The translations under genes were made by a program, and so were the position numbers. Of a stretch of 64,000 nucleotides of DNA, positions 1-64,000 are shown in pieces (position 1 is the first letter of the stretch; each line of letters opens with the position of its first letter). The stretch lies in the NCBI RefSeq assembly GCF_020514095.1, contig NZ_VTKY01000003.1, positions 1 to 64,000 of the forward strand, given 5' to 3'. Under the pieces are notes generated by a model. It was not told the DNA's origin and did no database searches. It was given only the letters and a program-made list of their open reading frames with translations. This DNA is from Synechococcus sp. MU1643. GTDB taxonomy: Bacteria; Cyanobacteriota; Cyanobacteriia; PCC-6307; Cyanobiaceae.

Positions 1-411
1 CAACGGCCTGAACCCAGCCGCCGCCCCTGGCCCTGCCCCCCCCCCCCCCGCAGCGCCAGATGAGCCGCACCAACGAACTAACCCAGGGGAGGGCCGGGTC
101 CAGATACAACCCACGCTTCAACCAGCCAACGCTGAGGGTGACCGCGGCACAGGCCGCCTGATAGCCCAACACATTTCCATGGTCACAACAAAGGCCCGAA
201 GGCACGTCCAGGCTGATCAACGCACCAGGCTGCTGCTGCTGCCGACGCCGAAACAGATCCGCCAACGACTCAGGCAGCGGCCGGCTCTGGCCCAGCCTCA
301 CCTTCTCCATCGAGGCAGCACGGGCATTCCGCTGTCGAACAACCTCTGTTCCACGGCGCCCATGGACACGGCATCCACCGGTAGGTGATCGGCATCAGCG
401 GGAGGCCACAC
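1..411 (-). pseudogene. NAD(P)H-hydrate epimerase/dehydratase remnant (YjeF N domain), decayed, runs off the left edge
   Basis: Reading leftward from a GTG near 411, the first about 30 codons give a YjeF-type N-terminus (PVDAVSMGAVEQRLFDSGMPV). That frame soon hits a stop. The continuation lies in another frame (MEKVRLGQSRPLPESLADLF, then ALISLDVPSGLCCDHG and a TLSVGWLKRGLYLD segment). In this family about 100 residues of Rossmann-like sequence separate the MEK segment from the LGQ.RPLP segment, so an internal deletion plus a frameshift has removed the core of the NAD(P)HX epimerase domain. Any C-terminal ADP-dependent dehydratase domain lies outside the window. A 14-C run interrupts the remnant further downstream. 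Its 5' end sits just upstream of the divergent mnmA. The family repairs hydrated NAD(P)H. The identity is fairly sure and the decay is directly visible, although a sequencing error in the C run cannot be excluded. Confidence 0.72.
36..49. repeat. 14-base poly-C homopolymer
   Basis: Fourteen consecutive C residues (poly-G on the minus strand) lie inside the YjeF remnant. Homopolymers of this length are rare in picocyanobacterial coding DNA and are prone to slippage and sequencing error. Confidence 0.95.
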
Positions 412-462
412 CAGTTGCAGGTTGCCGGGACCTCACTATGGAGAGAACTTCCTGCGCCGCCC

Positions 463-1614
463 ATGGCCGTCGGATCCACCACAACCAGCGCTGGAGAGGC
501 TGCTCTTGAGCGCCTCCGGCAATGGCCTGGGGACCATCGTGTTGCCGTTGGTCTCTCTGGAGGCGTTGACAGTTCTCTAACTGCTGCGCTGCTGGTGGAG
601 GCAGGCTGGCATGTGGAAGGCCTGACGCTGTGGCTGATGAGCGGGAAAGGGGCCTGTTGCGCCGAGGGGCTGGTGGATGCGGCCGGCATCTGTGAACAAC
701 TGAGCATTCCCCACCACGTGGTGGATACGCGGGAGACGTTTCAACAGGAGATCGTTCAACGGCTGGTGGATGGCTATCGCGATGGGATCACGCCATTGCC
801 CTGCTCCCAGTGCAATCGATCGGTGAAATTTGGACCGATGCTCGATTGGGCTCTGCAGGAGCGCAAGCTGCCCCGCATCGCCACCGGCCACTACGCCCGT
901 ATACGCCATGGCGGCGATCAAGGGCGACATCAGCTTTTGAGGGGCCTCGATACCCGCAAAGACCAGAGCTATTTCCTCTATGACCTACCCCAGGACGTTT
1001 TAGGGCGCATCGTTTTTCCCCTAGGGGAACTGACCAAACCCGACACGCGTCTTGAAGCCGCACGACACGGTCTGCGCACCGCAAAAAAACCGGAGAGCCA
1101 GGATCTTTGCCTGGCAGACCACCACGGATCAATGCGGGCGTTCCTGGATGCCTATCTGCCAACGCGGCAGGGGGAAATCGTGCTTGCGGACGGGACCGTT
1201 GTGGGCGAGCACGATGGCATAGAACACTTCACCATCGGTCAGCGCAAAGGTCTCGGGGTGGCGTGGCGTGAGCCCCTTCACGTCATCCGCCTTGACGCTG
1301 CGATGAATCGAGTGATAGTCGCACCCCGGGCCGAAGCCGGCCGAGACGGTTGCGTGGTGGGCGCGGTGAACTGGGTCTCGATTGACCCGATCGAAGCGCC
1401 GCAAACCGTTGAGGTGCAGGTGCGCTACCGGAGTTCGCCGGTGCGTGCGGAGCTTTCACCCCTCCCGACCACCGAGGCAGATAAGCAGCGAGAGCGACCC
1501 TATCGCTGCCTTCTCAGCTTTAAAGAGGAGCAGTTCTCGATCACACCAGGCCAGGCGGCTGTCTTCTACGACGGTGAAACTGTTCTGGGTGGCGGGCTGA
1601 TCCAACGCGAATAG
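463..1614 (+). CDS. mnmA: tRNA-specific 2-thiouridylase MnmA
   Basis: MnmA transfers sulfur to the wobble uridine (U34) of tRNA-Lys, -Glu and -Gln, using ATP to adenylate the base. The PP-loop motif SGGVDSS is near the N-terminus. One catalytic cysteine lies in the CSQCN segment and the second in ESQDLCL, and GHYARI and [10 protein letters not shown] motifs typical of the family follow. The 383-residue product is of usual length. ATG 463 was chosen over an in-frame start 26 codons upstream because the upstream residues are not family-like and run into the neighbouring remnant. Its last 49 bases overlap the 3' end of the convergent lnt gene. Confidence 0.95.
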
Positions 1615-2981
1615 GGCGTGACGCGCTGGCGCACCTGAACGACGGCCTCGGCGACGCCCCGAGCCTCAGGCGAAAGCAACCACTGCACCGACCCATTGGC
1701 CGAAATCAGCGCCGTGGGGCCCGTGTTGCCAACGCTGAGGAGATCCCGTCCTGTCTCGATCGCCCGTAACTGCGCCAGCGCCAGAAACTGGTTTTGCAGC
1801 TGCAGTGGATAGGGATCGAGATTGGCAATGGCAAGGAGCCAGGTCGCACCATCGGCAGCGGAGCGAGCCAGAGCCAGACCATCGGCGATCTCGTAGCAGA
1901 TCGCAACGGCCGCAGGAGGTTCAACTACCGCCATCGTTCTTGAGGCCGGACCGGGGGACAATCCACCCACCGCAGAAAGTCCCGCCGTCAGCCCGGCGGG
2001 AAGGGGCGGGATCCATTCCCCGATCGGCACCAAACGGTGCTTATCAGCCAAGGGGACAGGAGAACGGGCCTGCGGCTCGTACAGCAACAAAGAACTGCGT
2101 TGCTGACCCCGCACCCAACGAAAACTGCCACTGATCAGGGGGATGGCTGGAGCATCGGCCGGCAGCTGAAAACGCGCCGGCAGCGCTCCTTCCGGAGCCA
2201 CCACAGCAGCTGGATTGTTGGGCTCCATCTGACGCATCGCATCCACTAGAGCTTCTGGAAGCGCCTGTTGACGCTCCAGATCAAATTTTTCTCGTGTGGG
2301 AACGGCGGGTTGCCAAACCCCCAGAGCAACTGAGCCGACCGGCGGCGGGGGCGCCAACAACAGCCAGCTCCCGAAACCATGGGCCAGGAGCACACTGGCC
2401 AATCCGAGCAAGCCCCAGCGGCGCCAGGCAGCGGGTTGCTCGAACAGCGTCAGAAGGCAACAGGCCCAGCACAACTGCAGCAATGTCAGCCCTCCGGAGC
2501 CGAACCAGCGGGCCAACCCCGCCAAGGGGCGGTCCCAAGGCAGGGTGGTGCCGCCGACGCCAATCCAGAACAGCGGCGACCCCGACAGCACCAGTTCAGC
2601 CAGAGCCCAGAGCCCTGCCAACAGCACCAGCCGCACAAGACGCGGCCAGCGGCGAGGCAGCCGCCGTGCCAGCAAAGACCATCCGGCCAAGAGCAGAGCG
2701 GCAAGGCTCCCGCAGGCGAGCCAGAGGGCCAGCGTCACCGGCAGGCTGAGCCAGTCGGGAACACCCATCCAAGTGAGTGGATGCAAGGCCAGCAACCAAC
2801 TGTGGCTGACCAAAACAGCCAGCAGTCCCCAGCCCGCCGACCAGCGGGGACACTCAACCACAGACCAGAGCAGCGCCAGAGCGGGGACCATCAGCAATGG
2901 CCCGCCAAGGGATGGAGCCACGCCTGCCAAGACGCCGCCAAGCAGCGCCCGCGATCCGGCCTGCAGTTGGTGATTGCCCAT
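1566..2981 (-). CDS. lnt: Apolipoprotein N-acyltransferase
   Basis: Lnt is an inner-membrane enzyme that adds the third acyl chain to the N-terminal cysteine of lipoproteins. The N-terminal half is a series of hydrophobic helices and the C-terminal half is a nitrilase-type domain. The expected catalytic triad is visible: Glu in APEGALP, Lys in [11 protein letters not shown] and Cys in AICYEI. ATG 2981 gives 471 residues; the frame is open further upstream but with unlikely sequence. The gene is convergent with mnmA, overlapping it by 49 bases, and divergent from the phasin-like gene. Confidence 0.93.
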
Positions 2982-3034
2982 GGTCAGCAGTCCCGGCCGA
3001 AGGCATCCTGGATCGGACCTGCCCACCTGTCGCC

Positions 3035-3364
3035 ATGGATGCCGCGAATCCTCTTCAGCAACTGCTGCTCCGTGGCCTGGGCACAACCACCCTCGTTGCT
3101 GACCGTCTGCGAGGCGTTACCCAAAACTGGGTGAGCAGTGGACGGCTGGATCCCAATGAAGCGTCCGCTCTGGTGGACGACGTGCTCAAGGCTCTCCGCG
3201 GCGAAACCCCTGAACTGGAACAGCAGATGGGGCGCAACCTGGAACGCAACCGCGACAACCTGCTCCAGGACTTTGGCGTTCCAAGCCAGAAGGAAGTGGA
3301 TGAGCTGCGGGGCCGAATTGATCGCCTCGAGCAACAGCTGCGGCAGATGAACCGGCCTGAATGA
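3035..3364 (+). CDS. Phasin-like small conserved protein
   Basis: This 109-residue soluble protein is predicted to be mostly alpha-helical, with a heptad-rich C-terminus (DELRGRIDRLEQQLRQMN) suggesting a coiled coil. Size and composition resemble the phasin-like/PhaF-type family common in cyanobacteria, whose members bind polymer granules or act as coiled-coil scaffolds. No polyhydroxyalkanoate gene is seen in this window, so the role is unknown. ATG 3035 was chosen because upstream in-frame sequence overlaps the divergent lnt and looks non-coding. Confidence 0.75.
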   Translation: MDAANPLQQLLLRGLGTTTLVADRLRGVTQNWVSSGRLDPNEASALVDDVLKALRGETPELEQQMGRNLERNRDNLLQDFGVPSQKEVDELRGRIDRLEQQLRQMNRPE

Positions 3365-3415
3365 ACGCCGACGCCGCGGACCGGAGGTCAGAATCGACGT
3401 AATAGAAGCCCTTCC

Positions 3416-4015
3416 GTGCGCGACATCATCATCAGCACAACGGTCTGCGTGGCCTGCCTTCTCCTGGCCCTAGTGAGCCAGATCGTGGCCCCCTCTACCG
3501 TTTCCGCAGCCCCAGCGCAGCCGGCTGCAGTCCGCACCGAGGCTTCGAAACCCCAAAAGACGTTGAGCTTCGAACTCGACCCTGACGACCCCAACCCGAT
3601 TCTTTTCGCCATGGCCAACGATTCCGCTCCCGCCGACGCCTCAGCCCTCGGCGGCCCCCTCGGTGCCCCTGACAACATCATCACCGCCAGTGGTCTGAAA
3701 ATTATCGAGCTGGAGGTGGGCAACGGCGAAGAGGCCACCCCCGGCCAAACGGTGGTGGTGCACTACCGCGGCACCCTGGAAGACGGACTGCAGTTCGATG
3801 CCAGCTACGACCGGGGTACCCCCTTCAGCTTTCCCCTCGGTGCTGGCCGGGTGATCAAGGGTTGGGATGAAGGAGTCGCCGGAATGAAAGTGGGCGGCAA
3901 GCGCAAGCTGGTGATCCCCTCCGACCTGGCCTACGGAACCAGAGGCGCCGGTGGCGTGATTCCCCCGAACGCAACCTTGATCTTCGAGGTGGAACTCCTC
4001 AACGTGCAGAAGTGA
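3416..4015 (+). CDS. FKBP-type peptidyl-prolyl cis-trans isomerase, exported
   Basis: The 199-residue protein begins with a Sec-like signal (hydrophobic stretch at about residues 4-30, ending in an AAPA-type site). A linker of about 60 residues and a single C-terminal FKBP domain follow. Domain hallmarks are [53 protein letters not shown] and [14 protein letters not shown], so isomerase activity is expected in the periplasm or thylakoid lumen. The start is GTG 3416. sodN begins only 42 bases downstream on the same strand, so read-through is possible. Confidence 0.92.
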
Positions 4016-4057
4016 GCGGAAGCTAGGCTCAACCCAAGCCAATTCCGCTCTGAACCG

Positions 4058-4531
4058 ATGCTGCGCTCGGCCCTTTTCGCACTTTCATGTGCCCTTCCTG
4101 CTCCCGTGGCAGAAGCCCATTGCGACGGTCCTTGTGGCGTGTACGACCCGGCTTCCGCCCGTGTGGCAGCCGAAGCCGTGCTGTCGATGACCAAAAAGCT
4201 GAAGGCGATGGAAGCGCCCGCCGCTGGTGACGCCGCTGCCCTAGCTGCTTACAACAACACCTTCGGCCGCTACGTCGCCATCAAGGAAGAGGAAGCACAA
4301 AAGACCAAGAAAGAGCTGTTGATCCTCTGGACCGACTATTTCAAGCCCGATCACTTGGCCACCTTCCCTGACCTGCACGACACCTTCTGGAAAGCAGCCA
4401 AGCTCTGCAGCGCCTGCAAGGTCAACATCGATCAGGCCAAGGCAGAAGAACTGATGGCTGCCGTTGAAAAAATCCACGGCATGTTCTGGCAGTCCAAGGG
4501 CGGTTCCGATGCCTGGGTCACCGCATCCTGA
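4058..4531 (+). CDS. sodN: Nickel superoxide dismutase precursor
   Basis: NiSOD converts superoxide to oxygen and hydrogen peroxide as a hexamer. The nickel hook HCDGPCGVY starts at residue 21, after a 20-residue propeptide ending VAEA. The mature enzyme begins at that histidine and uses His1, Cys2 and Cys6 as ligands, so proteolysis before the histidine is required. The rest is the usual four-helix bundle, and the 157-residue length is normal. A strong terminator follows the stop codon, then sodX, which supplies the protease. Replacing Fe-SOD with NiSOD is typical of open-ocean picocyanobacteria. Confidence 0.97.
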   Translation: MLRSALFALSCALPAPVAEAHCDGPCGVYDPASARVAAEAVLSMTKKLKAMEAPAAGDAAALAAYNNTFGRYVAIKEEEAQKTKKELLILWTDYFKPDHLATFPDLHDTFWKAAKLCSACKVNIDQAKAEELMAAVEKIHGMFWQSKGGSDAWVTAS

Positions 4532-4557
4532 GTACGCACAGAACCATTCCCCCTATC

Positions 4558-4594
4558 GCAGCAGCAGGTCTTCGCGACCTGTTGCTGCTTTTTT
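4558..4594 (+). terminator. Intrinsic terminator between sodN and sodX, overlapping the sodX start
   Basis: A 13-bp stem (GCAGCAGCAGGTC pairing with GACCTGTTGCTGC, one G-U pair) with a TTCGC loop is followed by six T residues. It starts 26 bases after the sodN stop. The proposed TTG start of sodX lies in the descending arm, so the hairpin can both end most sodN transcripts and hide the sodX initiation region. Confidence 0.9.
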
Positions 4595-4914
4595 GTGGGC
4601 GACGGCTGCTGCTACGGATCGAAGGACGATCGATGCAGCCCACCCTTGAACCCGGAGACCGGGTTCTGGTCAGACGGCTGGGACGGAAGCGCGCGCTCAG
4701 CCTGGGATCCGTGGTCGTGACCTGGCATCCGAAGCGAAGAAAGCTGCGTCTGATCAAGCGCCTGAAGAGCGTTGAGGAAACGGGGCTTTGGTTGCTGGGA
4801 GACAACCCCGCCGAAAGCACCGACAGCCGCCTATTGGGAGCGGTGCCAACAAAACTATTGATTGGCGAGGTGGTGGGCCGGCTCCCGCGCGGTAAATCAG
4901 AACAGGGCCGGTGA
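4582..4914 (+). CDS. sodX: NiSOD maturation protease SodX (signal-peptidase-like)
   Basis: The product is a short S24/S26-like serine protease. The catalytic Ser is in GRSMQPTLEPGDRVLVRR and the general-base Lys is probably within RLIKRLK, with the family motif LLGDNPAESTDSR behind it. It is thought to remove the SodN propeptide so that His1 becomes the free N-terminus. The Ser lies before the first ATG, so translation must begin upstream; TTG 4582 is the best visible start, though CTG 4606 or an ATT at 4546 cannot be excluded. The last 18 bases overlap the convergent NicO transporter gene. Confidence 0.9.
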   Translation: MLLFCGRRLLLRIEGRSMQPTLEPGDRVLVRRLGRKRALSLGSVVVTWHPKRRKLRLIKRLKSVEETGLWLLGDNPAESTDSRLLGAVPTKLLIGEVVGRLPRGKSEQGR

Positions 4915-5565
4915 GGTCTTCTGCAGCCAGATGGCCCCGGTGACAATCGAGAGAGCACCCGTACCGCCCACGATGAAAGGCATCAGCCGGGCACCGCTGC
5001 GGAGGGTGAGGAACGACACCACAGACACCACAGCCACCATGGCGCCGATAGATCCAAGTAGGTAAGCAAATAGATAGCCCACAGCAGCGTGGGGCGGCAG
5101 AGCCAAAGCAGGGATCACCGCGAGCAGGTGGCTGGCCCCCGCCAGGCCATGCAGCAGACCCAGGCCAGAGGAGGCATGGACGTGGCGACGGTGGTTGCTG
5201 GCACCGTGCACATGCAGGTGAAGATGACGATGCTCGGCGGCACCGTCGTGGCGATGCTCATGGGTGTGCAGTTTTAGCCCGAAGGCTGTGCGCACGGCCA
5301 AGGCACCCACCACCAGCAGGGCAACGCCCACGAGAAATTCCGCCCAGGACGACATGGCCTCCACATGGGCCAGGTCTTTCAGACCAATGGCGATCAACGC
5401 CAAGACCACAACCCCGGTGGAGTGACCGGCACCCCACGCCAGGCCGTGACGAAAGGCAGCCCATGGCTTGTTCAGAGAGAAGGGCGCCATCGCCACCAGG
5501 TGATCAGCACCACCAACCACATGAACGGCCCCGGCTGCAACACCGGTCAAAAGGCTAATCAGCAC
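4897..5565 (-). CDS. NicO-family nickel/cobalt transporter, probable nickel importer for NiSOD
   Basis: This 222-residue membrane protein has about six hydrophobic segments and an HVVGGADHLVAM segment in the first helix. A histidine-rich loop (residues about 98-130, many HxH) follows, then a second GLLHGLAGASHLLAV helix. These are features of NicO/UreH-like permeases, in which His/Asp motifs in helices carry nickel and the loop may bind metal. Its place directly opposite sodX matches the sodN-sodX-transporter linkage (sometimes called sodT) known in cyanobacteria. Cobalt transport is an alternative. Confidence 0.85.
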   Translation of the reverse strand: MLISLLTGVAAGAVHVVGGADHLVAMAPFSLNKPWAAFRHGLAWGAGHSTGVVVLALIAIGLKDLAHVEAMSSWAEFLVGVALLVVGALAVRTAFGLKLHTHEHRHDGAAEHRHLHLHVHGASNHRRHVHASSGLGLLHGLAGASHLLAVIPALALPPHAAVGYLFAYLLGSIGAMVAVVSVVSFLTLRSGARLMPFIVGGTGALSIVTGAIWLQKTSPALF

Positions 5566-5619
5566 AAAGAACCGACTGAATGTGGCAATTCTGCATCAGC
5601 AGTGAGATAGCGAATAGCT

Positions 5620-6507
5620 TTAACCGGCCTCGATCAACTGCACCAGACCAGCTTCAACATCCGGCTGCCGCATCAGGGCTTCTCCCACCAGCACAGCCCC
5701 CGCACCGGCGGCTTGCACCCGATCGAGATCGGCCCGGCTGAACAGGCCCGACTCACTCACAAGCAGCGCCCCCTGTTGGTTCAAACGGTCGTTGAAGTCG
5801 ATCATCAGTCGCTCGGTCGTGGCTAAATCCGTCTCGAAGCTGGCGAGATCACGGTTGTTGATCCCGATCAAGGGGAAGCCACCAATGCTCAGCACACGGT
5901 CCATTTCGGTGGCGTCGTGGACCTCCACCAACACCGTGAGGCCCAGTGCCGCCGCAGCCTTGTTGAGATAACGAAGATCCTGGTCCGACAGGATGGCAGC
6001 GATCAGAAGCACCGCATCAGCGCCGGCCGCCCGGGCCTGAAACAGCTGATAGGGACTCAGCACAAACTCCTTGCAGAGCAGAGGCAGGTCAACGGCCTGA
6101 CGCACTTCCACCAAGACATCAAAGCCGCCCTGGAAAAACGTCTTGTCAGTAAGCACCGAGAGGCAGCTTGCACCGCCAGCGGCGTAGGCCTTGGCAATCG
6201 CCACCGGGTCGAAATCCACGCGGATCACCCCTTTGCTGGGGCTCGCTTTTTTCACCTCAGCAATCACCGCTGGTTTCGTTGCGGCCGCCTTAAGTGCCCC
6301 CAGGAAATCCTTCGTGGAGGGAAGCTTGGCAATCTGCCGCTTCAGGTTGTCGAGGGGAACCTTGTCACGAGCAATATCGATCTCACGGTCTTTTTCCCAG
6401 ACAATTTTCTCGAGAATGTGACGTGGTTCTTCGTCATCGTGGGGCACCGCATATTCGAGATGGGCCACCCGCACCTTGGGGTTGGGGGGACGACGGCGGA
6501 TCTCCAT
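5620..6507 (-). CDS. trpC: Indole-3-glycerol-phosphate synthase
   Basis: TrpC closes the indole ring of carboxyphenylamino-deoxyribulose phosphate in tryptophan synthesis. The TIM-barrel motifs [14 protein letters not shown] (catalytic Lys), [22 protein letters not shown] and LVSESGL are all present. The 295 residues include the N-terminal extension of about 40 residues ([19 protein letters not shown]) usual in cyanobacterial TrpC. It lies 39 bases downstream of lpdA on the same strand and may be co-transcribed. Confidence 0.96.
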
Positions 6508-6546
6508 GGAACAGTGAAAAAGCTGGAACGAAAAAGCTGGGGGTGA

Positions 6547-7989
6547 TCAGGCGGCCACCTGGGCGGCAGCCTGCTTGTAAGCGACCTCCACCACCTCGCT
6601 GAGGGTCGGGTGGGTGTGAACTTCGGTGGCGAGCTGACGCACGCTCTGACGGCGGGCAACGGCATTGGCTACCTCCTGGATCAGGTCGGCGGCGTGAAGT
6701 CCGTAAATGTGGGCCCCCAGCACTTCACCACTGGTTTTGTTGAACAGCAGCTTCATCAAACCGTCGCTGTCCAGCTCTGCCAAAGCTTTGGAATTGGCCT
6801 TGAAATAGCTGCGAACGGAACCGAGCTGGAAGCCATCCTTCTCCGCCAAAGCTTTGGCATCCGCCTCGGTCAGGCCAACAGAGCTGATCTCGGGATGGGT
6901 GAAGGTGGCTGCCGGAATGCTGCGGTAATCGATCTCGCGCGCATGACCCAGGATGTTGTCCACGGCAACGGTGCCTTGGGCAGCGGCGGTATGGGCCAGC
7001 ATCAGCTTGCCTGTCACATCTCCGACGGCCCAGAGATGGGGAACAGGCTGGTCGTTGACCAAGACCCGCATGGCGTCGTCGATCGGGACGAAGCCGCGAT
7101 TCGTCTCCACATTCAGCGACTCCAAGTTGAGATCCTTGCTGCTGGGAACACGCCCTGTCGCTACAAGGACGGCATCAACCTCAAGGTTCTCGACAAGTTC
7201 ACGGCTGTTGAAATCAGCCAGTTCGATCTGCACCGGACAGCCCGGTGTGACTTTGCGGGCAAGCAGACCGGAACGCGCATCGATATCTCGACTGTCAATC
7301 AGATGACGCCCAGCAATCTTGGCGATATCAGGATCAAAGGTAGGCATCACCTTGTCCATGGCCTCGATCATCGTTACTTCGCAACCGAGGGCGGTGTACA
7401 CATCAGCGAATTCAAGGCCGATGTAACCGCTGCCGATAATGGCGATCCAGCGGGGCAGCCATTCCAGGTTGATGGCCTCGTCACTGGTGAACACCGTGCG
7501 GCCATCGGTTTCGATACCTGGCGGCACAAAGGGATCAGACCCCGTAGCGATGATCACGTCCTTGGCGGTCAGCACCCTGTCCACCCCGCTGGGCTCCCGC
7601 AGCCCCACCTTCTGGCTGCCCTCCAGACGGCCATGCCCCCGAAGGATCGTCACCCCGGCCCTTTCCAGGGTTTTGGTGAGATTGGTACGGATGGTCTGAA
7701 CCAGTTGATTGGCGTGATCAGCGATCTTTTGCCGTTCGAACCGCACAGGAGCAGCGTGAATTCCGAAGCTCGACAGGTGCTTGTCGTCCGCAAGTTCCCG
7801 CACTTTTCCACTGGCAGCCAACAGTGCCTTGGAGGGAACACAGCCCCGGTTCACACAGGTGCCACCCATGTCGCGTGATTCAACAATCGCCGTCTTCAGG
7901 CCGTTCTCGGAGGCATGTTTGGCAGCGTCGAAGCCGCCGTAGCCGGCTCCAATAACGATGACGTCGAAGTCGAAGCTGGCGTCGCTCAC
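6547..7989 (-). CDS. lpdA: Dihydrolipoyl dehydrogenase (E3)
   Basis: E3 reoxidises dihydrolipoamide of the pyruvate dehydrogenase complex and the glycine cleavage system, reducing NAD+. The protein shows the FAD-binding VIGAGYGGFDAA, the redox-active disulfide GGTCVNRGCVPSK, the NAD-binding IGSGYIGLEFAD and the C-terminal catalytic HTHPTLSE. The length of 480 residues is normal. The start overlaps the stop of the upstream SpoU methyltransferase by 4 bases (ATGA), suggesting translational coupling. Confidence 0.96.
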   Translation of the reverse strand: MSDASFDFDVIVIGAGYGGFDAAKHASENGLKTAIVESRDMGGTCVNRGCVPSKALLAASGKVRELADDKHLSSFGIHAAPVRFERQKIADHANQLVQTIRTNLTKTLERAGVTILRGHGRLEGSQKVGLREPSGVDRVLTAKDVIIATGSDPFVPPGIETDGRTVFTSDEAINLEWLPRWIAIIGSGYIGLEFADVYTALGCEVTMIEAMDKVMPTFDPDIAKIAGRHLIDSRDIDARSGLLARKVTPGCPVQIELADFNSRELVENLEVDAVLVATGRVPSSKDLNLESLNVETNRGFVPIDDAMRVLVNDQPVPHLWAVGDVTGKLMLAHTAAAQGTVAVDNILGHAREIDYRSIPAATFTHPEISSVGLTEADAKALAEKDGFQLGSVRSYFKANSKALAELDSDGLMKLLFNKTSGEVLGAHIYGLHAADLIQEVANAVARRQSVRQLATEVHTHPTLSEVVEVAYKQAAAQVAA

Positions 7990-8819
7990 CCGAACTGCTG
8001 CGATGTGGCGGTCATTGTCGCCCTTCGCCGCTCCAGAAGGAGAGGAACAGCGGCAGACGCCACATTCAGGGATTCCACACTTGCGCTGTGGGGGAGCGTG
8101 ACGGCATGGGTACAGCAGGCCTGCAGATCCGGATGCAGCCCTGCTCCCTCGGTTCCAAGCACCAGCGCCGTCGGCAGCGTCCAGTCGAGATCCCAGTAGG
8201 GAGAGGGAGGCTCAGCCTTGGTCGAATCGGGCACCAGGGTGGCCACCACTTGCACACCCAAGGCCACCAGCTGCGTCAGTTCCTGCTGAAGCTGTGAAAT
8301 CGCCACCGCTTCGCTCGGGCCAAAGCGTTGATGCGGCAGTTGAAGCAGAGCACCGGCAGAGGCCCGCAACACCTTCGTGCCGAGGGGATCTACACCAGCC
8401 CCCATCCAGACCGCGTTGACGTCAGCAGCCAGTGCCGTTCGCAGCAACGTGCCCAGATTTCCTGGATCCTGAATCCGATCCAGAACCAGGAGGAAGTCCA
8501 GCTCTGGAGGGACGGTTGGCAGTCGATCCAGGGGGCTTAGGCAGGCAACACCGTCGGGTGTGACCGTTGTAAGAGCAGCCCTCAACACCTCATCGGTGAC
8601 GATCCGACATCGAGCCTGGGAACAACGTTCAGCCAGGGCCGGATGACCTTGCAACCAGGCTTCAGTCGCGATGATTTCCTCGGGTGCGTTGCCCTGCCTT
8701 AGAAATTCCTGCAACAGGTGGGTGCCCTCAAGAAGCAACAGCCCCTCTGCATGTCGCCCCGCACGGGTGGCCAGAGTTCGCAGCCGTTTGACAAGGGGAT
8801 TGCGTCGGCTGCTGATCAG
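7986..8819 (-). CDS. SpoU/TrmH-family RNA 2'-O-methyltransferase
   Basis: The C-terminal SPOUT domain has the knotted-fold motifs LDRIQDPGNLGTLLRTA, VLGTEGAGL and SVESLNVASAAVPLL, so it methylates a ribose 2'-OH in rRNA or tRNA with SAM. The N-terminal substrate-binding domain reads LISSRRNPLVKRLRTLATRAG then LLLLEGTHLLQE, both family-like. The segment before LLLLEG is clearly coding, so a TTG at 8738 is too short. The only initiator that fits the family N-terminus is CTG 8819, with a second CTG at 8849 overlapping the upstream stop. The exact target (for example 23S rRNA) is not determinable here. Confidence 0.87.
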   Translation of the reverse strand: MISSRRNPLVKRLRTLATRAGRHAEGLLLLEGTHLLQEFLRQGNAPEEIIATEAWLQGHPALAERCSQARCRIVTDEVLRAALTTVTPDGVACLSPLDRLPTVPPELDFLLVLDRIQDPGNLGTLLRTALAADVNAVWMGAGVDPLGTKVLRASAGALLQLPHQRFGPSEAVAISQLQQELTQLVALGVQVVATLVPDSTKAEPPSPYWDLDWTLPTALVLGTEGAGLHPDLQACCTHAVTLPHSASVESLNVASAAVPLLLERRRATMTATSQQFG

Positions 8820-8845
8820 GGGAGAGGAGGAATCCAGAGAATGAT

Positions 8846-9094
8846 TCAGAACGCTGCGTGTTTGCGCACGTTCAAGCCTTTGTGAACGCTCAAATTTTCA
8901 CCATCGAGCTGGAGGCCATTGATGGCTGCGATTTCACCCTTAATCCCTTCTGCCGCAAGGTTCTCGATCATCTTTTTAATCACCTGATCCTCAACGGTTG
9001 TGTGATCGATGGAGTCAGGGGTTAGCAGTTCAAGGAATTTGCCAACCTTGGAAGCAACCACTTCCGATGCGTTAGTGATCTTGAGAACGATCAT
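8846..9094 (-). CDS. Small conserved hypothetical protein, 82 aa
   Basis: This soluble, mildly acidic protein mixes alpha and beta (MIVLKITNASEVVASKVGKF at the start; repeated short amphipathic segments after). I do not recognise the family. A clean ATG, typical codon use and a position between tRNA-Leu(CAG) and the methyltransferase gene in the same orientation support a real gene. The stop codon abuts the in-frame upstream region of the methyltransferase, so the two are probably co-transcribed. Confidence 0.7.
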   Translation of the reverse strand: MIVLKITNASEVVASKVGKFLELLTPDSIDHTTVEDQVIKKMIENLAAEGIKGEIAAINGLQLDGENLSVHKGLNVRKHAAF

Positions 9095-9126
9095 GATTGT
9101 CGGGCGCTGCTACCCGACAAAGTTAG

Positions 9127-9210
9127 TGCGGATGGGGAGACTTGAACTCCCACGATGTTGCCACCACTAGTACCTGAAACTAGCGCGTCTACCAATTCCG
9201 CCACATCCGC
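9127..9210 (-). tRNA. tRNA-Leu(CAG)
   Basis: The minus strand folds as a class II tRNA: acceptor GCGGATG/CATCCGC, D-arm with GGTAGACGC, anticodon stem CTAGT/ACTAG around loop TTCAGGT (anticodon CAG), a variable arm and T-loop TTCAAGT. The discriminator is A and CCA is not encoded. Confidence 0.96.
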
Positions 9211-9300
9211 TGGCGTGTCGTGTTCGACCGAAAGAACATAGGGCATCACCGATTCCTGACTGCCCCAGCCCAATAACAAACTGTCCAGTTTGAACGCCGG

Positions 9301-9312
9301 CCGTCTAGACGG
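9301..9312. promoter_or_regulatory. Perfect 12-bp palindrome between divergent tRNA-Leu(CAG) and murA
   Basis: CCGTCTAGACGG is a perfect palindrome, 48 bases before the murA ATG, in a 149-base divergent intergenic region. It could be an operator or chance. No T-run follows, so it is not an intrinsic terminator. Confidence 0.3.
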
Positions 9313-9359
9313 TCTCAATGAACGTTGCCAATATCCCGATATAAGGGTTCAGATCATTG

Positions 9360-10661
9360 ATGAAGGTCGTTGCAGAAGTGTCTCAGGAGAGTCTCAAGCA
9401 ACGCCTCAATGTCAGTGGCGGCCAGGCCCTGAATGGAACGCTTCGCGTCAGCGGTGCCAAAAACTCTGCCCTGGTGCTGATGACAGCCAGCCTCCTCAGC
9501 GAGGAGACCATTGAGCTGACCAATATTCCCTCCCTCACAGACATCGATGGCATGAGCGCCATCCTTGAATCTCTGGGGGTTCAGGTGAACCGAAGGACGG
9601 ACCGCATTCGCCTCACCGCCGCCGAGCTCAGCGGCTCTGCCCCTCCCTACGAACTGGTCAACAGCCTTCGCGCCAGTTTCTTCAGCATTGGCCCCCTGCT
9701 TGGACGCCTGGGACACGCGCGGGTCCCCCTGCCTGGGGGTTGCCGCATCGGAGCACGTCCCGTCGTGGAGCACATCCGCGGCCTGAAAGCCCTTGGTGCC
9801 GTCGTCAAAGTGGAGCACGGGATTGTCACGGCCTCAGTGCCCGGCATCGAAAAACGCCTGACAGGTGCTCAGATCGTGCTCGACTGCCCCAGCGTTGGCG
9901 CCACTGAAACCATTCTGATGGCAGCGGTTCTGGCCGATGGGGTCTCCACCATCGAAAACGCTGCTCAGGAACCTGAAGTGCAGGACTTGGCCAACCTGCT
10001 AAACAGCATGGGAGCCCAGGTCAGCGGCGCTGGCGGCCCGGTGATCACCGTTAAGGGAGTGGAGCAGCTCCATGGTTGCAACAATTATCCGGTGATCCCG
10101 GATCGCATCGAAGCCGGAACTTTCCTGATGGCGGCAGCAATCACACGCTCACCACTGGTAGTGGAGCCTGTAATTCCCGGCCACCTTAGCGCTGTGATCC
10201 AAAAACTTCGGGATTGCGGCTGCTCCATCGACATCAATGGGAGGGCCGTGACGATCACCCCGGGCGAGATCACGGCCGTGGACATCACCACCCAACCGTT
10301 TCCAGGGTTTCCAACCGATCTTCAGGCACCGTTCATGGCCCTGATGTGTACCGCGAAGGGCACCAGTGTGATCAGCGAAAAGATTTACGAAAACCGGCTG
10401 CAGCATGTGGCCGAACTGCAACGCATGGGGGCATCCATCCGCCTCAAGGGCAGCACAGCCATTGTTGAAGGCGTGGCTCAGCTGAGCGCAGCTCCAGTCA
10501 CCGGCACCGACCTCCGTGCAGCGGCTGCCATGGTGCTGGCTGGCCTCTCCGCCAAAGGAATCACCGAAGTGGCTGGTCTGAAGCATCTCGATCGGGGCTA
10601 CGACGACCTCGAAGCAAAGCTCAGCGCTGCCGGCGCTGAGGTGAACCGAAACATCCCCTGA
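9360..10661 (+). CDS. murA: UDP-N-acetylglucosamine 1-carboxyvinyltransferase
   Basis: MurA transfers enolpyruvate from PEP to UDP-GlcNAc, the first committed step of peptidoglycan synthesis. The catalytic cysteine is in the loop LPGGCRIGARPV (about residue 125), so the enzyme should be fosfomycin-sensitive. Other hallmarks are the N-terminal GGQALNGTLRVSGAKNSAL and VPGIEKRLTGAQIVLDCPSVGATE. The 433 residues match the family. ATG 9360 is preferred to a TTG one codon upstream. Confidence 0.96.
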   Translation: MKVVAEVSQESLKQRLNVSGGQALNGTLRVSGAKNSALVLMTASLLSEETIELTNIPSLTDIDGMSAILESLGVQVNRRTDRIRLTAAELSGSAPPYELVNSLRASFFSIGPLLGRLGHARVPLPGGCRIGARPVVEHIRGLKALGAVVKVEHGIVTASVPGIEKRLTGAQIVLDCPSVGATETILMAAVLADGVSTIENAAQEPEVQDLANLLNSMGAQVSGAGGPVITVKGVEQLHGCNNYPVIPDRIEAGTFLMAAAITRSPLVVEPVIPGHLSAVIQKLRDCGCSIDINGRAVTITPGEITAVDITTQPFPGFPTDLQAPFMALMCTAKGTSVISEKIYENRLQHVAELQRMGASIRLKGSTAIVEGVAQLSAAPVTGTDLRAAAAMVLAGLSAKGITEVAGLKHLDRGYDDLEAKLSAAGAEVNRNIP

Positions 10662-10694
10662 AACTGGGCCCTTCAATCAATACAATTCCCGTGC

Positions 10695-10777
10695 GGGAGC
10701 CTGGCGGAATTGGTAGACGCAGCTGACTCAAAATCAGCCGGCCACTGGTCTTGGGGGTTCAAGTCCCCCGGCTCCCA
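10695..10777 (+). tRNA. tRNA-Leu(CAA)
   Basis: A class II tRNA: acceptor GGGAGCC/GGCTCCC, D-arm with GGTAGACGC, anticodon stem GCTGA/TCAGC with loop CTCAAAA (anticodon CAA), a variable arm and T-loop TTCAAGT. The discriminator is A and no CCA is encoded. The argD start codon lies only 13 bases after its 3' end. Confidence 0.96.
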
Positions 10778-10790
10778 TCCATCCGCTGTG

Positions 10791-11972
10791 ATGAACACCT
10801 ACGGCCGTTTCCCTTTGGCGCTGGCAAAGGGGAAAGGCTGCTGGGTCAAAGACACCCAGGGGCGGTGCTACCTGGATGCAGTCGCTGGCATCGCAACCTG
10901 CACCCTGGGCCACAGCGACAGAGCCATGCAGCGGGCTCTGCGCAAGCAGCTGGGACGGCTCCAGCACGTATCGAATCTTTATCAGATTCCAGAACAGGAA
11001 GAGCTGGCCAGCTGGTTAGTGCGCAACAGCTGTGCCGACAGCGTCTTCTTCTGCAATTCCGGAGCCGAAGCCAATGAAGCCGCGATCAAGCTGGCCCGCA
11101 AACACGGACATCAACGCCGCGGCATCGAACAGCCCGTGATCCTCACAGCAGCAGCCAGCTTCCATGGCCGCACGCTCGCGGCGGTCACCGCTACCGGTCA
11201 ACCCAAGTACCACAAGGGTTTTGAGCCCATGGTGACCGGGTTTGATTACTTCCCTTACAACGATCTGAAAGCTCTCGAAGCCCTGATCAACCGCTACGAA
11301 CAGGCCGGTCCCTCGATCGCGGCTGTTCTGGTTGAACCCCTGCAAGGTGAGGGTGGCGTCAACCCTGGAGACCGCGTTTTCTTCTCACGCCTGCGCGAGA
11401 TCTGCACAAAGAACAACATCTTGCTGATCCTTGATGAAGTGCAGGTGGGCATGGGGCGGAGTGGCCGCCTTTGGGGCTATGAGCAGCTGGGCATTAGCCC
11501 TGACGCCTTCACCCTGGCCAAAGGCCTGGGCGGTGGCCACGCCATTGGGGCCTTGCTGGTGAACGCATCCGCGGATTTGTTTGATCCCGGCGACCACGCC
11601 AGCACCTTCGGCGGCAATCCCTTCGCCTGCCGGGCAGGTTTGACGGTGGCCACCGAAATCGAACGACGAGGGCTGCTGAGCAACGTCACAGCCCGCGGCG
11701 AACAACTGCGCGATGGGCTCCAAGAGCTGGTGAACTGCTTCCCCGAGCACCTCCAAGGCGTGCGGGGCTGGGGTCTGCTGCAAGGCATCGTGATACGAGA
11801 GGGCAGCAGTTGGACGGCCCCTGCGCTGGCAAAAGCCGCCATTAACCAAGGCCTGCTTCTGGTGGCGGCCGGTCCCTCGGTGCTGCGCATGGTCCCCCCA
11901 CTGATCATCAACAAGCGCGAAGTGCGCGAACTGCTGCGCCGCCTGGCGAAAACCCTCTCCAGCGTCAGCTGA
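10791..11972 (+). CDS. argD: Acetylornithine aminotransferase
   Basis: This class III PLP aminotransferase converts N-acetylglutamate semialdehyde to N-acetylornithine in arginine synthesis. Visible features are FFCNSGAEANEAAIKLARK (phosphate/PLP site), ILDEVQVGMGRSG (cofactor Asp) and the Schiff-base lysine in TLAKGLGGG. It has 393 residues. ATG 10791 was chosen because the longer in-frame reading starts inside tRNA-Leu(CAA). folC follows with no gap, so the two are an operon. Succinyl-diaminopimelate or ornithine activity is a less likely alternative. Confidence 0.93.
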   Translation: MNTYGRFPLALAKGKGCWVKDTQGRCYLDAVAGIATCTLGHSDRAMQRALRKQLGRLQHVSNLYQIPEQEELASWLVRNSCADSVFFCNSGAEANEAAIKLARKHGHQRRGIEQPVILTAAASFHGRTLAAVTATGQPKYHKGFEPMVTGFDYFPYNDLKALEALINRYEQAGPSIAAVLVEPLQGEGGVNPGDRVFFSRLREICTKNNILLILDEVQVGMGRSGRLWGYEQLGISPDAFTLAKGLGGGHAIGALLVNASADLFDPGDHASTFGGNPFACRAGLTVATEIERRGLLSNVTARGEQLRDGLQELVNCFPEHLQGVRGWGLLQGIVIREGSSWTAPALAKAAINQGLLLVAAGPSVLRMVPPLIINKREVRELLRRLAKTLSSVS

Positions 11973-13187
11973 GTGGACGATCTGTCTGATCTGATCCCAC
12001 GCTTCGATCTGCGTGGCATGGATCTGCAGTTGGATCGCATGCATGCGGCCCTGCACGAGCTCGACCATCCCTGTCGGACGATTCCCGCGATTCAGGTGCT
12101 GGGCACCAATGGGAAGGGTTCCATCGTCAGCTTTCTGGAATCAGCCCTCTGTGCCGCCGGCCTCCGCTGCGGGGTCACCACCTCCCCCCACCTGGTGAGC
12201 TGGTGCGAACGCATCCGGATCAAGGGAAAGCCCATTGCCGTTGAAACGCTGCGCACCCAGTTGCAGGCGCTTCAGGCCCTGAACGAACGGCATCGTCTAA
12301 CCCCGTTTGAACTGCTCGTGACCACAGCCTTCTTGGAGTTCCAACGGCACGCCTGCGACCTGTTGGTGCTGGAAGTGGGGCTGGGAGGACGGCTTGACGC
12401 AACAACGGCCCACCCATACCGCCCTGTGGTGGCTGTCGCCAGCATTGGCCTGGACCACTGCGAGCACCTGGGCAACAGCCTCACCGCCATCGCAACCGAA
12501 AAAGCGGCAGCGATCCCGCCGCAGGCCACCGTGATCAGTTGCGTTCAAGCCCCTGAGGTGCGTGACGTCCTGAAGACAACCTGCCGAACCCAGCAGGCCA
12601 CGCTCCACTGGGTGAAGCCCCTGGATTCAAACTGGCAACTGGGTTTGCCCGGCGCCATTCAGCGAAGCAACGCCGCTGTGGCCCTCGATGCCTTACGAGC
12701 CCTCTCCGGCTTGGGCTGGACCTTGCCTGAAGCCATGATCCAGAAGGGCTTTGCCACAGCTCACTGGCCCGGCCGCCTGCAAACCGTGCATTGGGGGGAC
12801 CAAAAGCTTCGCCTGGATGGAGCCCACAATCCACCAGCAGCGGTGCAGCTGGCCGAAGAACGCAACCAGTGGATCGATGCCTCCAATGGTGTGGTGTGGA
12901 TCCTGGCAATCCAGGCCCACAAGGATGCTGTCGCCATGCTCCAGACGCTGCTGCTGCCGCAAGACCAGGCTTGGATTATTCCGGTGCCGAGCCACAAGAG
13001 CTGGAGCCGGTCAGCCCTCCTCCAGGAGCTGCCTCAGCTCGATCACCAGCTGCAGGAGGCCGACGGCCTTGAAACCGTGCTGAACCAGCTCAGCAGCAAC
13101 GAATGGCCGACACCGGTGCCGATTGTTGCCGGATCGCTGTATCTGATCGGTGACTTGTTCGCTCGAGGCGTTGTAACGGCAGAGTGA
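11973..13187 (+). CDS. folC: Bifunctional folylpolyglutamate / dihydrofolate synthase
   Basis: FolC is a Mur-ligase-like enzyme that adds glutamate to dihydropteroate and extends polyglutamate tails on folates. The P-loop VLGTNGKGSIVSFLES, then TSPHLVSWCERIRI, LEVGLGGRLDATTA and LDGAHNPPA are diagnostic. It starts with GTG directly after the argD stop and its own stop overlaps the GTG of the next gene. The 404 residues are normal for cyanobacteria. Confidence 0.94.
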   Translation: MDDLSDLIPRFDLRGMDLQLDRMHAALHELDHPCRTIPAIQVLGTNGKGSIVSFLESALCAAGLRCGVTTSPHLVSWCERIRIKGKPIAVETLRTQLQALQALNERHRLTPFELLVTTAFLEFQRHACDLLVLEVGLGGRLDATTAHPYRPVVAVASIGLDHCEHLGNSLTAIATEKAAAIPPQATVISCVQAPEVRDVLKTTCRTQQATLHWVKPLDSNWQLGLPGAIQRSNAAVALDALRALSGLGWTLPEAMIQKGFATAHWPGRLQTVHWGDQKLRLDGAHNPPAAVQLAEERNQWIDASNGVVWILAIQAHKDAVAMLQTLLLPQDQAWIIPVPSHKSWSRSALLQELPQLDHQLQEADGLETVLNQLSSNEWPTPVPIVAGSLYLIGDLFARGVVTAE

Positions 13188-13729
13188 GCACAGCTTGCGC
13201 GTTGATTGTGCTGCGAATCTCCTGGTTGCTCGGCCTTCTCCTGCCCCTTCTGCTCATGGCAACGCCTGCCCAGGCCCTGGACACCTCAGCTGGGGTGGGA
13301 CTGCAGGACCGGGCCCTGTTCCAGGAAAAGGTGGATTACACGCTCACAAACCAGAGCAACGGCGACTTCGAGGGGCAGAACCTGGCCAACACATCCTTTG
13401 CCGGAGCTGTGGGTCGCGGAGCGAATTTCCGGGGCGCCAACCTACATGGCGCAATCCTCACCCAAGGGGCCTTCGCCGAGGCTGATTTCCAAGGCGCTGA
13501 CCTCTCCGATGCCCTGATGGATCGCGCCGACTTCGTCGCCACCGACCTACGCAATGCCGTCCTAACCGGGATCATTGCGTCGGGCAGCAGCTTCAGCAAC
13601 GCTCAGATCGAAGGGGCCGATTTCACTGACGCCCTGCTCGATCGTGATGATCAACGCCGCCTTTGTGGCGAGGCCGAGGGCGTCAACCCCAGCACCGGAG
13701 TCGCCACCTTCGACAGTCTGGGCTGCTGA
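13184..13729 (+). CDS. Pentapeptide-repeat protein, probably thylakoid-lumenal
   Basis: An N-terminal signal (hydrophobic residues about 6-26, cleavage after TPAQA) targets this 181-residue protein across a membrane. Residues about 57-160 are tandem A(D/N)LXX-type pentapeptides (ANFRGANLHGAILTQ, ADFQGADLSDALMDRADF), which form a right-handed quadrilateral beta-helix. Two cysteines near the C-terminus could form a disulfide. Similar lumenal pentapeptide proteins occur across cyanobacteria; their function is not established. The GTG start overlaps the folC stop (GTGA). Confidence 0.88.
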   Translation: MSTACALIVLRISWLLGLLLPLLLMATPAQALDTSAGVGLQDRALFQEKVDYTLTNQSNGDFEGQNLANTSFAGAVGRGANFRGANLHGAILTQGAFAEADFQGADLSDALMDRADFVATDLRNAVLTGIIASGSSFSNAQIEGADFTDALLDRDDQRRLCGEAEGVNPSTGVATFDSLGC

Positions 13730-13732
13730 TCC

Positions 13733-15082
13733 TCAAGAGCGCTCCTCCCAACCCCGAAGCTTGCCTGGATTGAGCAGACCGGCAGGATCAAAGCGCTGCT
13801 TGGCCACCACCTGATCGGCATCGATGACGCCAAGGCCGCCGTCTTCCACAGTGATCACGTGGGGGTTGAACAGCACGGCACCCGCGGCCCTGCAGTCATC
13901 CATCAACCGGTTCAGCTGATCTTGTCCCTGCCAACGCACCAACGGCAGAGCAGCCAGGCGGGGAGAGCCCTGCTGCCGCACAAGCTCGAGATGCCAGAGC
14001 AGGGCATCACCCCAACGCTGCTTCAATGCCGCCATCGCTGGGGCCTCCGGTCGCGGCAACAGCATCTGCAGGTAAGTCCATCCCGGCTCTGAAGCCCGCA
14101 CATGCAGGGTGGTGTGATTCCAGCTCAGCTCTCGCAAGCCATTGCCCCCTGAGAGATCCTCAGGGCCGAGATCCCGCAGGCTGGCACCGGCTGACTGCAC
14201 CATCCTTTGCAAGCTTTTAAGCCCATCGGGTGCGACAAGCAACAGCAGCCTGTGGGCTGAGACGGCAGGACCACCCCAACCGGGCATCCGCGACAGCAGC
14301 GGCTGTTCCAGCAGGCTCGCCAAATGGAGATCCAAGGCCGAGGCAGCGATCCTTTGCATCAGTTCAATTGCGTGCTCCCAGTGCTCGCAGTCCACACTCA
14401 CCTGGTGCCAGTTGACCGCTGGAGCTGTGGCCAGGCTGAGGGCCGTGATGATGCCGTTGGTGCCGTAGGCGTGGTTCAAGGCCTCTGCATCCATCTCGCC
14501 GAGTTGATGGCGCTGGGCATCGGGGCGTAGCGGCACGATCTCCAACCCGAGCAAATGGCCTGGATCCCGTAGGAAGCCCCAGCGCAGCGAACCGATGCCC
14601 CCAGACCCCCCTGCAACGAAGCCGCCAATGGTGGCGCTGCGCCAAGTGCTGGGCATCAAGCGCAGCTGGCGTCCATGCCGGCGCAACTCCTGATCCAGAT
14701 CACGCATCACACAGCCCGGTTCCACGGTCACCACCCCAGTGATCGGATCAATCGAACGGATCTGCCGCAGGGCCGTGGTGAGCATCACCACGCCGCCCTG
14801 CAGAGGCACGCACTGGCCGTAGTTCCCCGTCCCGGAACCGCGAAGGGTCAAGGGGACCTGGTGCTCAGCGCAGGCCGAAGCCAGTCGTTCGACGGCGTCC
14901 ACCGAGCGGGGACGGACCACCAACTCAGCACGGCAGGCCTCCAGCCGCCGCGTCAAGACGGGGGAGTACTCAAAGGCATCCCTGGAATGGCGCTGAAGCT
15001 CTCCCGGTTCCTCCAACAGCTCCAGATCCGGAACAGCGCTGAGGGCTTGCCGCAGGGCGATTAAGGCTTCAGCGCGACCCAT
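13733..15082 (-). CDS. FAD-binding (GlcD/BBE-type) oxidoreductase
   Basis: The N-terminal FAD_binding_4 (PCMH) domain has VVRPRSVDAVERLA, LRGSGTGNYGQ and VTVEPGC, with IGGFVAGGSGGIGSLRWGF contacting the flavin. The C-terminal FAD-oxidase domain ends with QRFDPAGLLNPGKL. Relatives oxidise 2-hydroxyacids such as glycolate or lactate, or other alcohols. Glycolate dehydrogenase is one candidate because photorespiratory glycolate must be oxidised, but the sequence is too divergent to assign. ATG 15082 gives 449 residues; GTG 15097 is an alternative. It lies 18 bases downstream of the amidohydrolase gene. Confidence 0.85.
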   Translation of the reverse strand: MGRAEALIALRQALSAVPDLELLEEPGELQRHSRDAFEYSPVLTRRLEACRAELVVRPRSVDAVERLASACAEHQVPLTLRGSGTGNYGQCVPLQGGVVMLTTALRQIRSIDPITGVVTVEPGCVMRDLDQELRRHGRQLRLMPSTWRSATIGGFVAGGSGGIGSLRWGFLRDPGHLLGLEIVPLRPDAQRHQLGEMDAEALNHAYGTNGIITALSLATAPAVNWHQVSVDCEHWEHAIELMQRIAASALDLHLASLLEQPLLSRMPGWGGPAVSAHRLLLLVAPDGLKSLQRMVQSAGASLRDLGPEDLSGGNGLRELSWNHTTLHVRASEPGWTYLQMLLPRPEAPAMAALKQRWGDALLWHLELVRQQGSPRLAALPLVRWQGQDQLNRLMDDCRAAGAVLFNPHVITVEDGGLGVIDADQVVAKQRFDPAGLLNPGKLRGWEERS

Positions 15083-15100
15083 GACGTGGCGGAACACTGG

Positions 15101-16378
15101 TCAGGGTCTAGCGCTTGGTGACGACTGCCAGTGGCCGTTCACGAGAATCTGACGCTGGGAAGAGCACTTGATCAGATCTGACCATCCCTGGCCCTCCATG
15201 CAGATCAGATCAGCTGGAGCCCCAGCCCGCAGCACCCCATCCCACTCCAACTGAAGAATGGCGGGCGGTGCCGTGGTGAAAGGGGCGAGGCCCAAGCGCT
15301 GCCAGGGCAACAACTGGGTCAACGGCATCGACGCACCCAGCAAGCCCAAGGGATCAAAGTCGCCTCCCGGGAACCACGGATCGGCCACGTTGTCACCCGC
15401 CACCGCAACGGGGACACCGCAACGTTGCAACTGACGGATCGGGGCCTGCGGACGCTGAAGTGGTGTGGCGTGATCCACCCGTGCCAGCAACCAGGCATTG
15501 GTGAGAGGCAGGGCAATCACATTGATCTGCGCTGCCGCCATGCGCTCTGCCAACCGCATGAGGCGTGGCGCCGGCAGCAGGGAAAGACTGCTGGCATGGC
15601 TGCAGGTGACTGGAACCTGCACTGGTACGCGCCGCAAAGCCTTCAGCAGCTGAACCATGCCCTCCGCCGGACCATGATCCGCTTCATCGATGTGCAGATC
15701 GACGCCGCAGCCATAGCGATCAGCCAAGCGCAACAACGCCTCCAGCTGCTGGGTGACCACAGAAGATCCACAGGGGGGGGTCAGCACACCGCCAAGGCAG
15801 CCCGCACTCGCTGCGACGCGACGCGCCAGAACATCCGCTTCAGCTGACCCCCAGAAGGCCAAAGGCACCAGTGCCACCAGCTGGAGATCGATGCGGCTGC
15901 GCCAGCGTTGCTGCAGCGTGAGCAGCGCATCCCAGCTGGGCTCAGCGCCGGGGCCACCACTGTCGACATGGCTGCGCATGGCCCGCAGCCCGTTAGCGAA
16001 CGCCCTCTCCATGGCGTGCTCTCCGCGTTGGAGCACGGAAGCGACGGTTCGGGTGTTGTGCTCCCGCAGGTTGGCGTCCAGGGCACCCCCATAGCTGCCG
16101 CTGAGGTTGGGATGCTCATGCCATGTGTAGGCCTTGTCCAAATGGACATGGCAGTCGACCAAGCGCGGCAGCACGATCCGAGACGGTGGCACGTGCTCGG
16201 CGGGCAGGGGCTTCAGCTCCCGCAGGCGGCCCTGATGCCAGCTAAGACGCACAGGCGTTAGCCCTTGCTTCGCGACGTCTGGCAGGGGCGTTGAAGGGGC
16301 GAAATCCAGCAGTCCCAGGGGTGCCCAGGCCTCAAGGACACCACTCCCCGGCTGGGTCTTAAGCGACGGGGCGTCCAT
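15101..16378 (-). CDS. Cytosine-deaminase-like metal-dependent amidohydrolase
   Basis: A TIM-barrel amidohydrolase of the cytosine/isocytosine deaminase group. Metal ligands are in VDCHVHLDKA (HxH), HIDEADHG and TCSHA, and the catalytic Asp is in VAGDNVADPW. Relatives deaminate cytosine, isoguanine or related heterocycles, so nitrogen salvage is a plausible role; the true substrate is unknown. The ATG overlaps the DUF4359 stop by one base (TGATG), and the GlcD-type gene follows, so the three form an apparent operon. Length 425 residues. Confidence 0.85.
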   Translation of the reverse strand: MDAPSLKTQPGSGVLEAWAPLGLLDFAPSTPLPDVAKQGLTPVRLSWHQGRLRELKPLPAEHVPPSRIVLPRLVDCHVHLDKAYTWHEHPNLSGSYGGALDANLREHNTRTVASVLQRGEHAMERAFANGLRAMRSHVDSGGPGAEPSWDALLTLQQRWRSRIDLQLVALVPLAFWGSAEADVLARRVAASAGCLGGVLTPPCGSSVVTQQLEALLRLADRYGCGVDLHIDEADHGPAEGMVQLLKALRRVPVQVPVTCSHASSLSLLPAPRLMRLAERMAAAQINVIALPLTNAWLLARVDHATPLQRPQAPIRQLQRCGVPVAVAGDNVADPWFPGGDFDPLGLLGASMPLTQLLPWQRLGLAPFTTAPPAILQLEWDGVLRAGAPADLICMEGQGWSDLIKCSSQRQILVNGHWQSSPSARP

Positions 16379-16809
16379 CAATCCTCAGCACCACTGCTGG
16401 CGTCGGTGCTGAGAACCACGAAACGACCTGCCACACCAAGGCTGAGCACTTCAAAGCCGGGCAGGCGCAGACCTGGCAGCAGCTCCTTCCCTTCCATTTG
16501 GGTGGAATACAAGCTGGCCACCACCAGGTTGCGACGGGTGGTGAACTGACCCGCCAATGCCGCCAGGGCATCCCGCTGGGAGGCAATCAGTTCAGGGCAA
16601 TTGCGTATCCACAGACGCAGCACCATTGGCAGGGTCGGTTCATCGCAAAGTTCCTTGGTGCCCAACCTGACCAGCTGGTCTCCGGCATGGGCTTGATAGT
16701 CCTCCAACGACGGATTGGACACCACCAGCGACAGCACCCCGGCCGCTGCAATCCCCCCCACCAACATCGCCAGAACAGGCCGACCTTGCGGACGCGATGA
16801 AGGGGACAC
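16378..16809 (-). CDS. DUF4359 domain-containing protein
   Basis: This 143-residue protein has one N-terminal transmembrane helix (about residues 12-30), then a soluble domain with SNPSLEDYQAHAGDQL and FTTRRNLVVASLYSTQM. These match the cyanobacterial DUF4359 family of unknown function. The start is GTG 16809. It is first in a three-gene minus-strand run with the amidohydrolase and the FAD oxidoreductase, and is divergent from tRNA-His. Confidence 0.8.
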   Translation of the reverse strand: MSPSSRPQGRPVLAMLVGGIAAAGVLSLVVSNPSLEDYQAHAGDQLVRLGTKELCDEPTLPMVLRLWIRNCPELIASQRDALAALAGQFTTRRNLVVASLYSTQMEGKELLPGLRLPGFEVLSLGVAGRFVVLSTDASSGAED

Positions 16810-16850
16810 CAGGCAGGCTGCAGCTCGTGTTGGTAGATTCTGACGGACGC

Positions 16851-16924
16851 GGCGGGCGTCGCCAAGTGGTTAAGGCAGCGGCTTGTGGCGCCGCTATTCG
16901 GGGGTTCGAATCCCCTCGCTCGCC
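16851..16924 (+). tRNA. tRNA-His(GTG)
   Basis: The extra G at position -1, unique to tRNA-His, is present and opposes discriminator C. Acceptor GCGGGCG/CGCTCGC has one G-U pair. Anticodon stem GCGGC/GCCGC encloses loop TTGTGGC (anticodon GTG), and the T-loop is TTCGAAT. CCA is not encoded. The convergent DUF1611 gene ends 4 bases past the tRNA 3' end. Confidence 0.97.
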
Positions 16925-16928
16925 CTTC

Positions 16929-18011
16929 TCAACAATCCAGTAGGGCTCCGAGGAGAGGTTCAGCACCCCAGCGGATGGGATCCGTGCAGGCCAAACCCAG
17001 CATTTGTTCGACGCGCTCCACCTCCTCCCGAGCCTGAGCTTCATCGAGGCGTGCGGTGTTGAGCGCGACAGCGGCCACCTTGGCAGGCTCAGCTGTCCCA
17101 CCGGGTCGAGCCCAGCTTGCCAGGATTTCGGTTGTGGCCACCAAGGACTCAAGGCTTGGAAGGGGAATCTGAGGCAGCCGATCAATGGTCTGCTGGCCAG
17201 CCCGATGAACGAGCAAAAGGGCCGTCGGCTGGGTGCCCCGCAACAGGGGCAAGTTGGCCGTTGAGGCCGGATGGCAGAGCGACCCCTGCCCCTCCACCAG
17301 CACGAGGCCCTGCTCCGGCAAAGCATCCGCCGCCCGAAGCACTGCTGCCTCCACCGCACCGGCGGCGTAATCGACGCGAACCGCATCCAGGGCGACCCCT
17401 TCCCCGCTGATCAGGATTCCTGCCTGTCCTGTCCCCACAAAGCGCGCGGGAATGCCGGTGCTCTGGGCCGCCTCGAGCAAAGAAAGGCATGCGCTCATCT
17501 TGCCGACAGCCATATCGGTGCCAACGGCCAGAAGGCGCCGACAGGGGAGCGCTGCGGCGCGTGCCTGGCCAACGTTGAGTCCTTCCGGCTCCTTGCGCAG
17601 ATCCCAGATCCAACGGTCGCGCCAGCAGGCTTCCGCTAGCTCGGGATCATCGGCCAGGCGGGTGTGGAGGCCGCTGGCGAGGTGCAGGCCTGCGCGCAAC
17701 GCTGCCAAGACGTCGTGGCGGACAGGATCAGGCAGCCGCCCCCCCGAGGGAGCCAGGCCGACCACCGCGACCTCAGGCTTGTACGGCAGAGCCGAAGCCA
17801 AATCGGCAACCACTGGCACGTCACGATCGATGCCGGTGACATGTTGAAGAGATTGGCCCGCATGGTCGGGATCGATCACCGCGACGATCGGTCCGGCACG
17901 GTGGCGGAGCATGGCCAGACCAGTCTTGCCGGTGAGGCTGGCCAAACCGCCGTGTTGAAGCAGCACCAACCGCATCTCCCGAAATCCCGGCGGCGCCTGA
18001 ATGCCGTTCAT
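16929..18011 (-). CDS. DUF1611 / DgcN-family protein, candidate D-glutamate N-acetyltransferase
   Basis: The N-terminal domain (about residues 15-130) is Rossmann-like with VAVVGLAPSGGRLP. The C-terminal P-loop-like domain carries LLAVGTDMAVGKMSACLSL (nucleotide-binding-type loop), FVGTGQAGILISGEGVALDAVRVDY and LVEGQGSLCHP, all DUF1611 hallmarks. Family members called DgcN work with a dipeptide-epimerase-like DgcA to convert D-glutamate to N-acetyl-D- and then N-acetyl-L-glutamate. The next gene is such an epimerase with a 4-base overlap, which fits that pathway. The exact reaction here is inferred. Confidence 0.82.
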   Translation of the reverse strand: MNGIQAPPGFREMRLVLLQHGGLASLTGKTGLAMLRHRAGPIVAVIDPDHAGQSLQHVTGIDRDVPVVADLASALPYKPEVAVVGLAPSGGRLPDPVRHDVLAALRAGLHLASGLHTRLADDPELAEACWRDRWIWDLRKEPEGLNVGQARAAALPCRRLLAVGTDMAVGKMSACLSLLEAAQSTGIPARFVGTGQAGILISGEGVALDAVRVDYAAGAVEAAVLRAADALPEQGLVLVEGQGSLCHPASTANLPLLRGTQPTALLLVHRAGQQTIDRLPQIPLPSLESLVATTEILASWARPGGTAEPAKVAAVALNTARLDEAQAREEVERVEQMLGLACTDPIRWGAEPLLGALLDC

Positions 18012-19105
18012 AACGCTGCTGTGCCTCCTGCCTGGCGGATCCCCAATCCAGCCATCGCCGAAGGTCGCAGACGATCGTCTTTCAACTTAAGGCCAACAAA
18101 GGGGTCATCCACCAAGTTGAGGTGGCTGTCGAGATCCGGCCAACGAATCAAAGGCAACATCTGTGCCGCTGCACCGTTCAACAATGAGCTGTCGGAGTAG
18201 CAACCCACCATCAGATCCAGCCCCTTCTTCTGCGCCACATGAGCCATCAGCAGGGCCTGACTGAGCCCCCCGGTCTTCAGCAGCTTGAGATTCACGCCAT
18301 CCACCACCGGAGCCAGGCGCAGCAGATCCTCCAGATCCCAGCAACTTTCATCCGCCACCAAGGCCATTGGACAGTGAGGGTGAAGCGCCGCGAATCCCGC
18401 TGTGTCCTGCGTGGGATCCAGATCGGGAGCCAGGGGCTGCTCAAGCAGCACCACCTGATGTACGGCCAGGGCCTCAAGCATTCGCCTGGTCTGATCCAAG
18501 GTCCATCCGCCGTTGGCATCCACCTGTAGTTCGACCGCCACACCCTGCCGCTGGGATCGATCCGTGATGGCTTGGGCCACAGCCTTCAACAGGCTGAGGT
18601 CGTGATCCAACCCGTCGGGGCTGCCCAGCTTGAGCTTCACCCGCGTCGCCGGCAGCTGCGTCCACCAGCGTTCGAGACGATCCAACACGGCATCCTCAGA
18701 AGCCAGGCCCAGGGTGATGCTGGTGGCCACACCCTCGGCTGGATCCAACCCCCAGAGCCGCCATAGCGGATGGCCAAGCCGTTGCCCGTACCAGTCCCAC
18801 AAGGCCAGGTCGATGGCACAACGGGCCGGGGGGCTGAGGGCGTTCAGCAAGGGCTCGAACCGTTGCGGATGGTTGGGATCCAAAGCCTCAAGTTGCGGCA
18901 AAAGCGCCAGCAGCTCTTGTTCCACAGCCTCCAGGGCAAAGGCACGGTGGCCGGTCTCAAATCCACCGGCCTCGCCGCGGCCGACCAGCCCATCACGTTC
19001 CACCCTGAGCTCCAACCGCACCACGTCAGCTGTGGTGCCCCGGCTTATCGTGAGGGGCACGGCCTTGGTGAGCGAAAACCGTGTGAGGGCCCAGCCCATC
19101 GCCAT
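18008..19105 (-). CDS. Enolase-superfamily dipeptide epimerase / DgcA-like racemase
   Basis: A muconate-lactonising-type enolase-superfamily enzyme of 365 residues. The catalytic KxK lysine is in RVKLKLGS, metal ligands are in VDANGGW, LLEQPL and VADES, and the second-base lysine is in NLKLLKTGG. Known relatives epimerise L-Ala-D/L-Glu (murein peptide recycling) or racemise N-acetyl-glutamate (DgcA). The coupled downstream DUF1611 gene favours the latter or a murein-derived D-Glu role. ATG 19105 is preferred to a TTG six codons upstream. Confidence 0.87.
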   Translation of the reverse strand: MAMGWALTRFSLTKAVPLTISRGTTADVVRLELRVERDGLVGRGEAGGFETGHRAFALEAVEQELLALLPQLEALDPNHPQRFEPLLNALSPPARCAIDLALWDWYGQRLGHPLWRLWGLDPAEGVATSITLGLASEDAVLDRLERWWTQLPATRVKLKLGSPDGLDHDLSLLKAVAQAITDRSQRQGVAVELQVDANGGWTLDQTRRMLEALAVHQVVLLEQPLAPDLDPTQDTAGFAALHPHCPMALVADESCWDLEDLLRLAPVVDGVNLKLLKTGGLSQALLMAHVAQKKGLDLMVGCYSDSSLLNGAAAQMLPLIRWPDLDSHLNLVDDPFVGLKLKDDRLRPSAMAGLGIRQAGGTAAL

Positions 19106-19173
19106 CCGGCCGTCAATCTCCAAACTGACACAACACCGCTGTGACTCACACTGGGAGGGCTTGAGCCAGAGAT

Positions 19174-20568
19174 TTGGTCGCCTCCGCCCCCCTCGCCACT
19201 GACGCCGCTGCCAATCCTCGACGGGGTAGTTACTGGATCACCACGTTCGGCTGCCAGATGAACAAGGCGGATTCCGAACGGATGGCGGGAATCCTTGAGG
19301 CCATGGGCTACCAGGAGGCATCAGCCGAACTGGATGCCGATCTAGTGCTCTACAACACCTGCACCATCAGGGACAACGCCGAGCAGAAGGTTTACAGCTA
19401 TCTCGGCAGACAAGCCCAGAGGAAACGCAGCAACCCCAATCTCACCCTGGTGGTGGCGGGCTGTGTTGCCCAGCAGGAAGGCGAATCACTGCTCCGGCGG
19501 GTGCCGGAGCTGGATCTGGTGATGGGTCCACAGCACGCCAACCGTCTTGAAACCCTGCTGCTGCAGGTGGACAGCGGTCAGCAGGTGGTCGCCACCGAAG
19601 ACCACCACATCCTTGAAGACATCACCACGGCCCGCCGAGACAGCAGCATCTGCGGCTGGGTGAACGTGATCTATGGCTGCAACGAACGTTGCACCTACTG
19701 CGTGGTGCCCTCCGTGCGCGGCAAAGAACAATCACGCCTGCCCCAGGCGATCAAGCTGGAAATGGAGGGCCTTGCTGCCCAGGGCTACAAGGAAATCACC
19801 CTGCTCGGCCAGAACATTGATGCCTACGGCCGTGATCTACCGGGCATCACGCCGGAGGGTCGCCGCCAACACACCCTCACGGATTTGCTCCATCACGTGC
19901 ACGACGTGGAGGGCATTGAACGAATCCGTTTTGCCACCAGCCACCCGCGCTACTTCACCGAGCGGCTGATCGATGCCTGTGCCGACCTGCCCAAGCTCTG
20001 TGAACACTTCCACATTCCTTTTCAGAGCGGGGACAACGACGTGTTGCAAGCCATGGCCCGGGGCTACACCGTTGAGCGCTACCGGCGGATCATCGACCGC
20101 ATCCGTGAGCGCATGCCCGATGCCTCCCTCAGTGCCGATGTGATCGTTGCCTTCCCCGGCGAAACCGATGCGCAGTACCGCCGCACCCTCGATCTGATCG
20201 AAGAAATAGGCTTCGATCAGGTGAACACAGCGGCCTATTCACCTCGGCCCAATACCCCTGCAGCCAATTGGGACAACCAGCTGCCGGAGGAGGTGAAGGT
20301 GGAACGCCTGCGCGAAATCAATGCCCTGGTGGAACGCTGCGCCCGCAAGGCCAATGCCCGCTACGAGGGGCGCACTGAAGAAGTGCTGGCGGAGGGCATC
20401 AATCCCAAGGACCCATCGCAGCTGATGGGACGAACCCGCACCAATCGCCTGACCTTCTTCAGCTTCACCGGAGCGGATGGCCATGCCTACGACGCCGGCG
20501 ATCTCGTGCAGGTGCGCATCGATGCGGTGCGTTCCTTTTCACTCAGCGGCAGCCCCCTGCCCCACTAA
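19174..20568 (+). CDS. miaB: tRNA-2-methylthio-N6-dimethylallyladenosine synthase MiaB
   Basis: MiaB is a radical-SAM methylthiotransferase modifying i6A37 of tRNAs that read UNN codons. The N-terminal UPF0004 domain has [28 protein letters not shown] and [11 protein letters not shown] (three auxiliary-cluster cysteines). The radical-SAM motif is [12 protein letters not shown] (CxxxCxxC), and a TRAM domain follows at the C-terminus. The start appears to be TTG 19174. 464 residues is typical. Confidence 0.95.
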
Positions 20569-20619
20569 GTACAACGCTGATACCTTTGGCGCTCCCACCG
20601 CTCAGGGGTCGAAGCATTC

Positions 20620-21672
20620 ATGCCGTCCAGTCCCATCACGGTCGGGCTCGTCTTTGGAGGCCGCTCTGGAGAACATGACGTGTCGATCAGATCTGCGGCG
20701 ACCGTCGTCCGAGGCCTACGCAAAGGAAACAACAGAGATCGTTACACGGTGCAGCCAATCTACATCGACCGTGATGGTCGCTGGTGGGGAACGGATCTAT
20801 CCGAGGCGACCCTGGCCTCCGAAACCGCACCAGAGCTCGCACCACCTCTGCACCCCTCAGGATTCCAAGGTTTCCCGGAGGGATGTGATGCGGTCGATCT
20901 CTGGTATCCGGTGCTGCATGGTCCCAATGGAGAGGACGGAACCATTCAGGGGTTGTTCCAGCTGACCGGCAAACCCTTCGTAGGCGCCGGTGTGCTCGGC
21001 TCAGCCGTCAGCATGGACAAGCAGGCTATGAAATCTGCCTTCTCCAGCGCCGGGCTGTCACAGGTGCCCTATGTGGCCCTTCACGCGTCCGAACTCGAAG
21101 ACGCGAACAGCCGATCGGCACTCTTGGATCGGATTGAACGCGAACTGAACTACCCCTGCTTTGTGAAGCCCGCCAATCTCGGTTCGTCGGTGGGCATCAG
21201 CAAGGTCCGTTCCCGTCACGAACTGGAAGCAGGCCTCAAGCAGGCAGCAGCTCTCGATCCAAGGCTGGTGGTGGAGCAGGGCGTCAACGCCAGAGAGGTG
21301 GAATGCGCCGTCCTGGGGGGACGCATGCTCGAGGCGTCGGTGATCGGTGAGGTTCGTTTTGATGCGGACTGGTACGACTACGAGACGAAATACACCGCAG
21401 GGCGCAGCACCACGTTGATTCCAGCTCCCATACCGGATGAAGTGGCTGACCGGATCCGCGCCCAGGCCTTGCAGGCCTGCTCTGCCGTGGGCGTCAACGG
21501 CATGGGACGGGTGGATTTCTTCTACGACGACGTCAACGATCAGCTCTGGATCAACGAAATCAACACCCTGCCTGGTTTCACTGCCCAGAGCATGTTCCCG
21601 ATGCTCTGGGAGGTCAGCGGCGTAACACTCGAACAGTTGGTGCACAAACTGATCCAAACCGCAGGAGAATGA
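20620..21672 (+). CDS. ddl: D-alanine--D-alanine ligase
   Basis: Ddl makes the D-Ala-D-Ala dipeptide for peptidoglycan. ATP-grasp features are visible: N-terminal [19 protein letters not shown], the large central [12 protein letters not shown], [16 protein letters not shown], and the magnesium-binding [16 protein letters not shown]. The 350-residue length is normal. It opens a plus-strand block ddl, small membrane protein, ftsQ, ftsZ. Confidence 0.96.
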
Positions 21673-21695
21673 TCACAGCGTCCTTCGCCTAACCC

Positions 21696-22106
21696 ATGAG
21701 CCACGGACTGCTCTGGTTTCCTTTGCTACTGGCCTTTGTGCTGCTGGCCTCGCTCGGATGGCTGGAACGGCGGCGCCAAAACCTGTTTCGTGCCTGGGCC
21801 GAAGGCTCCGAACTCGCCAAGCTCGACGGTTGTGGTGGTGCCCGTCTGAAAGATGGTGAACTGCAATGGAGCCGCTTCGAAGCGGGCAGTTTTCAGGATC
21901 AGGGCTCGTTTGATGTCTGCAGGCTTGAGCTTGTGGAACTGATGTCGCTGGCATCCGGTGATGCGCCGCTCACCGATGAATCCCAGGGGCAATGTCGGCT
22001 ACGCCTCATCGGTAAGGACCTGCAGATGGATGTGCCCTTCTCTGATGCCGACCGCGCGCGCAGCTGGGGTGAGCAGCTGATGGCACGGGCCCGATGCGAC
22101 CTGTGA
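21696..22106 (+). CDS. Conserved hypothetical single-pass membrane protein between ddl and ftsQ
   Basis: This 136-residue protein has one N-terminal transmembrane helix (about residues 5-23) and a soluble domain with LDGCGGARLKDGELQWSRFE and RLIGKDLQMDVPFSDADRARSWGEQL. I do not recognise a named domain. It starts 24 bases after ddl and overlaps ftsQ by 13 bases, so it belongs to the cell-wall/division operon. A division or envelope role is inferred from position only. Confidence 0.78.
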   Translation: MSHGLLWFPLLLAFVLLASLGWLERRRQNLFRAWAEGSELAKLDGCGGARLKDGELQWSRFEAGSFQDQGSFDVCRLELVELMSLASGDAPLTDESQGQCRLRLIGKDLQMDVPFSDADRARSWGEQLMARARCDL

Positions 22107-22939
22107 GCCGGGTCTCGACCACCAACAAACCCTCCCAACGGCCGGTTTCCGCTCAGGCCGCCCGGCGCCGGGACTTACGCAGGCAGCGCCGCCAGACCCT
22201 GTTGCTTCAGCTCTGGCGGTTCGTGGCCTTGCTGCTTATCAGTGGAGGATTCAGTTGGACCCTGTTGCGCCATGGCTGGACGCTGCGGAGCCCGGAGGCG
22301 ATCATCCTGACCGGAGGTGCTGCCATTGAGACCAATCAGGTCATCGAGGCCGCCAAGCTGCGCTTTCCCTCACCTCTCCTGGAGGTCAGTCCCAGGGCTC
22401 TTGAACAAAAACTGGTGAAGGTCTTACCGGTTCGTAGCGCTCAAGTGCAGCGCCGAATGCTGCCTGCTCGCCTGATCATCAGCCTGAAGCCCAAGATTCC
22501 CGTCGCAAAGGCGGTGCGTCAGGGGCCTACTGGAAGGGAACGCGGACTGCTGAACGCCGAAGGAGAGTGGATCACCCTGAGCGACGCAGTACCAGAACCG
22601 CTCACGAACATCATGGTGCGCGGTTGGAACGACCAGCAGCGCGCTCAGATCGTTGCACTGCTGCAACAACGGGATCGTTTCGAGGGAAGGCTGAAAGCCA
22701 TCGTGCTTCACCCCGACGGCAATATCAGTCTGATCACCACTGAACTGGGTCAGATTGATCTGGGTGGCGAACCAACCCTTCTGAACGCCCAAATCGAGAC
22801 GATCGTCCACCTCAACAAGACGTTGCCGAAGCACCTGCGCCAGGGCCATCAGAGCAGCCTTGATCTCAGCAATCCGGACCGACCGGAACTGCAACTGCCG
22901 GCGCCACCCACGCCCAAAAAGGTCAAAACGCAACCCTGA
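22094..22939 (+). CDS. ftsQ: Cell division protein FtsQ (POTRA-type)
   Basis: FtsQ is a bitopic divisome scaffold. The basic N-terminus (QAARRRDLRRQRRQTL) is followed by one transmembrane helix (about residues 40-58). A POTRA domain then follows (EAIILTGGAAIETNQVIEAA, LEQKLVKVLPVRSAQVQRR) and a beta domain. Sequence is divergent as usual in cyanobacteria, but the order ddl-ftsQ-ftsZ supports the call. Its ATG lies inside the upstream gene. Confidence 0.9.
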   Translation: MRPVSRVSTTNKPSQRPVSAQAARRRDLRRQRRQTLLLQLWRFVALLLISGGFSWTLLRHGWTLRSPEAIILTGGAAIETNQVIEAAKLRFPSPLLEVSPRALEQKLVKVLPVRSAQVQRRMLPARLIISLKPKIPVAKAVRQGPTGRERGLLNAEGEWITLSDAVPEPLTNIMVRGWNDQQRAQIVALLQQRDRFEGRLKAIVLHPDGNISLITTELGQIDLGGEPTLLNAQIETIVHLNKTLPKHLRQGHQSSLDLSNPDRPELQLPAPPTPKKVKTQP

Positions 22940-23056
22940 ATGCAGAGGATTGAAAATCTGGAGACCACAACCTCAGTTCCTGGTTTGTGATCTGTTGAAG
23001 CCGAGACCAGGCTTCAGGGACATAATGCATCGCAACCACACGGTTCTGCCTCGACG

Positions 23057-24166
23057 ATGGAGATGGTGAGCGGCTCAGGGTCTTACACGGCAGCGGGAAT
23101 CCAGCCCAGCCAATCCGCCCGCATCGAGGTCATCGGCGTTGGCGGCGGTGGCAGCAATGCCGTCAACCGCATGATCCTCAGTGACCTTGAGGGGGTGGGC
23201 TATCGCGTTCTCAACACCGATGCGCAGGCCCTAATCCAATCGCAAGCCCAGCAACGCCTGCAGTTGGGGCAGACCCTGACCCGCGGGCTTGGCGCCGGCG
23301 GCAATCCGACCATCGGCCAGAAAGCAGCCGAGGAATCCCGTACTGATCTGCACGACGCACTGCAGGGCTCCGATCTTGTGTTCATTGCCGCTGGTATGGG
23401 CGGTGGAACGGGTACTGGTGCCGCTCCAGTGGTGGCCGAAGTCGCCCGTGAAGTCGGTGCTCTCACCGTCGGCATCGTGACTAAGCCGTTCGGCTTTGAG
23501 GGCCGTCGTCGCATGCGTCAGGCCGACGAAGGCATCGCCCGTTTGGCGGAACACGTGGATACTCTGATCGTGATCCCCAACGACCGCCTGCGTGATGCCA
23601 TCGGCGGAGCTCCGCTTCAGGAAGCCTTCCGCAGTGCGGACGACGTCCTGCGCATGGGCGTCAAAGGCATCAGTGACATCATCACCTGCCCTGGCCTGGT
23701 GAACGTTGACTTTGCGGACGTTCGCTCCGTGATGACAGAAGCAGGAACAGCACTGCTGGGCATCGGCATCGGTTCCGGTCGCTCCCGAGCTGTGGAAGCA
23801 GCCCAGGCTGCGATCGCCAGTCCACTACTGGAAACCGAGCGAATCGATGGCGCGAAGGGCTGTGTGATCAACATCAGTGGCGGCAAGGACATGACCTTGG
23901 AGGACATGACCACTGCTTCCGAGGTGATTTACGACGTTGTCGACCCCGAAGCAAACATCATCGTGGGAGCTGTTGTGGATGAGGCGCTCGAAGGCGAGAT
24001 TCACGTCACGGTGATCGCCACAGGATTCGAAAACAAGCAGCCTTACCGCAGCGAGCGCAGCCGCTCTGTGCCAGGAATGTTGAATCGTAGGGAACCCGAA
24101 GAGAACGGCGCCCGCATTCCTGAATTCCTGCGTCGCCGTCAACAACAGGACAACGGCACGGTATGA
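23057..24166 (+). CDS. ftsZ: Cell division protein FtsZ
   Basis: FtsZ is the tubulin-like GTPase that forms the Z ring. Hallmarks are [17 protein letters not shown], the tubulin signature [16 protein letters not shown], the T7 catalytic loop [11 protein letters not shown], and a C-terminal tail ending [13 protein letters not shown]. That tail holds the conserved peptide that binds membrane tethers such as SepF. Length 369 residues. The 117-base gap after ftsQ leaves room for a separate promoter; a GAAGCC/GGCTTC inverted repeat lies there. Confidence 0.97.
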
Positions 24167-24171
24167 GAGCC

Positions 24172-24195
24172 CCGTCAGGCCTTCTGGTCTGACGG
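24172..24195. terminator. Short hairpin after ftsZ, possible bidirectional terminator
   Basis: CCGTCAG and CTGACGG form a 7-bp stem with a 10-base loop, starting 5 bases after the ftsZ stop. There is no clear T-run on either strand, so termination is tentative. The minus-strand SRP RNA gene ends just to its right. Confidence 0.4.
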
Positions 24196-24205
24196 CTGCT
24201 TCGAA

Positions 24206-24300
24206 GGTGGTGACCCGGAACCCACGCCTGCCCTGAGCATCCCGTGTGGCTGCTCCCTTCCGGTCCTGACCAGATTTGGGCGTCAGAGCCGCATAGGCCC
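24206..24300 (-). ncRNA. ffs: Signal recognition particle RNA (4.5S type)
   Basis: The minus strand carries the diagnostic SRP RNA apical domain: GGTCAGGACCGGAAGGGAGC followed by AGCC, with the GGAA tetraloop and asymmetric internal loop bound by Ffh. Flanking sequence can fold into the single long hairpin of a small bacterial SRP RNA. Ends are estimated from family length (about 95-100 nt) and are uncertain by about 5-10 bases. It lies antisense to the surrounding ftsZ-panB direction. Confidence 0.88.
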
Positions 24301-24348
24301 GAATCGGCTAAATGCTAGCAATGAGCCTCCAAGGGGTTCTGAAGCTGA

Positions 24349-25158
24349 ATGCGTCCTTCTGATCTAACCCACTTCAAGCAGAAGGGCCAACCCATTGCCG
24401 TCCTCACCGCTTGGGACAGCCTCTCTGCGGCCCTGGCCGAAGCCGCCGGTGCCGATGTGCTGCTGATCGGTGATTCGCTGGCGATGGTGGCGCTGGGCCA
24501 TGCCACAACCCTGCCGGTAAGCCTGGACCAGATGCTCCATCACACCCAGGCGGTTGCACGGGGATTGACCGCCCTGCCCGCCGATCAGCCCCTGTTGGTC
24601 TGCGACCTGCCCTTTCTTAGCTACCAGTGCGGTGAAGACCTCGCCGTGGCGGCTGCAGGACGCCTGCTGAAGGAGTCCAGTGCCGCAGCGGTGAAATTGG
24701 AGGGAGCTGAACCGGAGGTCGTCGCCGTGATCGACCGACTGGTGCGCATGGGCATTCCTGTGATGGGGCATCTGGGCCTCACCCCCCAGGCCGTGCATCG
24801 TTTGGGTTACCGCCGCCAGGCCACGGACGCCATCAGCCAGGAACGTCTGATCGAGCAGGCGTGCGCCCTTGAGCAGAAGGGCTGCTTCTCCTTGGTGCTG
24901 GAACATGTTCCATCTGAGCTGGCGTGCCGTGTGCAGCAGGCCCTGACCATCCCGGTGATCGGCATCGGTGCAGGTGATGGCTGCGACGGCCAAGTGCGTG
25001 TCACGGCAGACCTACTGGGGCTCACCGCCAAACAACCTCCCTTCAGCCCAGCGCTGGTGGATGGCCGCCGATTGTTCATCGACGCGTTGAAGGGTTGGGT
25101 CAATCAGACCCGGAACCACACTCCTCCCACCAAAGGGGGGAAAACCCAAGCCGATTAG
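24349..25158 (+). CDS. panB: 3-methyl-2-oxobutanoate hydroxymethyltransferase
   Basis: PanB makes ketopantoate from 2-oxoisovalerate and methylenetetrahydrofolate in pantothenate synthesis. The TIM-barrel motifs [31 protein letters not shown] (Mg ligands), [22 protein letters not shown] and [12 protein letters not shown] are present. Length 269 residues. The start lies 48 bases beyond the SRP RNA 5' end, so the two are divergently transcribed. Confidence 0.96.
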
Positions 25159-25353
25159 AACTTGAATCACAGCCCTAAAAGCGCCACAGGGCTGTGTGTG
25201 ATGCGAAGCCTGCAAAGGAATGGCTGGGTTTTGAGTGACGACAACGGTCATCCGTACCTCCGTCGTCTGCTCTCGATTTTCAAAAAAGCTGCAACCAGAC
25301 CGTTGGACGATCTCCGGTTCTGAGGGGTTCCGGAGATTTCTATTTGCTTCCCT
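25159..25353. other. Intergenic region with two hairpins, no recognised gene
   Basis: About 195 bases lack a convincing gene. A CACAGCCCT/AGGGCTGTG stem lies near 25171-25199, soon after panB, and could end its transcript, although no T-run follows. A perfect 8-bp stem ATCTCCGG/CCGGAGAT lies at 25310-25337 followed by TTCTATTT, just before the small ORF at 25354. It may be a weak terminator or a leader structure. Confidence 0.5.
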
Positions 25354-25500
25354 ATGGATCAAGCTGAGATCAACGACTGGACATCGATCGCCGAGAGCAT
25401 GGAAGCCAAGGTCGATACCGAGAGCTGGTTCTACTTTCGTGCTCGTGCAATTGCTGACGGGAAGCCTGATCTCATGCCCAACATTTCAGTTGTTGGCTGA
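25354..25500 (+). CDS. Small acidic hypothetical protein, 48 aa
   Basis: An ATG opens a 48-residue frame (MDQAEINDWTSIAESMEAKV, then TESWFYFRARAIADGKPDL, MPNI). The pattern of an acidic helix, an aromatic-basic segment and a DGKPDLMPN tail looks like the short conserved proteins found in marine picocyanobacteria, although I cannot name the family. No strong ribosome-binding site is visible and a hairpin sits 17 bases upstream. Confidence 0.55.
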   Translation: MDQAEINDWTSIAESMEAKVDTESWFYFRARAIADGKPDLMPNISVVG

Positions 25501-25734
25501 CCCTGCTTGATCTGCTCGATAACAGGGATGGGGGTCGGCCATCGAGCCTTTGCTCGACTGTCTCAAGCGTTTAGGGAGATGCTGGCGAGGGAACCCGCGA
25601 ACATTCCATCTCCCAAGCGTTTGCAGTGGTGCTAGCGCCTAGGCCATCCTCACAGCCAACTTGAGAAAATCTGGCTAAGCATTAACGCCTAATTTAGATG
25701 CAACTGATACCTGGTGAGGGCCCGTCCGTCAGCC

Positions 25735-25788
25735 ATGATGGAACTGAAGGCAGTGGTGCCTTCGATGCGTCGTTTGGGGGTGGGCTGA
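25735..25788 (+). CDS. Possible 17-aa peptide ORF inside a candidate short transcript
   Basis: ATGATG opens MMELKAVVPSMRRLGVG followed by TGA. The stop codon falls in the loop of the terminator at 25779-25807, so a short transcript could encode this peptide or be a plain sRNA. No strong ribosome-binding site is seen. The call is tentative. Confidence 0.25.
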   Translation: MMELKAVVPSMRRLGVG

Positions 25789-25807
25789 GGGGCCTACCTC
25801 TTTTTTT
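25779..25807 (+). terminator. Intrinsic terminator with no annotated gene upstream
   Basis: GGTGGGC and GCCTACC form a 7-bp stem (one G-U pair) with a 6-base loop, followed by TCTTTTTTT. No known gene precedes it on the plus strand, which suggests a short unannotated transcript starting near 25660-25720. The remaining sequence to 25903 shows no other supported feature. Confidence 0.7.
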
Positions 25808-25903
25808 GGGATTTCGGGCGAATTCATTCACATTTCCGACCCAGCCAGCCATACAGGTCGCAAGGTCGTTGCATTCCGAGCCAAACGCAACAGCAACCTC
25901 CGA

Positions 25904-27106
25904 TCAATCAGATCGCTTGGTGTGACTGGTTTGGTCTTCTAAAGCCTCTTCCCACCACAGAATCACCTCAATCAGCACCTGATTGCTGAGGGCCATGCCC
26001 TCGGGGTCGGAGAGGCACCAACGGCCTGCTCGCTGCTGCAGCCATCCACGCTCAACGAACGGTTGCCATCGGCGCACGAGTGCATCGGCATCAAGACCTT
26101 GAAGGGGCACTCCTTCTCGGCGCCGCAGACCCACCAGCAATTGATCATCCAATGGGAGACCAGCCTCCGCGATGGATTCCTCAGGAGGGCTGTCCAGCCA
26201 TGCCGCATAGGCAGCGCGGGTACGGGGTCGCGCCATGCGCACCCCCCAGGGTGCTGATGTCGCTCCCATGCCAAATCCCCACCAACCGGCACCGCTCCAA
26301 TACACCCGGTTGTGACGGGAGGCATGACCTGGTCGGGCGTGGTTTGAAATCTCGTAACGGCTAAGGCCGGCAGCCGCCAGCCGTTGCGATGTTCGCCCCA
26401 TCAGCGCTACGGCAAGGTCGTCCTCCGGCAGCTTCAACAGTCCAAGAGAGCGTTGGTGGTCAAACACAGTGCCGGGTTCCACCGAAAGGTCGTAGATCGA
26501 GAGATGGGGGGCCTGAGTGGCAAGGGCCTGATCCAACTGCGCATCCCACCCAGCCAGAGTCTGGCCCGGGAGGTTCTGGATGAGATCGAGACTCCAGGAT
26601 CGGAGCGCGCCATCGCGCCTGGCCTGAACCAGCCAATCAATCGCCGCATGGAGGTCGGTGTGGCGGTGCCGACGCCCCAGCTGTTCGAGCACCGCGTCAT
26701 CAAAGCTCTGGCCCCCGAGGCTGATGCGATTCACTCCATGGGCCAGTACGGAGGCCAATTGAGCGGAATCAAAGGTGGCCGGATCCATCTCCAGGGTGAT
26801 TTCCGCACCCGGTTGAAGACCAAATTTGTCTGCCAAAGCATCGAGCAGTGATCCGATCTGATCAGGGCACAACAGGGATGGCGTGCCCCCGCCGATATAG
26901 ACCGTGGATAGGGGCGGACCGCTTGGGGCAGAAGCGATTTCCCGATGCAGCAGGCTCAGGTACTCACGGATCGAGCGACTGCCAGGCCCATGGTCAGCCT
27001 GGGCTTGGTCCCCCAGGGGAACAACGGCGAAATCGCAGTAATAACAGCGCCGGTGGCAGAAGGGAATGTGGAGGTAGGCGCTGCGAGGTGGGATGGGATA
27101 AGGCAT
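25904..27106 (-). CDS. hemW: Radical SAM protein HemW (coproporphyrinogen oxidase-like)
   Basis: The radical-SAM motif is HIPFCHRRCYYCDF (CxxxCxxC plus a following CDF), with YIGGGTPSLL and ISLGGQSFDDAVLEQLGR, and a C-terminal HemN-like domain. HemW is a heme chaperone rather than a true oxygen-independent coproporphyrinogen oxidase, which usually carries an additional cysteine arrangement; the CDF ending favours HemW. ATG 27106 gives 400 residues, and upstream in-frame sequence overlaps the divergent PIN-TRAM start. The intergenic gap to that gene is 39 bases. Confidence 0.9.
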   Translation of the reverse strand: MPYPIPPRSAYLHIPFCHRRCYYCDFAVVPLGDQAQADHGPGSRSIREYLSLLHREIASAPSGPPLSTVYIGGGTPSLLCPDQIGSLLDALADKFGLQPGAEITLEMDPATFDSAQLASVLAHGVNRISLGGQSFDDAVLEQLGRRHRHTDLHAAIDWLVQARRDGALRSWSLDLIQNLPGQTLAGWDAQLDQALATQAPHLSIYDLSVEPGTVFDHQRSLGLLKLPEDDLAVALMGRTSQRLAAAGLSRYEISNHARPGHASRHNRVYWSGAGWWGFGMGATSAPWGVRMARPRTRAAYAAWLDSPPEESIAEAGLPLDDQLLVGLRRREGVPLQGLDADALVRRWQPFVERGWLQQRAGRWCLSDPEGMALSNQVLIEVILWWEEALEDQTSHTKRSD

Positions 27107-27145
27107 GCTTCTGGCATCCGGATCGAGCTGCCACGACCTGAACCC

Positions 27146-28303
27146 ATGGTGGATCCGCTCATCCTGCTTCTTTTTGTGGTTTCCGGTGCAGCTGCCGGCT
27201 GGATGGGGATTCACTTGCTGCCCGATGGGCTGGTGAGTGCAAACACCAATGCTGAACAGTTACGTCTCCAGCTCAGCGGAGCTGGCGGTGGCGTTGGCTT
27301 GATCGCAGGCCTGGTGTTCAAAAAGCTGCGGGTGCGCCTAATGCAACAGGTGCGCACCATGCCCACCGATCTACTGGTGAGCCGCGCTGTCGGCCTGATC
27401 CTGGGACTGCTGGTGGCCAACCTGCTGCTGCTGCCCGTTCTGCTGCTGCCCTTCTCCGGGGGAATTGTTCTGCTCAAACCCCTTCTGGCGGTTGTGAGCA
27501 ACGTCTTTTTCGGAATTCTGGGAAGCAACCTGGCAGAAGTTCACGGCCGTACGCTGCTGCGCCTGTTCAATCCCGCCAGCACTGAAGCGCTGCTGGTGGC
27601 CGATGGGGTGCTGACCCCCGCCACAGCCAAGATTTTGGACACCAGCGTGATCATCGATGGCCGGATCCGCGGCATGCTCGCCTGCGGCTTGCTGGAAGGG
27701 CAGGTGATCGTTGCCGAATCGGTGATCGATGAGATGCAACAGCTGTCGGACTCCACCAACATCGAAAAGCGAGCAAAGGGCCGACGTGGCCTGAAGCTGC
27801 TGAAGGATCTGCGGGAAACCTACGGGCGGCGGTTGGTGATCAACAGCACGCGTTACGACGGCAAGGGAACGGACGACCGACTGCTGCAGCTTGCATCTGA
27901 CACCTGTGGCACGCTTGTGACCGCAGACTTCAACCTGGCGCAGGTGGCTCAGGTCAAAGACCTGAAGGTGATGAATCTGAGTGAGCTGGTGATCGCGTTG
28001 CGGCCTGAAGTGCAACCCGGCGACGAGCTCAAACTCAAGATCGTGCGTGAAGGCAAGGAGGAAAGCCAGGGGGTCGGCTACCTCGACGACGGAACGATGG
28101 TGGTGGTCAACGAGGCGAAATCGCTGATCGGCCAACGCAAACCTGTAGTGGTGACCGGTGCCCTGCAAACCCCAACCGGGCGCATGGTGTTTGCACGGTT
28201 GGACGAGAAGGATGCATCAATCGACACCAAGCCTGCAACGAAATCGAAAAGTCAGGGAAAACCGGCCAAAACCAGCAACCGCAAGCCCGCTGACCCCGGC
28301 TAG
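27146..28303 (+). CDS. PIN/TRAM domain membrane protein
   Basis: The N-terminal third (residues about 1-130) holds four hydrophobic helices. A PIN-like nuclease domain follows with acidic residues in ILDTSVIIDGRI, SVIDEMQQLSDS, GTDDRLL and LVTADFNLAQVA, then a TRAM domain (GDELKLKIVREGKEESQGVGYLDDGTMVVVNEA). This YacL-type layout is common in cyanobacteria and plant chloroplasts. RNA binding or cleavage is likely, with unknown target. The tail is lysine-rich. clpR follows 15 bases later. Confidence 0.88.
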   Translation: MVDPLILLLFVVSGAAAGWMGIHLLPDGLVSANTNAEQLRLQLSGAGGGVGLIAGLVFKKLRVRLMQQVRTMPTDLLVSRAVGLILGLLVANLLLLPVLLLPFSGGIVLLKPLLAVVSNVFFGILGSNLAEVHGRTLLRLFNPASTEALLVADGVLTPATAKILDTSVIIDGRIRGMLACGLLEGQVIVAESVIDEMQQLSDSTNIEKRAKGRRGLKLLKDLRETYGRRLVINSTRYDGKGTDDRLLQLASDTCGTLVTADFNLAQVAQVKDLKVMNLSELVIALRPEVQPGDELKLKIVREGKEESQGVGYLDDGTMVVVNEAKSLIGQRKPVVVTGALQTPTGRMVFARLDEKDASIDTKPATKSKSQGKPAKTSNRKPADPG

Positions 28304-28318
28304 GCTCGCCCCACCGCG

Positions 28319-28996
28319 ATGGTGGAGATGACAACTTCGGCCCCGTACTACGGCGACAGCGCCGTGATGCGCACACCACCTCCCGACCTTCCCTCACTCC
28401 TGCTTAAGGAGCGGATCGTCTATCTGGGCTTGCCCTTGTTCTCTGACGACGACGCCAAGCGTCAGATGGGCATCGACGTGACTGAGCTGATCATTGCTCA
28501 GCTGCTTTATCTGGAATTCGACAACCCAGAGAAGCCGATTTACTTCTACATCAACTCCACAGGCACGAGCTGGTACTCGGGTGAAGCGATCGGCTTCGAG
28601 ACCGAAGCCTTTGCCATCTGTGACACCCTCCGCTACGTGAAGCCCCCGGTGCACACCATCTGTATCGGCCAGGCTATGGGTACGGCCGCTGTGATCCTTT
28701 CCGCAGGAACGAAAGGTCAACGAGCCGCTCTCCCCAACTCCTCCATCGTTCTGCATCAGCCCCGCAGCGGTGCCCGCGGCCAGGCGACGGACATCCAAAT
28801 CCGGGCCAAAGAAGTGCTTCACAACAAGCAAGCGATGCTTGAAATCCTTTCCACCAACACAGGACGGTCTGTGGAAGAGCTGAGCAACGACTCCGACCGG
28901 ATGAGCTATTTGACTCCCCAGCAAGCCGTTGAGTACGGACTCATCGACCGCGTGCTCAGTAGCCGCAAAGACCTTCCTGGAAATCCCCCCGTCTGA
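28319..28996 (+). CDS. clpR: Clp protease inactive subunit ClpR
   Basis: This ClpP-family subunit lacks the catalytic serine: at the position where ClpP reads GLAASMGAF this protein reads GQAMGTAAV, with Gly for Ser. His (LHQP) is kept. ClpR pairs with an active ClpP in a mixed ring in cyanobacteria and chloroplasts, and the active partner gene lies 53 bases downstream. Start ATG 28319 or 28328 (MTTSAPYYGD). Confidence 0.93.
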   Translation: MVEMTTSAPYYGDSAVMRTPPPDLPSLLLKERIVYLGLPLFSDDDAKRQMGIDVTELIIAQLLYLEFDNPEKPIYFYINSTGTSWYSGEAIGFETEAFAICDTLRYVKPPVHTICIGQAMGTAAVILSAGTKGQRAALPNSSIVLHQPRSGARGQATDIQIRAKEVLHNKQAMLEILSTNTGRSVEELSNDSDRMSYLTPQQAVEYGLIDRVLSSRKDLPGNPPV

Positions 28997-29049
28997 TTGA
29001 CGGCATCAGATCCAACCCTCCTCCACTTCTTACATCCACGTTCTGAACC

Positions 29050-29652
29050 ATGCCGATCGGTACCCCCAGCGTTCCCTACCGCCTGCCAGGCAGCCAGATG
29101 GAGCGCTGGGTCGACATCTACACACGTCTCGGGGTGGAACGGATTCTCTTCCTCGGCTCTGAGGTCAATGACGGCATCGCCAACAGCTTGGTGGCCCAGA
29201 TGCTGTATCTCGACTCGGAAGACAGCACCAAGCCGATTTACCTGTACATCAACTCCCCTGGTGGCTCTGTCACGGCGGGCCTAGCGATCTACGACACTAT
29301 CCAGTACGTCAAAAGCGAGGTTGTCACCATCTGCGTTGGCCTCGCCGCATCCATGGGTGCCTTCCTTCTAGCCGCTGGCACCAAGGGGAAACGGGTTGCC
29401 TTGCCCCACAGCCGAATCATGATCCACCAGCCCCTCGGCGGCACCAGCCGTCGCCAGGCCAGTGATATCGAAATCGAGGCAAGGGAGATCCTGCGGATGA
29501 AAGAGATGCTCAACCGCTCCCTGTCGGACATGAGTGGCCAGAGCTTCGAGAAGATAGAGAAGGACACCGACAGGGACTACTTCCTCAGTGCCGAAGAAGC
29601 CAAGGAATACGGCTTGATCGACCGCGTCATCTCCCATCCGAACGAGGCCTGA
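29050..29652 (+). CDS. clpP: ATP-dependent Clp protease proteolytic subunit (ClpP3 type)
   Basis: This serine peptidase has the full triad: Ser in [11 protein letters not shown], His in MIHQPLGG, and Asp in the C-terminal handle. The 200-residue length is normal. Adjacent clpR implies a ClpP3-ClpR mixed core that works with ClpC, as known in Synechococcus. The two genes are co-directional and probably one transcript. Confidence 0.95.
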
Positions 29653-29678
29653 ACCGAACGGGGCAGGCCACTGCGTAA

Positions 29679-30710
<1,032 letters not shown>

Positions 30711-30764
30711 TCCACCGCAAGCGCGGAACAGCCGGTGGGATCAAACACCATCACTCACCGCACC

Positions 30765-30804
30765 CCCCGCTCTGTTACACGATCGGTGCAGAGCGGGGCT
30801 TTTT
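30765..30804 (+). terminator. Intrinsic terminator after ilvC
   Basis: CCCCGCTCTG and CAGAGCGGGG form a perfect 10-bp stem with a 14-base loop, followed by C and five T. It lies 55 bases past the ilvC stop and 26 bases before the cobD/cbiB ATG. Confidence 0.92.
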
Positions 30805-30829
30805 GTTGGTTCCTAGCAACACACCTCCC

Positions 30830-31849
30830 ATGACCTCAGAAACGGTGGGAGGCCTGCTGGTGCTTGGGGCAGCACTGCTGGATCAGTTGATTGGTGACCC
30901 GCGCCGGATGCTCCACCCAGTGGTGGTGATGGGGTGGAGCATCCGCCAGTTGCGCCATTGGGTCGAGCCATGGACGGGAGACCATCCGATGAAGCTGCGG
31001 ATTGGGGGAGGCCTGATCACCCTGATCCTGGTGCTTGGCAGCGCCCTGACGGGCTGGTGTCTGGAGCGGCTGCTGTGGCTTCCCTCCCCATGGCATTGGA
31101 GTGCCATCCCCGTGATGGCACTGAGCCTCGCCAGCACCCTGGCGGCCCGCAGCCTGAGGGACAGCGTGCTGGCGGTGATAGATGATTTGCCATCAGCGGC
31201 GGGAGGAAACCTCGAGTCGGCCCGCAGGAACTTGAGCTGGATCGTCGGACGAGACGTTCAGAGCTTGGATCGAGAGGGACTGCTCAGGGCCGCAGCCGAA
31301 ACAGCTTCGGAAAATGCTGTGGATGGCGTGTTCGCACCTCTGTTCTGGATGGGGATCGGTGCGCTGCTCTGGATGGTCATGCCCTCTGGACCTGGCCCAC
31401 TGGCCCTGGCCTGGGGCTTCAAGGCAAGTAGCACGCTGGATTCCATGCTCGGGTACCGCACCGGTCGTCTGCGCTGGTTAGGAACAGCCGGCGCACGCCT
31501 CGATGATCTGCTCACCTGGCTGCCCTGTCGTCTGGTCATGCTGACGCTGCCTTTGGTCTGCCCTCCCTGGACGCAGTGGGCGCTACGTGTGCAAGCTGCA
31601 GAACAAGATGGGGCTGCAGATCCATCACCCAATGCAGGGCGTTCGGAAGCGATCTACGCACACTGCATCGGGATCCAACTCGGCGGCGAAAACAAGTATG
31701 GAGAGCGCTTGGTTCAGAAACCGGTGCTTGGGGCTGGCCAACCAACCGCAAACGTGGCTTCGGTCAGAGCTATTCTGAAGGCATCAAGCCGGCTGGAGAT
31801 CGTCTGGCTGAGTGCTCTTTGGATCATCCAGTGGGGAATCACCCGTTGA
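30830..31849 (+). CDS. cobD: Adenosylcobinamide-phosphate synthase CobD/CbiB
   Basis: This integral membrane enzyme joins cobyric acid to aminopropanol phosphate (or aminopropanol) in cobamide synthesis. Family motifs are DQLIGDPRRMLHPVVVMG, RNLSWIVGRD, AAAETASENAVDGVFAPLFW, SMLGYRTGRLRWLGTAGARLDD and LGGENKYGERL. ATG 30830 was chosen over an upstream in-frame GTT/TTG region overlapping the terminator. It has about 339 residues. cobQ of the same pathway occurs at about 58.3 kb. Confidence 0.93.
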   Translation: MTSETVGGLLVLGAALLDQLIGDPRRMLHPVVVMGWSIRQLRHWVEPWTGDHPMKLRIGGGLITLILVLGSALTGWCLERLLWLPSPWHWSAIPVMALSLASTLAARSLRDSVLAVIDDLPSAAGGNLESARRNLSWIVGRDVQSLDREGLLRAAAETASENAVDGVFAPLFWMGIGALLWMVMPSGPGPLALAWGFKASSTLDSMLGYRTGRLRWLGTAGARLDDLLTWLPCRLVMLTLPLVCPPWTQWALRVQAAEQDGAADPSPNAGRSEAIYAHCIGIQLGGENKYGERLVQKPVLGAGQPTANVASVRAILKASSRLEIVWLSALWIIQWGITR

Positions 31850-31856
31850 ATACGAA

Positions 31857-32681
31857 TCAGTAGGCTCCCCGGTCCATCGGGAGGAGCAATACACCAAACG
31901 TGCGGAGGATGATCGCAAAATCCAAACCGAACGAACGACCACGGGCGTAGGCGAGGTCTAGCTTGACGCGTTTTTTGTAGCTCAAGTTGTTCCTGCCACT
32001 CACTTGCCAAAGTCCGGTCAAACCGGGGCGCACTGAAGCAACTTCGTCCATGTAAGGGCCGTAGCGAACGAGTTCTTTGTCAACGATCGGGCGTGGACCG
32101 ACAACACTCATCTCCCCGCGGAGGACGTTTAGGAACTGCGGCAGTTCATCAAGGCTCGAGCGGCGGAGGAAACGGCCAACAGGAGTGATCCGAGGATCAC
32201 GCTTGAGCTTGAAGTCACGCTCAAACTCAGTGCGCAGCGAGGGATCGGCTTCAAGCACACGCGCCAGAACGGCATCAGCATCGGCCCGCATGGTTCGGAA
32301 CTTGATGCAGCCAAAACGTTGATAGCTCCGGCCCACCCGACGCTGGACGTAGAACACAGGTCCCGGCGAACTGAGCTTCACCAATCCCGCCAGAAGCAAA
32401 AGCACCGGTGAACCGATGCTGAGTACGACGAGAGAAAAAACAATATCTCCTGTTCGCTTGAAGACACGACCCCAACGGTTCTGATGGCGAATCAGCGTGC
32501 CGGTCGATAGAACCGAGGGCGGGGCTGAGATCAGCGCAAGGTGTGGCTTGTACTTGCCACGGCGAGCTGCACGCCCTGCGGTCTGAATCAAGGATGGCCG
32601 AGAGGCCGAGGTCAAAGGCTCAACCTGGGACTCATCACACTCAACGTCACAGGCGGAGCCCTGGCATCTCCGCAGGGTCAC
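31857..32681 (-). CDS. Polyprenyl-phosphate sugar-1-phosphate transferase (exopolysaccharide initiation)
   Basis: A bacterial sugar transferase (WcaJ/CpsE C-terminal type). One transmembrane helix (VFSLVVLSIGSPVLLLLAGLV) precedes the catalytic domain with KFRTMRADADAVL, RRSSLDELPQFLNVLRGEMS, VGPRPI and RPGLTGLWQVSGRNN. It transfers a sugar phosphate to undecaprenyl phosphate to begin a repeat unit. The start is uncertain; GTG 32681 overlaps the upstream glycosyltransferase by 35 bases, and only 274 residues remain, shorter than full WcaJ-type proteins with N-terminal membrane helices. Confidence 0.85.
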   Translation of the reverse strand: MTLRRCQGSACDVECDESQVEPLTSASRPSLIQTAGRAARRGKYKPHLALISAPPSVLSTGTLIRHQNRWGRVFKRTGDIVFSLVVLSIGSPVLLLLAGLVKLSSPGPVFYVQRRVGRSYQRFGCIKFRTMRADADAVLARVLEADPSLRTEFERDFKLKRDPRITPVGRFLRRSSLDELPQFLNVLRGEMSVVGPRPIVDKELVRYGPYMDEVASVRPGLTGLWQVSGRNNLSYKKRVKLDLAYARGRSFGLDFAIILRTFGVLLLPMDRGAY

Positions 32682-33876
32682 TCGCTGCAACGGCACAGCC
32701 CTGTTGATGAGTGCTCCAGGCCGTACGCAGAGCCGATTCAAAGCGCGCCGCGAAAGCTTCAGGCCGAAAGCGCTCGGCCCACGCACGGATGGATTCCGAA
32801 TCCAGAGAACGCCAAATCCGTTCTTGTTCAAACCACTCCACGGCCTGCACCAGCGATTCGACGTTCTGGTCCGGGAACAAAACCCCCGTGGGCTCCCGAA
32901 GCCCTGCGGACGCACAACGCACCGTGTCCAACAAACCGCCCCGCCCCAACCCAATCACCGGCGCTCCGGCCGCCATCGCTTCTACCGGAGCAATGCCGAA
33001 GTCCTCCAGGCCGGCATATACAAATGCCCGACAACGGGCCATCAGCTCTTCCACCTGCTGCTGGGATTGACGCCCGAGCAATGTGACGGTGGGACCGGCC
33101 AGAGCGTCCAATCGTGCCCTCTCAGGGCCATCGCCAACCACCAGCAGCGGAAGACCAAGACGGTTGAAGGCTTCAACCACAAGATCCACCCGCTTGTAAG
33201 GGACCAAACGGCATAGGCAGAGGTAGACGTCGTCACGATCTGCATTCCAGCGAAAGCGATCCACCTCCACAGGGGGATGGATCACACTGACCTCCCGCCC
33301 CCAGTACTTGCGGATTCGACGCGCCGTGAATCGGGAGTTGGCGATGAGGTGATCCACCCGCTGGGCACTGAGTTGGTCCCATTGCCGCAGGGCATACAGC
33401 TGCCAGCGAACCAAGGGGCCCAGACCACGCCGAGCCAGTGCGGAACGCTGAAGATAAGCGTGCATCTGGTCCCAGGCGTAACGGACCGGCGTGTGCACGT
33501 AACTGATGTGCAACTGATCTGGCGCAGTGAGTACACCCTTGGCCACCAGATGGCTGCTGCTGATCACCAACTCAGCGGCGCCAAGATCGATCTGTTCGAT
33601 CGCAAAGGGCAACAGCGGCAGGTACTGCTGAACATGGCTGTGCCCCCAGGGCAGGTGCTGAATCGGGCTGGTGAGCACAGAGCGACCATGCAACCAACTG
33701 CCCAACCGGCGGGATTCGGCATCGATCAGGGCGGCCAACTGCGGCTCACAGCCAAGGTTGCGCAGAAGGGAATCAACCTCTTGAACAACCCGTTCTGCAC
33801 CTCCAACGGAGCGAGGCGAGAACCACTCATGAACCAGAGCGATGCGCTGCGGGAGGTTGTCCGAAGCCGAGGGCAT
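32647..33876 (-). CDS. Glycosyltransferase, GT4 family
   Basis: A GT-B retaining glycosyltransferase of 409 residues. The N-terminal VHEWFSPRSVGGAERVV, central IANSRFTARRIRKYWGRE and VIHPPVEVDRF, and the C-terminal EDFGIAPVEAMAAGAPVIGLGRGG (E-x7-E nucleotide-sugar site) are diagnostic. With the downstream sugar transferase it forms a two-gene polysaccharide unit. The acceptor and donor are unknown; mannosyl or similar activity is common in relatives. Confidence 0.9.
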   Translation of the reverse strand: MPSASDNLPQRIALVHEWFSPRSVGGAERVVQEVDSLLRNLGCEPQLAALIDAESRRLGSWLHGRSVLTSPIQHLPWGHSHVQQYLPLLPFAIEQIDLGAAELVISSSHLVAKGVLTAPDQLHISYVHTPVRYAWDQMHAYLQRSALARRGLGPLVRWQLYALRQWDQLSAQRVDHLIANSRFTARRIRKYWGREVSVIHPPVEVDRFRWNADRDDVYLCLCRLVPYKRVDLVVEAFNRLGLPLLVVGDGPERARLDALAGPTVTLLGRQSQQQVEELMARCRAFVYAGLEDFGIAPVEAMAAGAPVIGLGRGGLLDTVRCASAGLREPTGVLFPDQNVESLVQAVEWFEQERIWRSLDSESIRAWAERFRPEAFAARFESALRTAWSTHQQGCAVAASDPAEMPGLRL

Positions 33877-33941
33877 CCCTCTGGAATAAAAGGAACACTA
33901 CGAAGTCTCTCAGCTCATTGCAGTGGCCGGACAAGATCACG

Positions 33942-34211
33942 ATGCTGGTGCACATGTCCAGCACAAACCTCACCATCAACATCCTCCTTGAAGAGGCGTT
34001 GAACGAACCGGACATCGGCACAACGAGTCGATTCCGTTGGCATGCCACGGCGGTGGGTATTGCTGCACTTTGGATTGATAGCGCTCCACCATCAACACCG
34101 CCCTTTGAGGACGCACTCAAAGAAGGGCTCCATGTGGGACTCGACCTCAGCCGAGAGGAACGGGAGTTCCATCAAGTGGAGCAAGGACTGGTGCTGTTGT
34201 TCCACTCCTGA
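33942..34211 (+). CDS. Hypothetical protein, 89 aa
   Basis: This ORF starts with ATG (MLVHMSSTNLTINILLEEAL) and has an acidic tail (DLSREEREFHQVEQGLVLLF). It opposes the glycosyltransferase upstream region. No domain is recognised and no ribosome-binding site is obvious, so it may be non-coding. The sequence around it is lower in GC than the flanking genes. Confidence 0.4.
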   Translation: MLVHMSSTNLTINILLEEALNEPDIGTTSRFRWHATAVGIAALWIDSAPPSTPPFEDALKEGLHVGLDLSREEREFHQVEQGLVLLFHS

Positions 34212-34336
34212 GGGGATCAAGAGAGGTTGCTAAAAAAATTTGGCGGGAAGCCACGCCATTGCGCTCTAACAACGCACATTCAAATCAAACATCTCCGGCA
34301 TGCAAGATTGCAGCTGGCGACGGGACAAAGGACAAA

Positions 34337-34843
34337 ATGAGGAGGAGCAGCAAGGGCAGACAGGCTCGCCCTGTGATTGTGATTGCAGGTGCATCAGGCT
34401 CAGGTAAGACGCATTTGATCAAAAAACTGAGCCAGCCACCTCACAATGCGTTCACCTTGAATGTACTGGAGCAACTGGGCTGTGATCCGAATCAACGCCT
34501 GAAACGATCAACCGTTGAACGAATAAAGAGACTGATGGATCCAGCCAACTTCAAAAAACGAAAAACACGGAAGTTGTAACACTGCGTGCTGCTTCATATC
34601 GATCTGACGAGCATCAATCACAACACCAATCCGAAGATGTTGCGGCAGATTTCAAAGCGAACCAAGCGGCTCGATGTGATCACCCATTACACCTCACCGA
34701 AAGAATGGAGACAACGCATTTTAGATCGACCCCACACCGAGGATGAACCATCAATGAGAGCAGCACTGATTGCACTTTCAGCAAAAGCCAGCATAAAATT
34801 CTCAATTTTTTTGTATCAAAGGGAATACAAAAATGGTTATTAA
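34337..34843 (+). pseudogene. P-loop NTPase-like gene split by an in-frame stop codon
   Basis: The first part (MRRSSKGRQARPVIVIAGASGSGKTHLIKKL) carries a Walker A motif, GASGSGKT. The frame stops at TAA 34577-34579 and continues in the same frame (HIDLTSINHNTNPK, VITHYTSPKEWRQRILDR) to a stop at 34843. Read together the two halves give a single protein of about 168 residues with the layout of a short P-loop kinase or glycan-associated NTPase. A single nonsense change would explain it; two separate genes is the alternative. Confidence 0.6.
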
Positions 34844-34984
34844 CAATGAAAAACTATGGCGCGCAAGGCTGCTGCACTGTCAAGATATTTGATCAGTCCT
34901 TTTTGAAATTGATACCTCCTTCTCAAGAAGTTCTGAGCAGGAGTGATTTCAATACCGCTCAATCGCTCGGCTTTCATTCAAAAA

Positions 34985-35071
34985 CGGAGAGGGTGGGATT
35001 CGAACCCACGAGGGTGTTACCCCTACACGATTTCGAGTCGTGCGCGATCAACCGGACTCTGCCACCTCTCC
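34985..35071 (-). tRNA. tRNA-Ser(CGA)
   Basis: A class II tRNA: acceptor GGAGAGG/CCTCTCC, discriminator G, anticodon stem CACGA/TCGTG with loop CTCGAAA (anticodon CGA), a long variable arm (TAGGGGTAACACCCTC) and T-loop TTCGAAT. CCA is not encoded; a short T-run follows its 3' end. Confidence 0.96.
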
Positions 35072-35138
35072 ACACGCCCGCAGGCGTAGGAGCACTTTAA
35101 AGGCCGATGAACCGCAAGCCAGACCTATGATGCAGAAG

Positions 35139-36193
35139 TCAAGGCCGCTGTGAAGCGGATGGCTTGAGGCCAAGCCATGTTCCGGTGATCACCTGTAGGG
35201 GTTCTGATCGCTGCTGCTCCTGCAGTGTCAACAAGGACTGGGGGCTGGGAAACAGCTGCCAGCGCTGACGTCCCACACGCAACAGCAGTGCTCCAGAGGG
35301 ATGCTGTAGGCGGAGCACTGCCAAGCCAGTACTCCGCAGCACCTGGCCGATGGCGATTGGGGCTCGGCCCTGCTGGGAAGCCTCGACGCGGTGGGCCAGC
35401 TCTTGCCAACAGGGGAGAACGTCTGTTGCTAAGGGATCCAGGATCATCGCCCAATGAAGACGGGCGTGGCCGTGCACGGCGACGAGCCTTTGTGCCATCT
35501 GGCAACTGCGCGCATCGCCATGGGTGCTCACCAGCGCAGCACGCCCACGGTGGCGAGCCAGCAACCAGTGGTAACCGAACCGCTCCACCGCCACCAGGTC
35601 ATCGCCGAGCTGCACAAGACCATGGACGAGCAGGGCGGTTGCCATGGGGAGCAGCGACCAGCGCCGACAGCAGCGCTCTGCTCCCAGCAACCAAGGCAAC
35701 AAGCCGAGCACCAGCAAGGCAACCACCCACGCCTCGGGACGTCCGGTGAGCAGTTGGGCGCCAGGCCAGTGGCTGATCCAGCTGGCCATGATCATCACCA
35801 TGCCCGCCAACTGATGGACGGGCCACAGCAGCATGGGCAGCACAGCCGGAGGCCCCACGAGGACCAACAGACCAACAGTGCCGAGAGCATGGCCAGCAGC
35901 GTGAGCGGTGGCGGCAGCACTGAGTTGAAAGCCGATCGACCGAGCCTAGGCGGGGGAGAGCAGCAGCACGATGATGAGCGTCAACACCAGCACCCCAACA
36001 GGACTGACCTGACTCACGAATTAGCAGCGCGATCGCAGCCATCAGCACCGCCCGCACCACCGATGGCTGGGCTCCGGCAAGGCAGACAAACAGCAGCAAC
36101 GCCATGGCCGCCAGGGGGAGCCGCAGCCCAGAGGGCCAACGGCGAGCCAGCATCAGCACACTGCCCAGCAGAACGACGTCGACGCAGAAATCA
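35139..36193 (-). pseudogene. ComEC/Rec2 DNA-uptake channel, decayed 3' remnant
   Basis: The frame entering from 36193 reads CLAGAQPSVVRAVLMAAIALL, a ComEC competence-domain signature. It then shifts to a second frame with GVLVLTLIIVLLLSPA, a TAG at 35946-35948, and ARSIGFQLSAAATA. Finally it runs open to 35139 through MLLWPVHQLAGMVMIMASWI and WPGAQLLTGRPE and a C-terminal metallo-lactamase-like domain. The N-terminal 300 or so residues and the first membrane helices are missing, since the remnant begins against the glyQ stop. ComEC normally imports single-stranded DNA, so the gene looks nonfunctional. Confidence 0.8.
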
Positions 36194-37084
36194 TTAGGCC
36201 GCTGTCTCGAGAGTTCCCCCCTTCAGCAACGGGAAACCAAGGGCCTCCCGTTCCGCCAACCAAGCCTCGGCCACCTTGCGGGCCAGGTTGCGGATACGGC
36301 AGATGGTGGCCGTGCGCTCCGTCACGGAAATCACGCCACGGGCCTCCAGCAGGTTGAAGGTGTGGCTGCACTTCAGAACGAAATCCAAGGCCGGTGCGGG
36401 CAGTTGCTTCTCGATCAGATCAGCAGCTTCCGCCTCGTAGATGGCGAACAACTGCTTGAGCCGCTCGGGATTGGAGGCCTCGAAGTTGAAGTGGCACTGC
36501 CCCTTTTCAAACGGCAGCCAGATCTCGCCGTAGCTGCGCTCGCTGTTCCAGCTGAGATCCCAAATGCTCTCCACGTCTTGCAGGTACATCGCCAGCCTCT
36601 CTAGGCCGTAGGTGATTTCAATCGAAACGGGCTTGCAATCGATGCCGCCGCATTGCTGGAAATAGGTGAACTGGGTTACCTCCATACCGTCGAGCCACAC
36701 TTCCCAGCCCACACCCCAGGCGCCCAGGGTCGGCGACTCCCAGTTGTCTTCAACAAAACGAATGTCGTGGTCAGCGGGCTTGATGCCCAGCGCCTCCAGT
36801 GACGCCAGATAGGTCTCCTGGATGCCGTCTGGGGATGGCTTGATCAGCACCTGGTATTGGAAGTAGTGCTGGGCGCGGTTGGGGTTATCGCCATAACGGC
36901 CGTCGGTGGGGCGACGGCAGGGTTCGGGATAGGCCACGGCCCAAGGCTCAGGCCCAATAGCCCGGAGCACCGTGTGGGGGCTCATGGTGCCAGCACCCTT
37001 CTCAGTGTCGTAGGGCTGCAGCAACAGACACCCCTGGTCCGCCCAGAACCGGTTGAGCGTGCTGATGATGTCCTGAAAATGCAC
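36194..37084 (-). CDS. glyQ: Glycyl-tRNA synthetase alpha subunit
   Basis: The class II synthetase alpha subunit of the bacterial alpha2beta2 enzyme. Motifs are [34 protein letters not shown] and the strongly conserved [12 protein letters not shown]. It charges tRNA-Gly together with GlyS, which is not in the window. Length 296 residues, ATG start. Confidence 0.96.
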
Positions 37085-37126
37085 TGGGCCGGGGCTAGCT
37101 GGGTTCCAATTCTGCCCAGTGGCCTG

Positions 37127-37477
37127 TCAGCCCTCCAAGGCCAGGCACCGGTGCAGGTGCGCAATGGCGTGATGGCGATGCGGATTGTTGCTGCTGGGAC
37201 CAATCATTCCGAGCCAGAAACTGCCATCCCCTTGAAAGACCAGGACGGGCTTTGCGCCTCCCTTGCCATGGCAATCAAGCAAGGACATGCAGAGCTTTTC
37301 AGCCACCTCCGGTCCCTTGGGGCGCTGGCGCAGGCGACGCAGCAAAGGATCCACCTGCGAGAAGGAGACAAAACAGGCGCGGTCCGAGTCGGTAATCAGG
37401 ATCAGACCATCCAGCCACTGCACTTCCTGAAGCAGCTCTTCGATGCGGGGCAGCAGCTTCGGCAGCGGAAACGCCAA
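37127..37477 (-). CDS. Conserved hypothetical protein, 116 aa
   Basis: The soluble, mixed alpha/beta protein has motifs LILITDSDRACFVSFSQVDP and KPVLVFQGDGSFWLGMIG. It resembles a cyanobacterial conserved protein of unknown function. It is on the same strand as glyQ with a 42-base gap. The C-terminus has a histidine cluster (NPHRHHAIAHLH), whose role is unknown. Confidence 0.7.
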   Translation of the reverse strand: MAFPLPKLLPRIEELLQEVQWLDGLILITDSDRACFVSFSQVDPLLRRLRQRPKGPEVAEKLCMSLLDCHGKGGAKPVLVFQGDGSFWLGMIGPSSNNPHRHHAIAHLHRCLALEG

Positions 37478-37557
37478 ACCGGAACCTCCCCCTTCATCTT
37501 CTCTTCAACTTTCCTAGATCAACGGCGGGGGGTGTCGCAAGCGACACAGGCAAAGAT

Positions 37558-38259
37558 TCATGCGCTGAGGATCAAGGCCCCCATCTGTCCGGCCACCAGC
37601 GAGCGGTGGGTCGCTTCAGAAAAACCCGCCTGCCGTGCCAGCCGCTCCTGTTCAGGCCCCGCAGGAAAGCGCTCCAAACTCTTTTCCAGGTAGGCGTACT
37701 CCTCCCGTAACCCCACAGAGGCGGCAGCGGGCACCACGAAGCGACGCAGATAGAAGCGTTGAAAGGCGGCAGCCGCTCCGCTTTGGGGGAGACGGTTGAA
37801 ATCCAGCACCCCGGCGCGCCCGCCGGGCTTCAGCAACCGGTGCAATTCATTCAGCCCCTGCAGGGGGTCCGCCAGATTGCGCAAGCCGTAAGCCATCACG
37901 GCACCATCAGCGCAGGCACTGGGCAAGCCTGTTTGCAGAGCATCCCCCTGCTGGAAGGTCACCGGCAACCAGGGCTGCTGACGCTGACGCTGGCGAGCCC
38001 GCTCCAGGGGAGCGGCGGCGGCATCCAGACCGGTCACCGCACCAGCGGGGCGAACACAGCGCCCCAGCTCCAAGGCCAGATCCCCAGTGCCGCAGCACAG
38101 ATCAAGCCAATGCTCTCCTGCCACCGGCTTAAGGGCGCGCACCAACTGACGTTTCCACTGACGATGCAACCCGAAACTGAGCACATCGTTGAGGCGGTCA
38201 TAGCGGGGAGCCACAGCGTCAAACAGCTGTTCCACCGCCGCGGGGTCACCAGGCTTCAT
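37558..38259 (-). CDS. menG: Demethylphylloquinone/demethylmenaquinone methyltransferase
   Basis: A class I SAM methyltransferase of the UbiE/MenG family, with N-terminal [28 protein letters not shown]-binding [14 protein letters not shown] and [23 protein letters not shown]. In cyanobacteria the last step methylates demethylphylloquinone for photosystem I, so menG is likelier than ubiE. It overlaps hisF by 4 bases (ATGA). Length 233 residues. Confidence 0.9.
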
Positions 38260-39026
38260 GGACGGATCGTCAGGCCACGGGAGAGAAGATCTTGCTTGAT
38301 CTGTTCCACGGTGAGAACACCGTCGTGCAGCAACGAGGCCAGCAAAGCGGCGGAGGCATGGCCTCCCTCGGGACCCACGTCCAACGCCTCAGCGATGTGA
38401 TCCATGCAGCCCGCGCCACCGGAGGCGATCACCGGAATGGGGACCGCATCGGCCACGGCCCGGGTCAGAGCGAGGTCGTATCCAGCCTGGGTGCCATCAC
38501 CATCCATCGAGGTGAGCAGGATCTCTCCAGCCCCAAGGCCGGCCACCCGCTGGGCCCACTCCACAACATCGAGACCAGTGTTCTCGCGACCTCCCTTCAC
38601 GTAGACGTCCCAGCCGCCGGCATCGCGCCGACGGGCATCAATGGCCACAACGATGCACTGGCAGCCGAACTGATCGGCCCCCTCCCGCACAAGCTCAGGC
38701 CGCCGCACCGCCGAGGAGTTGAGACTCACCTTGTCGGCACCGGCCCGCAACAACTCGGTGATTCCCTCAACGGTGCTGATGCCACCGCCCACCGTGAAGG
38801 GAATCGTGACCGATTCAGCTGTTCTACGCACCATGTCGACAAGGGTGCCGCGCCCCTCATGACTGGCTGCGATGTCGAGGAAAACGAGTTCATCCGCCCC
38901 TGCACGGCTGTAACGACAAGCCAGCTCCACTGGATCACCGGCATCACGCAGGCCAACGAAATTGACACCTTTCACCACCCGTCCACGGGCGACATCCAGG
39001 CAGGGAATCAGACGCAGAGCAACCAT
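38256..39026 (-). CDS. hisF: Imidazole glycerol phosphate synthase cyclase subunit HisF
   Basis: A TIM-barrel enzyme that joins ammonia from HisH to PRFAR, giving IGP and AICAR. Catalytic Asp residues lie in [17 protein letters not shown] and [13 protein letters not shown]. The phosphate-binding GGG and [15 protein letters not shown] loops are present. Length 256 residues. Confidence 0.96.
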
Positions 39027-39082
39027 CGATTCGGCGCAAAAGCGACTGTTAAGGTTGCGCCACTCTCCAAGCCTCGCAGGCT

Positions 39083-39298
39083 ATGTCCCAGGCTGACGCC
39101 ATCTCGATCGGCTCCAAGGTTCGCGTAACCCGCGTTAGGGATCGCATTCCCCAGGCCATGGTTGAGCTTCTGAAGAATGATGCCAACGGCACGGTGAAGG
39201 ATTTCCGCACCGTCGACGGCAAAGGAATCGGTGTCGTTGTTGAGCTCAGCGATGGCTCAACCAGCTGGTTCTTCGAAGACGAAATCGCCGCAGCCTGA
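39083..39298 (+). CDS. petP: PetP-like / DUF2862 small protein
   Basis: This 71-residue SH3-like protein has IGSKVRVTRVRDRIPQAMVE and SDGSTSWFFEDEIAA. The pattern matches the DUF2862 family containing PetP, a stromal accessory subunit that affects cytochrome b6f and supercomplexes in cyanobacteria. The fold also resembles the ferredoxin-thioredoxin reductase variable chain. It is just upstream of chlG (12-base gap), so a photosynthetic role fits. The name is probable rather than proven. Confidence 0.75.
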   Translation: MSQADAISIGSKVRVTRVRDRIPQAMVELLKNDANGTVKDFRTVDGKGIGVVVELSDGSTSWFFEDEIAAA

Positions 39299-39309
39299 GG
39301 ACTGTCTCT

Positions 39310-40263
39310 GTGAGCGACGCGCGTCAGCTGCTTGGGATGAAAGGTGCCTCGGGCACCACCAACATCTGGAAGCTGCGGCTGCAGCTGATGAAACCGGTCA
39401 CCTGGATCCCCTTGATCTGGGGGGTGATCTGTGGGGCAGCAGCCAGCGGTAACTACGAGTGGCGTATTGACCACGTGCTCGCAGCCTTTGCCTGCATGTT
39501 GATGAGCGGCCCCTTGCTGGCAGGTTTCACCCAGACCATCAACGACTACTACGACCGCGAGATCGACGCGATCAACGAGCCCTACCGGCCGATCCCCTCG
39601 GGAGCGATTCCCTTGGGTCAGGTCAAGCTGCAGATCTGGGTGCTGCTCCTCGCTGGTTTAGGCGTGTCCTACGGACTCGACCGATGGGCGGGACACACCA
39701 CTCCTGTGGTCTTTTTGCTGGCGTTGGGTGGCTCCTTTGTGAGCTACATCTATTCAGCACCGCCACTGAAGCTTAAGCAGAACGGTTGGCTGGGCAACTA
39801 CGCCCTCGGTGCGAGCTACATCGCTTTGCCCTGGTGGGCCGGCCAGGCCCTATTTGGCCAGCTCACCTGGGGCACAGCACTGCTCACCCTGGCCTACAGC
39901 CTCGCGGGTCTCGGGATTGCTGTAGTGAACGACTTCAAAAGCGTTGAAGGCGACCGTGAACTCGGACTTCAGTCGTTGCCAGTGGTGTTTGGCATCGAGC
40001 GAGCCAGCTGGATCAGCGCCGGAATGATTGATGTTTTTCAGCTGGCGATGGTTGCCGTCTTGATCGGGATCGGCCAGCATTTTGCAGCGGTTCTGCTGGT
40101 GCTGTTGATCGTTCCTCAGATCACCTTCCAGGACATCTGGTTGTTGAGAGACCCCGTGGCCTTTGACGTCAAATATCAGGCCAGTGCCCAGCCCTTCCTT
40201 GTTCTTGGCATGCTGGTGACCGCTCTGGCTGTGGGCCACAGCCCCTTGACCCAGGTGATGTGA
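39310..40263 (+). CDS. chlG: Chlorophyll synthase
   Basis: ChlG attaches geranylgeranyl or phytyl diphosphate to chlorophyllide in the thylakoid membrane. The UbiA-type motif TINDYYDREIDAINEPYRPI (first Asp-rich) and a second VNDFKSVEGDRELGLQSLP (Asp-rich loop) bind the diphosphate through magnesium. About eight hydrophobic helices follow the cytosolic N-terminus. Start GTG 39310; the stop overlaps the GTG of the PBP gene by 4 bases. Length 317. Confidence 0.94.
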   Translation: MSDARQLLGMKGASGTTNIWKLRLQLMKPVTWIPLIWGVICGAAASGNYEWRIDHVLAAFACMLMSGPLLAGFTQTINDYYDREIDAINEPYRPIPSGAIPLGQVKLQIWVLLLAGLGVSYGLDRWAGHTTPVVFLLALGGSFVSYIYSAPPLKLKQNGWLGNYALGASYIALPWWAGQALFGQLTWGTALLTLAYSLAGLGIAVVNDFKSVEGDRELGLQSLPVVFGIERASWISAGMIDVFQLAMVAVLIGIGQHFAAVLLVLLIVPQITFQDIWLLRDPVAFDVKYQASAQPFLVLGMLVTALAVGHSPLTQVM

Positions 40264-42308
40264 AGCGTTCCCGCCTGCACTGGGCTCTGATCACCGGCAC
40301 AGCAGCTGCGGTGGGTGTGGGAGCTGCCTTGGGCATGCGCGCTTTGACAGAGCTGGTGGACGCCACGCTTCCGGATGCCCGAGTGATTGCCAGCTTCAAT
40401 CGGCCGGGAACGATCACCCTGCTCTCCACCAATGGCAAGGTGATTCAGAAGCTGGGGCCAGCAACGCGAGAAAAGGTGAAGCCCGGTGCGATGCCGCCAA
40501 CGGTGGCTGAGGCTTTCATTGCAGCCGAAGACCGGCGTTTTTATCAACACGACGGTGTGGATGGCTGGGGCATCGCCAGGGCCATCGTCACCAACGTCCG
40601 CCAGGGTTCTGTTCGGGAAGGGGCCAGCACCATCACCCAGCAGCTGGCTCGAACCGTCTTTTTGAGCCAAGACCGCACAATCACCCGCAAACTCAAGGAA
40701 GCGGCTCTGGCCATGAAGCTGGAGCGCCAGCTGAGCAAGCAGCAGATCCTCGAGCAGTACCTCAACTACGTCTACCTGGGGTCTGGCGCCTATGGCATAG
40801 CCGATGCGGCCTGGATCTACTTCTCCAAAACCCCAGAGCAGCTCACGGTTCCTGAAGCAGCCATGATCGCTGGGCTGCCGCCTGCGCCATCGATTTATTC
40901 ACCCCTGGTGAACCCAGATCTGGCCAAGGAGCAGCGTTCGATTGTTCTGGATCGCATGGCCCAGGCCGGGTTTATCTCCACCAGCGAGGCGGATCGTGTT
41001 CGCAACAGCCCCCTTGACCTAAAGCCAGCAACACCCAAGTACTTCAACAGTTCAGCGCCTTACTTCACAACCTGGATTGCCCAGGAGCTACCCAAGTTCT
41101 TGACGCCCGAACAACTGGAAGTGGGCGGGGTCAAGGTGCGCACCAGCCTGAATCTCGACTGGCAAAAGAAAGCTCAGCAAGTGATTCGGGCCAATGCCCC
41201 CTTCGACACAGAAGGCGCGATGGTTTCGATCGATCCCGGCAACGGACTGGTGCGGGTGATGGTGGGGGGCAAGGATTTCTCCAAGAGTCAGTTCAACCGC
41301 ACCATCCTGGCGTTGCGTTCTCCGGGCTCCACCTTCAAGCTTTTTCCCTACGCAGCGGCCATTGATCGGGGCATGAAACCCGAGACCAAGGTGTTTGATG
41401 CGAAGCGTTGCTGGAATGGCTACTGCCCTAAAAACTTTGGCGATAAGTACTACGGCAACATCTCCCTTGCCGATGCCCTGAAGAATTCACTCAACACGGT
41501 GGCGGTCCAACTGCAAGACATCGTTGGATTTGAAGCCGTCATTGACATTGCCAACAACTTCAACATCGGCACCGAGCGACCTCTCGGCAAGTACTACCCC
41601 ATGGCCATCGGGGCCTACGAACAAACCATCCTCGACATGACTGCGGCCTATGCAGGAATGACCAATCGCGGAGTGTTCTTCACACCAAGCCCCATTGAAG
41701 AAATTCGTGGGCCCAAGAATGAATTGATTTGGAGCCGGCGACTGAGCGACAACCGAGGCAAGCGGGCGATTGATAGTGATGTGGCAGACACCATGAACTG
41801 GATGCTGCAACGGGTGGTGACCGGAGGCACCGGCATCGCCGCAAAACTCGACGATCGCCAGGTGGCTGGAAAGACGGGAACGTCAGAAAACACCCGTGAC
41901 CTCTGGTTCATCGGCTCGATTCCTCAGCTCACAACGGGCGTCTGGTTCGGATACGACGATGACCGCGCCACCAAGAGCACCAGCGGCGAGGCCGCATGGG
42001 CTTGGAAGCAATTCATGCTTCAAATCAAGGACGAGATCCCTGTCCGCGCCTTCCCCGACAAACCAAAGACGAAGCGAAAAGTGCGTTTGGCTGTCGATCC
42101 GAAAACGATTGCCAAGCCACCGAAAACCAAACCGGAGCAGAAGCAGAATGGCAACGGCGAGCCTGATGCAGCTCAACCAACGGTTGAGACAGACCTGCCC
42201 GCTCTCACCCCCATCGCACATCCTGCTCGCCAGACGCCCTATCTCTGGAGAAACAACACGCCAGACCGCAACGTTGATCGCCAAGGACGTCGCTGGACCC
42301 GAGATTGA
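40260..42308 (+). CDS. Class A penicillin-binding protein (PBP1A type)
   Basis: A bifunctional glycosyltransferase/transpeptidase of 682 residues. The N-terminal signal anchor is followed by a GT51 domain (AAEDRRFYQHDGVDGWGIAR with catalytic Glu, and EGASTITQQLARTVFL). The transpeptidase domain has the SxxK motif in SPGSTFKLFP, SLN in KNSLNTV and KTGTS. The proline/lysine-rich tail (DPKTIAKPPKTKPEQ) is likely disordered. It polymerises and cross-links peptidoglycan in the periplasm. The GTG start overlaps the chlG stop. Confidence 0.94.
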   Translation: MKRSRLHWALITGTAAAVGVGAALGMRALTELVDATLPDARVIASFNRPGTITLLSTNGKVIQKLGPATREKVKPGAMPPTVAEAFIAAEDRRFYQHDGVDGWGIARAIVTNVRQGSVREGASTITQQLARTVFLSQDRTITRKLKEAALAMKLERQLSKQQILEQYLNYVYLGSGAYGIADAAWIYFSKTPEQLTVPEAAMIAGLPPAPSIYSPLVNPDLAKEQRSIVLDRMAQAGFISTSEADRVRNSPLDLKPATPKYFNSSAPYFTTWIAQELPKFLTPEQLEVGGVKVRTSLNLDWQKKAQQVIRANAPFDTEGAMVSIDPGNGLVRVMVGGKDFSKSQFNRTILALRSPGSTFKLFPYAAAIDRGMKPETKVFDAKRCWNGYCPKNFGDKYYGNISLADALKNSLNTVAVQLQDIVGFEAVIDIANNFNIGTERPLGKYYPMAIGAYEQTILDMTAAYAGMTNRGVFFTPSPIEEIRGPKNELIWSRRLSDNRGKRAIDSDVADTMNWMLQRVVTGGTGIAAKLDDRQVAGKTGTSENTRDLWFIGSIPQLTTGVWFGYDDDRATKSTSGEAAWAWKQFMLQIKDEIPVRAFPDKPKTKRKVRLAVDPKTIAKPPKTKPEQKQNGNGEPDAAQPTVETDLPALTPIAHPARQTPYLWRNNTPDRNVDRQGRRWTRD

Positions 42309-42317
42309 GCCGAGGCT

Positions 42318-43655
42318 CTAGACCCGCTGAAGCACAGCCGAGTAGAACCCGTCCCCCCCCCCGGATTGATCCGGCCAGCGCTGGCTCTCCTCCTCCAAAC
42401 GCATCGTTGGGTGGCGCTTCAACAAAGCCTGGATCTGTGCCTGATTTTCATCGGGATGAATGGTGCAGGTGGCATACACCAACGATCCTCCGGGAGCCAA
42501 CAACGGCAGAAGCCCATCCAAAATGGCCCGTTGTTGGGGCAAAAGTCCACGAATGGATTGCGGCGTCACCCGCCAACGGGCATCGGGGTGACGGGCAAGG
42601 GTTCCAAGCCCCGAACAAGGGGCATCGATCAAAATCCGCTGGAAGGATTCACGCCATTGAGGGCGCTGCTCCAAGAGATTGACAGCATCCGCTGCCAGAG
42701 CATTGATGGAGGCGAGGCCCAACCGGGCAGCATTCGCCGCAACGCGCTTGAGCCGTCCGGCTGAACGGTCCACAGCCCAGATCTCCGCCTGATCCCCCAC
42801 CAACTCCGCCAAATGGGTGGCTTTCCCCCCCGGCGCAGCGCAAGCATCCAGTATGCGATCTCCTGGCTTGGGGTCGAGCAGAGGTGCAATCCATTGCGCC
42901 GAGCAATCCTGCACACACCAATGGCCATCTGCATAGCCGGGCCAGTGGCGCAGATCGCCGCTATGCCCAGAGATGCGCAGGCCATCAGGACAATCAACGA
43001 TGGGCTCACTGTTGATGCCAGCCGCGGCCAGATCCTGCTGCACCTGCGAAGGGCTCGATCGCAACCGATTCACCCGCAAATCCAGGTCCGGCACACGGTT
43101 GCAGGCGCTCGCCACCGCCGCGGCCCCCTCCGCCCCGCGCCACTCGATCAACAACTGAGTGAACCAATCCGGCAAGGAATGGGCCTGGGCCAGCTGGGCC
43201 GCCAGATCGTTGGGCAGCTGCAGGGTTTCGCCGGCCTCCCGCGCCCGCAGCGCTGCCCGAAGAACCCCATTCACCACAGGGGCCAGCCGGGTCAATCCCT
43301 TGCTGGCTTTGGCCAACTCCACAGCGGTGTTCACCGCTGCTGAATCTGGAATCCGCTCCATCAACAGCAGTTGATAGAGACCCACATGCAACAGCCAGCG
43401 CAGCTTGGGCGGTTGCTTCGCGGCCGGCACCTTGCCCAACCGATCCAGCCAGGCATCGAGAGTGTGCCGTTGGCGGATGGCGCCATAGGCCAGCTCGGTC
43501 ACCAAGCCTCGATCGGAAGGCTTGAGGTCACGCTCCCGCAGCACCCGCTCCAGTGCCACATCGGCGTAGGCCCCAGCCGCAACCGCCTGCAACACATCCC
43601 AGGCAAGACGGCGCGGCAGCAGCCCAATCGGAGCCGAATCAGACAAGAGCACCAC
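42318..43655 (-). CDS. rsmB: 16S rRNA (cytosine-967-C5)-methyltransferase
   Basis: An RNA m5C methyltransferase of the Fmu/Sun family. It has an N-terminal NusB-like domain (residues about 15-140) and a Rossmann domain with CAAPGGKATHLAEL. The catalytic cysteines are in IDAPCSGLGTLARHPDARW and VYATCTIHPDENQAQ. A C10/G10 run near the 3' end encodes GGGDGF. GTG 43655 starts the gene, 3 bases past the stop of the upstream alkyltransferase-like gene. Length 445. Confidence 0.95.
   Translation of the reverse strand: MVLLSDSAPIGLLPRRLAWDVLQAVAAGAYADVALERVLRERDLKPSDRGLVTELAYGAIRQRHTLDAWLDRLGKVPAAKQPPKLRWLLHVGLYQLLLMERIPDSAAVNTAVELAKASKGLTRLAPVVNGVLRAALRAREAGETLQLPNDLAAQLAQAHSLPDWFTQLLIEWRGAEGAAAVASACNRVPDLDLRVNRLRSSPSQVQQDLAAAGINSEPIVDCPDGLRISGHSGDLRHWPGYADGHWCVQDCSAQWIAPLLDPKPGDRILDACAAPGGKATHLAELVGDQAEIWAVDRSAGRLKRVAANAARLGLASINALAADAVNLLEQRPQWRESFQRILIDAPCSGLGTLARHPDARWRVTPQSIRGLLPQQRAILDGLLPLLAPGGSLVYATCTIHPDENQAQIQALLKRHPTMRLEEESQRWPDQSGGGDGFYSAVLQRV
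42353..42362. repeat. 10-base poly-C homopolymer in the rsmB 3' end
   Basis: Ten consecutive C residues (G10 on the coding strand) fall within the last 20 codons of rsmB. A slip here would change only the tail of the protein. Confidence 0.85.
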
Positions 43656-43658
43656 GCA

Positions 43659-44108
43659 TCAATCCCCAGCATGGGCGTCCGGGTGCCAGAGGAACTGACG
43701 CAGCGGCAAGCATCCTTCCGTATCCACCGGGATGCCCTCTGCCAGGAGAAGATCCCGCTGGATCCAGTCACTGCCCTCACGGCTGAGGCTCATCGAAATC
43801 CGCCCGTGAGCGTTCACCACACGGTGCCAAGGGACAGGGGACGGGAGCTTGAGACGCCGCAACGCCCAACCCACCTGACGCGCACAACCAAAGGCACCGA
43901 TCAACTCAGCGATCTGGCCGTAGGTCGCCAACCGACCATGGGGGATGCGTTCCACCTCACTCCAGACACGCTGATCAAACGTGCCGCCGGAGACGTACGG
44001 TTCAACGGAGGGATCCTTAGGCGGGATCTGGATGGCGACAGAAGCGCTGACTGCTTGATTGTCGTTCCAGGCCCCTAAGCATGGGAGACCCCAATTTGTT
44101 GCTCTCAC
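43659..44108 (-). CDS. Alkyltransferase-like (ATL) protein, MGMT family without catalytic Cys
   Basis: The winged-helix DNA-binding core reads ERIPHGRLATYGQIAEL and QVGWALRRLKLP. The usual active-site PCHR is here PWHR, so the acceptor cysteine is replaced by Trp and the protein cannot remove alkyl groups itself. ATL proteins bind O6-alkylguanine and hand it to nucleotide-excision repair. The start is uncertain: GTG 44108 gives 149 residues with about 40 extra N-terminal residues that are not family-like. Confidence 0.82.
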   Translation of the reverse strand: MRATNWGLPCLGAWNDNQAVSASVAIQIPPKDPSVEPYVSGGTFDQRVWSEVERIPHGRLATYGQIAELIGAFGCARQVGWALRRLKLPSPVPWHRVVNAHGRISMSLSREGSDWIQRDLLLAEGIPVDTEGCLPLRQFLWHPDAHAGD

Positions 44109-44122
44109 TCGATTGATCGCCC

Positions 44123-44812
44123 ATGCCCCTGCTGCCGCGACGGTTTGAGCGGCTGAAATCCGTGCTGAACCACCGCATGGCAGATCTCACGGTGCTGCTC
44201 GAACACGTTGAGAAACCCCACAACCTCTCCGCCATCCTGCGCAGCTGCGACGCCGTCGGGGCACTGGAAGCCCACGCGGTGAGTTTCGACGGGCGGCCAC
44301 GCACCTTCAACAGCACGGCCCAGGGCAGCCAGAAATGGGTGCCACTGCACGACCATCCCGATACCGAAACAGCCATCCGCCAGCTCAAAGCAAAAGGGTT
44401 CCGCCTCTACGGAACCCATCTTGGAGTGAATGCCAAGGACTACCGGGAGTGTGACTTCACCGGACCCACCGCCTTCGTACTCGGGGCCGAGAAATGGGGG
44501 CTAACCGATCAGGCCCGGGATCTGATGGATGAAGCGATCTTCATCCCCATGCGCGGCATGGTGCAGTCCCTGAACGTGTCGGTCGCCACCGCAACCCTGT
44601 TGTTTGAGGCGCTGCGCCAACGCCAGGTGGCCGGCCTGGCCCCAACCCAGGGAGAAGGCCTGAAGCCAGAGCAATACCAGCAGTTGCTGCTTGAGTGGTC
44701 CTACCCCGAGGTGGCTCGCTGGTGCCAGGAGCAGCAACGGCCTTACCCCGCCTTGAGTGAGGAGGGAGAGCTGATGGAGGAGTTACCGCGAACTGTGAAG
44801 CTACGATGCTGA
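44123..44812 (+). CDS. trmH: tRNA (guanosine-2'-O-)-methyltransferase TrmH
   Basis: A SPOUT methyltransferase of 229 residues for Gm18 in tRNA. Motifs HNLSAILRSCDAVGALEAHAV, FVLGAEKWGLTDQA and SLNVSVATATLLFEALRQRQ are TrmH-specific. ATG 44123, 14 bases from the divergent ATL gene start. Confidence 0.93.
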   Translation: MPLLPRRFERLKSVLNHRMADLTVLLEHVEKPHNLSAILRSCDAVGALEAHAVSFDGRPRTFNSTAQGSQKWVPLHDHPDTETAIRQLKAKGFRLYGTHLGVNAKDYRECDFTGPTAFVLGAEKWGLTDQARDLMDEAIFIPMRGMVQSLNVSVATATLLFEALRQRQVAGLAPTQGEGLKPEQYQQLLLEWSYPEVARWCQEQQRPYPALSEEGELMEELPRTVKLRC

Positions 44813-44875
44813 TCCGACGGAAGACTTGTATCTCGGCGAACCCTGGGCCATAACCAAAGCAGCGGATTGTCAGCA

Positions 44876-45049
44876 ATGGACAACAAACAGCTGCACCAGT
44901 ACGCGGTCACCTATCACTGCGGCAACGAGTGGGGCGAAGAAATGCTCCAGTCCGACGATCTCACCCATGCCGTGGAAGCGGCCCACGCCATCTTCCCCAG
45001 CTCCTGCCGGATTTCGATCCGTGAGGTGAAGGCACCGAAACCAGCCTGA
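44876..45049 (+). CDS. Small conserved hypothetical protein, 57 aa
   Basis: A short soluble protein (MDNKQLHQYAVTYHCGNEWG, then EEMLQSDDLTHAVEAAHAIFPSSCRISIREV). The alternating pattern and codon use suggest a real gene; it resembles short picocyanobacterial proteins with no known role. It lies 63 bases after trmH on the same strand. Confidence 0.6.
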   Translation: MDNKQLHQYAVTYHCGNEWGEEMLQSDDLTHAVEAAHAIFPSSCRISIREVKAPKPA

Positions 45050-45051
45050 GA

Positions 45052-45270
45052 TCAACGCTGTCGCCGCGGCACCCCAGGCAACTGAACCGCGGCGATCAAA
45101 ACCGCCGTCTCCAACAGCAGATTGCGGCTAACCAGCACCACCACCAGCACCAAGGTGGTGGCCAGGATCCGCTCGAGCAAGGCGATCACGTCATCGGTGC
45201 TGTCGCAGCTCTTTTTCCAGAGCAACGCGGCCACGCTCAGCAACATCAAGCTGATCCACCAGGCCATCAA
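45052..45270 (-). CDS. Small membrane hypothetical protein, 72 aa
   Basis: This protein is mostly two hydrophobic helices (about residues 1-18 and 34-62) separated by a short polar loop with KKSCDSTDDVIALLERI. No family is recognised. It lies 16 bases past the dppC-like stop on the same strand, so may be co-transcribed. Confidence 0.55.
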   Translation of the reverse strand: MMAWWISLMLLSVAALLWKKSCDSTDDVIALLERILATTLVLVVVLVSRNLLLETAVLIAAVQLPGVPRRQR

Positions 45271-45286
45271 ACCCGTGCTGATGGGT

Positions 45287-46159
45287 TCAGTCTGACGCGG
45301 GCCGGGCTTCTGTGCCGCTCACCCAGGCCTCGATGCCTTCCCCAAGGAAGGACAGCCCCAGCACCAAAACAAACATCGCCAGGCCAGGGAAGAGCGCCGT
45401 CCACCACACCCCAGTGGGCACTGCGGCCAGCGCCAGATTGAGATCACCACCCCATTCGGGAACAGTCTCCGGCAGGCCCAGACCGAGAAATCCCAGTCCC
45501 CCCAGCACCAACACCGCGTCGGCGGCATTGAGGGTGAGCAGCACTGGCACTGAGGTGATCACATTGCGGAACAAGTAGCGCCGCAGTATCCAGAGCGGCC
45601 CCGCCCCCAGGCTCTGGGCGGCCTCCACAAACAGCTCACTCTTCACCTGTGCGGTTTGGTTGCGCACCACGCGGAAATACTGCGGCACGTACACCACGCA
45701 AAGGGCTGCGGCGGCATTGGGGATGCCCTTGCCCAGCAGAAAGGCCAACACCACCGAAAGCAACAACACCGGCAGCGTGTAGAGCGTGTCCATCAGCAGC
45801 ACCATCAGGCGATCGACAGCACCGCCGAAATAACCACTCACCATGCCCAGGGGCACACCCACCAGCAGGGCCAAACCCACCGCCAGCAACACCACCTGAA
45901 GCGCCACTCCACTGCCTGCCATGGTGCGCACACACACATCCCGGCCGAGCCGGTCGGTGCCACACCAATGGGTCCAGCTGGGACCGGAGTAGATCGGGTT
46001 TTCCAGGCCAGCATTGGCGTCCGGAAGGATGCCAGCACCCACCAACAACGGCGTTATCAAAGCCACCAGCAGGTAGATCCCCACGATCACCAGACCCCAG
46101 CGAGCCATGTGGGTGGAGAGGCTGCGGGTCACGAGCAAGTTGGCCTCGGGCAGATGCAT
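45287..46159 (-). CDS. ABC transporter permease, DppC/OppC type
   Basis: A peptide-type ABC permease of 290 residues with about six membrane helices. Motifs are GTDRLGRDVCVRTMAGSGVAL and the EAA-like loop FVEAAQSLGAGPLWILRRYLFRNVI, which docks to the ATPase. It would import oligopeptides, nickel or other substrates with partner subunits that are not in this window, as in many picocyanobacteria where the genes are scattered. Confidence 0.88.
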   Translation of the reverse strand: MHLPEANLLVTRSLSTHMARWGLVIVGIYLLVALITPLLVGAGILPDANAGLENPIYSGPSWTHWCGTDRLGRDVCVRTMAGSGVALQVVLLAVGLALLVGVPLGMVSGYFGGAVDRLMVLLMDTLYTLPVLLLSVVLAFLLGKGIPNAAAALCVVYVPQYFRVVRNQTAQVKSELFVEAAQSLGAGPLWILRRYLFRNVITSVPVLLTLNAADAVLVLGGLGFLGLGLPETVPEWGGDLNLALAAVPTGVWWTALFPGLAMFVLVLGLSFLGEGIEAWVSGTEARPASD

Positions 46160-46188
46160 TGTCTCCCGAACCGAGGAAGAATGAAGGA

Positions 46189-46482
46189 ATGGCGTCCCGC
46201 TACCACTGGCGACAACGGCTTCTCGGCAGTCTCCAAGGCCAGCTCCAACTGGCCACTTATTTGGTGGTCTTCCTCGGATTCACAGGGGCCTCCTCGGTGG
46301 GGCTGTTGATCGGTCAGCGCAATCTGCTGGCCAACGACCAGCAGTTGGCCAGCCAAAGCATCGCGCTCTGCGACAAAGCCATCACGGATATTTAGGACGA
46401 TCGAGCCCATCTTGAACAGGAATTGCTGTTCCACTCCAGCCCAAACACCAGCCTCTGGATCGAAGACAAAAAAGGCGATTAG
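46189..46482 (+). pseudogene. Sensor histidine kinase N-terminal remnant
   Basis: The ATG frame gives a transmembrane region (SLQGQLQLATYLVVFLGFTGASSVGLLIGQ) and a start of a periplasmic/linker domain, then a TAG at 46393-46395. In-frame sequence resumes as DDRAHLEQELLFHSSP.SLWIED before TAG 46480. This resembles the first 100 residues of a two-component sensor kinase. No histidine-kinase or ATPase domain follows, since lepA occupies the space on the other strand, and the end overlaps its stop. Confidence 0.6.
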
Positions 46483-48299
46483 CTCCCACCACCATCATTG
46501 AGCTTGAGCACCGCCATGAAGGCCTCCTGCGGCACATCCACCTTGCCCATGGCCTTCATTCGTTTCTTGCCCTTGGCCTGCTTCTTCAGCAGTTTCTTCT
46601 TCCTGGAGATATCGCCGCCGTAGCACTTAGCGAGCACGTCTTTGCGGATGGCACTGATGCTGGTGGAGGCAATGATTCGGCTACCGATCGAAGCCTGAAT
46701 CGGAATCTTGAACTGCTGGCGGGGAATCAGTTCCTTGAGTTTCTCCACCAAGGCCTTGCCCACGTTGTAAGCCTTGTCTTGGTGGACGATCGTGGTGAGG
46801 GCATCGGCCCGCTCGCCATTGATCAACACATCGAGACGCACCAACTGGTTCTTGCGGTAGCCGATCAGGCTGTATTCCATCGAGGCATAGCCCTGGGTGC
46901 GCGTCTTCATCTGATCGAAGAAGTCGGTCACCACTTCCGCCAGTGGTAATTCATAGATCAACGTCACCCGATCGGTGGTGATGTATTTCATGTCGATGTA
47001 ATCGCCACGCCGTTCCTGGCAGAGGCCCATCAGTGCGCCGTTGTATTCATTCGGTGCATAGATCTCCATCTTCACGTAGGGCTCTTCGATTGACTCGCGC
47101 TTCTGCGGATCGGGAAGTGTGGCGGGGTTGTCAACCATCACTTCGGAGCCATCGATCATGTTCACCTTGTAGATCACCGATGGCGCGGTGACTATCAGAT
47201 CAAGGTCGTACTCCCGCTCCAACCGCTCCTGCACGATCTCCATGTGCAGCAAGCCGAGGAAGCCGCAGCGGAAACCGAAGCCCATGGCGCTGCTGGTTTC
47301 CGGCTCGTACTTCAGCGCCGCATCCGAAAGCTGCAGTTTGTCGAGAGCATCACGCAGGTCCGGGTACTGATCAGCCTCCGTGGGGAACAGGCCGCAGAAC
47401 ACCATTGGCTTGGCCTCGGTGTAACCCGGCAAAGCCTCATCCGCCGGCGCATTCACCAAGGTGATGGTGTCGCCGACGCGGGCATCAGCCACGGCCTTGA
47501 TCGACGCCGCGAGATAGCCCACCTCTCCGGCGTGCAGCTCATCCACCTTCTTCTGATCCGGCGCCATGATCCCGATCTCATCGAGCTCATAGGTCTTCTT
47601 GCTGGCCATCAACAGCACTTTGTCTTTGCAGCTGATCCGGCCGCTCATCACCCGGAAATAAACGATCACTCCCCGGTAGGGGTCGTAATACGAATCGAAG
47701 ATCAGCGCCTTGGTGGGCTCCTCCACTGCATCCTTCGGCGGAGGCACCCGGTCCACCACGGCCTGCAGAATTTCAGGCACTCCCATTCCGGTCTTGGCCG
47801 AACAAGGAATGGCGTTATCGCAATCGAGGCCGATGATCGCCTCGACCTCTTCCTTGATCCGGTCGGGATCCGCACCAGGCAGATCGATCTTGTTGAGCAC
47901 CGGGATGATCTCGAGATCGTTGTCCAGCGCCAGGTAGACGTTTGCCAAGGTCTGTGCCTCCACCCCCTGGCTGGCATCCACCACCAGCAGCGCCCCTTCA
48001 CAGGCCTGAAGGCTGCGGCTCACCTCATAGGAGAAGTCGACGTGGCCAGGGGTGTCGATCAGGTTGAGGACGTACTCCTCGCCATCGGCCGCCGTGTAGT
48101 TCATCCGAGCGGCCTGGAGCTTGATCGTGATCCCCCGCTCCCGCTCCAGATCCATGTTGTCCAGGAACTGCTCCTGCATGTCCCGGTTGGCCACGGTTCC
48201 CGTGTCCTGCAGCAAGCGGTCGGCCAGGGTCGACTTGCCGTGGTCGATGTGGGCAATGATGCAGAAGTTGCGGATCCGTGAGACGGGGGCGTCGGTCAT
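46479..48299 (-). CDS. lepA: Elongation factor 4 (LepA)
   Basis: A translational GTPase of 606 residues that can back-translocate stalled ribosomes. G1 is [15 protein letters not shown]3 [16 protein letters not shown]4 [10 protein letters not shown] and G5 [13 protein letters not shown]. The LepA-specific C-terminus with [15 protein letters not shown] is present. ATG 48299 was chosen over upstream in-frame codons because the sequence before it is unlike the family. Confidence 0.96.
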
Positions 48300-48364
48300 G
48301 CAGCGGCGGAATCCCGTCTCGGGTCCAGAAAGCGTCGTTGCCACAATCCTAAGGAGCGGCACCA

Positions 48365-48691
48365 GTGCTGATGAGCAATCCCTGGACCCTGTTGCTGCTG
48401 GCGATCAGCGCTGAGGTGATCGGCACCTCCTGCCTGCGCTTGTCGGAAGGCATGACCAGACCGCTTCCCACCCTGCTGGTGTTCAGCGCCTATGCCCTTG
48501 CAATGGCACTGCTCTCCAAGGTGGTGCTCAGCATCCCTTTAGGAATCACCTACGCCCTCTGGAGCGGCATCGGCACCGTGGTGATCGTGCTGGTGGGGCG
48601 CTTCGCCTACAGCCAGATGCTGCAGCCTGCGCAGTTGATCGGTATCGGCCTGATCACCGCTGGTGTGGTGTTGGTGAATCTGGGGAAATGA
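48365..48691 (+). CDS. Small multidrug resistance (EmrE/SMR-type) transporter
   Basis: A four-helix transporter of 106-108 residues. The essential Glu is in [16 protein letters not shown] and the helix 3 motif reads [19 protein letters not shown]. Acts as an antiparallel or parallel dimer exporting lipophilic cations or guanidinium; the substrate is unknown. GTG 48365 or ATG 48371. Divergent from lepA. Confidence 0.9.
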
Positions 48692-48694
48692 GCC

Positions 48695-50233
48695 TCAGAC
48701 GGTAAGCCCCAGCAAGGCATCACTGCGCTCCCGCATCCGCTGCAGCGCCTGCGGATCCTGCTGAGGGTCTTCATGGATGCTGGGCAACAGGGCTTGCAGC
48801 CGCTGCTGCCAGGCTTCGCTGTCGAGCCGTTGCTTGAAGCAGCGCTGCAGCACCTCCAACATAATCGTCACCGCCGTGCTCGCTCCTGGGGAGGCCCCCA
48901 GCAGCGCTGCCAAGGAGCCATCGCCGGACGCCACCACTTCCGTTCCCAGCTGCAGCCGTCCGCCCTGCTTGCTGCGTTTGATGATCTGCACCCGCTGGCC
49001 TGCCACCGAGAGGGTCCAGTCTTCGGCGCGGGCGGTGGGCATGAACTGCTGCAGCGCCTCATGCCGCTCCGCAGGGCTCTGGCGCAGCTGATTGATCAGG
49101 TACTGCACCAGCTCAAAGTTGGTGGCACCCACCTGAAGCATCGGCACCAGATTGGTGGCACGCACGGAAGCGGGCAGATCCAGCAGGGAGCCCTGCTTGA
49201 GGAACTTGCTGCTGAAGCCGGCAAACGGGCCGAACAACAGCGAACGCTTGCCATCAATCCAGCGGGTGTCGAGGTGGGGCACCGACATCGGTGGAGCCCC
49301 CACCGCCGCCTTGCCGTAGACCTTGGCCCGCTGACGATCGGCCAGCTGCGCGTCACCACAAACCAACCAGAGGCCACTCACTGGGAAGCCAGCGAAATCA
49401 GCCGCCTCTGGGATCCCGGAACGTTGCAGCAGCGGCAGGGCACCACCACCGGCACCGAGGAAAACAAAAGGAGTCCGCACTTCTTTTTTGCCCGAGGGCC
49501 CCTTGAACACCACGCGCCAGTCAGCCTCAGTCATGTCGCTGCGGCGAAGACGTTTGAGGTCGTGCACCTGAGTGCCGTACTCAACAGTGAGCGCTCCGCT
49601 CTGCTGCAAGGGCATCAGGTAGGCCCTGGTGAGGGTGCCGAAATCAACGTCCGTGCCTCGATCAATGCGCGTGGCCGCCACCGGCTGCTTGAGATCGCGC
49701 CCCGCCATCACCAGGGGCATCCATTCGGTGAGCTCGCTTTGGTCTTCGCTCCAGCGCATCCGGGCAAAGGCCGGCAGCTCCTTCAGCTGGCTGAAGCGCT
49801 GCCGCAGAAAGGCAATGTTCTCCGGCGTCCACACAGCGCTGATGTGGGCCGCCTGGTGGAGAAAGCTGCTGGTGACGAGGTCGCCCCGCTCCCGCAACGA
49901 CCCCCAGAACTCGAGGCTGCGTTCAAACGAAACATTGATGGCCACCGCTTTGGCCGTCGCCACCGTTCCATCCGCCTGAATCGGGGTGTAATTCAGCTCG
50001 CAGTTGGCGGCATGACCGGTGCCGGCATTGTTCACCGCAGCGCTGCTCTCGAGAGCAGGCGCTTCGAGGCGCTCCACCAGAAGAATCCGCAGCTGCGGGT
50101 CGAGTTCATGCAGCAGCGCCGCCAGGGTGGCGCTCATGATTCCAGCGCCCACCAGCACGGCGTCGTAGCGGGCCTCTGGGTTGAACGAACCGTCGTGCTG
50201 CACCGGAGCTGGAGGGTTAACCGCTCTCGTCAC
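48695..50233 (-). CDS. mqo: Malate:quinone oxidoreductase
   Basis: An FAD-dependent membrane-associated dehydrogenase of 512 residues that oxidises malate to oxaloacetate and passes electrons to the quinone pool. FAD binding is at DAVLVGAGIMSATLAALL, with AAVNNAGTGHAANCELNYTP and LGASPGASTAVTIMLEVLQR. It joins carbon flow to respiration in the reduced TCA cycle of picocyanobacteria. Confidence 0.93.
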   Translation of the reverse strand: MTRAVNPPAPVQHDGSFNPEARYDAVLVGAGIMSATLAALLHELDPQLRILLVERLEAPALESSAAVNNAGTGHAANCELNYTPIQADGTVATAKAVAINVSFERSLEFWGSLRERGDLVTSSFLHQAAHISAVWTPENIAFLRQRFSQLKELPAFARMRWSEDQSELTEWMPLVMAGRDLKQPVAATRIDRGTDVDFGTLTRAYLMPLQQSGALTVEYGTQVHDLKRLRRSDMTEADWRVVFKGPSGKKEVRTPFVFLGAGGGALPLLQRSGIPEAADFAGFPVSGLWLVCGDAQLADRQRAKVYGKAAVGAPPMSVPHLDTRWIDGKRSLLFGPFAGFSSKFLKQGSLLDLPASVRATNLVPMLQVGATNFELVQYLINQLRQSPAERHEALQQFMPTARAEDWTLSVAGQRVQIIKRSKQGGRLQLGTEVVASGDGSLAALLGASPGASTAVTIMLEVLQRCFKQRLDSEAWQQRLQALLPSIHEDPQQDPQALQRMRERSDALLGLTV

Positions 50234-50283
50234 CCTATGGGGCCACTCCGTAACCTTGATGCCTTGATCTCTGGTTCATCCCC

Positions 50284-50529
50284 ATGAGCACTGAAACCAT
50301 GGCCCTCACGCTTGAGAACGTGGAAAAGGTGCTGGATGAGCTGCGCCCCTTCCTGATGGCCGACGGCGGCAACGTTGAAGTGGTGGAACTGGACGGCCCG
50401 ATCGTGAAGGTGCGCCTGCAGGGCGCCTGCGGCAGCTGCCCCAGCAGCACGATGACCTTGAAGATGGGCATCGAACGCAAGATGCGTGAATCGATTCCGG
50501 AAGTGAGCGAAGTGGTGCAGGTGCTTTGA
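50284..50529 (+). CDS. NifU-like iron-sulfur scaffold (Nfu)
   Basis: An 81-residue Nfu domain. The CxxC cluster-binding site is in [18 protein letters not shown]. Nfu carriers deliver [4Fe-4S] clusters, in cyanobacteria to photosystem I. The stop overlaps the start of the next ORF. Divergent from mqo with a 50-base gap. Confidence 0.93.
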
Positions 50530-50827
50530 AGCGCTTCTTCGTCTACGGGACACTGAAAAGTAACGGCAGCGCACATCACTTGTTGAAGGGCGCCAAACGC
50601 GATCGCGACGGCATCGTCGATGGCTTCATCGAAATCGAGATCTGGGCTACCCGATGCTGCAGCGGGGCAACGGGTCCATCTCAGGAGAGGTGTATCGGGT
50701 GCCCGACTCTTGCTGGCCCGCCTTAGATGATTGGGAGGAAGTACCTGATGTGTACCAACGCAGCAGCGCGACCCTTCGGGATGGCCGCAGCGAGTGGCTC
50801 TACGAAGCAGCTCCAAGAATTAATTAA
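50526..50827 (+). pseudogene. Gamma-glutamylcyclotransferase-like (AIG2) gene, frameshifted
   Basis: The 5' frame gives [20 protein letters not shown], the start of a GGCT/AIG2 domain with the YGTL motif. After about codon 37 the homology moves to another frame: GYPMLQRGNGSISGEVYRV, then CWPALDDWEEVPDVYQRSSATL and EWLYEAA to TAA 50825-50827. One indel near 50630-50645 breaks the gene. The family has a conserved catalytic Glu in the region following GEVYRV. Frame change is directly visible. Confidence 0.7.
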
Positions 50828-50931
50828 TCGCAGAAAATAAAATCAACAAAGCGAAATTTTTCGCACTGCACATTTACAGAAAATAAAATAATCATGCTTT
50901 AGACCATTGGGGTGCCTAGCGAGGCAAGCCC
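50828..50931. other. AT-rich intergenic sequence
   Basis: This stretch is far lower in GC than its flanks. It has two copies of CAGAAAATAAAAT (about 50831 and 50878) and a GCGAAATTTTTCGC inverted repeat near 50852. It precedes the GAF gene and probably holds its promoter, but no canonical -35/-10 pair is certain. Confidence 0.5.
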
Positions 50932-51654
50932 ATGCAGGCAGCGCCCAAGCCAATCAACGAAGCAGCCAGGCTGAGATCGCTCAGTGAATATCGAATCCTG
51001 GGAACAAAGCCTGAGAGAGCCTTTGACAACATCACCCGGATGGCCTCAGAGATTTGCCAATCTCCGATCGCCCTGATCTCCCTGGTGGATGAAAAGCGTC
51101 AGTGGTTCAAATCGAAGGTGGGCCTTGAGGCCAGCGAAACCGACCGAGACATCTCCTTTTGCGCCCATACGATCCTCGATTCCAAGCCTCTGGTGGTGGA
51201 GGACGCGCTGTTTCATGAGAAATTCCGCGACAACCCCCTCGTGCAGGAAGCACCCCACATCCGGCTCTATGCAGGCTTCCCCCTGAAAACCGACATCAAT
51301 CACCGCATTGGAACGCTTTGCGTGATTGATCGGATTCCCAAATCACTCACCAATTCGCAATACAAGGTGATGGAAGGCCTGGCGGAACAGGCCACCACTC
51401 TTTTGGAACTCAGACGCCGATCCTTGGCCCTGATGGATGAGTTCTGTCAGATGCATCACGCTCAAGGCTTGGTCACCACTTGCAGTTACTGCAAATCCAT
51501 CCGCGACAGGGAAGGGTTCTGGCAACCCATCGAACGATTCCTAATGCAGCACAGCACGCTGAATTTCAGCCATGGCATCTGTCCCGAATGCATGAACGAG
51601 CACTTTCCCGACGTGCAAAGCAGTCGAGCGGAGTCGTCAAACAATCACGTTTGA
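50932..51654 (+). CDS. GAF-domain protein with C-terminal CxYC/CPEC zinc-like motif
   Basis: Residues about 20-165 are a GAF domain (FDNITRMASEICQSPIALIS, KSKVGLEASETDRDISFCAH, GTLCVID). This is the type in which the early DEKRQWFKS segment precedes the FCAHTI motif, as in PAS/GAF signalling proteins. The C-terminal part holds TCSYCKSIRDREGFWQPIERFL and FSHGICPECMNEHFP, four cysteines suggesting a zinc site; the same motif is found in response regulators. There is no kinase, cyclase or output domain, so it may act by protein contact. Confidence 0.82.
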   Translation: MQAAPKPINEAARLRSLSEYRILGTKPERAFDNITRMASEICQSPIALISLVDEKRQWFKSKVGLEASETDRDISFCAHTILDSKPLVVEDALFHEKFRDNPLVQEAPHIRLYAGFPLKTDINHRIGTLCVIDRIPKSLTNSQYKVMEGLAEQATTLLELRRRSLALMDEFCQMHHAQGLVTTCSYCKSIRDREGFWQPIERFLMQHSTLNFSHGICPECMNEHFPDVQSSRAESSNNHV

Positions 51655-51747
51655 GCCAATTGGAGCTGGGCGATGGACATTGGCAATCGGTAACACCGCG
51701 AACACTTGACATCGTTAGAAAATACAAGGTAGTTCCAGTAACGCGTC

Positions 51748-51978
51748 ATGCGAATTGCAGATTTTCTGTATCGCAAGCTCGGGCTGAATATCTTCAAGGC
51801 CGCGCCACACCTGAGAATACAAACACCTGAGATTCCAACCCCCTCCAAGGTTGAGCCGGAGCCTTTAGAGCCACCAACCCCTATCAACGCATCCATCGAT
51901 GTAATTCACATCGGCCCCAGGGGTGGTCGCTACAAAGTTGACGCCAAAGGACGCAAGATTTACCTCAAGGCAAGCTGA
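51748..51978 (+). CDS. Small basic protein with GPRGGRY adaptor-like motif
   Basis: This 76-residue protein has an N-terminal helix (MRIADFLYRKLGLNIFK), a proline-rich middle (EIPTPSKVEPEPLEPPTP) and a C-terminal HIGPRGGRYKVDAKGRKIYL. That last segment resembles the short basic adaptor-like motif seen in large-virus proteins and some bacteria. The ATG lies 93 bases after the GAF gene. No enzyme domain is present. The identity of the motif is from memory. Confidence 0.65.
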   Translation: MRIADFLYRKLGLNIFKAAPHLRIQTPEIPTPSKVEPEPLEPPTPINASIDVIHIGPRGGRYKVDAKGRKIYLKAS

Positions 51979-52103
51979 AGCAAGTCGACCCACAGATTGG
52001 GAAGCAAACTGAGTTCAAATGCTGATAAATTGGGTTCGGTATTAAACACAACCACCCTCAATTCAGCCTGCACGACAAGTTTGATCCAGGTCGGGAGATT
52101 GAG
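51979..52103. other. Intergenic sequence, no supported feature
   Basis: No convincing coding signal, tRNA or terminator was seen in these 125 bases. Confidence 0.4.
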
Positions 52104-52268
52104 GTGAACGCTGGTCCTGCTTGCCCCATCCGGTTTGGCTTACCGGAAAACCAAACTGAATCGCTCACCGATCAATACCTGACGGCAGCGGAGATCGAAT
52201 GGCGACGTTGGTCTGGATGGCAGATGGAACGAACAGCGGAAAAACAGTTCAAAAAAAAGTGGGCCTGA
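52104..52268 (+). CDS. Possible small protein, 54 aa
   Basis: GTG 52104, preceded by GGGAG about 7 bases upstream, opens VNAGPACPIRFGLPENQTE then ESLTDQYLTAAEIEWRRWSG and a lysine-rich tail QFKKKWA. The composition is plausible for a gene but there is no known family. Confidence 0.35.
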   Translation: MNAGPACPIRFGLPENQTESLTDQYLTAAEIEWRRWSGWQMERTAEKQFKKKWA

Positions 52269-52392
52269 CACAGGGCTGGGGCAGGCGCTATGGCATGGTT
52301 CGGTGATCTGTAGAACCATGTGTTCAACCATTCGCCCTTGCTGAACCGGCATCGCCCCCAGGCCAGTCAGATCGGTGAATTGACGCTACGCC

Positions 52393-52617
52393 GTGCCACA
52401 GCGCATCCAGGCCAGCAGAACGCTCTGGTCGGTCACAGCGTCAGATCAGGCGCCTTCGAAGGGTTGGCCGTTGCCGGAGAAGGCCATGCCGGGGTCCAAC
52501 GGTTTGACCCAGCTCTCAAGCGATCACGCAGCCGACTCACCGTTTAACGCCTCGCTGCGACCCGATGGCACTGCCAACGTGGTGGCACCCATCTTTCGGC
52601 TCACGCCAGTGCCGTGA
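52393..52617 (+). pseudogene. 3' remnant of an unidentified gene
   Basis: An open frame with coding-like composition (QRIQASRTLWSVTASDQAP, NGLTQLSSDHAADSPFNASL, TANVVAPIFRLTPVP) ends in TGA 52615-52617, which overlaps the GTG of the aminotransferase. A stop lies immediately upstream of 52393 in the same frame, and neighbouring sequence shows coding-like text in another frame. This looks like the C-terminus of a lost gene. The function is unknown. Confidence 0.35.
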
Positions 52618-53786
52618 CCATGCGCGACCTCTGCCCTGCCCTGCAGAACAAGACGTACTTCAACTACGGCGGCCAAGGGCCATTGCCCAGCCCATCCCTG
52701 GAGGCGATCACAGCGAGCTGGGCGCGCATTCAGGAGTTAGGGCCGTTCACGGCGGATGTTTGGCCCTACATCGCCAAGGAGGTGAACAGCACACGCCGCC
52801 TTCTGGCCCAGTCCTGCGGCGTTCCGCCCCATCGTCTTGCCCTCACCGAGAACGTCACCAGCGGCTGCGTGCTGCCGCTTTGGGGACTTCCCTTTGCCAA
52901 AAGGGATCGGCTGCTGATAGGCGACTGCGAACACCCCGGTGTGGTGAGTGCCTGCGTTGAACTGGCGCGGCGCAAGAACCTCGCCATCGACGTGCTGCCG
53001 GTGAAGCATCTGCGGGGGCATCAAGCCCAGTGCGACGCCGCGGTGGTTGAGGCCATTGCCCAGACCCTCACCCCTCGCACACGTCTTGTGGTGCTGAGCC
53101 ATCTGCTCTGGAATACAGGCCAGGTGATGCCAATTGGCGCCGTCGCACATCAACTCAACCAACATCCCCAACAGCCCTTTCTGCTGGTGGACGCCGCCCA
53201 AAGCTTCGGACAGATCCCCGTTGAAGAGGCCGCTGCCGCGGCCGACATCTACGCCTTCACCGGGCACAAGTGGGCCTGCGGCCCCGAAGGACTGGGGGGC
53301 GTGACGCTTTCCGAGCGTGTGTTGGATGAGGCCGCTCCAACCGTGATCGGCTGGCGCAGCCTGCGCGATGAAAGCAAGGCCGACCTAGATGGGAGCGATC
53401 TGTTTCACCACGACAGCCGCCGCTTTGAAGTGGCCACCAGCTGCGTACCCCTGATGGCCGGCCTGCGCAGCTCACTGCAACTGCTGGAGAACGAGGGATC
53501 AGCCCCACAACGCTGGGACCGCATTCAAAACCTAAGCAGCAAGCTCTGGCAGGCACTCCAGGGGCTAGCGAGCGTCACCCCTCTGCTTGATGTGGCACCC
53601 ACCACCGGACTGGTGAGCTTTCAGATCAACGGCGATGTGCCACCTGCTGAGCATGTGAAGCAGTTGGGCGCTCAAGGCCTGTGGATTCGCGATCTGGCGG
53701 ACCCCAGTTGCTTGAGGGCCTGCACCCACATCAGCACCACAGACGACGACATCAACGCCCTGGTGGCAGCGATCAGCACCCTTTGA
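52614..53786 (+). CDS. Class V aminotransferase, cysteine/cystine lyase-like
   Basis: A PLP enzyme of 390 residues. The Schiff-base lysine is in AFTGHKWACGPEGLGG, with VDAAQSFGQIPV for the cofactor Asp and HPGVVSACVELARR. The FTGHKW pattern resembles cyanobacterial L-cysteine/cystine C-S lyase, which supplies sulfane sulfur; a cysteine desulfurase or other class V role is possible. ATG 52620 is an alternative to GTG 52614. Convergent with murE. Confidence 0.85.
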   Translation: MTMRDLCPALQNKTYFNYGGQGPLPSPSLEAITASWARIQELGPFTADVWPYIAKEVNSTRRLLAQSCGVPPHRLALTENVTSGCVLPLWGLPFAKRDRLLIGDCEHPGVVSACVELARRKNLAIDVLPVKHLRGHQAQCDAAVVEAIAQTLTPRTRLVVLSHLLWNTGQVMPIGAVAHQLNQHPQQPFLLVDAAQSFGQIPVEEAAAAADIYAFTGHKWACGPEGLGGVTLSERVLDEAAPTVIGWRSLRDESKADLDGSDLFHHDSRRFEVATSCVPLMAGLRSSLQLLENEGSAPQRWDRIQNLSSKLWQALQGLASVTPLLDVAPTTGLVSFQINGDVPPAEHVKQLGAQGLWIRDLADPSCLRACTHISTTDDDINALVAAISTL

Positions 53787-53820
53787 TCGGTTCAGATCAA
53801 CCGCGTCAAAGCAGCTTGCT

Positions 53821-55326
53821 TCAAAACAACCTCAAACGCAGGACGCGTTCCGCTTCCTCGCGATCGTCGAAGTGCACCTTTTCGGTGCCGAGAATCTGGT
53901 AGTCCTCGTGCCCTTTACCGGCCACCAGCACCAGATCATTCGGCTCAGCTTCGGCAATGGCTGAAGCAATCGCCTTGGCTCGGTCACCCTCCACCAGCAG
54001 ATCGGTACCGGCAGGAATCCCGGCAACCACGTCATCGAGGATCTGCTGAGGGTCCTCGGTGCGAGGGTTGTCGGAGGTGACCACCACACGGTCAGCCAGA
54101 CGTGCCGCAATCTCCGCCATCTGCGGACGCTTGCCCCGATCCCGATCACCACCACAACCGAACACACAGATCAGCCGCCCTGTGCAGAACGGACGCGCTG
54201 CTGAAAGAGCGTTCCTCAAGCCATCAGGCGTGTGGGCGTAATCCACCAGCACCGGAGGCAAATTCGCTGCATCCAAACCGTTCACAATCACCCGCTCCAT
54301 CCGGCCCGGCACGCCACCGAAACGGCCGATGGCCTCCAGCAGTACTGGCAAGGGCAACTGCTGCTGAAGCAGCACCCCCACTGCCTGCAGCAGGTTCATC
54401 AAATTGAAGCGACCCAACAAGGGCGAACGAAAACGGCCCTCACCAACAGGGCTGATCAAGCGACCTTCCACCCCAGCGGCCGTCATCTGCAGGTCGCTCA
54501 TTTGCAACTCCGCCGATGGATCCTCAAGGGAGCTGCGCCAACAGGCGGCGCCGAGCCGTTCGGCCAACCGCGCCCCCCAGGGGTCATCACTGTTGACCAC
54601 CGATCGCGCATCACCTTCCAACAAAAGAGGATCCGCAAACAGCGACGCCTTGGCCTCGAAGTAGTCCTCCATTGAGACGTGGTAATCGAGGTGGTCCTGG
54701 GTGAGGTTGGTGAACACGGCTCCCGCGAAGCGACAGCCAGCCACGCGCTGCTGCGCCAGGGCGTGGGAACTCACTTCCATCGCGGCCAGGCCGCAGCCGG
54801 CGGAGGCCGCCTCGGCAAGTTGCCCCTGCAGGAGATCGGCAAAGGCCGTGGTGTGGGTGGCCGTGATGCTGTGGCCCGGCCAGCGGTTCACCAACGTGCC
54901 GAACAAGCCCACCGATTGATCTGCTGAAGCGGCCAGATGCTCGATCAAATGGGTGGTGGTGGTTTTGCCATTGGTGCCGGTCACACCAATCAGGGCCATG
55001 CGCCTGCAGGGATGGTCCCAGTACGCCGCTGCAATCTCACCGATCCGGCGCGCCACCGGATCTTGGATCACCACCACAGGGTCATCGGCACCTGGCGGTT
55101 GTGCAGCAGCAGCTTCAGCTCCAATTACTGCAGCGGCGGCACCGGCCTCAAGGGCTTGAGCCCAAAACGTGCCTCCATCCACCCGTTCGCCGGGAAGTCC
55201 GAGAAACAGGGTTCCAGGGCCGACTCGGCGGGAATCGGTGGTGATCGCCTCCAATCCAGGATTCACCAGCCCCGCCGGCACTGCGATGCCTGCATCACTC
55301 AACAGGGCATGCAACGCCTGCGTCAT
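53821..55326 (-). CDS. murE: UDP-N-acetylmuramoyl-tripeptide synthetase MurE
   Basis: MurE adds the third amino acid (meso-diaminopimelate in cyanobacteria) to UDP-MurNAc-dipeptide. The P-loop [17 protein letters not shown], central [19 protein letters not shown] (carbamylated Lys), and C-terminal [15 protein letters not shown] and [10 protein letters not shown] (DNPR specificity motif for diaminopimelate) are present. Length 501. Confidence 0.96.
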
Positions 55327-55362
55327 CCCGTCTCCCCTCTGCTTGGGGGAGTTTTACGCCGT

Positions 55363-55638
55363 TCAGAGCGGCGTGGACAGACAGCGTTGCAACCAATTCA
55401 ACAGTCCCTCATCCGTCAGACGCGGGGAGACCCGGGGAAGCTCAGATCCATCGAGGGCGAGCACGGGGACCTCGAGGTCGTAGCGCGCCTTCAGCTCCTG
55501 GGGGGTGCCGGGCGCATCGACATCAATCACCGTCAGCTCGATAGACAGCCCCAAGAGATCGAGGGCACGAAGGCGGGATTCCAAGCCTTCACACAGGCAG
55601 CAACCGGCGCGGCTGTACAGGGTGAGCTGCTTCATCAA
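55363..55638 (-). CDS. Glutaredoxin-like DUF836 protein
   Basis: A short thioredoxin-fold protein of 91 residues. The N-terminal [16 protein letters not shown] carries CCLC in place of CPYC, followed by a cis-Pro (VPVLAL) and an acidic [13 protein letters not shown] tail. The family (NrdH/glutaredoxin-like) is not experimentally characterised. Its start overlaps the yidD stop by 4 bases. Confidence 0.85.
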
Positions 55639-55880
55639 TCGGGCACCGGGTCACAGCCACAGGGGGTGAAGGGATGGCAGCGAAGCAGCCGTTTCACGGT
55701 GAGCCAGCCCCCCTTCCAGGGGCCATGCTTCTGGATGGCCTCCAGGCCATAGGCGCTGCAGGTGGGCGTGAAGCGGCAGCGGGGCCCAATCATCGGGGAG
55801 ATGAAGCGCCGATAAAAGCCAATGCCGGCCAGGAGAACAGCCGCTAGAGCCTGGTTCGATGCCTGTCGCAGCTGGTTCAT
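55635..55880 (-). CDS. yidD: Membrane protein insertion efficiency factor YidD
   Basis: An 81-residue YidD protein with [37 protein letters not shown] and [13 protein letters not shown]. It is thought to help YidC-type membrane insertion. ATG 55880 is chosen: upstream in-frame codons overlap the divergent rpsD leader. Usually found beside rpmH-rnpA, here separated. Confidence 0.92.
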
Positions 55881-55989
55881 CGGGCCGACAGATACAGTGG
55901 TCGATTCGTGCATCGCGGCAGATGCCTGGGGCTGTTTCGGTTCCAGCATGGCCAACAACCGCACGATCTCTAAACACACCTTCCCACTT

Positions 55990-56598
55990 ATGTCTCGTTA
56001 CCGCGGCCCTCGCCTGAGGATCACGCGGCGCTTGGGAGACCTCCCCGGTCTCACCCGGAAGGCCGCCAAACGGTCCTATCCCCCCGGTCAGCACGGCCAA
56101 GCCCGTCGCAAGCGCTCTGAATACGCGATCCGTCTCGAAGAGAAGCAGAAGCTTCGCTTCAATTACGGTGTCTCCGAGCGTCAGCTCGTGCGCTACGTGA
56201 AGAAAGCGCGCGCCCAGGAAGGTTCCACCGGAACCAACCTGCTCAAGCTGCTCGAGAATCGTCTCGACAATGTTTGTTTCCGCCTCGGCTTCGGTCCAAC
56301 CGTGCCCGGCGCCCGTCAGCTGGTGAACCACGGTCACGTCACCGTGAACGGTCGTGTGACCGACATCGCCAGCTACCAGTGCAAGCCTGGCGATGTGATC
56401 GCCATCCGCGAGCGCAAGTGCAGCAAGAAGCTGGCTGAAGGCAACCTCGAGTTCCCTGGTCTGGCCAACGTGCCGAGCCACCTCGAGCTTGACAAGTCCA
56501 AGCTGAGCGCCAAGGTCACTGCCCGCTGCGAACGCGAATGGGTTGCCCTAGAAATCAACGAACTGCTGGTGGTGGAGTATTACTCCAGAAAGGTCTGA
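55990..56598 (+). CDS. rpsD: 30S ribosomal protein S4
   Basis: S4 (202 residues) nucleates 30S assembly and has an S4-type RNA-binding domain ([36 protein letters not shown]). The start [16 protein letters not shown] is typical of cyanobacterial S4. A strong terminator follows 29 bases later. Confidence 0.97.
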
Positions 56599-56627
56599 TC
56601 CAGATCCGCAGTTCAAACCCCACGATG

Positions 56628-56660
56628 CGCAACCCTGGATTCAGGGTTGCGTTTTTTTTT
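56628..56660 (+). terminator. Intrinsic terminator after rpsD, overlapping the DUF4079 start
   Basis: CGCAACCCTG and CAGGGTTGCG form a perfect 10-bp stem with a GATT loop, followed by nine T residues. The best start codon of the next gene, TTG 56659, uses the end of this T-run. Confidence 0.93.
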
Positions 56661-57279
56661 GGTTGATCCCCAGGCACTGCAAGCGCTCACCAGCCACGAC
56701 TGGCTTGGATTAATCCACCCCGTGCTGATGATCCTGTTCGTCTACCCGGTGGTGGGCGCCACGATCCGTCTTGGAATCCTGGCGCGGGAAAAACGATTGA
56801 AGATCAACCCGATCGCCGACACGGTGCCGTTGGAGCACGCGCAGCATGGGGCCTGGGTCACCGGCGGGGTGCTGATGGCGGTGCTGATCGGCCTCGGCCA
56901 CAGCCTCTGGAGCAGCCATCCCCTGGGTCTGGTCGTCACCGGCAGCGCTGTGATGTTCAGCTTCGGACGCCTGCTGGCGAACCGGATGGCCTGGCAGCGC
57001 TATCTATGGGCTATCGCCGCTGCGGTCGGCCTGCTTTTGCTGGGGCTGCAACCCTCCGTAGAGCGGTTCAGCGATGTTCCCTGGAGCCCCCTGTTCTGGC
57101 AGTCCCATTTCTGGATGGGGATGTTGCTCACCACCCTGTTGCTGAGCTCAACAGCGCTGCAGCCCTTGATTGGTCATTCCGTGAGGGCCAGGCGCATTCA
57201 CATCAGCAGCAACCTGCTGGTGGCTTTGCTACTGGCCATGCAAGCGATCTCGGGGACGAGAAATCTGCTGCTGCACTAA
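56659..57279 (+). CDS. DUF4079 membrane protein
   Basis: A membrane protein of about 206 residues with five hydrophobic helices (for example [21 protein letters not shown] and [16 protein letters not shown]-like). The family DUF4079 is widespread in cyanobacteria; no activity is established. No ATG fits; TTG 56659 immediately after the rpsD terminator stem is the most likely start, unless the true start is the in-frame TTG 56647. The stop overlaps maf by 4 bases on the opposite strand. Confidence 0.8.
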
Positions 57280-57842
57280 GAGAAAGCGGAAAGCTGCTGA
57301 CGCAACCAGGGAAGGCTGAGGCCGATCACGTTGGAGTAACAGCCATCCAAGCCATCGATGCAGAGGCCGCCGCGGCCCTCCAGTGCAAAACCACCGGCAC
57401 ATTGCAGCGGCTCACCACTGGCCACATAGGCCTCGATCTCAGCCTGGCTGAGCGGTGCAAAGCGCACCACCGTCACCACACTCGCCAACACCTCAGGTTG
57501 TCCGTGTCGGATCAGGCAATGGCCCGTCAGCAGTGATCCGCATCCGCCAGCCATGCGCTGCCAGCGCTCCATCGCTTCGGCTGGCCCCGAGGGCTTGCCG
57601 AACACCTGCCCTGCAAAACTGAGCACGGAATCACAGCCCAGCACGGCCGTGATCTCAGCATCGCCTACAGGATCAAGCGTCTGGGCAACAGCCGTGGCCT
57701 TGGCCTGAGCCAGCAATTTCACCAGCTCTGCTGGATCTGCATGCTGAATCTGGTCCTCATCCACACCGCTGACGCGCACCTGATGCTGAACTCCCGCTTG
57801 CTCCAGCAAGCGACGACGCGCCGGCGAGGCGGAAGCAAGCAT
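57276..57842 (-). CDS. maf: Maf-type nucleotide pyrophosphatase
   Basis: Maf hydrolyses modified or canonical nucleoside triphosphates and is linked to septum inhibition. The N-terminal [17 protein letters not shown], central [16 protein letters not shown] (catalytic Asp) and C-terminal [13 protein letters not shown] are present. ATG 57842 gives 188 residues; an upstream in-frame ATG at 57905 adds 21 residues that are not family-like. Confidence 0.93.
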
Positions 57843-57921
57843 GAGCACGGGAACACACCGCAGAACAACGCTCCGTAGGCTGCCAGGGACGGGAGGCTTC
57901 GCCATCGCTCACCCCACCAAC

Positions 57922-58284
57922 TTGCTGGATCGACGCAGCCGTGACCGGGCTTGCCGGGCCATGGGATGCCTGCCCTTCTCTGAAGCCCTTTACCGGGATC
58001 TTCAGCAGCAAGGCCTGGATGCGGGAGACCTCTGGAGCGAACCCGGCCGCTACGGCCGCAAGACACGCTGGTTCCGCAACAGCGAAGCCCTCGAGGACGA
58101 CCTGCGTTGGCTGATCAGCGTGGGCGTGCTGCGCCGCGAAGTGGATGGTCAGGGGCTGACCAGCCGCTTCAGGCTCACCCCCCTGGGTCGCCAACTCCTC
58201 GATGCCGACCCAGCACTCCTGCAGCGTTCGATTCCGGTGCTGGATCGGCTGCGCCACAGCCTGCGTCGGCACTGGCCGCTGTGA
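57922..58284 (+). CDS. Npun_F0494-family hypothetical protein
   Basis: The product (120 residues from TTG 57922) begins [20 protein letters not shown] and continues with a winged-helix-like [18 protein letters not shown] and [14 protein letters not shown], which match the uncharacterised Npun_F0494 family. ATG 57841 would be a longer start but would overlap the divergent maf start, so TTG 57922 is preferred; it leaves 79 bases for divergent promoters. The stop overlaps the cobQ GTG by 4 bases. Confidence 0.72.
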
Positions 58285-59777
58285 CCGGCAACACGCCGCG
58301 CCCCCTGATGGTGCTGGGCACCTCGAGCGGTGCCGGCAAATCACTAATGACGGCGGCATTGTGCCGGGTGCTCCAACGCCGGGGAGAACAGGCGCTGCCC
58401 TTTAAGGGCCAGAACATGAGCAACAACGCCTGGGTTGATGTTGACGGCGGCGAGATGGCCTACTCCCAGGCCATGCAGGCGTGGGCGGCGGGTCTTGAAC
58501 CCTGCTGCGCCATGAATCCCGTGCTGCTGAAGCCCCGGGGAGACAGCACCAGCGAGGTGATCCATGGGGGCCAAAGCGTGGGAATCGCCCGCGCCGAGCA
58601 CTACTACCGCGACTGGTTCCGCCCGGGTTGGCAGGCGATCCGCACTGGGCTTATGCAGCTCCAGCAGCAATGGCCCCAAGGCCGGCTCGTGCTGGAGGGG
58701 GCGGGAAGCCCTGTGGAAGTGAACCTGCAACGCCGCGACCTCACCAACCTGCGCCTGGCCCAGTACCTGCGGGCCAACTGCCTGTTGGTGGCCGACATTG
58801 AGCGCGGCGGCGTCTTTGCCCAGATCGTTGGGACGCTCGCTTTGCTGCGCCCGGTGGAACGCCCGCTGATCAAAGGCATCCTGATCAACCGCTTCCGCGG
58901 CCGGCGGGAACTGTTTGACGAGGGTCGCCGCTGGCTGGAAGCCAACACCGGTGTCCCGGTGTTGGGAGTGATGCCCTGGTTGAACGAGCTGTTTCCACCA
59001 GAAGATTCCCTCGATCTGCTGGAACGCAAACCCACCCGGGGAGCCACCGATCTGGAGATCGCAGTGCTGCGGTTGCCCTCCTTGAGCAACTTTTCCGATC
59101 TCGATCCGCTCGAAGCCGAAGCCAGCCTTAGGCTGCGCTGGATTCAACCCGGAGAACCCCTGGGCGAGCCGGATGCCGTGATTCTTCCGGGAAGCAAACA
59201 GACGCTGCGAGATCTGGAGGCATTGAACAGCTGTGGACTGGCCGATCAACTCCGGACCTACGCCCGCGCTGGGGGATCCGTCCTGGGCATCTGCGGCGGA
59301 ATGCAGATGCTCGGCAGAAGCTTGAGCGATCCGGAGGAACTGGAGGGCACGGATCAGAGGGGGGCCCAGAACGGCTTGGGACTCCTGCCCCTGGAGACCA
59401 CCTTCAGCGGCACAAAACGGTTGAGCCAGCGCAGCGTCGATGGCCTCTGGCCGATGGAGACGCCGCTGAGCGGATTTGAACTTCACTTCGGAACAACCAC
59501 CCCGGATCCCGGTCTTCAGCCCCTAAGCAGCGACCCTGGTTTGGGTTGGTGGGCTCCCGGCCCTAAGGGGTCGAGCGTGGTGGGCACTTACCTGCACGGC
59601 TTGCTGGACAACGGCCCATGGCGACGGGCCTGGCTCAACAGGCTTCGCGATCAACGGGGGCTGCAACCGTTAGCCAACGATCCCAAGAACCACAGCGCCC
59701 ACCGTGATCTATTGCTCGATCGCCTGGCAGATGCCTTCGAGCAACATGTGAACCTCGCTCCGTTGCTCCAGCCATGA
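58281..59777 (+). CDS. cobQ: Cobyric acid synthase CobQ/CbiP
   Basis: A glutamine-dependent amidotransferase that adds four amides to adenosylcobyrinic diamide. The N-terminal dethiobiotin-synthetase-like domain has [32 protein letters not shown] and [15 protein letters not shown]; the C-terminal class I glutaminase has the catalytic Cys in [11 protein letters not shown] and His in [14 protein letters not shown] 58281 fits the family start. Length 498. The stop overlaps the ferredoxin start by 4 bases. Confidence 0.95.
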
Positions 59778-60013
59778 CTTCGATTCCTGTGCGCTGGCCC
59801 GATGGGAGCACAACCCACGAAACCATTGGCCAGGACTGGTTGGTGGCCGCCAGTGGAGCGGGCATCAGCATTTCCACCGGTTGCCTTGGGGGCAGCTGCG
59901 GGGCCTGCGAGATCGACGTGAACGGCAAAACGGTGCGTGCCTGCATCAGCACCATTCCGGCGTCGAAATCAGCGAAACTCACCGTTGAAATCGCAACCGA
60001 CCCGCACTGGTGA
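59774..60013 (+). CDS. [2Fe-2S] plant-type ferredoxin, short form
   Basis: A 79-residue ferredoxin domain. Cluster cysteines are in [12 protein letters not shown] and RACIST, giving the spacing CX4-5CX2C...C. The protein is shorter than PetF and may be a specialised electron carrier. It is translationally coupled to cobQ and to the ClC gene by 4-base overlaps; the reason is unclear. Confidence 0.88.
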
Positions 60014-61236
60014 CTCCCCTTCGCCTCAGCCTGATAGCCCTGCTCACCGGCGCCTTGAGCGGCGCCGGCGTGGCTGTTGTGATGGGTTCGATCGGCGGCT
60101 TGATCCAGCTGCTCTGGGGAGACCCAGTGCTCGAGGGCTTGGATCGCGGCCTTCCCCTGGGCTGGTCGCTGCTGATCTGCGGCGGCAGCGGTTTGATCCT
60201 TTCGCTGCTGCATCGCCCCTGCCCCACCACATTGCTGCCTGAGCTCCGGGAGACCCTGAACGATCTGAATCATCCGGATCAGGCTCCGAAGCGCGATGAA
60301 GGCCGTGGTCTTCTTGGAGCGACCTTGGCCCAGATCGGTGGAGGTGCCGTCGGACCGGAAGCCCTAATGAGCCGCATGGCCGCACTGATCAGCCAAAGGA
60401 TTTGGCGTGGTCGTGACCAAAAGCTTCAGCAGGCAACAGTGGCAGGGAGCCTCGCCTTTTTCGGAGCTCCTTTACTGGGGGGGGCTGTGGTTAGCGGGGG
60501 CTCTCACCCAAACAGCGGCAGGCAGACATTCCTCGACCGCTGGTTGCCTGGCAGCCTCGGCGGTGTTGCCGGGTTTGCCGCCTTCAATGGCTTGGGAACC
60601 GCCAGCGGTGGATCGCTGCAACGGCTCCAATACACCTGGCCCAACAGCCTGGGGGAAGATCTCGGCACCCTCAGCGCAGGCCTGTTGGGGGGAGTGATTG
60701 GTTGCGGCTTGGGCTGGCTGTTGCTGCAGTGGCGAGGCTGGCTAGAGCAGCGCCAACTCCTGGCCCGATGGCCCTGGTGGCCGCTGCTGACCGGTCTGCT
60801 GTTGGGCGCCTGTATGCACTGGTTACCGTTGGTTCCCTTTGCAGGGGAAGACCAGCTGCGGCCCCTGCTGGAGGGCCAGAACTCAAGTGAGGCCTGGGTC
60901 CTACTCCTCTCCGCGATCGTAAAACTGCTGATGCTGGGCCTTTGCCTGGAAACCGGCTGGCGCGGAGGGGTGTTCTTTCCCTTGTTCCTGGTCGCCTGCG
61001 CACTTGGGATGGGACTCCACCTGCTGCTGCCGGAGCTGGGCAGCCTTGGCAGCTGGTGCGGCTCCCTCACAGGTGCGTTGTACCGCTGCGTGCTTCCTGC
61101 ACCCTTGGCAGTTCTTGTTCTCGGGGTTGCCCTCCTGAAGGGCCACGGCACAGCCGGCCTGCTGATGGGCCTCGGCATGGCGCACCTGATCAGGTGCCGT
61201 TCTGAGCTGGATGGTGGCCCTCCACTTCGCCCTTGA
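60010..61236 (+). CDS. ClC-family chloride channel/transporter, divergent
   Basis: A 408-residue membrane protein with about ten helices in the ClC arrangement. It keeps [16 protein letters not shown] near the second half (equivalent to the GIFAP motif), but the usual GREGP gating glutamate position reads [10 protein letters not shown], so the Glu is displaced. It is co-transcribed with ferredoxin and cobQ. Its last 47 bases overlap the convergent cbbX. Confidence 0.82.
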
Positions 61237-62095
61237 ACACACGGCTGGCCCGGATATCTCCCTCCTCAAGGGTGGTGAGGTCCTGCTTGGTGAGGGCTTC
61301 CCCCATGCGCGAAAACAACCGGTTGGCCTGGCGCAGACGGGCCCGGTCCAAGGCATTGCGAACCGAGCGCGCATTCGCGAAGAAAGGCAGCTGACGCCGG
61401 CGCGAGACGTACTCAAAAAAAGCTGTCTCGGCCTTGGCACTGAACTGGTAGTGCTGTGCCTCCAGGAGCAGGCCTGCGATCGCCATCAACTCGTCGTTGC
61501 TGTAGTCGGGGAAATCGAGATGGTGAGCCACCCTTGAGGACAGGCCTGGATTGGAGCTGTAGAAGGTCTCCATCCGATCCCTATAGCCCGCGAAGATCAC
61601 CACCACGTCGCTGCGCCGGCTCTCCATCTCTTGCAGGAGAATCTCAATGGCTTCGGCGCCGTAATCGCGTTCGTTGTCTGGTTTGTAGAGGTAGTAGGCC
61701 TCATCGATGAACAGCACACCCCCCTGGGCGCGCTTGAGCATCTCCTTGGTTTTTGGGGCGGTGTGCCCCACGTACTGACCTACGAGATCGTCGCGGGTGG
61801 CCGTCACCACATGGCCTTTGCGCAGGTAGCCCAGGCGATGCAGGATTTGCGACATCCGCTGCGCCACGGTGGTCTTACCGGTACCGGGATGGCCGGTGAA
61901 CGACATATGCAAACTGGGCGCGGTGCTGGGCAACTCCAGCTGCTGCCGTGCCTGATCCACCAGCAGCAGGGCAGCGATCTCACGAATCCGCGTCTTCACC
62001 GGCGCCAAGCCGATCAGTTCACGGTCCAGTTGGTCCAACACCTCAGCCAAACCGGAATCGGCGTAGGCAGAAGCCAGATCAACCGAGGAGGGCAT
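61190..62095 (-). CDS. cbbX: CbbX-type AAA+ Rubisco activase
   Basis: An AAA+ ATPase of 301 residues. Walker A is [14 protein letters not shown], Walker [12 protein letters not shown], and [17 protein letters not shown] and [17 protein letters not shown] complete the fold. CbbX-type proteins remodel inhibited Rubisco by threading the large-subunit C-terminus. The acRAF-like and chpX genes lie immediately upstream, supporting a carboxysome role. Confidence 0.92.
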
Positions 62096-62330
62096 CGATC
62101 TCTGCTGTGAAGGCGCGATCGGCTTCGCTCAGCTGGGCCTCCGGGCCGTCATCCTCCGGGCGGATCGTGATGTTCACGTAGGTGCGCCCGAAGCTGATGT
62201 CAGGAAAGCGCTGGGTCGCCTCGCTGTGCTCGCCAAGCTTGTCGAGAAAATCGCGGGTGGCGTCGTAGCTGTCGAACTCGAAACGACACTCGAGGCATAC
62301 GGGTCGTTTCCGCTCCTGCCACTGATTCAT
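62079..62330 (-). CDS. acRAF-like (pterin-4a-carbinolamine dehydratase-like) Rubisco assembly factor
   Basis: An 83-residue protein: [39 protein letters not shown] and [19 protein letters not shown]. Length and fold resemble the PCD-like acRAF of alpha-carboxysome organisms, which aids Rubisco assembly. Catalytic dehydratase histidines are largely absent. Its stop overlaps the cbbX ATG by 17 bases; chpX is 34 bases upstream. Confidence 0.82.
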
Positions 62331-62364
62331 CAGAGCCCCCGTTCAGCCTGAACCTGCTGAAAAC

Positions 62365-63501
62365 TTAGAGGAGCGCCACCCGCTGACAGCCCATCAGGCG
62401 CCCAGACCAAGCCTCAGCGTAGGCCCGATTGGCGGCCTGCTGCTCAGGATCATCGGAATCCAGCGGATGAGGCATCGTGCCGGCGATGGCGGCATTGGTG
62501 ACGCAGAACATCGACTTCTGGAAGCTGACGCAGATCTGAACGTGCACATCGGTCTGTCCACGGCCATTGTTTTCGTACCAAAGGCTTAGTTCTTCGGGTA
62601 GGTGGCGGTACATGTCCTGCATGCAGAGGCTGGGGGGAATCCCCGCACCCATGCTGGGAATCGGATCGGCGTAAAGGGCGCCGTACTTGAAATCACTAAT
62701 GTCCGGTGAGATCTGCCGGGCTTGGGCGTTGTACGACACCGTTCCCAGGAAAGGCATGCCGCGGAAAAAGACAGCCTCCACGTAGGGCACCGCCACATCC
62801 ACAAGGAAGGTGAGACCCGCCTCGGGGGGGAGGACCCAGATCTCTTCACCACCGATAGACACCTTGTATTCAATCGGGCTTCCCGCCGCCGCTACCAAGC
62901 CATCACGGATGTGATGCACCACATCGTTCACGCAGGTGACTTCTTTGATCGCGTAACGACGGGCTAGGTCGACAAAGATGTCACTCATGACCCGCCAGAA
63001 CAGACCGAGGCAATAAATGGTGGTGAGTGAACGGATGGCCTCGGGGGCGAAGTCGGGATAGAGGCGGTTGTTCAGGGCCAGCAGAGGGTCGCGCGCCGAC
63101 TTGCACTTGATGATCCGCTGGCAGGCCTCTGCAAATTCAGGAGTATCGAGATAAGCATCGAGCCCGCCGGTGCCATGCCAGAACATCGCCTTCTGGCAGT
63201 ACTCGGCGTACTCGAAGTTGATCCGATCCCCCATGAGGTGGGTCCAGAAGCGCTTGAGGCTGAACCCCTCATGGAAAAAGCGGAACACCGGGAAGGGATT
63301 GAGCATCTGCTGCTCGCCCTGATCCACAAGGTTCTTGCTGTATGCATCCAGAACCAGGCCATAGCTCTCGAGCACATTCACCACCTGCAACAGATGGTCG
63401 GGGGTGTCCTTGAGCAGCGGAGTATCGCTGAGCAGACGACGGATCAGCTCCTCCTGATTCGGCAGAACCGGGGGGTGCACGGGGGTCGCGGTCGGGGTCA
63501 T
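62365..63501 (-). CDS. chpX: CO2 hydration protein ChpX/CupA-type
   Basis: A CO2 hydration (Chp/Cup) protein of 378 residues, part of the NDH-1MS CO2-uptake complex that converts CO2 to bicarbonate. Recognised segments are HEGFSLKRFWTHLMGDRINFEY, FWHGTGGLDAYLDTPEFA, CVNDVVHHIRDGLVAAAGSPIEY and SFQKSMFCVTNAAI. It overlaps the ndhD stop by 4 bases, so they are one transcript. The assignment to ChpX (CupA) rather than ChpY is by family similarity. Confidence 0.9.
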   Translation of the reverse strand: MTPTATPVHPPVLPNQEELIRRLLSDTPLLKDTPDHLLQVVNVLESYGLVLDAYSKNLVDQGEQQMLNPFPVFRFFHEGFSLKRFWTHLMGDRINFEYAEYCQKAMFWHGTGGLDAYLDTPEFAEACQRIIKCKSARDPLLALNNRLYPDFAPEAIRSLTTIYCLGLFWRVMSDIFVDLARRYAIKEVTCVNDVVHHIRDGLVAAAGSPIEYKVSIGGEEIWVLPPEAGLTFLVDVAVPYVEAVFFRGMPFLGTVSYNAQARQISPDISDFKYGALYADPIPSMGAGIPPSLCMQDMYRHLPEELSLWYENNGRGQTDVHVQICVSFQKSMFCVTNAAIAGTMPHPLDSDDPEQQAANRAYAEAWSGRLMGCQRVALL

Positions 63502-64000
63502 GACATATCTCCGGTGATCAGGCTGAGGCCCGTGGTGGCTGCCTCACTGAGGTTCGAGAGCAGCTCCGGAGCGAGGCCAAGCACCAGCACACCGAGGCTG
63601 AGGGCGATGGCCGGAGCCTGCTCCCGCAGCTCCACGCGATCGAGGATACGGGGATTCACCACCTCGCCAGGGGCGATCGCCAGGCGACCAAAGAAGGCGC
63701 GGTTGACCAACAGCAGGAAATACACCGCCGTCAGGCCCGATCCCACCATCGAAAGCAGCGTGGCCAGGGGAAAGGGCTGGAGGCTGCCGCGGAAAATCAG
63801 GAATTCGGAAATGAAGCCGGCCATGCCAGGAATTCCGGCACTGGCCATCACGCCGATGATCATCAAAGATCCAGTCAGCGGCAGGCCGCGCTGGGGATTG
63901 AGCAGGCCACGCAACACGTTGAGGTCGCGGGTGCCGGTCTGGGCGTAAACGACACCCACCACCAGGAAGAGCACTCCGGAGATCAGGCCATGGCTAACCA
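63498..64000 (-). CDS. ndhD: NAD(P)H-quinone oxidoreductase chain 4-like (NdhD), 3' part
   Basis: Only the last about 167 residues are in the window; the gene continues beyond position 64000. The membrane segments LFLVVGVVYAQTGTRDLNVL and GSLMIIGVMASAGIPGMAGFISEF are typical of the antiporter-like NdhD family. With chpX next to it, this is probably the NdhD3/D4-type subunit of the inducible CO2-uptake complex. Confidence 0.9.
   Translation of the reverse strand, partial: VSHGLISGVLFLVVGVVYAQTGTRDLNVLRGLLNPQRGLPLTGSLMIIGVMASAGIPGMAGFISEFLIFRGSLQPFPLATLLSMVGSGLTAVYFLLLVNRAFFGRLAIAPGEVVNPRILDRVELREQAPAIALSLGVLVLGLAPELLSNLSEAATTGLSLITGDMS

Follow-up and report, generated by a model that had tools for sequence, protein, structure and literature searches.

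Partial terminators occur between genes of one operon, and genes of the infC type are started at AUU or CUG. The locus described here has traits of both. Like intrinsic and partial terminators, the hairpin found behind the nickel superoxide dismutase gene sodN (hairpin H1) has a GC-rich stem and a U-tract and lies directly past the stop of the gene that is presumably needed more. Unlike in these systems, both stem and U-tract belong to the coding part of the downstream gene, sodX, and keep in register with its reading frame. The likeness to AUU- and CUG-started genes is that a low-output start for a low-need protein would apply here too, and that ATT is found in some loci (L006, L007) where relatives (L013, L024, L058) have ATG. 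Unlike in infC-type genes, no near-cognate codon is fixed family-wide, and initiation of sodX at such a codon is a prediction.

The genes themselves form a cluster that is known from marine cyanobacteria. In its accessible part, PMC4284471 describes the sodN-sodX-sodT cluster and uses the name SodT, with assignment to the UreH family, and the same co-localised genes and names were recovered here. That part of the cluster account has no mention of a terminator in sodX or of a missing sodX start. Neither is mentioned in the accessible sodN/sodX literature, which covers few subscription papers, and with the same coverage no literature was found that joins Prochlorococcus with a non-canonical start codon. 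SodX is required for NiSOD according to the accessible part of PMC8346466, which also cites work on producing the MIT9313 enzyme together with its peptidase.

The sodN-sodX-sodT locus

The window, by which we mean the whole stretch of 64,000 nucleotides that was analysed, is from Synechococcus sp. MU1643 (contig NZ_VTKY01000003.1, positions 1 to 64,000). Its sodN gene was identified by a profile search with 216 bits (TIGR02753, cut-off 90), and the sodX frame obtained 101.4 bits (TIGR02754, cut-off 63.25). The coordinates of all features are collected in Table 1. Codons of sodX are numbered relative to what we take to be the catalytic Ser codon (4630-4632, codon 0), which was assigned via a G-x-S-M-x-P motif; on this scale TTG 4582-4584 is codon -16.

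Table 1. Features of the sodN-sodX-sodT region; positions are those of the window.
Feature	Position	Strand	Remarks
sodN, Ni superoxide dismutase precursor	4058..4531	+	stop TGA 4529-4531; scores well above the cut-offs of TIGR02753 and PF09055
CTG overlapping the sodN stop (CTGA), codon -34	4528..4530	+	in sodX frame; candidate start
ATT, further candidate start	4546..4548	+	from sequence
ATC, codon -25, favoured candidate start (AUC)	4555..4557	+	onset of conservation, 17 loci
sodX, Ni-SOD maturation protease	4555..4914	+	start uncertain; TIGR02754, PF10502; Ser codon 4630-4632
Hairpin H1	4558..4588	+	13 pairs (8 G-C), 5-base loop; sodX codons -24 to -14
Codon -20, first clearly conserved residue	4570..4572	+	within H1
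TTG, codon -16, start proposed earlier	4582..4584	+	read as internal Leu; TTG in 19, CTG in 21 of 40 loci
U-tract, six T	4589..4594	+	within sodX codons -14 to -12 (L-F-C)
sodT, putative nickel permease, His-rich loop	4897..5565	-	synteny in relatives; name and family from the accessible part of PMC4284471; convergent with sodX

Of the 251 family genomes, 129 encode SodN (PF09055), as do 31 of the 34 genomes of the genus. A full-length sodX match lies beside sodN, once per genome, in all 20 genomes searched, and is above the cut-off in 17 of them. No second sodX was found elsewhere in these 20 genomes, the remaining matches being partial and weak (<26 bits). When repeats from the same genome are counted, the sodX frame is directly 3' of sodN in 217 of the 219 family loci that were fetched, and the two loci without an adjacent sodX are second, divergent sodN copies. 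These copies (L089 and L090, from genomes G222 and G101 of one genus) show a short G+C-rich inverted repeat past the stop when inspected by eye. Divergent sodN genes also occur in genus g8 (L072-L075, 41-43% identity to that of the window), where the gap to sodX is shortened. In three of these loci (L072, L073, L075) there is a TTGA or CTGA overlap at the sodN stop, in the sodX frame, and SodX is under the TIGR02754 cut-off in the three g8 genomes that were searched.

The converging genes sodX and sodT share their last 18 bases (4897-4914), and a stem scan found no T-tailed stem of at least 9 pairs at the 3' end of either gene. Many relatives also have sodT on the opposite strand near sodN-sodX. 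Synteny and the His-rich loop fit SodT of the UreH family as presented in the accessible part of PMC4284471. The preliminary description had recognized a nickel transporter opposite sodX, of the NicO type. The gene is syntenic, in the place of sodT, but the Pfam NicO model gives no match; in fact the protein encoded at 4897-5565 has no Pfam match above the cut-off at all, the best being DUF3165 with an E-value of 0.91.

Loci compared

For comparison, 234 loci were fetched, with some genomes represented twice; 219 are from the family and 15 from distant cyanobacteria. Six genomes of genus g8, as well as G260, are not among the SodN genomes fetched. The full set retains 226 of the 234 loci (163 distinct, 154 of these from the family); left out were L089 and L090, which are additional copies of sodN, and six loci of distant cyanobacteria where no sodX is adjacent. 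In the first set 37 of the 234 loci were left out, which gives 144 distinct loci, 135 of them from the family. The 17-locus and 40-locus H1 counts, the tallies for codon -18 and for the sodN-sodX frame relation, the recoding and covariation analyses, the H1/H2 clusters, the tree, and the start controls for sodN and sodT are all based on the first set. Excluded by hand from the 40-locus H1 set were L014, L056, L011, L092, and L017, five loci that carry T-tailed hairpins other than H1.

A terminator-like hairpin within sodX

H1 begins 26 nt past the sodN stop. Together with its flanks it folds with -29.8 kcal/mol (z -4.84), and none of 200 shuffles is as stable; when 221 nt are folded as one, H1 is formed and no competing structure appears. 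With its stable GC-rich stem-loop and the U run that follows, H1 has the sequence characteristics of an intrinsic terminator. There are six terminator-like sites in 3001-6600, a count which by itself means little because shuffles yield 4.1 +/- 2.2 such sites, but the stem of H1 is the longest by far. It is also the longest of the five T-tailed stems of at least 9 pairs that occur across the 64-kb window. Two more T-tailed hairpins of the window, with 11 pairs each, are at 25776-25801 and 56627-56652, both on the + strand.

No Rfam family reached the threshold in 4000-5600. The H1 motif occurs only once genome-wide, the match on the minus strand being the same site. We considered whether H1 is a repeat element, and this is ruled out by its single copy in the window's genome.

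The sequence was recoded synonymously, with the protein fixed and with the codon usage of the window. Only 1 of 10,000 recoded sequences matches the stem and tail of the window. At six other loci the same procedure gives 0 to 16 per 10,000, while an eighth locus (L127) is uninformative due to a stem mismatch. The protein sequence does not explain H1. The hairpin that the preliminary description had noticed just 3' of sodN is confirmed with its 13 pairs and six T, and both the relatives and the synonymous null indicate that it is conserved beyond what the protein demands. Such a conserved, terminator-like hairpin would lower the transcription of sodX.

In 40 of the 135 distinct family loci H1 covers one and the same stretch of sodX, from about codon -24 to codon -14, even though eight different spacings, from 12 to 43, separate codon -24 from the sodN stop. 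In the alignment of these 40 rows the six T columns are invariant. Pairing is found in 95.7% of the cells, a value that is reached by 2 of 500 shuffles. One C-G pair has been exchanged to U-A in 6 distinct rows, probably in a single event. Changes on both sides affect 2 of the 13 pairs, which is matched by 212 of 500 shuffles, and further pair types are not above shuffles either (450 of 500). Because neither of these two measures stands out from the shuffles and the exchange probably happened once, covariation lends only modest support to H1.

The preliminary description had suggested a comparison across other NiSOD cyanobacteria. When a U-tailed hairpin is defined by at least 9 net pairs and at least 6 T, it is found at the H1 place in 42 of the 154 distinct family loci. 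It occurs in 18 of 19 records with Synechococcus in the title, versus 1 of 45 with Prochlorococcus in the title, and therefore cannot be the sole brake on SodX. On the protein tree the H1 label, which here includes stems without a U tail, changes 9 times, at least 6 times on well-supported branches. Among the distant cyanobacterial sodN loci, 5 of 15 have a T-tailed hairpin within 150 nt. In 9 of these 15 sodX follows, and all nine have a canonical start at or upstream of codon -18. L220 and L226 have both, with the hairpin first and an ordinary start behind it. The usual arrangement is thus present outside the group.

A second hairpin

Many family loci that do not have H1 carry another stem (H2) at codons -10 to -1, approximately, whose U-tract is poorer (1 to 5 T among 8). 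H2, as seen in L040, L126, L022, L004, L018, L057, and others, has up to 16 gap-free pairs (G-U allowed) and a 4-base loop. It sits immediately 5' of the catalytic Ser codon and exceeds the synonymous null in many lineages. With H1 and H2 pooled, 37 of 73 clusters are significant against the synonymous null at 0.05, and 27 remain so at 0.01. There are 33 gap-free stems of at least 10 pairs (G-U allowed); 17 coincide in position with H1, 15 with H2, and the remaining one with neither. This suggests that structure 3' of sodN is under selection in several lineages.

Neither a U-tailed H1 nor H2 is present in 40 of 89 clusters, and these include genus g17, which we take to be a high-light Prochlorococcus genus. 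It was also considered that H1 and H2 are strict alternatives. Both occur together in 2 of 73 clusters, versus 6.3 expected (Fisher p 0.022, uncorrected for descent), but such an alternation is only weakly supported, and many clusters have neither.

The start of sodX

The open sodX frame of the window has a single ATG, GTG or TTG before the Ser codon, namely TTG 4582-4584, which is located in the descending arm of H1. The preliminary description had reported this location correctly and had also considered the codon to be the best sodX start. The latter view could not be upheld: 19 of the 40 H1 loci have TTG at codon -16, but the other 21 have CTG, and the conserved part of the protein already starts further upstream. 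Among clusters without the U-tailed hairpin, 64 of 70 encode a hydrophobic residue at codon -20, as compared to 14 to 44% at codons -27 to -21; of the clusters with this hairpin, 18 of 19 have a hydrophobic residue at codon -20. All 23 hairpin clusters have Asp at codon -18, where 41 of the 57 others have Ser, Thr or Asp.

The 17 loci that share the spacing of the window give a more detailed picture. Codons -29 to -26 vary freely at all positions. In codons -25 to -18 the changes are mostly in the third position (64 and 67%), and codons -17 to -14 are without any third-position change, as would be demanded by the hairpin arm and the T run. H1 confounds this third-position test, and so the lineages without a hairpin are the better evidence. 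In L041, which is from the same genus, H1 is kept, codon -16 is CTG, and the entire open frame before Ser is devoid of ATG, GTG, and TTG. TTG 4582 is thus probably not the start. As conservation reaches codon -20, which is inside H1, H1 lies within sodX. Judged from the conserved codons, the real start would be upstream of the descending arm. To encode the residues conserved from codon -20 on, a canonical start would have to be located at this codon or 5' of it, and the sodX frame of the window has no ATG, GTG or TTG there.

A missing canonical start is not restricted to the window. No ATG, GTG or TTG occurs before Ser in the open frame of 33 of the 154 distinct family loci. In 60 of the 154 there is none at or upstream of codon -20 (94 have one), and in 123 there is none between the sodN stop and codon -20 (31 have one). 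Counted per cluster (n = 89), 18 are without a canonical start before Ser and 32 without one at or upstream of codon -20. It is absent before Ser from all 15 loci of the Prochlorococcus-like genus g17, from 1 of the 19 Synechococcus-titled records, and from 3 of the 45 Prochlorococcus-titled ones. Among the bearers of H1, a frame without any start before Ser is the exception. An ATG, GTG or TTG at or upstream of codon -20 is found in 22 of the 40 H1 loci, in 15 of them past the sodN stop and in 7 only inside sodN. As controls, an ATG was found for sodN in 131 of 131 usable loci and a canonical start for sodT in 83 of 83 (52 of 135 loci were not usable).

Three near-cognate codons of the window are candidate starts (Table 1). 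Codons -33 to -26 show no coding-like constraint in the 17 loci with the same spacing, which speaks against CTG 4528. Conservation is seen from codon -25 on in these loci, although H1, which starts one codon later, confounds this. Codon -25 is ATC or ATT in 18 of the 40 H1 loci and is not start-like in another 18. It is ATG in L013, L024, and L058, where another ATG precedes it, and ATT in their relatives L006 and L007. In genus g17 (n = 15), codon -25 is ATT in 13 loci and GTT in 2; at codon -24, 14 loci have ATT and one has ATC. One fixed near-cognate start for all H1 loci can be ruled out because codon -25 varies; no near-cognate start codon is conserved across these loci, and a universal start codon of sodX is not claimed. 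All 30 loci of the first set that have no canonical start carry ATT, ATC, ATA or CTG upstream of codon -19, for which chance would often suffice.

Proposed mechanism and alternatives

The hairpin, its conservation, its register with the codons of sodX, and the lack of canonical starts are accounted for if a leaky terminator of sodN is located inside sodX, which itself is started at a near-cognate codon, so that two brakes would act on SodX. We assign to this reading a probability of about 0.64, having lowered our confidence slightly because 15 of the 40 H1 loci carry a canonical codon in the right stretch. H1 would be the intrinsic terminator of sodN, maintained by selection and placed in the first translated codons of sodX rather than before this gene. 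We infer that transcription by most polymerases would end at 4589-4594, giving an mRNA of sodN alone whose 3' UTR is short, and that a minority of polymerases would pass this point and produce a sodN-sodX mRNA. Stronger U-tracts accompany less read-through in Synechococcus elongatus, as stated in the accessible part of PMC13289151. SodX would be started upstream of H1 or at its foot, with AUC 4555 being favoured and CUG 4528 or AUU 4546 being possible, and ribosomes leaving the sodN stop would probably start SodX, so that the two genes would be coupled in translation. Two weak steps in series would make the protease scarce relative to its substrate SodN, and a low amount of SodX is plausible.

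It is also conceivable, but unlikely, that sodX acts as its own attenuator, with a ribosome that has started on a near-cognate codon soon after sodN, and that trails RNA polymerase through the first codons, keeping H1 unfolded. The rest of sodX would then be transcribed only once its own translation has begun. Protease output would be steeply tied to near-cognate initiation and to the supply of ribosomes and initiation factors, and SodX would be matched to the translation of sodN. Lineages without a U-tailed hairpin would keep the weak start as their only brake.

Other explanations have to be weighed against the reading of a leaky terminator with a near-cognate start. H1 might mainly be a 3'-end stabilizer or a processing barrier for the sodN mRNA, with termination being minor and with a promoter of sodX inside sodN. 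Other lineages keep H2 with its poorer U-tract, 37 of 73 clusters beat the synonymous null, and 32 of the 33 gap-free stems of at least 10 pairs are at the H1 or H2 place, all of which would favour a stabilizer. Canonical intrinsic terminators also represent a small fraction of transcript ends in S. elongatus (PMC13289151, accessible part). However, six T are invariant past H1 in all 40 rows, which stability alone does not need, and a crude scan revealed no sigma-70-like promoter in 3001-6600, so that we consider this explanation rather improbable. We find it quite unlikely that, as in the model of the preliminary description, SodX starts at UUG (or CUG) of codon -16 and the folded H1 both ends transcription and hides this start. 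The codon is invariably TTG or CTG in the 40 H1 loci, and in the frame of the window TTG 4582 is the only canonical start before Ser. Yet codon -20 encodes a hydrophobic residue whether a lineage has the hairpin or not, codon -18 is conserved too, and Leu at codons -17 to -14 fits a membrane-helix-like stretch for which no start is needed. L041, with H1 kept, CTG at codon -16 and no canonical start in the open frame, does not agree with it either.

Loci without a canonical start and a T run of at least six might be taken to indicate that SodX arises from SodN-SodX read-through, from a frameshift, or by slippage at the T run. This is very improbable, as all three possible frame relations between sodN and sodX occur (78, 51, and 6 of 135 loci) and the sodX frame opens only past the sodN stop in L064, L015, L171, and L172. 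A fusion by frameshift or read-through is ruled out by this varying frame relation and by the stops that intervene in some loci. It is hardly credible that H1 is a chance product of protein sequence and codon usage: while Ala GCN and Leu CTN codons pair readily, the window's stem and tail were matched only once in 10,000 synonymous recodings, and the T run does not vary in the 40 rows.

SOD content and annotation of sodX

The Fe/Mn superoxide dismutase domain PF02777 has no match in any of the 20 genomes searched, and the CuZn superoxide dismutase domain PF00080 is absent from 13 of them, so that 13 of 20 picocyanobacterial genomes match neither. These 13 genomes, which show no other SOD, presumably depend on SodX. 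Nine of them (G017, G220, G095, G245, G152, G003, G039, G078, G010) have one full sodX, and this has no canonical start before Ser. In Prochlorococcus, sodN is the only sod gene according to the accessible part of PMC3441193. If this holds and if SodX is indeed needed for NiSOD, translation of SodX in those nine genomes must begin at a different codon. The window's genome has a CuZn SOD, and thus SodX need not be essential there.

A survey in the accessible part of PMC8346466 lists ten cyanobacteria with sodN but without sodX, four of which are picocyanobacteria without another SOD, and considers that the missing sodX is perhaps unsequenced. As the sodX frame follows sodN in nearly all family loci fetched, the reported absence of sodX from picocyanobacteria may instead be an annotation gap. 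Gene callers seek a start codon that nine of the 13 genomes do not have. Beyond annotation, the sodN-sodX locus would be a compact case of a terminator that is conserved within a coding sequence, in a phylum that is without Rho (PMC13289151, accessible part).
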